In this document: in pieces, positions 1 to 33,919 of the stretch
Layout: the number at the start of each line of letters is the position of its first letter
Position numbering within the stretch: the stretch's first letter is position 1
DNA from: a bacterium 1XD21-70
GTDB lineage: Bacteria > Bacillota > Clostridia > Lachnospirales > Lachnospiraceae
NCBI GenBank assembly: GCA_003669055.1
Contig: RAYB01000044.1
Location: 1-33,919 of the forward strand
DNA length: 33,919 nucleotides
Direction: 5' to 3'
Notes under the pieces: generated by a model
Told to the model about the DNA's origin: nothing
The model's input: only the letters and a program-made list of their open reading frames with translations
The model's database searches: none
Position numbers and translations under genes: made by a program

Positions 1-72
1 TGGTATGGTGTTTTTGATGAAGGGGAGGGGCGTGTGGAGGGGGATTTTGGGCGAGATGTATTATAGAATTAT

Positions 73-163
73 ATTCATCCTATAAATATATCGGGAAAAT
101 CGGGGAAAATGCTTGCATTTTTCCCGATTTTGTGGTAGGATGAAAGAAATTCATAGGATGAAT
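73..163 (+). promoter_or_regulatory. Promoter and repeated operator-like sites of the first operon
   Basis: A 10-bp motif TAGGATGAAT occurs on the minus strand at 73-82 and on the plus strand at 154-163, with a 9-bp copy (TAGGATGAA) at 136-144. A possible promoter is TTGCAT (114-119), 16 nt, TAGGAT (136-141), so the middle copy would overlay the -10 element. Repeated copies around a promoter suggest binding by a dedicated regulator; the GntR/FCD protein at 9,032-9,703 is the nearest candidate (inference). A good ribosome binding site, AGAGGAG at 167-173, lies 9 nt before the ATG at 183. Confidence 0.45.
96..131 (+). terminator. Stem-loop upstream of the first operon
   Basis: Arms 96-112 and 115-131 pair over 17 positions with a single mismatch around a 2-nt turn, and the 3' arm ends in a T-rich stretch. 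It could terminate the gene left of the window, or act as a leader structure for the first operon. Its 3' arm also overlaps the proposed promoter at 114-141, so the exact role is open. Confidence 0.5.
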
Positions 164-182
164 CAGAGAGGAGTGGGCGCGG

Positions 183-1643
183 ATGGAGAATTTGTATGAT
201 GTGTTGGTGATTGGCGGCGGTATGGTTGGCAGTGCGGTTGCCAGGGAATTGTCCCGGTATGAACTGCGGGTCGGGGTGCTGGAGAAGAATTTGGATGTCT
301 GTTATGAGACGAGCGGAAGGAACTCCGCGGTGGTGCATGGCGGGTTTGCTTATGATACGGGATCCTTAAAGGCAAGGCTTTGCGTGGAGGGGAACCGGAT
401 GATGGGCGAGTTGGCAAAGGAACTGGATTTTCCTTTCCTGCGGTGTGGGAAGGTATTGGTAGGGAATACGGATGAGGATATGGAAACCCTAAAGCGTACG
501 TTAAAGCAGGGGGAGGAGAACGGGGCGGTTGGCCTGGAGATTATCGATGAGGAGAGGCTCCATGAATTAGTGCCGGCAGTGGTGGGGAAATTTGCGATGT
601 TTTCTTCCCAGAGCGGGATCCTGGACCCGTTCCAGTATACCATAGCGCTGGCGGAGAATGCCTGCCAGAATGGGGTGGATTACTTTTTCGGCAGCGAGGT
701 CACGGCAGTCCGGCGGGATGGGGAAGGGAATTACCATCTGTCTACGCCGCGGGGGGATTTTGCCTCCCGCTGGGTGGTGAATGCGGCCGGGCTGGGCTGT
801 AAAACCATCTCGGATATGCTGGGGATTGAGGGATACAAGGTGATTGGCTCCAAGGGGGATTACATTATCCTGGATAAGCGGACGGGGCCGCTTCTGCCGA
901 TGCCGGTCTATCCGGTGCCCAGCAATACCTATATGGGGATCCATGTGACCAACACGATCGACGGGAATGTGACGATCGGCCCGAATGCCGATATGGTCAG
1001 CGACTTTAGCTATTATGGGGTGCCGCAGGAGAATATGGATTATCTGGCAGAAAGTGCGTCGCGTCTGTGGCCGCATATCCATAAGGCAGATTATATCCGC
1101 AATTACTCGGGAATCCTACCAAAGTGGGTGGATAGCCAGGGCGTTATCCAGGACTTTAAGATTGAGATCCGGGATGACTTAGCGCCGCGGGCGGTCAACC
1201 TGGTAGGGATCGAATCCCCGGGGCTGACGGCGGCAGTCCCGATTGCGCGTTATGCTGTCGGGCTGATGAAGGAGCGGGAGGAACTGAGGGAGAACCCCGG
1301 CTTTAATCCCTGCCGGAAAGGGATCGTGCGGTTCGAGGGGCTGAGCAGCAAGGAGCAGGCCGAACTGATTGCAAAGAACCCGGATTATGGCGAGGTGGTC
1401 TGCCGGTGCGAGAAGGTGACGCGGGCCGAACTTTTGCAGGCGATCCACAATCCGCTGGGCGTCAGTACCTTGGTCGGGATCAAGTACCGCACGCGTTCGA
1501 TGATGGGGCGGTGCCAGGGCGGATACTGCCAGATGCGGCTGGAGCAGATGATTGAGGAAGAATTGGGGAAAAAAGAGACAGAGGTGCTGTATGCCCGGGA
1601 GGGTTCGCAGGTGCTTTTCGGCAAAGTGAGGGAGGAGGCTTAG
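183..1643 (+). CDS. GlpA-like FAD-dependent oxidoreductase with C-terminal BFD-type [2Fe-2S] domain
   Basis: The 486-residue protein opens with a Rossmann FAD-binding motif (VIGGGMVGSAVAREL, about residues 8-22) and follows the DAO/GlpA fold, resembling anaerobic glycerol-3-phosphate dehydrogenase subunit A and L-2-hydroxyglutarate oxidase. The C-terminal 90 residues carry a BFD-like Fer2 domain with Cys pairs in VVCRCEKVTRAEL and GRCQGGYCQ, which normally ligate a [2Fe-2S] cluster. It is the first gene of a run in which the next two genes start 2 nt after and 4 nt before the preceding stop. This three-gene arrangement (GlpA-like, NAD/FAD oxidoreductase, DUF1667) is known beside glycerol genes in clostridia. 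Here no glycerol kinase is present, so oxidation of a different 2-hydroxyacid or polyol is more likely (inference). Start ATG at 183 has AGAGGAG 9 nt upstream. Confidence 0.88.
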   Translation: MENLYDVLVIGGGMVGSAVARELSRYELRVGVLEKNLDVCYETSGRNSAVVHGGFAYDTGSLKARLCVEGNRMMGELAKELDFPFLRCGKVLVGNTDEDMETLKRTLKQGEENGAVGLEIIDEERLHELVPAVVGKFAMFSSQSGILDPFQYTIALAENACQNGVDYFFGSEVTAVRRDGEGNYHLSTPRGDFASRWVVNAAGLGCKTISDMLGIEGYKVIGSKGDYIILDKRTGPLLPMPVYPVPSNTYMGIHVTNTIDGNVTIGPNADMVSDFSYYGVPQENMDYLAESASRLWPHIHKADYIRNYSGILPKWVDSQGVIQDFKIEIRDDLAPRAVNLVGIESPGLTAAVPIARYAVGLMKEREELRENPGFNPCRKGIVRFEGLSSKEQAELIAKNPDYGEVVCRCEKVTRAELLQAIHNPLGVSTLVGIKYRTRSMMGRCQGGYCQMRLEQMIEEELGKKETEVLYAREGSQVLFGKVREEA

Positions 1644-1645
1644 GC

Positions 1646-2878
1646 GTGGAAAAAAGAGATGTGGTTATTATCGGCGGAGGCCCGGCAGGATTGGCGGCAG
1701 CCGTCCAATTACATAAAAAAGGGGTGGAAAACATCCTGATTCTGGAACGGGAGCACCATCTGGGAGGGATTCTCCGCCAGTGCATCCATGACGGTTTCGG
1801 CCTGTCGCGTTTTCAGACCACCCTGAGCGGGCCGGAATATGCGGCGCGCTTCATAGAAGAGGCGGAGCGCTGCCGGATCCCGTACCAGACGGACACCACG
1901 GTTCTGGAGGTTTCGCCGGACAAGGTGGTGACGGCGGTCTCGCGGGCGGGGCTGGTGCAGTACCAGGCCAAGGCGGTGATCCTGGCGATGGGGTGCCGGG
2001 AACGCACCCGCGGGGCGCTGGGGATCCCCGGTGAACGCCCGGCCGGTGTCTTTACGGCAGGGGTTGCCCAGGCTTATATGAACCTTTACAACCGCATGCC
2101 GGCCAAGGAGGTCGTGATCCTAGGATCCGGTGACATCGGGATGATCATGGCCAGAAGGCTGACTTTAGAGGGGGCGCATGTACAGGCGGTGTTTGAACTG
2201 CAGCCGATCCCCAGCGGCCTTCCTAGGAATATCGAGCAGTGCTTAAACGATTACGGCATCCCGCTGTACTTAAGCCATACCGTGACACAGATCCATGGGG
2301 ATGCCCGTTTAAGCGGGGTGACCGTGTCGCAGGTGGACGGTAACCTCCGGCCGATCCCGGGCACGGAGAAGGAATATCCGTGTGATACGCTGATTCTCTC
2401 GGTAGGCCTGATCCCGGAGAATGAACTGTCGATCGATGCCGGTGTCAAGCTGGACGGGAGGACGCGGGGCGCCATTGTGGACGAGCATTACCAGACCAGC
2501 ATAAAGGGGGTCTTTGCGGCAGGGAATGTGCTCCATGTCCATGACCTGGTGGATTTTGTATCAATGGAGGCGGAAAGGCTGGCGGACTCTGCGGCACGGT
2601 ACGTGGCTGGAGAGGCGCTTTTGGACTGCCCGGTGGAGATCGGAACGGACGGGAATATCAGCCATACGATCCCGCAGAGGGTCAGCGGCAAAAAGGATTT
2701 CCAGCTGTCGCTGCGGGTTCGCAGGATGATAAAAGACTGCCGGATCGTGGTTCGCCAGGCCGGGCAGGAGATTGCGGTAAAAAAGATGAAAAAGGCGCTC
2801 CCGGCAGAAATGATTCAGTTTGTGGTCAGGGCGGATAAGCTGGTTTCTGGGGAAAAGCTGGAGGTGAGTGTGGAATGA
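1646..2878 (+). CDS. NAD(P)/FAD-dependent oxidoreductase (pyridine nucleotide-disulfide type)
   Basis: The 410-residue protein has an FAD-binding VIIGGGPAGLAAA motif at about residues 7-19 and a second dinucleotide-binding region VVILGSGDIGMIMARR near residue 155, the two-nucleotide plan of pyridine nucleotide-disulfide oxidoreductases. The conserved second FAD motif near the end reads GVFAAGNVLHVHDLVD. It starts with GTG at 1646, 2 nt after the preceding stop, and ends by overlapping the next start by 4 nt (ATGA), so translation is probably coupled. It likely passes electrons between the GlpA-like flavoprotein's Fe-S cluster and NAD(P) or another carrier; the physiological direction cannot be told from sequence. 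Confidence 0.88.
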   Translation: MEKRDVVIIGGGPAGLAAAVQLHKKGVENILILEREHHLGGILRQCIHDGFGLSRFQTTLSGPEYAARFIEEAERCRIPYQTDTTVLEVSPDKVVTAVSRAGLVQYQAKAVILAMGCRERTRGALGIPGERPAGVFTAGVAQAYMNLYNRMPAKEVVILGSGDIGMIMARRLTLEGAHVQAVFELQPIPSGLPRNIEQCLNDYGIPLYLSHTVTQIHGDARLSGVTVSQVDGNLRPIPGTEKEYPCDTLILSVGLIPENELSIDAGVKLDGRTRGAIVDEHYQTSIKGVFAAGNVLHVHDLVDFVSMEAERLADSAARYVAGEALLDCPVEIGTDGNISHTIPQRVSGKKDFQLSLRVRRMIKDCRIVVRQAGQEIAVKKMKKALPAEMIQFVVRADKLVSGEKLEVSVE

Positions 2879-3240
2879 TAAGAGAATTTACATGTATCAT
2901 CTGCCCGAACGGGTGTGAAATTCAGGCAGAAATAGTGGATGGCGCCTTAACCTCGGTGACAGGGCATACCTGCCCGAAGGGAGAGGCTTATGTGAAACAG
3001 GAACTGGCAGACCCGCGCAGGAATATCGCGACCTCAGTGCTGGTACAAGGCGGCGAACTGCCCCTGGCAAGCGTGCGCCTCACAAACCCGATTCCCAAAG
3101 ACCGCATCTTTGACGCGATGGCAGAGATCCGCAAGGTATCGCTGCAGGCGCCGGTGGTTGCCGGGACGGTGGTGGTTGCCGGGATCCTGGGGTATGACAG
3201 TGACGTGATAGTGACAAAAGCCGTGGCAGCCAAGGGCTGA
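2875..3240 (+). CDS. DUF1667 domain protein (small Cys-rich partner of the flavoproteins)
   Basis: The 121-residue protein has four N-terminal cysteines spaced as CIICPNGC and GHTCPKGEAY (the first three as CxxCxxxC), a probable Fe-S cluster or metal site, followed by the TNPIPKDRIFDAM segment typical of DUF1667. The family is found with GlpA/GlpB-like oxidoreductases and is assumed to be an electron-transfer subunit, taking a place comparable to GlpC. It overlaps the upstream gene by 4 nt. A small hairpin (3252-3257 with 3263-3268) follows its stop codon and precedes the next ribosome binding site, which may tune mRNA stability between the oxidase trio and the genes below. Confidence 0.85.
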   Translation: MIREFTCIICPNGCEIQAEIVDGALTSVTGHTCPKGEAYVKQELADPRRNIATSVLVQGGELPLASVRLTNPIPKDRIFDAMAEIRKVSLQAPVVAGTVVVAGILGYDSDVIVTKAVAAKG

Positions 3241-3251
3241 GGCAGGAGTGA

Positions 3252-3268
3252 TGCCGCGTTTGGCGGCA
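3252..3268 (+). other. Intercistronic hairpin
   Basis: TGCCGC at 3252-3257 pairs with GCGGCA at 3263-3268 across a 5-nt loop. There is no T run, and the ribosome binding site of the next gene (3271-3279) follows at once. It is more likely a processing or stability element inside the operon than a terminator. Confidence 0.35.
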
Positions 3269-3281
3269 CAGGAGGAAGGAT

Positions 3282-4556
3282 ATGCTAAAAGATCTGAAGG
3301 AATATGAGGCGCAGTCCTATGAGGGCGTGCTTGCCATGGAGGAGGTTTACAGGGTAGTGGATCAAATCCTGGCCCAGGCTGCGTGGGCAAGGAGGGTGCT
3401 TTTGGTTCCCCCCGACATCACCCGCTGCTATTCAGGGGCGGGGGAAATCACCGGCTACTGTTACCGCCGCTTAGCCGGGCAGGCCGAGGTGCACATCATG
3501 CCGGCTCTGGGCACGCACCGGATGATGACAAGGGAGGAGCAGATCCGGTTTATCGGGGAGGATATCCCGGAATCTGCCTACCGTTTCCATAATTGGCGCA
3601 CGGACACGGTGAAGTTAGGATGCATACCGGCCTCTTATGTGGAGGAGGCCAGCCAGGGAACCAGCAGCCTGGACATTGATGTCGAAGTAAACCGCCATCT
3701 GGTGGACGGAAGCTATGACCTGGTTCTTTCGGTCGGCCAGGTGGTCCCCCATGAGGTGGTGGGGATGGCAAATTACAGCAAGAATATCCTGGTTGGGCTG
3801 GGTGGGCGCCAGATGATCAACCAAAGCCATATGGTGGGGGCAATCTATAACCTGGAAAGGATTATGGGGAATGTGGATACCCCGGTACGCCTGCTGTTTG
3901 ACTATGCGGAGGAGCATTTCCTGGACAAGGTACCGCTGGCGTACCTGCTCACAGTGACCACGGAGGAAAACCGCCAGGCCAGGATCCACGGGATTTTTGC
4001 CGGGGCATCCAGGAGGCCGTTTGAAAAGGCATGCGAATTGGCAAAAAAATGGAATATCACCACCCTCCCGGCACGGGTTCCCAAGGTGGTGGCTTATCTG
4101 GAGCCGGAAGAGTTTACCTCGACCTGGGTGGGGAACAAAGCCGTCTACCGCTCCAGGATGATTGTTGAGGACGGGGGAGAACTTTTGGTGCTGGCTCCCG
4201 GCCTGGTCCATTTCGGGGAAAGCGAGGAGGCGGACAGGCTGATCCGCCGGTATGGGTACCGTGGGACCCCCTATGTCCAGAAACTGCGGGAGGAGGGCAG
4301 GTTCGAGGATGCAGATATGGTAGCTGCCCATATCATGCATAGTTCTACGGAAGGCCGTTTTACCATCACCTATGCCACGGATCCGGAGAAGGTGGGCAAG
4401 GAGGAGGTGGAGGGGATCGGTTACCGGCATATGGATTACCAGAAGGCAGCCGCCCGCTACGACATGGACCGCCTGCCGGAGGGGTATTGTACGATGCCGG
4501 ACGGAGAGGAGATCTATGTCATAAAAGCGCCGGCATTAGGGCTTTGGAGAACATGA
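3282..4556 (+). CDS. LarA-family (DUF2088) nickel-pincer racemase/epimerase
   Basis: The 424-residue protein matches the lactate racemase LarA family. Residues that in LarA bind substrate or the nickel-pincer cofactor are visible: the PPDITR motif (Asp45, Arg48), His79 in ALGTHR, His157 in VPHEVVG, Lys167 in NYSKN (the lysine that holds the thiocarbonyl pyridinium cofactor in LarA) and His183 in NQSHMVG. Homologues act on several 2-hydroxyacids and aldonates, including malate, phenyllactate and gluconate, and some are labelled D-mannonate epimerase. In this cluster C2 epimerisation of an aldonate is plausible (inference). No larB, larC or larE cofactor genes are in the window, so the cofactor must be made elsewhere. 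Start ATG 3282 has GGAGGAAGG immediately upstream. Confidence 0.85.
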   Translation: MLKDLKEYEAQSYEGVLAMEEVYRVVDQILAQAAWARRVLLVPPDITRCYSGAGEITGYCYRRLAGQAEVHIMPALGTHRMMTREEQIRFIGEDIPESAYRFHNWRTDTVKLGCIPASYVEEASQGTSSLDIDVEVNRHLVDGSYDLVLSVGQVVPHEVVGMANYSKNILVGLGGRQMINQSHMVGAIYNLERIMGNVDTPVRLLFDYAEEHFLDKVPLAYLLTVTTEENRQARIHGIFAGASRRPFEKACELAKKWNITTLPARVPKVVAYLEPEEFTSTWVGNKAVYRSRMIVEDGGELLVLAPGLVHFGESEEADRLIRRYGYRGTPYVQKLREEGRFEDADMVAAHIMHSSTEGRFTITYATDPEKVGKEEVEGIGYRHMDYQKAAARYDMDRLPEGYCTMPDGEEIYVIKAPALGLWRT

Positions 4557-4586
4557 AATTTTTTTTACATATTTAAAAATTTTATA

Positions 4587-4615
4587 TTGAATAAATTCGA
4601 TTTTTATGATATAGT
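4587..4615 (+). promoter_or_regulatory. Internal promoter before the IolB/KduI-like gene
   Basis: TTGAAT (4587-4592), a 17-nt spacer and TATAGT (4610-4615) make a good housekeeping promoter in the 130-bp AT-rich gap. It implies that 4,687 onward can be transcribed separately from the flavoprotein and LarA-like genes. The leader carries AATCAGAGAGG (4670-4680), the same string found before the first gene (162-172). Confidence 0.65.
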
Positions 4616-4686
4616 GAAGTTGACTAAAAATCAAAAAGAACACAATGCCAAATTGTAAAAAATGAATAGAATCAGAGAGGGGATCG

Positions 4687-5490
4687 ATGATGGTAGGGAA
4701 TAAAGAGAACAAGAAGCGGATGGAGGGGTGGGACATCACGTCTTTGGAGGCTGAGGGGCTCCACAAGTGCATCCGGCCGGGCGTGCAGGATTGCCGTGCG
4801 GTCAGTGTATACCGCCTGAACTTAAAGCAGGGGAGCCGGTTTACCCTCGAGTCCGGGGAACTGGAGATGAACCCGGTGCTGATCCGGGGCCGGGCTAAAC
4901 TTTCAGGAGCCGGGCTGGACGGGGAACTGGAGAAGCTGGATTCCTTTTATATCCCCGGGGATACGGGGGTCGGGCTGGAGGCGCTAGAGGATTGCGTGTT
5001 CTATATCGGGGCTGCACCCTGTGAGGGCTATGGGAAGCCGTTTGTACGTAAGTTCGACCTCTCGCTCCCCTTAGGGGACATCCATCAGATCCACGGGCAC
5101 GGGGTCGGGCAGAGGGAGGTATTCTTCACCCTTAACCACCAGGTTGAGGCGTCCCGGCTGATCTGCGGGCTGACCTGGGGGGCAAACGGGGCGTGGACCA
5201 GCTGGCCGCCGCATCAGCATGAGAAAGACCTGGAGGAGGTATACTGTTACTTTGACATGGATGCCCCCCGGTTTGGCTTCCACATCAGCTACCTAAAGAG
5301 CGGTGAGGTGGAAGACATCGTGGCCCACACGGTGAGGAGCGGGAGTATGGTGCTTGCGCCTGCCGGTTACCATCCCACAGTGGCGTCACCGGGCACGCGC
5401 AACACCTATTTCTGGATTCTGGCAGCACATTCCCACGCCAGCCGCCGTTATGATTTGGCAGTTTTGGATCCCGTTTATGCGGATACCTGA
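4687..5490 (+). CDS. IolB/KduI-family sugar-acid isomerase
   Basis: The 267-residue protein is a bicupin of the KduI/IolB family (5-deoxy-glucuronate isomerase or 5-keto-4-deoxyuronate isomerase); usual length is about 270-280. The signature cupin motif is WPPHQHEKDLEEVYCYF, where the histidines and glutamate bind the metal, followed by the late GYHPTVASPG segment. The match in layout is closer to IolB than to KduI, but the residues around the active site are not diagnostic. It probably interconverts an aldehyde and ketone form of a deoxy-uronate. The start is ATG 4687 (or the adjacent ATG 4690), preceded by GAGAGGGG. Confidence 0.8.
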   Translation: MMVGNKENKKRMEGWDITSLEAEGLHKCIRPGVQDCRAVSVYRLNLKQGSRFTLESGELEMNPVLIRGRAKLSGAGLDGELEKLDSFYIPGDTGVGLEALEDCVFYIGAAPCEGYGKPFVRKFDLSLPLGDIHQIHGHGVGQREVFFTLNHQVEASRLICGLTWGANGAWTSWPPHQHEKDLEEVYCYFDMDAPRFGFHISYLKSGEVEDIVAHTVRSGSMVLAPAGYHPTVASPGTRNTYFWILAAHSHASRRYDLAVLDPVYADT

Positions 5491-5556
5491 ACAGAAGCCG
5501 CAAGGAAGGCAGGGCATGGGGAGAAAGGCATGAATATAAGGAGCAGGGGGTAAGAT

Positions 5557-6306
5557 ATGTTTGATATTACAGGCAAAAAAGCGATTGTTACCGGGGCCGC
5601 GCAGGGGCTGGCCTACGGGATGGCAGAAGGTTTGATGGAAAACGGGGCAGAAGTTACGATTATCGACATCTCCCCGAAGACGCCGGAGGTGGCCGGGGAG
5701 TTTACTGGCAGAGGTTTTCGGTGCCATGGGGTGGTTGCCAACTTAGGCGAAGAGGATTCCCTAGTCAGTGCATTCCGGGAAAGTGTCCAGGTGATGGGCG
5801 GCCTGGATATTATCGTAAACGCAGCAGGGGTGCAAAAGCGCCACAAAAGCGAGGAATTCCCGAGGGAGGATTGGGAGTTTGTGATCAACGTGAACCTGAC
5901 CTCGGTGTTCCGCCTCTGCCAGCTGGCCGCACAGCATTTTATGGAAAACGGCGGGGGGAAGATCATTAACATTGCCTCGATGCTGAGTTATTTTGGCGGC
6001 TATACCGTGCCGGCCTATGCGGCAAGCAAGGGAGGTGTTGCCCAGATCACGAAGGCATTTGCCAATGAGTGGGCGGGCAAGAATATCAATGTCAATGCAT
6101 TGGCGCCTGGCTACATGGCAACTGTGATGAATACGGCGCTCATGAATGACGAGAGCCGGAATGACGAGATTTTAAAGAGGATCCCCCAGGGCAGATGGGG
6201 AACCCCGGAAGATATGAAAGGCCCGGTGGTATTTTTAGCTTCCAAGGCATCCGACTATTTAAATGGTGCAATCATTACCGTGGATGGCGGATACTTGGGG
6301 AGATAG
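5557..6306 (+). CDS. KduD-like short-chain dehydrogenase/reductase
   Basis: The 249-residue classical SDR has the NAD-binding motif at residues 12-19 (TGAAQGLA), the NAAG structural motif near 88-91, and the catalytic set Ser141, Tyr154 and Lys158 in YAASK. The stretch from INIASML through NEWAGKNINVNALAPGY closely resembles 2-deoxy-D-gluconate 3-dehydrogenase (KduD). One deviation is Ala19 where the motif TGxxxGxG normally has its third glycine, which may affect cofactor fit. KduD and KduI-type enzymes act in sequence in uronate breakdown, so pairing with the gene upstream is consistent with a related pathway. It ends 28 nt before the next gene. Confidence 0.85.
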   Translation: MFDITGKKAIVTGAAQGLAYGMAEGLMENGAEVTIIDISPKTPEVAGEFTGRGFRCHGVVANLGEEDSLVSAFRESVQVMGGLDIIVNAAGVQKRHKSEEFPREDWEFVINVNLTSVFRLCQLAAQHFMENGGGKIINIASMLSYFGGYTVPAYAASKGGVAQITKAFANEWAGKNINVNALAPGYMATVMNTALMNDESRNDEILKRIPQGRWGTPEDMKGPVVFLASKASDYLNGAIITVDGGYLGR

Positions 6307-6334
6307 AGATAAAAATAAACAGGAGGAGAAGAAC

Positions 6335-6763
6335 ATGGGAAAGATTCTGCTGATCAACGGCGCGAACCTGAACCGGATCGGCAAACGGGATCCGAGCCTT
6401 TACGGAGGGAAAGGGCTGGATTACATCGTCGAAAAAGTAAAGGAGTACGCCGCAGGCTATGGCATTGAGGTGGATGCGTTCCAGAGCAACCATGAGGGGG
6501 AGATTGTGGATAAGATCCAGGAGGCGGAGGACGTTTACGACGGGATCATCATCAATCCGGGACCGTTTACCCAGTACAGCCATGCGATCCGGGTGACCTT
6601 GGGGACGGCCGGCATTCCCACGGTGGAGGTTCATCTTGTGAATATTTTAAAGACAGGGGAACCGACAGTCCCGGGCAAAAGCTGCACAGGGGTGGTCTGT
6701 GGGTTCGGCGTGAACTGTTACCTGTTGGGCGTGGATGCAATCCGCCATGAAATGAATCAATAA
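6335..6763 (+). CDS. Type II 3-dehydroquinate dehydratase-like enzyme, divergent active site
   Basis: The 142-residue protein has the type II dehydroquinase (AroQ) fold and length. Catalytic residues are kept: Asn11, Arg18, Tyr23, Asn74, Glu98 and His100. However, residues that contact the ring hydroxyls in known enzymes have changed: the THTS histidine is Gln80, the aspartate of ALRDA is Val87, and the AREEFR segment with its two arginines is replaced by KTGEPTVPGK. The gene lies in a catabolic operon, not with other aro genes. It is therefore probably a dehydratase for another, related substrate rather than a shikimate-pathway enzyme (inference). ATG 6335 is chosen because AGGAGGA (6321-6327) lies 7 nt before it; a longer frame exists but overlaps the previous gene. 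Confidence 0.8.
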   Translation: MGKILLINGANLNRIGKRDPSLYGGKGLDYIVEKVKEYAAGYGIEVDAFQSNHEGEIVDKIQEAEDVYDGIIINPGPFTQYSHAIRVTLGTAGIPTVEVHLVNILKTGEPTVPGKSCTGVVCGFGVNCYLLGVDAIRHEMNQ

Positions 6764-6789
6764 AAAACATATCAGTAGGAGGTTATCTT

Positions 6790-7890
6790 ATGAAATTAAG
6801 GAAACTGGCAGCATTGGCAATGGCAGCAGTGATGGTATCAGGCATGGCAGCAGGCTGCGGCTCTTCTGAGAAACCGGCGGAACCGGCAAAGACAGAGGCT
6901 GCGGCAGGGGCTGAGGAGAAGGCAGAGGGCAAGGAAGAGGCAGCGGCGCCAGCAGCAGAGCCGAGAAAGATTACTTTTGCGTCGCAGTCCGTGGGGACTA
7001 CCGGTTATGTCCGCGTCAGCGCTTTTGCCACGGTCATCAACGGGAATTTGCCGGAGGGCTGGGAACTGGAGATCTTGCCGATTTCCTCGGGCGGCCTGGC
7101 AGGAACCCTGCTGGTAGAGGAAGGGCAGTGCGATATCGGTGAGGGCATCAGCGTTACGGACAGGATGTTGGTCAACGGCGAGTATGGCGGCATGGAGCCG
7201 CTGAAAAACACCCTGGGGATGTTTGCAGGCACGGATTATGCCCATTTCCTGATTATGTTTACCGATTCCTTCCAGAAGAAAACCGGCTATACGACACTGG
7301 AAGAACTGATTGAGAATAAAGTCCCGTTCCGCGCGGTCACAAAGGCGCCGGGTTCTGCAAGCGAGATGGGCATCCAGAAGCTTTTGGAGACCTTCGGCGT
7401 TACTTACGAAGACATCAAGTCATGGGGCGGGGAAGTGACCCAGGTGGCGCCGAACGACATGGCAGACCTGTTAAAGGAAGGCCGGGCAGACGTTTGCCTT
7501 GATGTGGTTGGGCTGGGGCAGGCAGCGCTTTCCGAACTGACTATGACCACGGATATGTATTTTGCCCAGCTTTCCGATGAGACGCTTAAAAACCTGGAAG
7601 CATGTGGGTACGTATTGTCCGAGATCGAGGCGAACAGCTGGACAGGCCAGACGGAGCCGCTCAAGACAGCCCTCCAGTGCTCTACCGCAGTTGTCAACAA
7701 GGATTTGCCGGATGAGGTGGTCTATGCAATCGTAAAGGCTATCTGTGAGAACAAGGAAGCCTTAGTCGAGCAGGTTCCGGCGCTTGACGTATACTTTGTC
7801 CCGGAAAAATCCGGTGAGCCAGGCCGCAACGGCATGCCGCTGCACCCGGGTGCCATCAAATATTACGAGGAGATGGGCTGGGAGCACTGA
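6790..7890 (+). CDS. TAXI-family TRAP transporter substrate-binding lipoprotein
   Basis: The 366-residue protein starts with a lipoprotein signal (positively charged N-terminus, hydrophobic core, lipobox MAAGC with the lipidated cysteine at residue 23), then a low-complexity Ala/Glu/Pro/Lys linker to about residue 58, then a periplasmic-binding fold of the TAXI type (SQSVGTTGYVRVSAFA, SSGGLAGTLLVEEGQCDIG). TAXI proteins deliver carboxylated substrates to fused 4TM/12TM permeases such as the one at 10,500. A ribosome binding site AGGAGG lies just upstream of ATG 6790. Its place in the enzyme operon points to uptake of the substrate these enzymes degrade. Confidence 0.88.
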   Translation: MKLRKLAALAMAAVMVSGMAAGCGSSEKPAEPAKTEAAAGAEEKAEGKEEAAAPAAEPRKITFASQSVGTTGYVRVSAFATVINGNLPEGWELEILPISSGGLAGTLLVEEGQCDIGEGISVTDRMLVNGEYGGMEPLKNTLGMFAGTDYAHFLIMFTDSFQKKTGYTTLEELIENKVPFRAVTKAPGSASEMGIQKLLETFGVTYEDIKSWGGEVTQVAPNDMADLLKEGRADVCLDVVGLGQAALSELTMTTDMYFAQLSDETLKNLEACGYVLSEIEANSWTGQTEPLKTALQCSTAVVNKDLPDEVVYAIVKAICENKEALVEQVPALDVYFVPEKSGEPGRNGMPLHPGAIKYYEEMGWEH

Positions 7891-7959
7891 TGGCGGCTGC
7901 CGGGATAAAAAGCAAGGGGACATCCACAGTTAAATTATGAATTTGGAGGAAAAACAGAT

Positions 7960-8940
7960 ATGAGAAGAGTATTATTTACCCATCCGATGGTGGAAAGCGG
8001 ACTGAAGGAAATGCAGGACCTAGGCTACCAGATCTATTGCCCGAAGGAGAAAAAGCCGCGCCAGGAAATCATCGATGCTGCAAAGGATTATGAAGCGATC
8101 GTATGCCCGGTATTTAAGGTGGACAAAGAAGTGATCGACGCCATGCCGGACTTAAAGATTATCTGTACCTTCGGCAAGGGGTATGACAACGTGGATCTGG
8201 CTTATGCCACGGAAAAGGGGATCGTGGTTGCCAATATGCATGCGGTAGATGAGGTGACGGCCGAGTTCGGCGCTACCCTGATCGCCTCCACCATGAGGAA
8301 CCTGGCACAGACGAACCACAACCTGCATACGATCCCGGGGCTGCCCTGGGGGCCGGTTGCCAACCTGGGCCATTCCTTGAGGGGCAAGACCTTGGGCATT
8401 ATCGGCATGGGCAGGATCGGGCGCGGCGTGGCGAAGCGTATGCTGGCCTTTGGCATGAACATCATTTATTACAACCGGCATAGTGTCGGGGAAGAACTGG
8501 AAGGATTTTTGGGCGGCGCCAAGAGGGTGGAGTTTGAAGAACTGTTACGCACCTCGGATGCGGTATTTATCAATGCGCCGTTAAATGACGAGACCTACCA
8601 TATGATCAATGAGGATACTTTGAAGCTGATGAAGGACGATGCATACCTGTTCAACCAGGGGCGCGGCCAGATCGTGGACGAGCAGGCGCTGATCAAGCAT
8701 ATGCAGGCAGGCAAGCTGGCAGGGGCAGGCCTGGATGTGTTTGAGCATGAGCCGAATATCCCGCAGGAACTTTTGGATCTGCGCAATGTGGTGGTTACCG
8801 CACATATGGGTACCGGCACCTATGAGGACAAAGCAGGAATGGTAGCGGCAGCGGGAAGGAATATCATCGATTATTTTGAGCATGGGAAGGTTCCTAACCT
8901 GGTAAATAAAGACGTGCTTCCAAAACTGAACCTGAAATAA
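7960..8940 (+). CDS. D-isomer-specific 2-hydroxyacid dehydrogenase
   Basis: The 326-residue protein has the family's NAD-binding loop GIIGMGRIGRGVAKR in the middle and the catalytic set: Arg in NQGRGQIVDE, Glu in DVFEHEPNIP and His in VVVTAHMGT. The general look is of glyoxylate/hydroxypyruvate reductase or phosphoglycerate dehydrogenase-like enzymes. It would reduce a 2-keto acid to a D-2-hydroxyacid, or the reverse, fitting with the LarA-like epimerase and the GlpA-like oxidase that also handle 2-hydroxyacids. GGAGGA lies upstream of ATG 7960. It is the last gene of the plus-strand run, followed by a strong terminator. Confidence 0.88.
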   Translation: MRRVLFTHPMVESGLKEMQDLGYQIYCPKEKKPRQEIIDAAKDYEAIVCPVFKVDKEVIDAMPDLKIICTFGKGYDNVDLAYATEKGIVVANMHAVDEVTAEFGATLIASTMRNLAQTNHNLHTIPGLPWGPVANLGHSLRGKTLGIIGMGRIGRGVAKRMLAFGMNIIYYNRHSVGEELEGFLGGAKRVEFEELLRTSDAVFINAPLNDETYHMINEDTLKLMKDDAYLFNQGRGQIVDEQALIKHMQAGKLAGAGLDVFEHEPNIPQELLDLRNVVVTAHMGTGTYEDKAGMVAAAGRNIIDYFEHGKVPNLVNKDVLPKLNLK

Positions 8941-8957
8941 GAGGATGATTTTAAAGC

Positions 8958-9006
8958 GGGTATTGCAAAATCATCGGGAAGATGATTGGGCAATACCCTC
9001 GTTTTT
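8958..9006. terminator. Bidirectional terminator between convergent genes
   Basis: Two nested stems (8958-8966 with 8990-8998, and 8969-8975 with 8981-8987) form a long hairpin, followed on the plus strand by TCGTTTTTC. The two flanking genes converge here (the dehydrogenase ends at 8940 and the GntR gene ends at 9032), so it may stop both transcripts. Confidence 0.8.
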
Positions 9007-9031
9007 CTGAAATTTGGCCAAAAAGGCCGAG

Positions 9032-9703
9032 TTAAAGCAGGGCGTAGTTGATGCTGGTGCGGGCGCCGTCGATATGGACGCGGATTGCGCTAAGGAGGGC
9101 ATCGGGGTTTTGGCTTTTTAAGGCGCCAAGGATGGACTCGTGTTCCTGGACACCGGCAATCAACCTGCTTTTGGGCTTTTTGTTGTACAAGAAATAAGAA
9201 AAGGTATGGGCGCCGATGGTGTCATATACCTGCAATGCCCGTTTGTGGTTGGCACATTTTAAGAGCAGGCGGTGGAACTCGTGGTCCACACGGTAGATTT
9301 CAATAAAATCATTGACTTGGGTGGTGCCGGTTTCAATTGCCTGGTAGTGCTTGGCGATGTTTGCTTCCAATTCCTCGATATATTCCGGATGGTAGATAAC
9401 CGCTTCTATAATAACCGGTGCGAGGCTGCTTTCCAGCATATAGCGGATATCCATAATTTCGTTGTAATCGCGGATGGAGATTGGCTTGATGCGCATCCCC
9501 CTGCGGGGGATGGATTCCACCAGCCCTTCCACGACCATACGGTTTAGCGCCTGTTTGATTGGCGTTTCACTGATCTCATACCGCTTGACAAGATCCTGGA
9601 AAATGATTTTCTCCCCCGGCTTTAGTACGTTGGTAGAAAGATCGGAGCGTATTTTGTCATACGCGACATCGACAAGGGATGCATGGGGTTCTTTTTTAGC
9701 CAT
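9032..9703 (-). CDS. GntR-family (FCD) transcriptional regulator
   Basis: The protein has an N-terminal winged helix (VAYDKIRSDLSTNVLKPGEKI, then SETPIKQALNRMVVEGLVESIPRRGMRIKPIS) and a C-terminal all-helical FCD ligand domain (MDIRYMLESSLAPVIIEA, then HEFHRLLLKCANHKRALQVYD). FCD regulators commonly sense organic acids. The start is placed at 9703 (223 residues) because GAAAGGAGAT precedes that ATG; an upstream ATG at 9745 lies inside the neighbouring gene. The gene overlaps the stop of the flavin reductase gene by 8 nt (ATGGCTAA), so the two are translationally coupled. It sits centrally between the two transport and catabolic operons and is the best candidate for their regulator (inference). 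Confidence 0.88.
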   Translation of the reverse strand: MAKKEPHASLVDVAYDKIRSDLSTNVLKPGEKIIFQDLVKRYEISETPIKQALNRMVVEGLVESIPRRGMRIKPISIRDYNEIMDIRYMLESSLAPVIIEAVIYHPEYIEELEANIAKHYQAIETGTTQVNDFIEIYRVDHEFHRLLLKCANHKRALQVYDTIGAHTFSYFLYNKKPKSRLIAGVQEHESILGALKSQNPDALLSAIRVHIDGARTSINYALL

Positions 9704-10253
9704 TGGCGGGATCTCCTTTCGACAATACTTTCTCGATGGAAGCAATGATAAGCTGATGCTTATCGCCCGTATGGATACCGGTGTTATACCATTTTTCCCA
9801 CAAGTCCTGGGGGGCCAAATCCAAAAACCCGTCTTTTTCGATAGTGGTACGAAACAGCTGGCGGCAAATCAGCGCATAGCGTGCTTCGTCGAAATAAGGC
9901 GTCTGCTCTGCCCCGTCGAAAAGCGGCGTAAAGCTGCAGTGGGCAATTTTGTCGGTGTCGCGCCCGGAATTGCGGCCGCAGAAGTATAGCTTGTCATGAT
10001 AAGAAGAGTCAAACAGCGTCAGGCTAAAGGTGGGGTTCTTCTTCAGATAAGAAAGGGTATTCCTTGATTCGCGGATTACGAGGAATACTACGTCATGGTT
10101 CCATATAAAACCGCTGCCTCCCCAGCTTACAGTCATAGTTCCCAAATCGTCAGGCTTGCCGGATGTCACAAGCATCCAGCTGGTGGTAAGTTCGTCAGTA
10201 AATCGAAATGGGGGTCTTGCAGATGAAAAACTGCTCCATTGTTGTTCAGGCAT
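9696..10253 (-). CDS. Flavin reductase-like (FMN-binding split barrel) protein
   Basis: The 185-residue protein matches the flavin reductase-like domain, with the segment MLVTSGKPDDLGTMTVSWGG near the N-terminus corresponding to the family's FMN-binding strand, and the later LYFCGRNSGRDTDKIAHC. Such proteins bind FMN and reduce flavin or shuttle electrons. It could supply reduced flavin or protect the flavoproteins of the cluster, but no partner monooxygenase is visible. It is the first gene of a two-gene minus-strand operon, reading into the GntR gene with overlap. GGAGGG lies upstream of its ATG. Confidence 0.8.
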   Translation of the reverse strand: MPEQQWSSFSSARPPFRFTDELTTSWMLVTSGKPDDLGTMTVSWGGSGFIWNHDVVFLVIRESRNTLSYLKKNPTFSLTLFDSSYHDKLYFCGRNSGRDTDKIAHCSFTPLFDGAEQTPYFDEARYALICRQLFRTTIEKDGFLDLAPQDLWEKWYNTGIHTGDKHQLIIASIEKVLSKGDPANG

Positions 10254-10293
10254 ATAGAAACCCTCCTATGTATATTTATGTGTATTTTTAATA

Positions 10294-10322
10294 ATTTTAT
10301 CACATAATAAGTGGAAAATCAA
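10294..10322 (-). promoter_or_regulatory. Promoter of the flavin reductase-GntR operon
   Basis: On the minus strand TTGATT (complement of 10317-10322), a 17-nt spacer and TAAAAT (complement of 10294-10299) form a standard promoter about 40 nt upstream of the coding start at 10253. Confidence 0.6.
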
Positions 10323-10372
10323 GAAAAACAGATATTTATCACAATAAATAAAATTTTATCATATATAAATAA
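10295..10372. promoter_or_regulatory. Three operator-like repeats in the divergent promoter region
   Basis: Three related AT-rich sites occur at 10295-10310, 10334-10351 and 10354-10372, sharing TTTATCA followed by an AT-rich run ending in AATAA or similar. The first lies over the minus-strand promoter and the others lie between the two divergent promoters. They are natural candidates for the GntR/FCD protein encoded next door, but differ from the TAGGATGAAT sites at 73-163, so the assignment is uncertain. Confidence 0.4.
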
Positions 10373-10404
10373 GATTTAAAATAGATAAAAATAGATTTTA
10401 AATC

Positions 10405-10433
10405 TTGAAAAAATCGTGCAGTTGTGCTAAAAT
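10405..10433 (+). promoter_or_regulatory. Promoter of the TRAP permease operon
   Basis: TTGAAA (10405-10410), a 17-nt spacer and TAAAAT (10428-10433) lie about 65 nt before the permease start at 10500. It is divergent from the minus-strand promoter at 10294-10322, so both can be controlled from one site. Confidence 0.65.
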
Positions 10434-10499
10434 AATAGCAAATAAAATTTGAAGAAACACGAATAAGATTTTGTTTGCGCAAAAAAAGGAGGGGTTAAT

Positions 10500-12389
10500 A
10501 TGGAACTTAATGACAAGAAGTTCAAAAGGAATGCGACGCTTGGGGTCGGTGCGGTGTGGCTGGCATTCATGCTTTATTTCAGCCTTGTGAAGTCGCTTCA
10601 TCCGATGGTACTGTCGCCGATCTTCCTGGCTTTCGGCCTGTCGATTGTGTTTATCAACAAGCCGTTCCCGTTCAGCGATAAGGTAAAGCCGCTGCGGCTT
10701 TTAGACTTTGTGATGATTGCCGTGCTGGTCTGGGTGTCCGTGTTTTACTATATGGAGCAGACCCGTATCATCACCAGGATCCCCCATATCTCCCCCGTGC
10801 AGCTTGAGGATAAGATGATCACATTGTTCCTGATCGTATTCCTCTTAGAGGCAGTCCGCAGGACGATAGGCTGGAATTTGCTGGCGTTTGTGCTGTTTTT
10901 CCTGCTTTACTGTTTCTTCGGGAAATATTATCCGGGTTTTATGAAGTTTAACGGTTTCACCATCAAGCAGTTCTGTGAGATTATGACCATGACCACAGAC
11001 GGGCTGTTTGGCACGCCGTTAGCGACAACGGCAAGCTTTATCTTCTGGTTTATGATGTTTGGCTCCTTTTTTGCGGAATGCGGCGGCGGGCAGTGCATGA
11101 TTGACATCGGCATGAAATTCAGCAACCCGAACTCCGGCGGCCCGGCAAAAGCAGCGGTTCTGTCTTCCGGGCTGATGGGGATGGTGAGCGGAAGCGCCGT
11201 GGCAAATGTCACGACTACCGGCGTTATGACGATCCCGATGATGAAAAAGGCAGGCTATGAGCCCCACCAGGCAGGTGCAATCGAGTCGGTTGCTTCCACG
11301 GGCGGGCAGATTATGCCGCCGATTATGGGGGTCGGCGCATTCATTATGGCGGAACTTTTGGGGATCGGCTACGGGAAGGTGGCGCTGTCGGCACTGATCC
11401 CGGCAGTGGCCTATTATCTCTCCGTTTTTATCCTTGTTGATTTGCTGGCAAGGAAGAATGTCCACCTCCATCCGGAAAGAAAGGCAAGCGCGGATGATTT
11501 GAGGTTTGATGTCAACCCGATTATCCCCAGGCTGTATCTGCTCGCCCCGGCAGCCATCCTGGTCTATATGGTAATGAGCGGCCAGTCCTTGAGGCGGTCT
11601 GCGATGATTGCCACAGTGGCAGTGCTGGCATTGAACCTGATCCCGGGGCGGGGCGTCAGCAAGGAAAAGCTGCTGGAGGCGTTTGAGGACGGGATCCGGC
11701 AGGCCGCAAATATTGCCCTGCCGACGGCAGCCTGCGGCATCATCATCGCAGCCTGTGTGCAGACCGGCCTGGCCACCAAGTTTTCCGAGGTGGTGGCAGC
11801 CGTGGGAGGGCAGTACCTGATCCTGGCCTTGTTGATTACGATGGTGGGATGCATGCTTCTCGGCATGGCTCTGCCGACGACGGCAGCTTACCTGATTGCC
11901 GTAGTATTGTTTGTCCCGGTAATGTTAAAACTCCAGATTGCCCCGATCGTTGCCCATATGTTCTGCTTTTACTTTGGCGTTATGGCGCAGATCACGCCTC
12001 CGGTTTGCCTGGCCTCCTTTACTGCGGCGGGCATTGCAGGGGCGGATTCCTGGAAGACGGGCTGGACAGGCTTTACCTATGCTCTGGTGGCATTTTTGGT
12101 GCCCTTTGCCTTTGCATACCAGCCTGCACTGCTGATGCAGGGATCTTTCCTGGATGTGATCCAGCCTGCCATCACCTTGTTTGCCGGTGTGTTCGGCCTT
12201 TCCGTTACGGTTTCCGGATTCCTGTTTAGGCCGATGCCGGTGTGGCTAAGGGGCATAACGTTCGCACTGGCGCTGATGATGATTGTCCCGGAGACAATTA
12301 CCGACTTTATCGGCGTGGGCGGCTTGCTGCTGATCGTCGCGTTTGAAAAAATGGCAGTAAAGAAAGCCCAGGCTGCCGCAGCACAATAA
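10500..12389 (+). CDS. TRAP transporter permease, fused small and large subunits (TAXI type)
   Basis: The 629-residue integral membrane protein has about four predicted helices in the N-terminal 130 residues (DctQ-like part) and a DctM-like part with many more. Signature segments of the large subunit are FWFMMFGSFFAECGGGQCMIDIG, SSGLMGMVSGSAVANVTTTGVMTIPMM and ESVASTGGQIMPPIMGVGAF. Fused permeases of this kind work with TAXI binding proteins and use a sodium gradient. The binding lipoprotein at 6,790 is the probable partner, which is unusual in being on the other side of the regulator and in another operon. AGGAGGGG precedes ATG 10500. Confidence 0.92.
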   Translation: MELNDKKFKRNATLGVGAVWLAFMLYFSLVKSLHPMVLSPIFLAFGLSIVFINKPFPFSDKVKPLRLLDFVMIAVLVWVSVFYYMEQTRIITRIPHISPVQLEDKMITLFLIVFLLEAVRRTIGWNLLAFVLFFLLYCFFGKYYPGFMKFNGFTIKQFCEIMTMTTDGLFGTPLATTASFIFWFMMFGSFFAECGGGQCMIDIGMKFSNPNSGGPAKAAVLSSGLMGMVSGSAVANVTTTGVMTIPMMKKAGYEPHQAGAIESVASTGGQIMPPIMGVGAFIMAELLGIGYGKVALSALIPAVAYYLSVFILVDLLARKNVHLHPERKASADDLRFDVNPIIPRLYLLAPAAILVYMVMSGQSLRRSAMIATVAVLALNLIPGRGVSKEKLLEAFEDGIRQAANIALPTAACGIIIAACVQTGLATKFSEVVAAVGGQYLILALLITMVGCMLLGMALPTTAAYLIAVVLFVPVMLKLQIAPIVAHMFCFYFGVMAQITPPVCLASFTAAGIAGADSWKTGWTGFTYALVAFLVPFAFAYQPALLMQGSFLDVIQPAITLFAGVFGLSVTVSGFLFRPMPVWLRGITFALALMMIVPETITDFIGVGGLLLIVAFEKMAVKKAQAAAAQ

Positions 12390-12430
12390 ATAAAAGGTAT
12401 TTTGAATAAATATTAACGAGGAGAAGAGAA

Positions 12431-13483
12431 ATGGACGTATTAAAAAGGATTGAGAATTATGGTGTCATCCCGGTAGTCAAGATCGAAAAGGCAGAGCAGG
12501 CGCTCCCGCTGGCGAAGGCGCTCTGCGAGGGGGAGTTGGAGGCGGCTGAGATCACCTTCCGCACGGACTGTGCGGCGGAGGCGATTGCGGCAATCCGCAA
12601 GGAATATCCCAAGATGCTGCTGGGCGCCGGGACGGTGACGACGGCAGAGCAGGCCAAGGCTGCCGTCAGGGCAGGCGCGGATTTTATCGTGTCCCCGTGC
12701 TTCGTGGAGGAGGTTGTGAAGTACTGCGTGGACAACGGGATCTGTGTGCTTCCAGGCTGTGCGACGGCAACCGAGGTTCAGATGGCGGTTTCCTGCGGCC
12801 TGAAGGCGGTGAAATTCTTCCCGGCCGAGGCGGCGGGCGGCATTGCCTACCTCAATTCCCTGGCCTCCGTGTTTAAGGGGGTGAAGTTTATGCCGACCGG
12901 CGGGGTGAAGCCCTCCAATATGCGGGAGTACCTGACGAACCCGAACGTGGTTGCATGCGGGGGCACTTGGATTGTCCCGTCCTCCCTTTTGAATGCCGGT
13001 GAGTATGAAGAGATCCGCAAGCTGGCACGTGAGGCGGTGTTTTGTGTGCTGAATTTCTCGTTTGCCCATGTGGGGATTAATGTGGACAAGGTAAGGGCCG
13101 GGTACGAGGCGATTTTCCGCCTGGCCGACACCTTTGATTTGATTCTGGGCAATACCAGGAGTTCTTCCTATGTAGGGCATGAGGTTGAGATCACTAAGCA
13201 GCGTTTTAAAGTAAGGACGGAGCACGGCCACCTGGGCTACTTTACGGACAACCTGGAGCGCGCAATCTTTTATTTGGAGAAAAAGGGCATTGAGTTCAAC
13301 TATGACAGCGTGAAGCCGTGGAAGGATAAGCCGTATGTGATTTACTTAAAAGATGACCTGGCCGGGTTTGCGATCCATATTGAGGAGAGGAACGACCACA
13401 ACCCGCCGAAGTGGGAGCACAGGGACGAGGTAAAGCTATATGCCCCGGCAGAGATTAAGGAGCGGGAAGCACTGGGCGAATAA
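12431..13483 (+). CDS. KDPG/KHG aldolase fused to a VOC-like domain
   Basis: Residues 1-205 are a class I 2-keto-3-deoxy-6-phosphogluconate / 4-hydroxy-2-oxoglutarate aldolase: Glu40 and Arg44 in AAEITFRTD, the GAGTVTT phosphate/carboxylate loop, and the Schiff-base Lys128 in LKAVKFFPAEA. Residues from about 210 to 330 resemble a vicinal oxygen chelate (glyoxalase-like) module, beginning FAHVGINVDKVRAGYEAIFRL and including GHLGYFTDNLERAIFYLEKKG. Ordinary KDPG aldolases are about 205-215 residues long, so the 350-residue length supports a fusion. The aldolase would cleave the pathway's 2-keto-3-deoxy or 4-hydroxy-2-keto acid to pyruvate or glyoxylate plus an aldehyde; the VOC part may act on the same or a neighbouring intermediate. 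GAGGAG lies upstream of ATG 12431. Confidence 0.85.
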   Translation: MDVLKRIENYGVIPVVKIEKAEQALPLAKALCEGELEAAEITFRTDCAAEAIAAIRKEYPKMLLGAGTVTTAEQAKAAVRAGADFIVSPCFVEEVVKYCVDNGICVLPGCATATEVQMAVSCGLKAVKFFPAEAAGGIAYLNSLASVFKGVKFMPTGGVKPSNMREYLTNPNVVACGGTWIVPSSLLNAGEYEEIRKLAREAVFCVLNFSFAHVGINVDKVRAGYEAIFRLADTFDLILGNTRSSSYVGHEVEITKQRFKVRTEHGHLGYFTDNLERAIFYLEKKGIEFNYDSVKPWKDKPYVIYLKDDLAGFAIHIEERNDHNPPKWEHRDEVKLYAPAEIKEREALGE

Positions 13484-13494
13484 GGAGAGACGGG

Positions 13495-14904
13495 ATGAAG
13501 AGACGGATAACCTGCATCAGGCACCACGGCATCATGAATGAGGGGATCCCGCTGCGGCATGGCAATGCCCCGGTGATTACAAAGGAAGATTATGAGGAGC
13601 GGATCAAAAAGCTGTTAGAGACAGCTTCCCGGTATTCCCATCTGCTGATTTATGCGGATAAGGAGCATTTTTCCAACCTGGAATATGTCACGGGATATGA
13701 CCCGCGCTATGAGGAATGCATATTGCTGCTGAAGAAGGGGAGTTTGCCCTGGCTGATTGTCGGCAATGAAGGGATGGGGCAGTCACAGTGCATCACGGTT
13801 GCGCATGAAAAGGTATTGTTCCAGTCCCTAAGCCCCATGGGGCAGGGGCGAGGGAAGTCGAAAAGGCTGACCCAGATCCTGAAAGATTACGGCATGGATG
13901 AATCGGCCCATGTCGGTGTCCTCGGATGGAAAGCGTTTTCCGAACAGGAAGCGGATGACCCGGGGCACATGTTTGAGGTTCCGGCATATATCATCGGGGC
14001 GCTGCAGGAAAACGGCTGCGGGACGGAGAATGCGAACGGCCTGATGATGGACAATGACTGTGGCCTGCGGACGGTCCATGACGTGAAAACCTTGGTTCTG
14101 GCAGAGATTGCATCGACGAAGGCCAGCAAAAAGACCTGGGACTTTGTCTGCGGCCTTAAGGAAGGCATGACGGAGATCGAGGCTTCCCAGCTGTTTAACA
14201 TTGACGGCGAGCCGTGCCCGACCTACCCCAATATCTGTTTTTACGGCAAGGGGATTTTGAGCCCGGATTACCACCGGACTTTGCGGATGGGGAGCCCGAT
14301 TGCCTTTGGCATGGGATACCGCTATGCACAGATCCACAGGGTGGGCTTGTATGCAAGAAGCTTTGAGGATCTGGAGGAGCAGTACAGAAGCTGCATGGAA
14401 GAGTTGTTCGCTACATATTTTGAGGCTGCGGCGGTATGGTTTGAGGCGCTGGGGATCGGAGCCGCCGGCGGCGAGGTGTGGGGCAAGGTAAAAGAAGTGA
14501 TCGGAAGCTACGAGGATTTTGGCATTGCCTTAAACCCGGGGCATCTGATCCATACGGAGGAATGGATCAACAGCCCGTTTGTGGAGGGCGGCACGGCAAC
14601 CCTGAAATCAGGGATGCTGATCCAGTGCGATTTCACGGCAAGGCCGGCATCCTGCATGGGGTTAGGCGTGCACATGGAGGACGGGGTGGTCCTGGCTGAC
14701 TGTGACACACAAGAGAAGATCAGGCAGATGGCGCCGGACTCCTATGAGAGGATGCTAAACCGCCAGAAGTTTATGCGGGAGGTCCTGGGGATCTGCCTGA
14801 AAGACGAGGTGCTCCCGGTTTCGGATATGTGCGGCATGCTGCATCCGTTTTTTGCGGATCCGGACTGCCTGGTTGTGAGGGGAAAACAAGGAGAAGGCCT
14901 ATAA
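13495..14904 (+). CDS. M24-fold (creatinase/prolidase-like) protein without the metal-binding aspartates
   Basis: The 469-residue protein has the N-terminal creatinase-like domain and the C-terminal pita-bread M24 domain. Where metallopeptidases have two aspartates, this protein has IAFGMGYRYAQIHRVG: the first Asp falls on Phe/Gly and the second on Gln. The later His (NPGHLIH) and the last Glu (HMEDGVV) are kept, while the middle Glu position reads Asp (IQCDFTA). It is therefore unlikely to be a dinuclear metallopeptidase; non-metal relatives such as creatinase hydrolyse C-N bonds. Within this operon it may be a hydrolase or lyase for the imported substrate, or a pseudoenzyme. Its ribosome binding site AAGGAGA overlaps the preceding stop codon. 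Confidence 0.8.
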   Translation: MKRRITCIRHHGIMNEGIPLRHGNAPVITKEDYEERIKKLLETASRYSHLLIYADKEHFSNLEYVTGYDPRYEECILLLKKGSLPWLIVGNEGMGQSQCITVAHEKVLFQSLSPMGQGRGKSKRLTQILKDYGMDESAHVGVLGWKAFSEQEADDPGHMFEVPAYIIGALQENGCGTENANGLMMDNDCGLRTVHDVKTLVLAEIASTKASKKTWDFVCGLKEGMTEIEASQLFNIDGEPCPTYPNICFYGKGILSPDYHRTLRMGSPIAFGMGYRYAQIHRVGLYARSFEDLEEQYRSCMEELFATYFEAAAVWFEALGIGAAGGEVWGKVKEVIGSYEDFGIALNPGHLIHTEEWINSPFVEGGTATLKSGMLIQCDFTARPASCMGLGVHMEDGVVLADCDTQEKIRQMAPDSYERMLNRQKFMREVLGICLKDEVLPVSDMCGMLHPFFADPDCLVVRGKQGEGL

Positions 14905-14940
14905 GAAAAAATCTGTGACATATGCAGAGAAATAAAGAGG

Positions 14941-14980
14941 AGCAGGGGGGCGCCATCGGCGGTTTTCCCTGCTTTTTTTC
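14941..14980 (+). terminator. Terminator of the permease-aldolase-M24 operon
   Basis: AGCAGGG (14941-14947) pairs with CCCTGCT (14967-14973), with an inner CGCC/GGCG stem, followed by a run of T. This is a standard Rho-independent terminator and closes region 1. Confidence 0.85.
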
Positions 14981-15084
14981 GTTATGCCTGCAGCCGGGAG
15001 GCACAAGAAATCGTTTTTGGAAGGAAAAATGGCTCTTTTTGGTAAAATTTGTAGGGCATTTCCCGTGTCAGGACGGAATCCCCC

Positions 15085-15113
15085 TTGCATTTTCCGACAA
15101 AAATAATTATAAT
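15085..15113 (+). promoter_or_regulatory. relA/spoT promoter
   Basis: TTGCAT (15085-15090), a 17-nt spacer and a perfect TATAAT (15108-15113) lie inside the 5' end of the long open frame. Transcription would start near 15,120, after the in-frame TTG at 15085 and ATG at 15112, so those cannot be the start codons of this transcript. Confidence 0.75.
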
Positions 15114-15153
15114 GAAGAAATATCAAAAATCCTTAGAAAAGGTGGCTTTTTCT

Positions 15154-17433
15154 ATGGCGAAAGAACATACGGATAGGAAAATGAATATTGAGCTGGAGAC
15201 CCCCGCGGATTTTACCAGTCCGGAGGAACTTTATCAGAAGCTGATCCGCACCATCCGGAAGTACCATCCGTCGGATGATATTTCCATGATTGAAAAAGCA
15301 TACCGGATAGCTCGGGATGCCCATAAAGACCAGAAGCGCAAATCAGGGGAGCCCTATATCATCCACCCTCTTTGCGTGGCGATCATTCTGGCAGATCTGG
15401 AGATGGATAAGGAGACGATAGCTTCCGGCCTTCTGCATGACGTGGTGGAGGATACGGTCATGACCTTGGAGGACATGACGCGGGAGTTCGGCTCAGAGGT
15501 GGCATTCTTGGTGGACGGGGTAACCAAGCTGACTCAGCTGTCCTGGGATAAGGATAAGGTGGAGATCCAGGCGGAGAACCTGCGCAAGATGTTTTTGGCG
15601 ATGGCCAGGGATATCCGGGTGATCATTATCAAGCTGGCCGACCGGCTGCACAATATGCGTACCGGGCAGTTTTGGAAACCGGAAAAGCAGAAGGAGAAGG
15701 CGCGGGAGACCTTGGAGATCTACGCTCCGATTGCGGACCGGCTGGGCATTTCCCGGATTAAGACGGAATTGGATGACCTGTCCTTACGTTTTTTGAAGCC
15801 TGAGGTCTACCAGGAACTGGTAGAGAAGGTGAACCTGCGCAAGGATGCCAGGGAACGCTTCGTCCGTGAGATTGTGGATGATGTGAGGAACCACATGATG
15901 GAGGCAGATATCACTGCCAGTGTGGACGGGCGGGTGAAGCATTTTTTCAGCATCTATAAGAAGATGGTGAACCAGGATAAGACCCTGGACCAGATCTATG
16001 ACCTGTTCGCCGTGCGGATTATCGTGGAGACGGTCAAGGACTGTTATGCGGCCCTGGGGGTGATCCACGAACTGTATAAGCCGATCCCGGGGCGTTTTAA
16101 GGATTATATTGCCATGCCCAAGCCGAATATGTACCAGTCCCTGCACACGACCTTGATCGGCAGCACCGGCCAGCCTTTTGAGATCCAGATCCGCACTTTT
16201 GAGATGCACCGGACGGCAGAGTACGGCATTGCCGCCCACTGGAAGTACAAGGAAAGCGGCAGCGGCAAGATTGCGGCCGGCGATGAGGAAGCCAAGATGA
16301 GCTGGCTGCGCCAGATACTGGAATGGCAGCGGGATACGGATGACTCCAGGGAGTTTTTAAGCCTGGTGAAAGGGGATCTCGACCTGTTTTCCGACAATGT
16401 GTATTGTTTTACCCCGTCGGGGGATGTGAAGAATTTGCCCAGCGGCTCCACCCCTATTGATTTTGCCTATGCCATCCACAGCGCAGTGGGGAATAAGATG
16501 GTAGGGGCCAGGGTGAACGGGAAGCTGGTCAATATCGATTATGTGATCCAGAATGGGGATCAGATTGAGGTCATCACCTCCCAGAATTCCAAAGGCCCCA
16601 GCCGCGACTGGCTGTCCCTGGTTAAGAGCACCCAGGCGAGGAATAAGATTAACCAGTGGTTTAAGACGGAACTGAAGGAAGACAATATCCTAAAAGGGAA
16701 GGAAATGATCGACCGGTACTGCAAGGCCAAGGGGATTGTCTTTCCGGAACTGAACAAATCGGAGTTCCAGGAAAAGGTCATGGCCCGCTATGCATTTAAG
16801 GACTGGGATTCCGTGCTGGCTTCCATCGGCCATGGGGGGCTTAAGGAAGGCCAGGTCATCAATAAGATGATCGAGGAGCGCAACAAGAAGCTTAAGAATG
16901 AAGTTACGGATAAGAATATCCTGGATGGCCTAAGCGATATCAGCACCAAGGTGCCGATATCAAAAAAGTCCAACGGGATTGTGGTAAAGGGCATCCACGA
17001 TGTGGCGGTACGCTTTTCGCGCTGCTGCAGCCCGGTGCCAGGAGATGAGATAGTGGGCTTTGTCACCCGGGGGCGCGGAGTGTCAATCCACCGGACAGAC
17101 TGCATCAATGTGATTAACCTGCCAGAGGACGAACGGGTGAGGCTGATAGATGCGGAATGGCAGCAGGCAGAGGGCAGTGACGGCAACAGGGAGAGGTATT
17201 CGACGGAGATCCAGATCTATGCAAATAACAGGATCGGGATTTTCGTAGATATTTCCAAGGTGTTTACGGAAAAGCAGATTGATATTACTTCGATTAATGT
17301 GCGCACCAGCAAGCAGGGGAAGGCGACGATCATCATGACCTTTGATATCCATGGGAAGGATGAACTGAACCGGTTGACAGATAAGATAAGGCAGGTAGAG
17401 GGAGTGCTGGATATTGAGCGGACGGCAGGGTAA
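15154..17433 (+). CDS. relA: Bifunctional (p)ppGpp synthetase/hydrolase of the RelA/SpoT family
   Basis: The 759-residue protein (from ATG 15154) has the HD hydrolase domain with HDVVEDT, the synthetase domain (YDLFAVRIIVE, GRFKDYIAMPKPNMYQSLHTT), a TGS domain (CFTPSGDVKNLPSGSTPIDFAYA) and a C-terminal ACT domain. Both catalytic domains look intact, so it should make and degrade the stringent-response alarmone, as is usual for the single long Rel of Firmicutes. Start 15154 is preferred because the promoter at 15085-15113 excludes the longer forms and AAAAGGTGG lies just upstream; ATG 15181 is a second possibility. The gene is followed closely by the metallo-hydrolase and hemZ, the usual clostridial order. 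Confidence 0.95.
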   Translation: MAKEHTDRKMNIELETPADFTSPEELYQKLIRTIRKYHPSDDISMIEKAYRIARDAHKDQKRKSGEPYIIHPLCVAIILADLEMDKETIASGLLHDVVEDTVMTLEDMTREFGSEVAFLVDGVTKLTQLSWDKDKVEIQAENLRKMFLAMARDIRVIIIKLADRLHNMRTGQFWKPEKQKEKARETLEIYAPIADRLGISRIKTELDDLSLRFLKPEVYQELVEKVNLRKDARERFVREIVDDVRNHMMEADITASVDGRVKHFFSIYKKMVNQDKTLDQIYDLFAVRIIVETVKDCYAALGVIHELYKPIPGRFKDYIAMPKPNMYQSLHTTLIGSTGQPFEIQIRTFEMHRTAEYGIAAHWKYKESGSGKIAAGDEEAKMSWLRQILEWQRDTDDSREFLSLVKGDLDLFSDNVYCFTPSGDVKNLPSGSTPIDFAYAIHSAVGNKMVGARVNGKLVNIDYVIQNGDQIEVITSQNSKGPSRDWLSLVKSTQARNKINQWFKTELKEDNILKGKEMIDRYCKAKGIVFPELNKSEFQEKVMARYAFKDWDSVLASIGHGGLKEGQVINKMIEERNKKLKNEVTDKNILDGLSDISTKVPISKKSNGIVVKGIHDVAVRFSRCCSPVPGDEIVGFVTRGRGVSIHRTDCINVINLPEDERVRLIDAEWQQAEGSDGNRERYSTEIQIYANNRIGIFVDISKVFTEKQIDITSINVRTSKQGKATIIMTFDIHGKDELNRLTDKIRQVEGVLDIERTAG

Positions 17434-17441
17434 CGGCCGGG

Positions 17442-17472
17442 AGCGCGTCCAGCGCTTTTCTCTTTTTATTTT
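17442..17472 (+). terminator. Weak terminator after relA
   Basis: AGCGC (17442-17446) pairs with GCGCT (17452-17456), followed by a T-rich tail. The short stem suggests partial read-through into the metallo-hydrolase gene. Confidence 0.5.
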
Positions 17473-17488
17473 ATAGGAAGAGATCAGG

Positions 17489-18148
17489 ATGGAGGAGAAA
17501 ATGAGTGATTTGAGGATTCAAACATATGTTCTTGGCGGTGTCAGCACGAACTGCTATCTGATGTTCCATAATAAGACCAGGCAGGCGGTGGTGGTGGACC
17601 CGGCGGACAACGGGGCTTATGTGCTGAACAAATGCCGGGAACTGGAGGTCACGCCTACGGCAATTCTGCTCACCCATGGGCATTTTGACCATATCATGGC
17701 AGTGGAGGACATTTGCCGGGCATTCCCTTGCCAGGTATATGCGGGGAGGGAGGAAAACCTGCTTTTGCAGGATCCGTCGATGAATTTAAGCGGGTCAATG
17801 GGCACGGAGCAGATAGGCATTGAGGCGGATGTGCTTGTCAGGGACGGGGAAGTGCTTTCCCTGATTGGGTTTGAGTGGAAGGTGTTAGAGACACCGGGGC
17901 ATACGGCTGGCTCCGTGTGCTACTACCTGGAATCGGAGAAGGTGCTGATCAGCGGCGACACTTTGTTTGCGGATTCCCTGGGGCGGACGGACCTGCCGAC
18001 TGGAGACAGCCGGGCGATTGTGCGTTCCATCACGGAAAAGCTGCTGACATTGCCGGAGGATACCATGGTTTACCCGGGGCATGGCGAGGTGACGACAATC
18101 GGGCATGAACAGCGGTATAACCCGGTAGCCGTGTACAGCAGGCATTAA
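17489..18148 (+). CDS. MBL-fold metallo-hydrolase (glyoxalase II-like)
   Basis: The 219-residue protein has the metallo-beta-lactamase metal-binding motif THGHFDH, then TPGHTAGSV, SGDTLFADSLGRTD and YPGHGE, matching the YcbL/glyoxalase II branch with two zinc or iron ions. It probably hydrolyses a thioester, but the natural substrate is unknown. It is placed between relA and hemZ as in many clostridia. The start may be ATG 17489 or ATG 17501; GGAGGAG at 17491-17497 would serve the second, giving a protein four residues shorter. Confidence 0.88.
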   Translation: MEEKMSDLRIQTYVLGGVSTNCYLMFHNKTRQAVVVDPADNGAYVLNKCRELEVTPTAILLTHGHFDHIMAVEDICRAFPCQVYAGREENLLLQDPSMNLSGSMGTEQIGIEADVLVRDGEVLSLIGFEWKVLETPGHTAGSVCYYLESEKVLISGDTLFADSLGRTDLPTGDSRAIVRSITEKLLTLPEDTMVYPGHGEVTTIGHEQRYNPVAVYSRH

Positions 18149-18261
18149 CCCGTGGGCGGGAAGCGAGGGCGTGCAGCTGGCAAGTACGAATTTTCTGGCA
18201 TACCCTTGCCCGTTTGGCGGCGGCCAGGAAAGAGAGAAAGGCAGGGCGGGAAAAGGGAGCC

Positions 18262-19776
18262 ATGATTGGAATAATTTTAAATGATAATGCGTATGAACAG
18301 GATATCCGGGAACTCTTGATGGCTTTTTTCCCGGGGAGGTCTTTTGTGCACGAGATGCTGCCGGGGCTGGAATTATGCCTGATCGGGGAAGTGGATGAGA
18401 ACCGCGAATGGTTCCGGATGCAGGTCGTGTTCTGGGGAGACTACTCACCGCTTGTCTGGGGCACGTCACCGGCAGAGCGGCAGGAACTGGATCATTTTGA
18501 CGAGCCGATCCGGGTGGATTATGACAACCGGACGGAGACGAAGAATAAGATCAAGAGGCGTCTGTATGTGACTTTGAAGGCACTGACCGGCAGGGGTCTG
18601 CCGTGGGGCTCCCTGACCGGGATCCGCCCTGCCAAGATAGCTCTTACCATGCTGGGGCAGGGCATAGGCCAAAAGGCGGTCTGTGACTATATGAAAGAGA
18701 CTTATTTTGCCAGTGACAGCAAGGCCAAGCTATGTGTGGAGATCGCGTCGAGGGAGCGGGAACTGCTGTCACAGCTGCCAAAAGGGTGCGGGGGGGATAG
18801 CTACAGCCTCTATGTCGGGATACCTTTCTGCCCGACCACGTGCCTGTACTGTTCTTTTACTTCCTATCCGATAGAAAAGTGGCAGGGGCGCGTGGACGAA
18901 TACCTGGATGCATTGTTCATGGAACTGGAATATGCGGCGGGGCAGGCCGGGAAACATCCGTCCTCTGTCTATGTAGGCGGGGGCACCCCGACATCACTGC
19001 CGGCAAATGCCTTGGAGCGGTTGCTGGAAAAGCTGACAGATACCTTCGGCTGTGCCGGAGCTGCCGAATTTACCGTGGAGGCCGGGCGGCCGGACAGCAT
19101 CACAGAGGAAAAGCTGGAGGTGCTGAAAAAATACGGGGTTACGCGCATCTCCATCAACCCCCAGACCATGAACCAGAAAACGCTTGACTTAATCGGGCGG
19201 AGGCATACGGTGGAGGACGTGAGGGACAGGTTTCTGACGGCACGCGGCATGGGCTTTGACAATATCAATATGGACCTGATTGTGGGCTTGCCGCAGGAGG
19301 AAGAGGATGACGTGCAAAGGACGATGGAGGAGATTAAGGCGCTAGGCCCGGACAGCCTGACCATCCATTCCCTGGCCATCAAACGGGCGGCGCGGCTGAA
19401 TACCATGAGGGAAGCCTATAAGGATTATAAGATCACCGGAACCCAGGAGATTATTGACATGGCGGCCCGCTATGCCCGGGAGATGGGGTTAGAGCCATAT
19501 TATCTCTACCGCCAGAAAAATATGGCCGGAAATTTTGAGAATGTGGGCTATGCCAGGCCGGGGAAAGCATGCATTTACAATGTCCTGATGATGGAGGAGC
19601 AGCAGACGATCATCGGCTGTGGCGCCGGGACGACGACCAAACGGGTCATCCCGGGGGAGAACCGGGTTGAGCGCGTGGAAACAGTGAAAAATGTGGAACA
19701 GTATATCGGGCGGATCGGTGAGATGATTGAGAGGAAGCGGGAATTGTTCTTTGCATTCCCGTTCTCTGCAACATAG
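18262..19776 (+). CDS. hemZ: Coproporphyrinogen III dehydrogenase-like radical SAM protein
   Basis: From ATG 18262 the protein has 504 residues. The radical SAM cluster motif CPTTCLYC is at about residues 190-197 (CX3CX2C), followed by the glycine-rich YVGGGTPTSLP SAM-binding segment and the HemN-type region IDMAARYAREMGLEPYYLYRQKNMAGNFENVGY. It is of the HemZ type, which has an extra N-terminal domain of about 150 residues compared with HemN. The enzyme family oxidatively decarboxylates coproporphyrinogen III, but in anaerobes without a full haem pathway the substrate is uncertain. The start is chosen because AAAAGGGAG (18251-18259) precedes it; a longer frame from 18214 has no such site. 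Confidence 0.9.
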   Translation: MIGIILNDNAYEQDIRELLMAFFPGRSFVHEMLPGLELCLIGEVDENREWFRMQVVFWGDYSPLVWGTSPAERQELDHFDEPIRVDYDNRTETKNKIKRRLYVTLKALTGRGLPWGSLTGIRPAKIALTMLGQGIGQKAVCDYMKETYFASDSKAKLCVEIASRERELLSQLPKGCGGDSYSLYVGIPFCPTTCLYCSFTSYPIEKWQGRVDEYLDALFMELEYAAGQAGKHPSSVYVGGGTPTSLPANALERLLEKLTDTFGCAGAAEFTVEAGRPDSITEEKLEVLKKYGVTRISINPQTMNQKTLDLIGRRHTVEDVRDRFLTARGMGFDNINMDLIVGLPQEEEDDVQRTMEEIKALGPDSLTIHSLAIKRAARLNTMREAYKDYKITGTQEIIDMAARYAREMGLEPYYLYRQKNMAGNFENVGYARPGKACIYNVLMMEEQQTIIGCGAGTTTKRVIPGENRVERVETVKNVEQYIGRIGEMIERKRELFFAFPFSAT

Positions 19777-19785
19777 TGTAAAAAA

Positions 19786-19808
19786 GCACAAAGAGGCCGT
19801 GTGCCTTT
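19786..19808 (+). terminator. Weak hairpin after hemZ
   Basis: GCACA (19786-19790) pairs with TGTGC (19800-19804), followed by CTTTTG. It is short and may only reduce read-through into the CapA-like gene. Confidence 0.35.
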
Positions 19809-19868
19809 TGCCCGCAGGGCAGGGGACGGCAATTTCTCAGGATGGGAGCAGGAAAGGAGCATATGGGT

Positions 19869-21071
19869 ATGAGAAGCCAAAAAGCGGCTGTTGCGGCAGG
19901 AGCCATAGCCATGGCGCTGCTGATTAGCGGGTACGGCCCGCATGACGCGGCGGGAGGGACGCCAAAGGAGGAAGGGAAAAAGGCCGTGATTTCCCTGGCA
20001 GGGGACTGTTCTTTGGGCAACCTTTCCATACATGGGTACGCAGGAACCTTCCGGGAGATGTATGACAGCCATGGGCCGGGGTATTTTTTTAAGAATGTCA
20101 AACCGATCTTTGAGGCGGATGACATGACCTTGGTAAATTTTGAAGGAGTCCTGACCAATTCCAACCATTTAGTCCCGAAGGCATTCAACATTAAGGGGAA
20201 GCCGGAATACATCGCAATCCTGCCGGAGGCGGACATTGAGGCCGTGACTTTTGGCAATAACCACCGGATTGATTACGGCGCCCAGGGGATCGCGGATACG
20301 CTGGCCGCCTTCGCCGGTATCGGCCTTCCCTACGCATGCAATGAGACCGTGGGGATCTACGAGACGGAGGCCGGGGTAAAAGTCGGATTTGTCTCGGTCA
20401 GCGTGGTAGATGACGGGAGAGGGGCTGAACCATACCTGCAGGAAGGAATCGCACATCTTAAGGAAGAAGCAGACGTGATCCTGGCCTGCTGCCATTGGGG
20501 GCCGGAGTCCGTCTATTACCCGGATGCATACCAGCGTGAACTCGGCCATAAATGCATCGATTGGGGAGCCGACCTGGTGGTTGGCTGCCATCCCCATGTG
20601 CTGCAGGGGATTGAAGCCTATAACGGCAAATATATCCTCTATAGCCTTGGGAACTTCTGCTTCGGTGCAAACCGCAATCCCAGGGACAAAGACACCATGA
20701 TTGCCCAGGTGGAATTCACCCTGGGGGAAGAAAACCAGAAAGAGGCAAAGCTAAGCGTGATTCCCTGCACCATCAGCTCGGTGATGCACCGCAACGATTA
20801 CTGCCCCACTCCGGCAGAGGGAGAGAAGCGTGCCGACATTATCCGGAAGCTGAACGTCTACAGCACCGGTTTTGGGGTGGTGGTCAAAGAAGACGGAACC
20901 GTCAGCATCCTGGGGGAAGAACCGGATGCTGGAGGTGAAGGCGGGGCAGATGCCGAAGGCGGGGCAGATACCGAAAACGGGGCAGATGCCGATAGCCAGG
21001 CATTAGACAGCAAAGAAGATGGGCGGTTTTCTGAAAGCCCGGTGATTACTGTGGGAGGGAGCGGCAGCTAG
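19869..21071 (+). CDS. CapA-family exported protein (poly-gamma-glutamate synthesis type) with Ala/Gly-rich repeats
   Basis: The protein of about 400 residues has a signal-like N-terminus (MRSQKAAVAAGAIAMALLISG) and a metallophosphatase-like PGA_cap domain: SLAGDCSLGN, VNFEGVLTN, FGNNHRIDYGAQG, CCHWGPESVYYP and VVGCHPHVLQG with YSLGNFCFG. Family members are linked to capsule poly-gamma-glutamate or to cell-surface hydrolysis. The residue where a lipobox cysteine would sit reads Tyr (LLISGYG), so it may be a secreted or membrane-anchored protein instead of a lipoprotein. The C-terminus has three 18-bp repeats (20937-20990). AAGGAG (19854-19859) sits 9 nt before ATG 19869 and only 3 nt before ATG 19863. 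Confidence 0.85.
   Translation: MRSQKAAVAAGAIAMALLISGYGPHDAAGGTPKEEGKKAVISLAGDCSLGNLSIHGYAGTFREMYDSHGPGYFFKNVKPIFEADDMTLVNFEGVLTNSNHLVPKAFNIKGKPEYIAILPEADIEAVTFGNNHRIDYGAQGIADTLAAFAGIGLPYACNETVGIYETEAGVKVGFVSVSVVDDGRGAEPYLQEGIAHLKEEADVILACCHWGPESVYYPDAYQRELGHKCIDWGADLVVGCHPHVLQGIEAYNGKYILYSLGNFCFGANRNPRDKDTMIAQVEFTLGEENQKEAKLSVIPCTISSVMHRNDYCPTPAEGEKRADIIRKLNVYSTGFGVVVKEDGTVSILGEEPDAGGEGGADAEGGADTENGADADSQALDSKEDGRFSESPVITVGGSGS
20937..20990 (+). repeat. Three 18-bp in-frame tandem repeats
   Basis: Units at 20937-20954, 20955-20972 and 20973-20990 differ by a few bases and encode EGGADA, EGGADT and ENGADA. The segment lies in the presumably unstructured tail of the CapA-like protein, and copy number could vary by slippage. 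Confidence 0.85.
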
Positions 21072-21103
21072 ATTGCGCATTTTGCCAAAACAGCAGAAAA
21101 CCA

Positions 21104-21132
21104 TTGATAATTACAGGTGGTAATAGTATAAT
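21104..21132 (+). promoter_or_regulatory. hisS-aspS promoter
   Basis: TTGATA (21104-21109), a 17-nt spacer and a perfect TATAAT (21127-21132) lie 43 nt before the hisS start. The leader is too short for a T-box riboswitch. Confidence 0.8.
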
Positions 21133-21174
21133 CGTAGGCATGAATGGAAGACTGAAGAAATCGGAGAGCAGATT

Positions 21175-22437
21175 ATGGCATTGAAGAAGAAGCCAGTGAC
21201 TGGCATGAGGGATATTTTGCCTGCGGAGATGCAGGTGAGGGAATATGTGATGAACCAGATCCGTGAGACATACCGGGGGTTTGGCTTTACCCAGATTGAG
21301 ACCCCGTGTGTGGAGCATATCGGGAACCTTACCAGCAAGCAGGGCGGGGATAATGAGAAGCTGATTTTTAAAATTTTAAAAAGGGGCGGGAAGCTGAAGC
21401 TGGAGACGGCAGAGAGTGAAGCTGACCTGGCAGAGGAAGGGCTGCGCTATGATTTGACGCTGCCGCTGGCCCGGTATTATTCCAACAATGAGGCACAGCT
21501 GCCGAGTCCGTTTAAGGCACTGCAGATGGGCAGTGTGTGGCGGGCAGACAAGCCGCAGGAGGGGAGGTTCCGCCAGTTTACCCAGTGTGATATTGATATT
21601 TTGGGGGATGCCAGTTCGATGGCAGAGATTGAACTGATCCTGGCGACGACCACGGCGCTGGGCAAGATCTGCCCGCAGAATGCATTTACGGTGAGGGTCA
21701 ATGACCGGGAGATCTTAAGAGGGATGGCGCTGTATTGCGGGTTTGAGGAGGATTCCCTGGATCAGGTATTCATTACCCTGGATAAGATGGACAAGATCGG
21801 CAAGGAGGGAGTGGGGGCTGAACTTTTAGAGGCCGGGCACAGCCCGGAAAGTGTTGCCCAATACACAAAACTGCTTACCGAGGCCGGGCATGATGCGGCA
21901 GGGGTACAAAAGCTGGGGGAGATTCTGGCGGATGTGCTGCCAAAAGAAGTGGCGGCTGGCCTGGCTTACATTATGGAGACGGTAAACGAACTGGCGCAGA
22001 CGGAGTTTTCCTTGTATTTTGACCCGACTCTGGTACGGGGGATGTCCTATTATACCGGTACGATCTTTGAAGTTTCCATGGAAGGCTTTGGCGGGTCTGT
22101 GGCCGGCGGCGGCAGATATGATAAGATGATCGGCAGGTTTACCGGGAAGGATGCCCCGGCGTGCGGATTTTCCATCGGATTTGAGCGGATAATCACGATC
22201 CTGATGGCTCAGGGGGGGAAAGTGCCGGGTGAAAGGCAAAAGAAGGCCTACCTGATAGAGAAAGGGATGGATAAAGCCCGTTTGAATGAGATTATGAGGC
22301 AGGCCATGGAGGAACGAAGCCAGGGTGTGCAGGTGCTGGTTTCCCAGATGAATAAAAATAAGAAGTTCCAGAAGGAGCAGCTGGGGAAGGAAGGCTATAC
22401 GGAGTTTGTGAATTTTTACCGGGAAGCGCTCAAATAG
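21175..22437 (+). CDS. hisS: Histidyl-tRNA synthetase
   Basis: The 420-residue class II synthetase shows motif 1 region residues at the start (MRDILPAEMQVREYV), motif 2 (WRADKPQEGRFRQFTQCDIDI), the histidine-specific LVRGMSYYTGTIFEV segment and motif 3 (ACGFSIGFERI), then the C-terminal anticodon-binding domain. Length is typical. It charges tRNA-His in the cytoplasm. It begins its own transcript and is followed 64 nt later by aspS, a common Firmicutes pair. Confidence 0.95.
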   Translation: MALKKKPVTGMRDILPAEMQVREYVMNQIRETYRGFGFTQIETPCVEHIGNLTSKQGGDNEKLIFKILKRGGKLKLETAESEADLAEEGLRYDLTLPLARYYSNNEAQLPSPFKALQMGSVWRADKPQEGRFRQFTQCDIDILGDASSMAEIELILATTTALGKICPQNAFTVRVNDREILRGMALYCGFEEDSLDQVFITLDKMDKIGKEGVGAELLEAGHSPESVAQYTKLLTEAGHDAAGVQKLGEILADVLPKEVAAGLAYIMETVNELAQTEFSLYFDPTLVRGMSYYTGTIFEVSMEGFGGSVAGGGRYDKMIGRFTGKDAPACGFSIGFERIITILMAQGGKVPGERQKKAYLIEKGMDKARLNEIMRQAMEERSQGVQVLVSQMNKNKKFQKEQLGKEGYTEFVNFYREALK

Positions 22438-22501
22438 CTGAGGGCAGCGGGAAGGACATTAAGTTTGCTGTAAGATAATTACTAGGAAAGAAGGGAACAT
22501 T

Positions 22502-24313
22502 ATGGCAGAGTCAATGCAGGGGCTGAAAAGATCCCACAGATGCACGGAAGTAGGCGCATCACAGATCGGGACAAACGTTACCGTCATGGGATGGGTGCAG
22601 AAGAGCAGGAATAAAGGCGGGATTATTTTTGTGGATCTGCGGGACAGGTCAGGGATTTTACAGATTATATTTGAGGAAAGCGACTGCGGGGCGGAGAGTT
22701 TCGCCAAGGCAGAAAAACTCCGCAGTGAGTTTGTCATTGCGGTTACGGGCAGGGTGGAGGCTCGTTCGGGAAATGAGAATAAGGACGTGGTCAACAAAAA
22801 CCTTGCCACAGGGGCGATTGAGGTGCGGGCGGAAAGCTTGAGGATTCTGTCCGAGTCAGAGACCCCTCCATTCCCCATTGAGGAAAATTCCAAGACTAAG
22901 GAGGAATTGCGGTTAAAGTACCGTTATCTGGACTTAAGAAGGCCGGACATCCAGCGGAACCTGATTTTGAGAAGCAATATCGCAATCCTGACGCGCCAGT
23001 TCTTGGCGGAGGAAGGGTTTCTGGAGATTGAGACCCCCACTATGATTAAGAGCACGCCGGAGGGGGCGAGGGATTACCTGGTTCCGAGCCGGGTCCATCC
23101 TGGAAGCTTTTATGCTTTGCCGCAGTCGCCGCAGATATTTAAGCAGCTTTTGATGTGTTCCGGATATGACCGCTATTTCCAGCTGGCCAGGTGTTACCGG
23201 GATGAGGATTTAAGGGCGGACCGCCAGCCGGAGTTCACCCAGATTGACATGGAATTGTCCTTTGTGGATGTGGATGATGTGCTGGATGTCAATGAGCGCC
23301 TGATGTACAAGCTTTTTAAAGAACTGCTGGGAGTGGAAATCCCGCAGCCGATCCCGCGTATGACCTGGCGGGAGGCGATGGACCGTTACGGCTCCGACAA
23401 GCCGGATCTGCGTTTTGGCATGGAACTGAAGGATGTGTCAGATGTGGTGAGGGATTGTGAGTTTGTGGTGTTTTTGGGTGCACTGGAAGCCGGAGGAACG
23501 GTCCGGGGGATCAATGCCGAGGGGCAGGGAGCCATGCCGCGCAAGAAGATCGACGCCCTGGTGGAATTTGCCAAGGGATTCGGGGCTAAGGGGCTGGCTT
23601 ACGTGGCGATCCAGCCGGACGGAAGCCTCAAATCTTCATTTGCCAAATTCATGACAGAAGCGCAGATGGATGCACTGGTAACTGCCATGGGAGGAAGGCC
23701 GGGAGACCTTTTGTTATTTGCGGCAGATAAAAACAAGGTAGTCTGGGACGTGCTTGGCAATTTGCGCCTGGAACTTGCCAGGCAGATGGATCTGCTGAAA
23801 AAAGATGACTTTAAATTCCTGTGGGTGACAGAGTTCCCGCTTTTGGAGTATTCGGAGGAACAGGGGAGGTTTGTGGCCACGCACCATCCCTTTACCATGC
23901 CTATGGAGGAGGACTGGCACCTGATTGACAGCGACCCGGGGGCAGTCCGCGCGAAAGCGTACGACATTGTGCTCAATGGCACGGAACTGGGCGGCGGTTC
24001 GGTTCGGATCCACCAGAATGATATCCAGAATAAGATGTTTGAGGTGCTTGGGTTTACTCCCGAACAGGCACAGGAACAGTTCGGGTTTTTGCTGACTGCG
24101 TTCAAATACGGAGTGCCGCCGCATGCAGGGCTGGCTTATGGCCTGGACCGTGTGGCGATGCTGATGGGCGGCTGTGACAGCATCCGTGAGGTGATCGCCT
24201 TCCCGAAGGTGAAGGATGCCTCCTGCCTGATGTGTGAGGCGCCCTCCCCGGTAGATATAAAACAGCTGGAAGAATTGGGCATTGAAGTCAGTGAGGCCGG
24301 AGAGGATGCGTGA
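22502..24313 (+). CDS. aspS: Aspartyl-tRNA synthetase (bacterial type)
   Basis: The 603-residue class II enzyme has an N-terminal OB-fold anticodon-binding domain (VMGWVQKSRNKGGIIFVDLRD), motif 2 region (CYRDEDLRADRQPEFTQID), the bacterial GAD insertion domain in the middle, and motif 3 (GLAYGLDRVAMLMGG) near the end. Length matches bacterial-type AspRS (about 590-600). It is probably co-transcribed with hisS, with AAGAAGGG before ATG 22502. Confidence 0.95.
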   Translation: MAESMQGLKRSHRCTEVGASQIGTNVTVMGWVQKSRNKGGIIFVDLRDRSGILQIIFEESDCGAESFAKAEKLRSEFVIAVTGRVEARSGNENKDVVNKNLATGAIEVRAESLRILSESETPPFPIEENSKTKEELRLKYRYLDLRRPDIQRNLILRSNIAILTRQFLAEEGFLEIETPTMIKSTPEGARDYLVPSRVHPGSFYALPQSPQIFKQLLMCSGYDRYFQLARCYRDEDLRADRQPEFTQIDMELSFVDVDDVLDVNERLMYKLFKELLGVEIPQPIPRMTWREAMDRYGSDKPDLRFGMELKDVSDVVRDCEFVVFLGALEAGGTVRGINAEGQGAMPRKKIDALVEFAKGFGAKGLAYVAIQPDGSLKSSFAKFMTEAQMDALVTAMGGRPGDLLLFAADKNKVVWDVLGNLRLELARQMDLLKKDDFKFLWVTEFPLLEYSEEQGRFVATHHPFTMPMEEDWHLIDSDPGAVRAKAYDIVLNGTELGGGSVRIHQNDIQNKMFEVLGFTPEQAQEQFGFLLTAFKYGVPPHAGLAYGLDRVAMLMGGCDSIREVIAFPKVKDASCLMCEAPSPVDIKQLEELGIEVSEAGEDA

Positions 24314-24457
24314 AGAACCAGTTCTTAAAGGGCAGGGAAGAGGCTTGGAAAGAGTTGGATTTTAAAGGGCAGAGGTGAGACCCGGGAAAAATCAGAACCT
24401 AAGTGCAGGGCGGAAGCCCGGAAAAAGAGAATAACGGGTAAAAGCAAAAAAATAACG

Positions 24458-24508
24458 AGCCCAGGATTTTGCCGGAACGACGGAAATCCTGGGCTTATAT
24501 TATATTTT
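24458..24508 (+). terminator. Terminator after aspS
   Basis: A perfect 12-bp stem (24458-24469 with 24484-24495) is followed by a T/A-rich tail. It closes the hisS-aspS transcript. The remaining gap up to 24,766 holds no gene that can be supported. Confidence 0.75.
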
Positions 24509-24565
24509 GGGGAGCCATGGTTCCTAAGTGCCGGTTCCAAGGCATTCTTCCCATAAAAGGGAGGA

Positions 24566-24593
24566 GCCGGCAACTACTGCGATAGCTGCCGGC
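24566..24593. other. Stand-alone hairpin in the aspS-ROK gap
   Basis: GCCGGCA (24566-24572) pairs with TGCCGGC (24587-24593), and an inner CTA/TAG extends the stem past one mismatch. No T run follows on the plus strand. It could terminate minus-strand read-through or be a leftover structured element; nothing more can be said. Confidence 0.4.
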
Positions 24594-24766
24594 GATTATG
24601 AAAAAAATTAATCTGAATGTCGTATTGAATCAATGTGTTGCTTTCTTTGATGATCTTAGTATACGTTGGAGATATGAAGGAAGTTTAGCTGAAATATAGA
24701 ATAACTGTGAACAATTGTAAACAAAGAATGAACGCATATGATTCTTAAAATAACAGTGAAACATCC

Positions 24767-24818
24767 TTGCCGAAACGGCGGTTTTATAATATAATAACTT
24801 TTATAAAATATTTTATAA
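24767..24818 (+). promoter_or_regulatory. ROK gene promoter and palindromic operator
   Basis: TTGCCG (24767-24772), a 17-nt spacer and TATAAT (24790-24795) form the promoter. An exact 18-bp palindrome, TTATAAAATATTTTATAA (24801-24818), lies at the expected transcription start and ends 12 nt before the coding start. NagC/XylR-type ROK repressors bind AT-rich palindromes, so autorepression is likely (inference). Confidence 0.65.
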
Positions 24819-24830
24819 AGGTGATGACTG

Positions 24831-25952
24831 ATGGGGAAAAGACAGCAGGAGGAGCGGAAAGAGACCAGGAGGGCAAACCAGGCGCGGATTGCGAGGCTGA
24901 TATCGGAAGCAGGAACCATATCCAAAAATGAACTTGCTGCCAGGCTGGGGCTTAGCATGCCAACGGTTTTGCAGCACGTTAAGGTACTGACAGAGGCCGG
25001 ATACATCACGGAGAGCGGCGAATACGGCTCCACAGGGGGCAGAAAGGCGAAGTGCCTGTCCGTGGTGGGGGATATGGGGTTTGCAGTCGGCATGGATATT
25101 ACGGAGAGTTATATTTCGTATGTACTTACAGACATGAGGAGGGAACTGGTGAGAAAGGCCAGGATCCGCGTCCCCTTTGCCAAGAGTTCACTCTACTATG
25201 AAGCGATGGGGAACTGGCTGCAGGTGTTTTTAGAGCAGGCGGGGATAGGCCAGGAGAAGATTTTGGGGGTGGGGATTTCCCTCCCGGGAGTTGTGGATCC
25301 GGATGAAAAGCTATTGCTGCAGTCCCACACGCTCCAGGCAGAAAATATGGGTTTTAAGAGGTTGGAAAGCCTGACCGGCTACCCCTGCGAGGTGGGCAGC
25401 GATGCCGGCGGGGCAGCTTACGCGGAACTGGCCGGGGAAAGCACGGATGCGGTTTACCTGTCCTTGAATGATACGGTGGGAGGAGCCATTTACCTGAACC
25501 AGGAGTTTTATACCGGGGAACAGGGGAAAGGAGCCAGGTTCGGCCATATGCGGATGGAAAAGAACGGGCGCCCTTGTTATTGTGGCAGCCGGGGATGCCT
25601 GGACGCATATTGTTCGGCCAAGGCACTGCGCGGGGAGGATAAGAGCCTGGATGTGTTTTTTGAGAAGGTACAGGCGCGGGAGGCAGGATACCGGAAACGG
25701 TTGGAGGAATATCTGGATACCCTGGCCGCCGCCGCCGTCCAGCTTCATGTCCTCTTTGGCTGTGATGTTGTGCTGGGGGGAGAGGCAGGCCGGTATCTGG
25801 GAGGGTACCGGAGGGAACTGGACCGCCTGGTGGCAGAGTATAGCTATTTGGATCCGGACACTTCATTTGTCCGTATTGGAAAGTGCCAGGCGGAGGCGTC
25901 GGCGTTCGGGATGGCAATCCGGGAGATAGACCGGTTCTTTGAGCGGCTATAA
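24831..25952 (+). CDS. ROK-family (NagC/XylR-like) transcriptional repressor
   Basis: The 373-residue protein has an N-terminal winged helix (TISKNELAARLGLSMPTVLQHVKVLTEAGYI), then the ROK sugar-kinase-like domain with the zinc-binding signature GHMRMEKNGRPCYCGSRGCLDAYC (cysteines in CYCGSRGC) and the conserved VVLGGEAG segment. Such proteins sense a sugar or sugar phosphate. No sugar transport or kinase gene stands next to it, so its targets beyond its own promoter are unknown. AAGGTGATG precedes ATG 24831. Confidence 0.88.
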   Translation: MGKRQQEERKETRRANQARIARLISEAGTISKNELAARLGLSMPTVLQHVKVLTEAGYITESGEYGSTGGRKAKCLSVVGDMGFAVGMDITESYISYVLTDMRRELVRKARIRVPFAKSSLYYEAMGNWLQVFLEQAGIGQEKILGVGISLPGVVDPDEKLLLQSHTLQAENMGFKRLESLTGYPCEVGSDAGGAAYAELAGESTDAVYLSLNDTVGGAIYLNQEFYTGEQGKGARFGHMRMEKNGRPCYCGSRGCLDAYCSAKALRGEDKSLDVFFEKVQAREAGYRKRLEEYLDTLAAAAVQLHVLFGCDVVLGGEAGRYLGGYRRELDRLVAEYSYLDPDTSFVRIGKCQAEASAFGMAIREIDRFFERL

Positions 25953-25972
25953 GGCAGGCGGGAAGCCTTCAA

Positions 25973-26028
25973 CTGTGAAATCTCTGTGAAATGGTAGTAA
26001 AGCGGGTCTTTATCTGTTAAAATACAGA
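25973..26028 (+). promoter_or_regulatory. Repeated boxes before the response regulator
   Basis: CTGTGAAAT is repeated exactly at 25973-25981 and 25984-25992, an 11-nt spacing that puts both on one face of the helix. A third, diverged copy (CTGTTAAAAT, 26014-26023) contains a possible -10 TAAAAT (26018-26023) and lies within a TCTGT/ACAGA inverted repeat (26013-26017 with 26024-26028). In-phase direct repeats are the usual binding sites of OmpR-type regulators, so autoregulation is plausible. The -35 element is poor, which would fit an activated promoter. Confidence 0.5.
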
Positions 26029-26072
26029 AAAGAAGGTTCACAGGAAGATTCGGATAGGAGATGGGAGCATTT

Positions 26073-26750
26073 ATGGAAGCATGCAAGGTTCTGGTAGTTG
26101 ATGATGAGGCGAGGATGCGCAAGCTGGTGCGGGATTTTTTGACCGTGAAAGGTTATCAGGTGCTGGAGGCAGAAGACGGGGAGCAGGCGGTCGAGATGTT
26201 TTTTGGGCAGAAGGATATCGCCCTTTTGATTTTGGACGTGATGATGCCAAAGATGGACGGGTGGGAGGTGTGCAAGTCGATCCGGCAGTACTCCCAGGTG
26301 CCGATTATCATGCTGACGGCACGGGGGGAGGAGCGCGATGAACTGCAGGGGTTTAAGCTGGGCGTGGACGAGTACATTTCCAAACCGTTCAGCCCGAAGA
26401 TCCTGGTTGCCCGGGTGGAGGCAATCCTGCGGAGGAGCCGGGGCAGCGCGGAGGATACCGCCGAGGCGGGGGGGATCCGGATTGACAAGGCAGCCCACCA
26501 GGTGACGATCGACGGGAAGGTGATTGACCTAAGCTATAAGGAATTTGAACTGCTTACGTATTTCATGGAAAACCAGGGGCTGGCTCTCTCACGGGAGAAG
26601 ATCCTTAATAATGTGTGGAATTATGATTATTTCGGAGATGCCAGGACGATTGACACCCATGTGAAAAAGCTGCGGAGCAAGATGGGGGAGAAGGGGGATT
26701 ACATCAAAACCATCTGGGGCATGGGGTACAAATTCGAGGTGAACGAATAA
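26073..26750 (+). CDS. OmpR/PhoB-family response regulator
   Basis: From ATG 26073 the protein has 225 residues. The receiver domain shows the acidic pair in VVDDEARMRK, the phosphorylated Asp in LLILDVMMPKMDG, the Thr in IIMLTARGE and the Lys in YISKPFSP; the C-terminal winged helix ends GMGYKFEVNE. ATG 26061 sits directly on the AGGAG sequence, so 26073 is preferred. In related loci the cognate kinase gene follows at once. Here the kinase starts 4,562 nt later, and the last 24 nt of this gene are repeated just before it (31289-31312), indicating that the operon was split by an insertion that rebuilt this gene's tail. Confidence 0.92.
   Translation: MEACKVLVVDDEARMRKLVRDFLTVKGYQVLEAEDGEQAVEMFFGQKDIALLILDVMMPKMDGWEVCKSIRQYSQVPIIMLTARGEERDELQGFKLGVDEYISKPFSPKILVARVEAILRRSRGSAEDTAEAGGIRIDKAAHQVTIDGKVIDLSYKEFELLTYFMENQGLALSREKILNNVWNYDYFGDARTIDTHVKKLRSKMGEKGDYIKTIWGMGYKFEVNE
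26727..26750 (+). repeat. Left copy of 24-bp direct repeat (putative attL)
   Basis: This stretch encodes the last seven residues and stop of the response regulator (YKFEVNE). It matches 31289-31312 at 20 of 24 positions, including the uninterrupted TACAAATT and GAGGTGA blocks. The differences lie mostly toward the stop codon, as expected if the distal part came from the inserted element. Confidence 0.7.
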
Positions 26751-26910
26751 AGGCGGTATGCGTTAAAGCCAGTATTTATGGGCGTTTCCGGGTTTTGAGG
26801 ATGCGCCGGGTGGGGGAGTTTCTACCAAAATACTACCAAATATATGGTTTTTTGGATTAAATTTTCTGTTATTTTCTATCATTTTTTACGAATTTCATAG
26901 CAGGTTTTTA

Positions 26911-26946
26911 CCGGGGCTGGTTGACATGGATTTCAACCAGCCCCGG
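26911..26946. other. Perfect 14-bp inverted repeat
   Basis: CCGGGGCTGGTTGA (26911-26924) is followed after 8 nt by its exact reverse complement (26933-26946). It is GC-rich in an AT-rich setting and lacks a T run on either side, so it is not a standard terminator. It lies near the left boundary of the inserted segment. Confidence 0.6.
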
Positions 26947-27014
26947 CTTGTCAAAGGGCATGGAAAGGCCTGCCATATCTGCTAAAATCCTTTACATTTT
27001 TTCCGTGAATTAGC

Positions 27015-27657
27015 ATGAATTATATTTTTATTAGCCCCAAATTAGGTGAGGTAATTGCTGAAAGCCGCATAAACACTGGGTTTCTTGACTCCGCATTAGG
27101 AAATTATGATATTTTGTATGAGCGTGTTACATGGATATGGAGGTGGGGAAAGGAGCAAGTGGAAATGCTGATTCATCTATGTACATTGCGGATGGAGAAA
27201 ATTTTTATTTTGGTTTAGGGGATATAAACAATGATGATATTCAGGAACTTTTGCTTTCTTATAGATATGGCGAAGAAGGACCTGTACAGATACATTTTCC
27301 ACCCTCATATGAATGCCTTATGAATGTTTGGGGCTTTGACAGTACAAACAATACATATATGGTTTCGCAAGGTTCTGTATGCATAGATGAACATCATTCT
27401 CTATAGTAAGTTCATTAGAGGGAGAGTGGGATTCTTCGGAGGATGGAAGTCCATATATAGTAACAGAAAATGGAACAACACGGGAAATCAATAAAGAAGA
27501 ATTTTGGACTATAGAAAATGATTGGAGCAACAGACATACAAGAATAAGTGCAAAAAGCGCAGACATTCATTTGGATATTGAGAATATAGAAAACACATTC
27601 CAAGTAAAAATTGACGTACAAAGTTCTGGTGAATGGCTTGTAACAGGTGCTGAATAA
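27015..27657 (+). pseudogene. Frameshifted gene for a secreted-type protein with an acidic DINNDD segment
   Basis: The coding trace moves through all three frames: from 27015 to about 27140 in frame 3 (MNYIFISPKLGEVIAESRIN), then 27131-27406 in frame 2 (FYFGLGDINNDDIQELLLSYRYG), then 27406-27657 in frame 1 (SSLEGEWDSSEDGSPYIVTE to the end GEWLVTGAE). Amino acid composition is coherent in each piece, so at least two frameshifts have broken one gene. GLGDINNDDIQELLL resembles FG-GAP/dockerin-like calcium-binding segments of surface proteins. No signal peptide is left at the 5' end. It is part of the inserted segment and supports its age. Confidence 0.65.
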
Positions 27658-27717
27658 ACCGTACAATAGTTATGATTTCCTGTATATGACAGAAAACACA
27701 GGGAAAATATGTAAAAA

Positions 27718-27744
27718 AGAGCCGCTTGCAAAACAGGCGGCTCT
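27718..27744. other. Hairpin over the antisense RNA promoter
   Basis: AGAGCCGC (27718-27725) pairs with GCGGCTCT (27737-27744), and the loop contains the -35 element of the promoter at 27726-27754. It could end upstream transcription coming from the broken gene, isolating the small RNA unit. Confidence 0.45.
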
Positions 27745-27754
27745 AGTGTATAAT
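27726..27754 (+). promoter_or_regulatory. Promoter of the putative antitoxin RNA
   Basis: TTGCAA (27726-27731), a 17-nt spacer and a perfect TATAAT (27749-27754) direct transcription toward the 3' end of the convergent toxin gene. No protein of any length follows it before the terminator, so the product is probably an RNA. Confidence 0.65.
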
Positions 27755-27760
27755 CTAATC

Positions 27761-27863
27761 AGAAAGGTTTATCGGACACGAGTTCCGATTTGCCCTCAGT
27801 AAAAATTTGCTAATAAGAAATAAGCATCCTCACTTTGGGCGGTAGGGATGCTTATTTCTTTTT
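27761..27863 (+). ncRNA. Putative type I antitoxin RNA
   Basis: About 100 nt would be transcribed from the promoter at 27726-27754 to the terminator at 27815-27860. It begins with a hairpin (ATCGGA 27771-27776 with TCCGAT 27784-27789) and then has GCCCTC at 27792-27797, which can pair with the GAGGGT Shine-Dalgarno region of the toxin mRNA (complement of 27940-27945). The 3' part is directly antisense to the end of the toxin transcript. This layout (convergent RNAs sharing a terminator and a second pairing region at the ribosome binding site) is that of fst/RNAII-type systems. The exact ends are estimates. Confidence 0.55.
27815..27860. terminator. Shared bidirectional terminator of toxin and antitoxin RNAs
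   Basis: A perfect 15-bp inverted repeat (27815-27829 with 27846-27860) covers the toxin's stop codon and last codons. It is followed by TTT on the plus strand, and by an AT-rich stretch with a T run on the minus strand, so it can serve both convergent transcripts. A related hairpin recurs at 28126-28157. Confidence 0.75.
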
Positions 27864-27932
27864 ATGATTGTCTATGTAAGACAGAGCCGCAAAGATAACA
27901 AGCAATAATGTCAAAACTTCCATCACGCTCAT
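27852..27932 (-). CDS. Small holin-like hydrophobic toxin of a type I toxin-antitoxin module
   Basis: This 26-residue gene starts at ATG 27932 on the minus strand, with AGAGGGTGG upstream. The peptide is MSVMEVLTLLLVIFAALSYI followed by DNHKKK: one membrane-spanning segment and a charged, lysine-rich tail, the form of Firmicutes holin-like/Fst/TxpA toxins, which depolarise the cell membrane when overproduced. It has its own promoter (28012-28040), an untranslated leader of about 70 nt, and a convergent antisense RNA gene that shares its terminator. It lies in the inserted segment, where such modules commonly stabilise mobile DNA. Confidence 0.7.
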   Translation of the reverse strand: MSVMEVLTLLLVIFAALSYIDNHKKK

Positions 27933-28011
27933 GGGCACCACCCTCTTTCGTAAGACTAGAGGGCATCTATCAGAAAACCGCATCCTGCTTCCTTTTCAAT
28001 TACACAATCCC

Positions 28012-28040
28012 ACTATAACACGAATACATATATTTCTCAA
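28012..28040 (-). promoter_or_regulatory. Toxin gene promoter
   Basis: On the minus strand TTGAGA (complement of 28035-28040), a 17-nt spacer and TATAGT (complement of 28012-28017) give a start near 28,005, about 70 nt before the toxin ATG. A related but altered copy of this sequence is seen near 29,220. Confidence 0.6.
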
Positions 28041-28101
28041 TTTAAAAATGGAGATACTGGCGTGCCGGTTCATACCGTAAAAAGGGATTTGCTTAAAGCA
28101 T
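28029..28101. repeat. Diverged repeat shared with 29219-29270
   Basis: ATATTTCTCAATT followed by AAAAAT, an A/G-rich stretch, a CGTGC block, TACC and TAAAGCAT occurs here and again, with small insertions and deletions, at 29219-29270. The first copy contains the toxin -35 element. The two copies flank the lipoprotein gene and suggest internal duplication within the inserted segment. Confidence 0.45.
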
Positions 28102-28125
28102 GATAAACGTTTCAGCATGGTAAAA

Positions 28126-28163
28126 AAGCATCCTCACTTTAGGCGGTCGGGATGCTTATTTCT
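28126..28163. terminator. Second copy of the toxin-module terminator, with decayed toxin end
   Basis: AAGCATCC (28126-28133) pairs with GGATGCTT (28150-28157), with the same loop-side sequence as the first copy (CTCACTTT, GGCGGT). On the minus strand it ends in a run of six T. Immediately beyond it, minus-strand codons ending KK-stop recall the toxin's lysine-rich end, but no intact toxin frame remains. This looks like a decayed duplicate of the module. Confidence 0.6.
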
Positions 28164-28372
28164 TTCTCTCTTTTCGGAATTGTGTACCCATTGAAAATCG
28201 GACTATAAATATGCATTTAGATTGTATAATAATGCGTTTTGGTGATTTTAATATTCTATGAATTTTAAATTGCGGGATTATTTGATAAGCCTATCAGCAA
28301 TCAGTCGGCAGGCTTATTTGACTGTCAGACGATGGGGAGTAGTCAGAAACAATTCCGACTATTTACCCTGCA

Positions 28373-28401
28373 TTGTAATATGCAGTAAAATATAGTATGA
28401 T
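28373..28401 (+). promoter_or_regulatory. Lipoprotein gene promoter
   Basis: TTGTAA (28373-28378), a 17-nt spacer and TATGAT (28396-28401) lie 28 nt before the coding start at 28430. Confidence 0.6.
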
Positions 28402-28429
28402 ATAAAATATATTTTTGAGGAGAATAGCC

Positions 28430-29203
28430 ATGAAAAAGAAATTATACCGTATTGTTTGTTTATGCAGTCTTGTTTCAATTGTGTTGTGTGCATGTGGAAA
28501 AAACACAAATTCAGAAGTAAATGTCACGCATATTTCCGATGGTCTTGAATCAGAATATGAGTGGAATTCTCCTGAAATAGATAAATTGCGTGAGAAATAC
28601 CCAGAATACTTTGAGCTTGGAACCTTCAAGGGGCTGGAGGTTTATGCTTGGCAGATGGCAGAGGATGACTATCGTTTTGGGCTGATGCAGGGAACCAACC
28701 GTCAGAAAACTTTGGAAGAGATAATGGCATTAAAAGGTGCTTCACCAGAGGAAATGGCATTGATTCTGTCTGCCTTTGACATAGACGACAGAGATATTTT
28801 TGTGATTCCATGGCAGAATCCCATTTCCAGCTATATGGTCACGGATGATATGGTGAAAGACCCGGAATACATAAGCAATTTACGAAATATGCTGGGACTG
28901 GACTTGGATGAAGAGCAGCTGCTCAAACAGGAAGAAGCTGATGCAATGTATGACAGAATCCCTATGGTAAGAGTGAATGGTAAATTATATTATGATACGG
29001 GGAAAGAAAGCACGATCGACTGGCGTTGTGGAAATATGGATGGAGAAATAACGTCAACTGTTGATGGAACTGAAATACCAACAGAAGATAATCAGTCTAA
29101 TTTTGGAAGTGGATTTGGTTATCAGTATGGAGCAGACGATACAATAGAGATTTATATGAATGAAAAGTGGTTTGTCTTTGAATACAGAGAAGAATCTGAA
29201 TGA
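28430..29203 (+). CDS. Lipoprotein of unknown function
   Basis: From ATG 28430 (GAGGAG at 28417-28422) the protein has 257 residues. It starts with a lipoprotein signal: MKKKLYRIVCLCSLVSIVLC, then the lipobox end CAC with the modified Cys near residue 22. Two parts can be seen: residues about 45-140 (YPEYFELGTFKGLEVYAWQM, GLMQGTNRQKTLEEIMALKG) and about 175-255 (MVRVNGKLYYDTGKEST, GNMDGEITSTVDGTEIP, TIEIYMNEKWFVFEY). Both look like modules I associate with Firmicutes lipoproteins of unknown role; no catalytic motif is evident. Codon use is AT-rich compared with genes outside the inserted segment. Confidence 0.75.
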   Translation: MKKKLYRIVCLCSLVSIVLCACGKNTNSEVNVTHISDGLESEYEWNSPEIDKLREKYPEYFELGTFKGLEVYAWQMAEDDYRFGLMQGTNRQKTLEEIMALKGASPEEMALILSAFDIDDRDIFVIPWQNPISSYMVTDDMVKDPEYISNLRNMLGLDLDEEQLLKQEEADAMYDRIPMVRVNGKLYYDTGKESTIDWRCGNMDGEITSTVDGTEIPTEDNQSNFGSGFGYQYGADDTIEIYMNEKWFVFEYREESE

Positions 29204-29218
29204 GAAAATAAATAATCG

Positions 29219-29270
29219 ATATTTCTCAATTAAAAATAAAGAAGCTAAAACGTGCGGGTACCCTAAAGCA
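29219..29270. repeat. Diverged repeat shared with 28029-28101
   Basis: This is the second copy of the segment described at 28029-28101, shortened and without a usable -10 element on the minus strand. It fills much of the gap between the lipoprotein and TetR genes. Confidence 0.4.
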
Positions 29271-29330
29271 TCAGCCTTTGAAAATATCAGGCCTATGGCA
29301 ATTCACTCTTGTATAATCCTATTTGATGTG

Positions 29331-29370
29331 CTAAAATAAAAATTAATTTTAAAATTTGTTTTTATTTTAG
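29331..29370. promoter_or_regulatory. Palindromic operator candidate before the TetR gene
   Basis: CTAAAATAAAAA (29331-29342) and its exact reverse complement (29359-29370) are separated by 16 nt and end 18 nt before the GTG start. Such a symmetric AT-rich site directly upstream fits an autoregulatory TetR operator. Part of it (29352-29369) recurs inverted at 30080-30097. Confidence 0.5.
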
Positions 29371-29388
29371 GGCGGTGGGGGTGACGTT

Positions 29389-30009
29389 GTGCCAAAGGTG
29401 GCTTATTCTGAGAAAGATAGAGAACGTATCAGGGATGCGCTTGTTTCAGTTGGGCTTGAACTAATGGCAAAGCAGGGAATACAGCATACAACCGTGGAAC
29501 AAATATATAAAAGGGTTGGTATATCACGAACTTTCTTTTATTCTTTTTTTCCAACAAAAGAAGATTTGATTGTTGAAACGCTATACCTGCAACAGCCTAA
29601 AATAATTGGGTATGTGAAAAAGCTAATGGCTGACCCTGCTTTGAGCTGGCGTGACGCTGTAAAACAATTTCTTTGCGCCTGTTGTTATGGAGAGAAAAAT
29701 GGAATTGCTGTTTTAACAATTGAAGAACAGCAACTCATTTTCAAGCGTCTGTCAAAGGAAAGCTATCACGTATTCCGCCAAAAGCAATTTCGTCTTTTTG
29801 GAGAAATTTTAGAAAACTTTGGGATAAAGGCAGACACGGCAAGGATCCATTTATTTACTAATTTAAGCCTGACAGCAATGATTGTACGCAGGGCGATCCC
29901 TGATACGCTTCCCTTGTTTATCCCTGAAGCCGCTGATGAAACGGTTGATTTTCAACTGGATGCGATTGTGGATGCCTTGGAGAAATTGAAAACAAGCCCC
30001 ATGCCATGA
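29389..30009 (+). CDS. TetR-family transcriptional regulator
   Basis: The 206-residue protein begins with the TetR helix-turn-helix: DRERIRDALVSVGLELMAKQ, then HTTVEQIYKRVGISRTFFYSFF and PTKEDLIVETLY. The C-terminal ligand domain (residues 60-200) is not recognisable beyond being helical. The start is GTG 29389, behind a GGTGGGGGTGA sequence. There is no intact transporter or enzyme gene beside it, so its original target was probably lost from the element. An 18-bp inverted repeat flanks the gene (29352-29369 and 30080-30097). Confidence 0.85.
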   Translation: MPKVAYSEKDRERIRDALVSVGLELMAKQGIQHTTVEQIYKRVGISRTFFYSFFPTKEDLIVETLYLQQPKIIGYVKKLMADPALSWRDAVKQFLCACCYGEKNGIAVLTIEEQQLIFKRLSKESYHVFRQKQFRLFGEILENFGIKADTARIHLFTNLSLTAMIVRRAIPDTLPLFIPEAADETVDFQLDAIVDALEKLKTSPMP

Positions 30010-30079
30010 GTGATAGGAATGGGAAAGTCCGTCAGAATATTATGTTTCGCTGTTATATTCAGGCGGATTTCCTTTCAGT

Positions 30080-30097
30080 TAAAATAAAAACAAATTT
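30080..30097. repeat. Right arm of an 18-bp inverted repeat bracketing the TetR gene
   Basis: TAAAATAAAAACAAATTT is the exact reverse complement of 29352-29369. After it comes a TTTAGGAGCGCTGGTGAC stretch similar to the TTTAGGGCGGTGGGGGTGAC leader of the TetR gene, so this may be a second, decayed regulator-binding leader. The interval 30010-30240 holds no gene I can support. Confidence 0.55.
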
Positions 30098-30241
30098 AAA
30101 TTTTTGCCCTTATTTAGGAGCGCTGGTGACTAAAGATGATACAGAGCCGGAAACGTTATACGAGATTGACGGAGGGGCTGTTTCTCTATGCCTTATCCGG
30201 ATTTCATATAAAGACATCTAAACATTTAGGAGGAAAAGACC

Positions 30242-30727
30242 ATGGGATTTTTTGGCAAATTATTTAAGGGACCCGAAATTGACATGGAAAAGAGCAGCGC
30301 AAACGCAAGGAAAATGCGCACTCTATTCAATCAGGTTGTAGAAGATGGGGACAATTATAGGCTGATTTTCGGATATACCGAGGATGTGAGCCGCTTCAAT
30401 TATGGGTTTGTTCACGGGAGCAAAACAAAAATCGGAAATTTAATAGTCGGTTGGAATGAGGACAGCCAGACGATTGTGGTTGTTCCCACAGTTCCCGATC
30501 TTTCCGGCTGTGGTGATCCGACTTACTACCGCCGTCCTGAAATTTTAAAAGCATATCGGAATAAGTACCCGACAGATGCCTTTATCATTTATCCGGACAA
30601 AAAGGGCTATATCGGCATCAATGCTTATGACTGGCTGGAAGATGAAAAACTGTATGTTTATGTGGCGCAGGATGATGAACTGGCGGCTTTTACCGACTTC
30701 TTTATGAACCGTTTTGCAAAAAAGTGA
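30242..30727 (+). CDS. Small soluble protein of unknown function
   Basis: The 161-residue protein starts MGFFGKLFKGPEIDMEKS and has no signal peptide or membrane segment. It is rich in aromatic and acidic residues, with VIVVPTVPDLSGCG-like and DPTYYRRPEILKAYRNKYP segments in the middle. I do not recognise the family. AGGAGG lies upstream of ATG 30242 (AGGAGGAAAAGACC), so it is probably translated. It lies in the inserted segment and is followed by a degraded coding trace. Confidence 0.7.
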   Translation: MGFFGKLFKGPEIDMEKSSANARKMRTLFNQVVEDGDNYRLIFGYTEDVSRFNYGFVHGSKTKIGNLIVGWNEDSQTIVVVPTVPDLSGCGDPTYYRRPEILKAYRNKYPTDAFIIYPDKKGYIGINAYDWLEDEKLYVYVAQDDELAAFTDFFMNRFAKK

Positions 30728-30737
30728 GGGGAAAGAT

Positions 30738-30956
30738 GCCTTTGGGCGCAGCTGGCAAGTGAACAAACCGCTGATGCGATAAAAAAGGCTTTTGAAAGAA
30801 ATTTTATGGGGCAACTGTTTGAGGAAGATGCTGGCATACTTGCGGCGGCTTTGAAAGTAACCATTTCAAAGCCGCCGCCTTCCATATTGTTTCCTACCCT
30901 CCAAAGACGATATGGAGGTACCTACCAGGAAAAGCATTGTTTGTGCGGCAGTATTT
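30738..30956 (+). pseudogene. Coding remnant after the unknown gene
   Basis: An open stretch without start codon reads LWAQLASEQTADAIKKAFER, continues FMGQLFEEDAGILAAALKV and runs to a stop at about 30956. The first part has protein-like composition and an amphipathic helix pattern; the last part overlaps the hairpin at 30842-30878 and is less convincing. It may be the 3' end of a lost gene or of a longer form of the gene before it. Confidence 0.3.
30842..30878 (+). terminator. Perfect 15-bp hairpin, probable terminator
   Basis: Arms 30842-30856 and 30864-30878 pair exactly around a 7-nt loop, followed by CTTCCATATTGTTT. It would end the transcript of the unknown gene at 30,242. Beyond it, 30,900-31,288 shows no supportable gene; a 52-codon frame at 30912-31070 lacks a ribosome binding site. 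Confidence 0.55.
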
Positions 30957-31288
30957 GAGGGTTTATTTGAACAGGCAATGAATTACCCCATAGGATATAA
31001 CATGGAGAATAAAAGCGAGGGCAGGCCGGGAGGTTTAAATAAGGCGTTGTCTAGACGGCAATTTCCTTAAATAAGCATTACGTAATGGATATTTCCTTGC
31101 ACTGCCGCGTTTATGTACATACATATACCAGCGTTAGCATATAGATGCAGAAAAAAGAAGAAATAAGGGAAACCGCGCCGGAAGAAACCTTATGGGAAAT
31201 TATGTAGATTATGTGAAATAGTGAAGAATAGGTGGAAATAATAGAAAATAAGTGATATAAAAGAATAGAAGTAAGAGTGAAAATGAAC

Positions 31289-31312
31289 TACAAATTTGAG
31301 GTGACCGGATAG
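31289..31312 (+). repeat. Right copy of 24-bp direct repeat (putative attR)
   Basis: The sequence reads in frame as YKFEVTG and a TAG stop that directly abuts the kinase ATG at 31313, exactly where a response regulator should end. The codons for E and V (GAGGTGA, 31298-31304) also form the kinase's ribosome binding site. Only this tail, and none of the preceding regulator sequence, is present. Confidence 0.7.
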
Positions 31313-32911
31313 ATGAAAAGCCCTTTGAAGAGTTCCATCCGCCACCGGATCATGCTGATTTTTGCCGGGCTGATGGCGGCAGTGCTGCTTGTGGCCTGGG
31401 CGATCAACAACTGGTGGCTGGAAAAGTATTATATTGATGAGAAGCGCAAGGAGATGGAGGCTGCTTACCTTGACATCGACACCCTTGTGCAGGAAAAAGC
31501 TGGCGATACGTCCAGCATTAGCGAGGTGATTGCAAAGGAACTACAGAATGAGTGGGAGGCAAGGGAAAATGCGGACGAGGATAGCTACGGTGCCAATAAT
31601 GAGGCAAAGGAACGTACCTTGCTGGGATTGATCCGCGATTATGGGGATAAGAATAATATCAATATGGTGCTGATTGACAGCAATACCGGCACGACCGTGC
31701 TGGGAGACGGGAGGGATAGTGACTACCTGGTACAGAAAGTACAAAAATACGTGCTGGGGGTCGGCAGGCGGCATGGGGTTATCCTTAAAAAACATGAGAA
31801 TTATATGATAGAGACCAATTTTGATTTCCGTTCCCATTCGAGTTACATGGAAAGCTGGGGGTTTCTGTCAGACAACCAGACCCTGTTTATCATGTCCATG
31901 CCCTTGGCCAGCATCCGGGAAAGCGTAGCCCTGACGAACCGTTTCACGACATATGTCGGGCTGGTGGCGCTGGTATTCGGCTGTATCCTGATGTATTTTG
32001 TCACCAACCAGGTGACGAAACCTCTGATGCATTTGGCGGCGCTGTCAGAAAGGATGTCGGAACTGGATTTTGACATTAAATATGAAGGGACTTCCCGGGA
32101 TGAGATCGGTGTGCTGGGACGCAGTATGAATACCTTGTCGGACAAGCTTAAGGAAACTATCGGTGCCCTGAGACAGGCGAACTGGCAGCTTCAGCATGAT
32201 ATTGAAGAAAAAATCCAGATCGACGAGATGAGGAAGGAATTTATTGCCAATGTGTCCCATGAACTAAAAACCCCGATTGCGCTGATCCAAGGCTACGCTG
32301 AGGGGCTGGGGGAGGGGATGTGCGAGGATAAAGAGAGCAGGGATTATTACTGCGAGGTGATTATGGATGAGGCCGGGAAGATGAACCAGATGGTAAAGCA
32401 GCTGCTTACATTGAGTGCACTGGAATTTGGCAGCGATACACCGGTGCCGGAACGGTTTGACATCCATGAACTGATCCATGACCTTTTAAATTCTGCTCGG
32501 ATCCTCTTAGAGCAAAAGGAAGCAAAGGTAGCCTGGGAAGCAGGCGGGCCATTGTATGTGATGGCAGATGAGTTTAAGATTGAAGAGGTTGTGACCAATT
32601 TCCTGAACAATGCCATGAACCATCTGTCCGGCGAGAGGATAATCCGTATCCGTACAGAATGCGGGCAGGATACTGTGAAGGTGATGGTCTACAATACCGG
32701 GAAGGCAATCCCCGAGGAGGACATCCCCAATTTGTGGACGAAATTTTATAAGGTAGACAAGGCGCGCACCCGGTCATACGGGGGCAGCGGGATCGGGCTT
32801 TCTATCGTGAAGGCAATCATGGATGCCCACCATCAGAACTGCGGGGTGGAAAATGTAGAAGAGGGCGTGGAGTTCTGGTTTACGGTGGAGAGAGCCAGGG
32901 ATATAGAATAG
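31313..32911 (+). CDS. Sensor histidine kinase, separated partner of the response regulator
   Basis: The 532-residue protein has a first membrane helix (about residues 13-32), an extracytoplasmic sensor domain of about 165 residues, a second helix (about 203-225, VGLVALVFGCILMYFVT), a HAMP linker, the phosphoacceptor helix with FIANVSHELKTPIALIQGYA, and an ATPase domain (NFLNNAMNH for the N box, GSGIGLSIVKAIM for the G box). It is complete. Its natural partner is the regulator at 26,073-26,750, but 4.56 kb of foreign-looking DNA now lies between them, so the kinase may depend on read-through or a new promoter. Confidence 0.93.
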   Translation: MKSPLKSSIRHRIMLIFAGLMAAVLLVAWAINNWWLEKYYIDEKRKEMEAAYLDIDTLVQEKAGDTSSISEVIAKELQNEWEARENADEDSYGANNEAKERTLLGLIRDYGDKNNINMVLIDSNTGTTVLGDGRDSDYLVQKVQKYVLGVGRRHGVILKKHENYMIETNFDFRSHSSYMESWGFLSDNQTLFIMSMPLASIRESVALTNRFTTYVGLVALVFGCILMYFVTNQVTKPLMHLAALSERMSELDFDIKYEGTSRDEIGVLGRSMNTLSDKLKETIGALRQANWQLQHDIEEKIQIDEMRKEFIANVSHELKTPIALIQGYAEGLGEGMCEDKESRDYYCEVIMDEAGKMNQMVKQLLTLSALEFGSDTPVPERFDIHELIHDLLNSARILLEQKEAKVAWEAGGPLYVMADEFKIEEVVTNFLNNAMNHLSGERIIRIRTECGQDTVKVMVYNTGKAIPEEDIPNLWTKFYKVDKARTRSYGGSGIGLSIVKAIMDAHHQNCGVENVEEGVEFWFTVERARDIE

Positions 32912-32946
32912 AAGACAACAATTCCGCTTTGTATTGACGTGAAACG

Positions 32947-32997
32947 AAGGCAGACGATATCATGGATAATCATGGAAAAGTCTGCCTTTTTGTTGTA
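32947..32997 (+). terminator. Terminator after the histidine kinase
   Basis: AAGGCAGAC (32947-32955) pairs with GTCTGCCTT (32980-32988), followed by TTTTGTTGT. It separates the kinase from the recombinase gene. Confidence 0.8.
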
Positions 32998-33078
32998 AAA
33001 AACGGAAAAATACTTATTATGTGTGTTTTAGAGGCCTGGCCATGGGAGAGATGCATGAGCCAGGCCGTTTTCCTTTTT
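32993..33078 (+). promoter_or_regulatory. Recombinase gene promoter with attenuator-like hairpin
   Basis: A possible promoter is TTGTAA (32993-32998), 16 nt, TATTAT (33015-33020). Within the leader GGCCTGGC (33033-33040) pairs with GCCAGGCC (33059-33066), followed by GTTTTCCTTTTTC, which has the form of a terminator placed about 100 nt before the coding start. It would attenuate expression unless relieved. Confidence 0.5.
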
Positions 33079-33173
33079 CAGTAAATATTATCTTTGACAG
33101 ACAGGGGAGGCAGCATATCCCTTGTCCATGGAAGATCCTTGGGCAGGCCGGAAAAGACAAAGGAGGTCCGGGA

Positions 33174-33776
33174 ATGAAGAATTCATATGGTTATGTGCGG
33201 GTCAGCACAAGGGAACAGAATGAGAGCAGGCAGATGCTGGCACTTGGCGAGGCACAGGTACCTGCAAAAAATATTTATATGGACAAGCAGTCTGGCAAAG
33301 ATTTCAGGCGGCCGATGTACCATCGCTTATTAAAAAAACTAAAACCGGATGACCTTTTGTACATCAAGAGCATTGACCGGCTGGGCAGGAATTACCGCGA
33401 GATCCTGGAGCAGTGGCAGCTGCTGACGAAAGAAAAAAAGGTGGATATTATTGTGCTGGACATGCCGCTTTTGGATACGCGCCGGGGAAAAGACCTGATG
33501 GGGACATTTTTGAGCGATATCGTGCTGCAGGTTCTGTCCTTTGCGGCAGAAAATGAACGGGAGAACATCCGGCAGCGCCAGAAGGAAGGCATTGAGGCAG
33601 CAAAGCAGCGGGGCGTGCGTTTCGGCAGGCCCCAGGCACCGCTTCCGGATAACTTCGGGATGGTCAGCAGGCGCTGGTACCAGGGGGAGATATCCGGGCA
33701 GGAAGCTGCCAGGCTGTGCAATATGCCCACAACATCGTTTTACCGAAAGGCAGGGAAAAGGGGGGAAGGCGGGTGA
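33174..33776 (+). CDS. Serine recombinase of the resolvase/invertase type
   Basis: The 200-residue protein has the catalytic domain with YVRVSTREQNESRQ (active-site Ser in VST), the conserved DRLGRNYREI segment, and the long helix LQVLSFAAENERENIRQRQKEGI, then a short C-terminal helix-turn-helix (SGQEAARLCNMPTTSFYRK). This is the small-recombinase plan used in resolution or DNA inversion rather than in large-serine integrases. The start is ATG 33174 with AGGAGG (33161-33166) 7 nt upstream; a longer frame from 33021 lacks a site. No partner transposase is in the window. Confidence 0.9.
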   Translation: MKNSYGYVRVSTREQNESRQMLALGEAQVPAKNIYMDKQSGKDFRRPMYHRLLKKLKPDDLLYIKSIDRLGRNYREILEQWQLLTKEKKVDIIVLDMPLLDTRRGKDLMGTFLSDIVLQVLSFAAENERENIRQRQKEGIEAAKQRGVRFGRPQAPLPDNFGMVSRRWYQGEISGQEAARLCNMPTTSFYRKAGKRGEGG

Positions 33777-33919
33777 TCCCGTTATAAAATTGGGGACAGC
33801 AATTTTAATGTACCGGGATTGCAGCGTGGCCATTTGGCGGAGAGAAAACGGCTGAATGTTTGCAGGATCGGCTTGTTTTGTGAAGATAAAAAGGGATTCC
33901 CAAAATGTGTACTTTTTGG
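33777..33919. other. Window edge, no feature seen
   Basis: The last 143 nt after the recombinase hold no supportable gene, hairpin or promoter. Confidence 0.4.

What the first reader, a model, noticed from the sequence alone, without database searches (positions are those of the whole stretch)
26727..31312. Two-component operon split by an element that rebuilt the regulator's 3' end
The last 24 nt of the response regulator gene (26727-26750) recur at 31289-31312 (20 of 24 identical), directly before the kinase ATG, with 4.5 kb of AT-rich decayed DNA between. The repeat also carries the kinase's ribosome binding site, so insertion there keeps both proteins intact. Integration into the 3' end of a response regulator gene is, to my knowledge, unusual.
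Basis: partly seen in the sequence, partly recalled or inferred. Interest (0 to 1): 0.75.

Follow-up and report, generated by a model that had tools for sequence, protein, structure and literature searches.

The report
Genomic island inside a two-gene sensor operon
Small remnants of mobile DNA in several gut bacteria sit at the same exact spot between a regulator gene and its partner sensor gene, rebuilding the regulator's end and possibly bringing a promoter for the sensor.

Summary
The last 24 nt of the regulator gene (RR, 26727-26750) recur at 31289-31312 (20/24; next best in the window 16/24), just before the kinase (HK) ATG, with 4.5 kb of 39% GC DNA between. Of 23 same-genus genomes with the locus, 20 have RR and HK together; three are occupied, as are three genomes of other genera. 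The inserts share a right end (76 nt, sharply bounded, five of five seen) and, except G010, a recognisable left end. Against G329 and G327 the RR body is only 72-74% identical but its last 24 nt are 24/24, so the RR 3' end came with the element. Occupied sites are scattered among empty ones on a tree, suggesting at least four insertions. I read these as CIME-like remnants (cis-mobilizable elements; four spanned ones 1.7-6.4 kb, G010 larger) that lost their recombinase. No site-specific integrase was found; it is inferred. Apparently new: the target, an OmpR-type regulator whose att core holds the kinase's Shine-Dalgarno, and a right end with a conserved promoter-like sequence facing the kinase. 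Whether that drives the kinase is untested.

The parts
26061..26750 (+). OmpR-family response regulator gene (receiver + winged helix); its last 8-10 codons belong to the element
   Evidence: Pfam Response_reg 2.7e-30 and Trans_reg_C 8e-27; no mismatch to G329 or G327 from 26721 to 26763
26727..26750 (+). left copy of the attachment core (attL): TACAAATTCGAGGTGA plus the rebuilt RR end and stop
   Evidence: 20/24 with 31289-31312; 24/24 with G329 and G327
26751..26852 (+). element left end (attL arm); CTACCAAA twice, 11 nt apart, at 26822-26840
   Evidence: 26751-26790: 38/40 in G329, 37/40 in G327, 31/40 in G154, 26/40 in G014, 15/40 in G010; 26791-26850: 60/60, 60/60, 7/60, 5/60, 0/60; repeat
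27131..27656 (+). truncated, internally deleted lipoprotein-like gene
   Evidence: 95.6% DNA identity over 589 nt to L117 (G327), where a 532-aa ORF is open
27726..27754 (+). promoter-like site, possible antisense RNA opposite the small peptide gene
   Evidence: TTGCAA-17-TATAAT, 10 of 12; such sites are no commoner in the region than in shuffles
27852..27938 (-). 28-aa hydrophobic peptide (MPMSVMEVLTLLLVIFAALSYIDNHKKK), possible type I toxin
   Evidence: Similar peptide in G014, G010 and G329 elements; Pfam Hol_Tox only E 0.59, below cut-off
28430..29203 (+). lipoprotein-like cargo ORF, no family
   Evidence: no Pfam or NCBIfam hit; 3' part 77-79% identical to three mobilizable plasmids
29389..30009 (+). 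TetR-family regulator, cargo
   Evidence: TetR_N 2.7e-10
30242..30727 (+). 161-aa cargo ORF, no family
   Evidence: no hit
31195..31270 (+). conserved element right end (attR arm)
   Evidence: 60-71 of 76 identical in the four other elements whose right end is in hand; 17-19 of 40 in the 40 nt upstream, 8-10 of 18 just downstream
31233..31261 (+). promoter-like TGGAAA-17-TATAAA preceded by TGn, facing the kinase (function inferred)
   Evidence: TGnTATAAA in 5 of 5 elements, TGGAAA at 17 nt in 4 of 5; not listed by the general scan
31289..31312 (+). right copy of the attachment core (attR): displaced original RR 3' end; carries kinase Shine-Dalgarno GAGGTGA 31298-31304
31313..32911 (+). HAMP-HisKA-HATPase sensor kinase, open
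   Evidence: Pfam hits

Best explanation
26727-31304 is an integrated mobile-element remnant, a CIME-like genomic island. An ancestral circular element carried an attP core matching the conserved RR 3' end (GYKFEV codons, about 16-24 nt) and recombined into that 3' end. The element supplied a new RR end and stop (left core) and pushed the original RR end, with the kinase's Shine-Dalgarno, to its right edge (right core), so both proteins stay whole. The element later lost recombinase and transfer genes and now carries cargo (lipoprotein-like, TetR, small hydrophobic peptide). The 76-nt right end faces the kinase and contains a conserved extended -10-like sequence, so in the integrated state the kinase may be transcribed from the element and not from the RR promoter. 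Shown: shared position, shared ends, empty sites, transfer between genera, scattered occupation. Inferred: that a site-specific (most likely tyrosine) recombinase did it, that the remnant no longer moves by itself, and that the right end is a promoter.
For: RR and HK together in 20 of the 23 same-genus genomes with the locus. Same site occupied in G000, G014, G010 (one genus), G329, G327, G154 (three further genera). Identity jump: RR body 74.4% (G329) and 71.6% (G327) against 24/24 in the last 24 nt and 60/60 for 26791-26850 in both; in G327 267/270 further. Right-end module 60-71 of 76 identical with sharp edges. On a tree of 42 RR+HK pairs the five occupied loci are scattered: G010 pairs with empty G008 (support 1.00), G329 falls in a clade (1.00) with three empty loci (empties); G446, a genus-mate of G154, lacks the element. 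Gene 3' end, hairpin-like motif and spaced repeats follow in the same order as at a guaA 3' end in G329 that has a tyrosine-integrase C-terminus.
Against: No site-specific integrase in any element: ORFs of the window, G014, G329, G154 (spanned), the 14.8 kb kinase-side part of G010 and the left part of G327 were listed and a part of them scanned with Pfam (the recombinase-type genes found in G010 are IS-type transposases). No hit to either end in viral contigs and only partial matches in 3 phage and 3 plasmid records. G010's left side is unlike the others beyond the RR stop (15/40, 0/60). The hairpin-like motif shared with the guaA site is widespread in viral contigs, which weakens that comparison. 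The CTACCAAA repeat pattern with up to 3 mismatches had 13 places in nine genomes against 28 for its reversed control.
Confidence: 0.86

Rival explanations
1. The right copy is the stub of a second, decayed regulator gene: RR was duplicated in tandem and the space between filled with other DNA.
For: In G014 the right copy extends to GGCATGGG, about 24 nt of RR 3' end.
Against: The 76 nt upstream of the right copy are a module shared by five elements; tblastn finds a single RR in the occupied loci; the foreign copy is the end of RR itself, not the stub.
Confidence: 0.03
2. One old insertion in a common ancestor, inherited and lost precisely in most lineages, with cargo turnover.
For: Right ends are recognisably the same in all five elements with one; window and G014 are weakly sister (support 0.32).
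Against: Occupied loci are scattered over a tree spanning several genera; window and G327 element DNA is 95.6-97.8% identical over about 1 kb while the RR bodies are 71.6% identical, which needs transfer. Precise loss would itself need site-specific excision.
Confidence: 0.08
3. Insertion by homologous or illegitimate recombination at conserved RR sequence, without a site-specific recombinase.
For: No recombinase gene found; the core is conserved coding sequence.
Against: Same position in six genomes with a conserved non-coding module at the right and, in most, the left.
Confidence: 0.04
4. The small serine resolvase gene just downstream of the kinase (about 33170-33776) made the insertion.
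For: A recombinase gene lies about 260 nt from the kinase stop.
Against: It is a resident gene: present at 77-81% identity beside the empty sites L007, L010-L013 and L015, and not found within 10 kb downstream of the kinase in occupied G014 (L043) or 6 kb in occupied G329 (L052).
Confidence: 0.02

Closest known systems
Cis-mobilizable elements (CIMEs) of streptococcal ICE/IME hotspots
   Same: att sites kept, integration and transfer genes lost, cargo kept (definition in passages of PMC5704250 and PMC7563491); classical CIMEs 1.2-13 kb (PMC7563491); the four spanned here are about 1.7, 2.0, 4.5 and 6.4 kb
   Different: No parent ICE or IME known; target is a response regulator gene inside an RR-HK operon; host group is different; no tandem array seen
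Islands and IMEs at the 3' end of guaA (tyrosine integrases)
   Same: Insertion at a conserved gene 3' end; gene end, hairpin-like motif and spaced repeats in the same order as at the guaA 3' end of G329
   Different: Different target gene; beside guaA of G329 there is an integrase C-terminus, RR elements have none
Integrated elements that put a host gene under an element promoter (recalled category)
   Same: Right end carries a conserved outward promoter-like sequence
   Different: No expression evidence here

Membership tests
CIME (cis-mobilizable element) | flanked by attL and attR with a shared core | tested here: met
   cores 26727/31289 in the window; also G014, G329 and, more diverged, G010; in G154 only 10 nt still match; G327 not testable
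CIME (cis-mobilizable element) | no integration or transfer genes | tested here: met
   none among the ORFs listed for window, G014, G329, G154 or the Pfam scans made of part of them; G010 and G327 incomplete
CIME (cis-mobilizable element) | derived by deletion from an ICE or IME with the same att sites | tested here: inconclusive
   no intact parent found in 24 genus genomes, 397 family genomes and 345 partly overlapping relatives of G154
CIME (cis-mobilizable element) | can be mobilized in cis after accretion | not testable with these tools
   needs mating or excision assays
Tyrosine-integrase genomic island at a gene 3' end | element restores the 3' end of the target gene | tested here: met
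   identity jump in RR codons
Tyrosine-integrase genomic island at a gene 3' end | integrase gene next to one att site | tested here: not met
   none seen in the elements read

The most novel reading that the evidence does not exclude
The insertion is a portable regulatory switch: elements target the one spot in the RR-HK operon where the att core doubles as the kinase's Shine-Dalgarno, and their conserved right end supplies a new promoter, so that integration uncouples kinase from regulator expression and excision would restore the operon. The right end is kept in G154 (60/76, TGnTATAAA and TGGAAA present) although its att core has degenerated, as expected if it is selected for driving the kinase and not for recombination.
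Probability: 0.28. Interest if true: 0.7.

Novelty: new variant of a known kind. Interest (0 to 1): 0.47.

Why it matters
Integration targets named in the papers I saw passages of are tRNA genes and genes of housekeeping proteins such as guaA and ribosomal protein genes. A regulator inside a two-component operon is a different sort of target, because the insertion separates regulator from kinase and may hand kinase transcription to the element. Related gut bacteria with empty and occupied sites form a natural series in which the effect of unlinking a two-component pair can be measured.

Tried and rejected
Serine resolvase next to the kinase as the agent: resident gene. Second regulator gene: not seen. 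Search for the integrase: the arm-repeat pattern in viral contigs (0 hits) and in nine genomes (13 places, 3 of them the known exact copies; reversed control 28 places); no integrase near the other 10 by a motif scan, but that scan misses the integrase of L145 that Pfam finds (8.2e-22), so it is insensitive. Integrase C-terminus from G329's guaA site as a query in viral contigs: 4 loci, two of them (L128, L130) with the hairpin-like motif and a guaA-like end, none with RR. Two further loci in which RR is not followed by HK (L101, L111) hold unrelated DNA.

The idea that the left-end motif AGTATTTATG is an integrase arm site was dropped: near-identical motifs occur in 12 and 70 stretches of viral contigs, some of them near-duplicates; the insensitive motif scan found 0 of 82 within 600 nt of an integrase. 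In the RR elements this stretch does not fold better than shuffles (z -0.44 and -1.01).

Joint-end searches in other samples: genus of G329 (1 genome), genus of G327 (3 genomes), 345 relatives of G154 gave no further occupied site; overlaps the earlier family sample. In one search, 19 further genomes had right-end matches at E 2.2e-6 to 8.0e-4 (short; their loci were not examined one by one). Rfam: no hit at gathering scores for 25900-33919. Literature: no report of this target (listings only; for only 15 of 479 papers were listed); passages of three papers were read. A tRNA 3' end that I thought to see in L145 was not found as a gene.
Full report
Observation. RR (26061-26750) and HK (31313-32911) are a receiver/winged-helix regulator and a HAMP-HisKA-HATPase kinase. 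The RR end 26727-26750 matches 31289-31312 at 20 of 24 positions; the next best 24-mer on either strand of the window matches 16. Between them the GC content is 39.0% against 53.7% upstream. The core common to both copies is TACAAATT(C/T)GAGGTGA; GAGGTGA stands 8 nt before the kinase ATG.

Empty sites. The kinase was searched in 61 genomes, 24 of them (window's own included) of the same genus; 23 of the 24 have an orthologue (the best match in G004 is a distant kinase, E 6.7e-35). In 20 of the 23 the RR end lies at, overlaps, or is within about 35 nt of the aligned kinase start (in L012 the kinase start was judged by eye, because the alignment begins at residue 101). Three are occupied: the window, G014 and G010. 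Of seven loci from other genera, four have RR and HK together; L029, L033 and L034 have longer or unresolved gaps without these ends. The order aspS - ROK gene - RR - HK is kept in occupied G014 and in several empty relatives.

Other occupied sites. G014 (CAMSTY010000007.1): 6.4 kb insert. G010 (QXWR01000033.1, strain 1XD21-29): about 14.8 kb on the kinase side up to the contig end, RR on another contig. G329 (QZDW01000015.1, strain 1XD42-76; another genus): 2.0 kb. G154 (another genus): 1.7 kb. In a sample of 397 family genomes, a left-end match of 89 nt or more was found in 4 (G000, G329, G327, G154); the other 128 of 132 matching genomes match at most about the first 65 nt, which is mainly RR end. 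A strong right end was found in 3 of 397 (G000, G329, G154), with 19 further genomes at E 2.2e-6 to 8.0e-4 that I did not examine.

The 3' end was rebuilt. Window against G327: RR body 71.6% identical, but no mismatch from 26721 to 26763, 24/24 in 26727-26750, 60/60 in 26791-26850, 267/270 in 26851-27120. Against G329: 74.4%, then 24/24, 38/40, 60/60, after which similarity ends (4/270). G154 and G014 keep part of the left end (31/40 and 26/40); G010 does not (15/40). Interior DNA shared with G327 is 95.6-97.8% identical over 589 and 415 nt. So the end of the RR gene travels with the element, and transfer between genera was recent.

Right end. In the four other elements whose right end is in hand, 31195-31270 is 60-71 of 76 identical, while the 40 nt before it and the 18 nt after it show little similarity (17-19 of 40; 8-10 of 18). 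It holds TGnTATAAA in 5 of 5 and TGGAAA 17 nt upstream in 4 of 5 (TAGAAA in G014). This fits an extended -10 promoter pointing at the kinase. The general scan did not list it, because it requires T at the last -10 position, and the sites it did list are no more numerous than in shuffles (13 against 14.6). The module could equally bind recombination proteins. In favour of a promoter, G154 keeps it although its right core has degenerated to 10 matching nt.

Repeated insertion. On a FastTree of 42 RR+HK pairs (G327 lacks a kinase in hand, and G446 was not put in) the five occupied loci are scattered: G010 with empty G008 (1.00); G329 in a clade (1.00) with L049, L050 and L059, which have RR and HK within 12 nt; G154 beside L029 (0.84); window with G014 only weakly (0.32), next to empty L007. 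G446, of G154's genus, has about 80 nt between RR and HK and no element. At least four occupations are the simplest reading; loss of an old insertion is possible but would not explain the transfer.

Contents and kind. No integrase, relaxase or conjugation gene was recognised in the window, G014, G329 or G154 elements (ORF lists; Pfam for part of the ORFs). Cargo: lipoprotein-like genes and a TetR regulator in the window; Uma2, Fic and a BlaR1-type peptidase in G014; DDE-type transposases in G010; an open 532-aa lipoprotein-like gene in G327. Four elements have a small hydrophobic peptide whose resemblance to Hol_Tox toxins is below cut-off (E 0.59), although a comparable peptide by G329's guaA site passes (1.1e-6). 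This fits what is called a CIME: att sites kept, recombination and transfer genes lost (passages of PMC5704250 and PMC7563491); classical ones are 1.2-13 kb (PMC7563491). In those passages the targets are tRNA, ribosomal protein, guaA and a few other genes; 'response regulator' does not occur in either main text. I found no report of this target, which cover only open-licence papers. PMC9960961, the only paper with all five terms, mentions a response regulator gene only in a reference.

Mechanism and limits. Shown: position, ends, empty sites, transfer, scattered occupation. Inferred: a site-specific recombinase, most likely a tyrosine recombinase, because the core is a gene 3' end flanked by spaced repeats (CTACCAAA twice, 11 nt apart) in the same order as at a guaA 3' end with a tyrosine-integrase C-terminus in G329 (Phage_integrase 8.1e-8). 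But the hairpin-like motif shared with that site is widespread in viral contigs, the repeat pattern is not commoner than its reversed control apart from the exact copies, and no integrase was found. Not known: whether any copy still excises, and whether kinase expression changes.

Noticed in passing
L145 3729-3748; L128 10871; L130 10514; A short hairpin-like motif with conserved loop (AGTATTTATGC between complementary CCC/GGG or AGCC/GGCT) occurs in 82 viral-contig stretches (some near-duplicates), by eye often between spaced repeats; in L145 it lies about 150-170 nt from a tyrosine integrase gene. What it does is unknown to me.
   Followed up: partly
L123 (G329 C97), minus strand: guaA 3' end in the L052 host followed by that motif, a Hol_Tox-type peptide and a tyrosine-integrase C-terminus with stops upstream of it.
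   Followed up: partly
window 28952-29198: 3' part of the lipoprotein-like cargo gene matches three mobilizable plasmids (77-79%; a hypothetical gene in two, unannotated in one) and two phage records (69-73%); 28988-29177 also matches the own genome at C91:150573-150762 (82%).
   Followed up: no
L101, L111, L029: Other Lachnospiraceae have unrelated DNA directly after the same regulator (a lipoprotein-like gene; an ArsR-permease pair by eye; about 0.46 kb), so the RR-HK junction may be a more general insertion spot.
   Followed up: partly
window 27711-28062: About 350 nt with a possible type I toxin/antisense arrangement, present in full or partial copies in the elements of the window, G014, G010 and G329 (and its start in G327), not found in G154; a phage record (MT835472) matches 27743-28006 at 75%.
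   Followed up: partly
window 33170-33776: Small serine resolvase gene resident downstream of the kinase in part of the genus; not found beside the kinase in the others read.
   Followed up: yes
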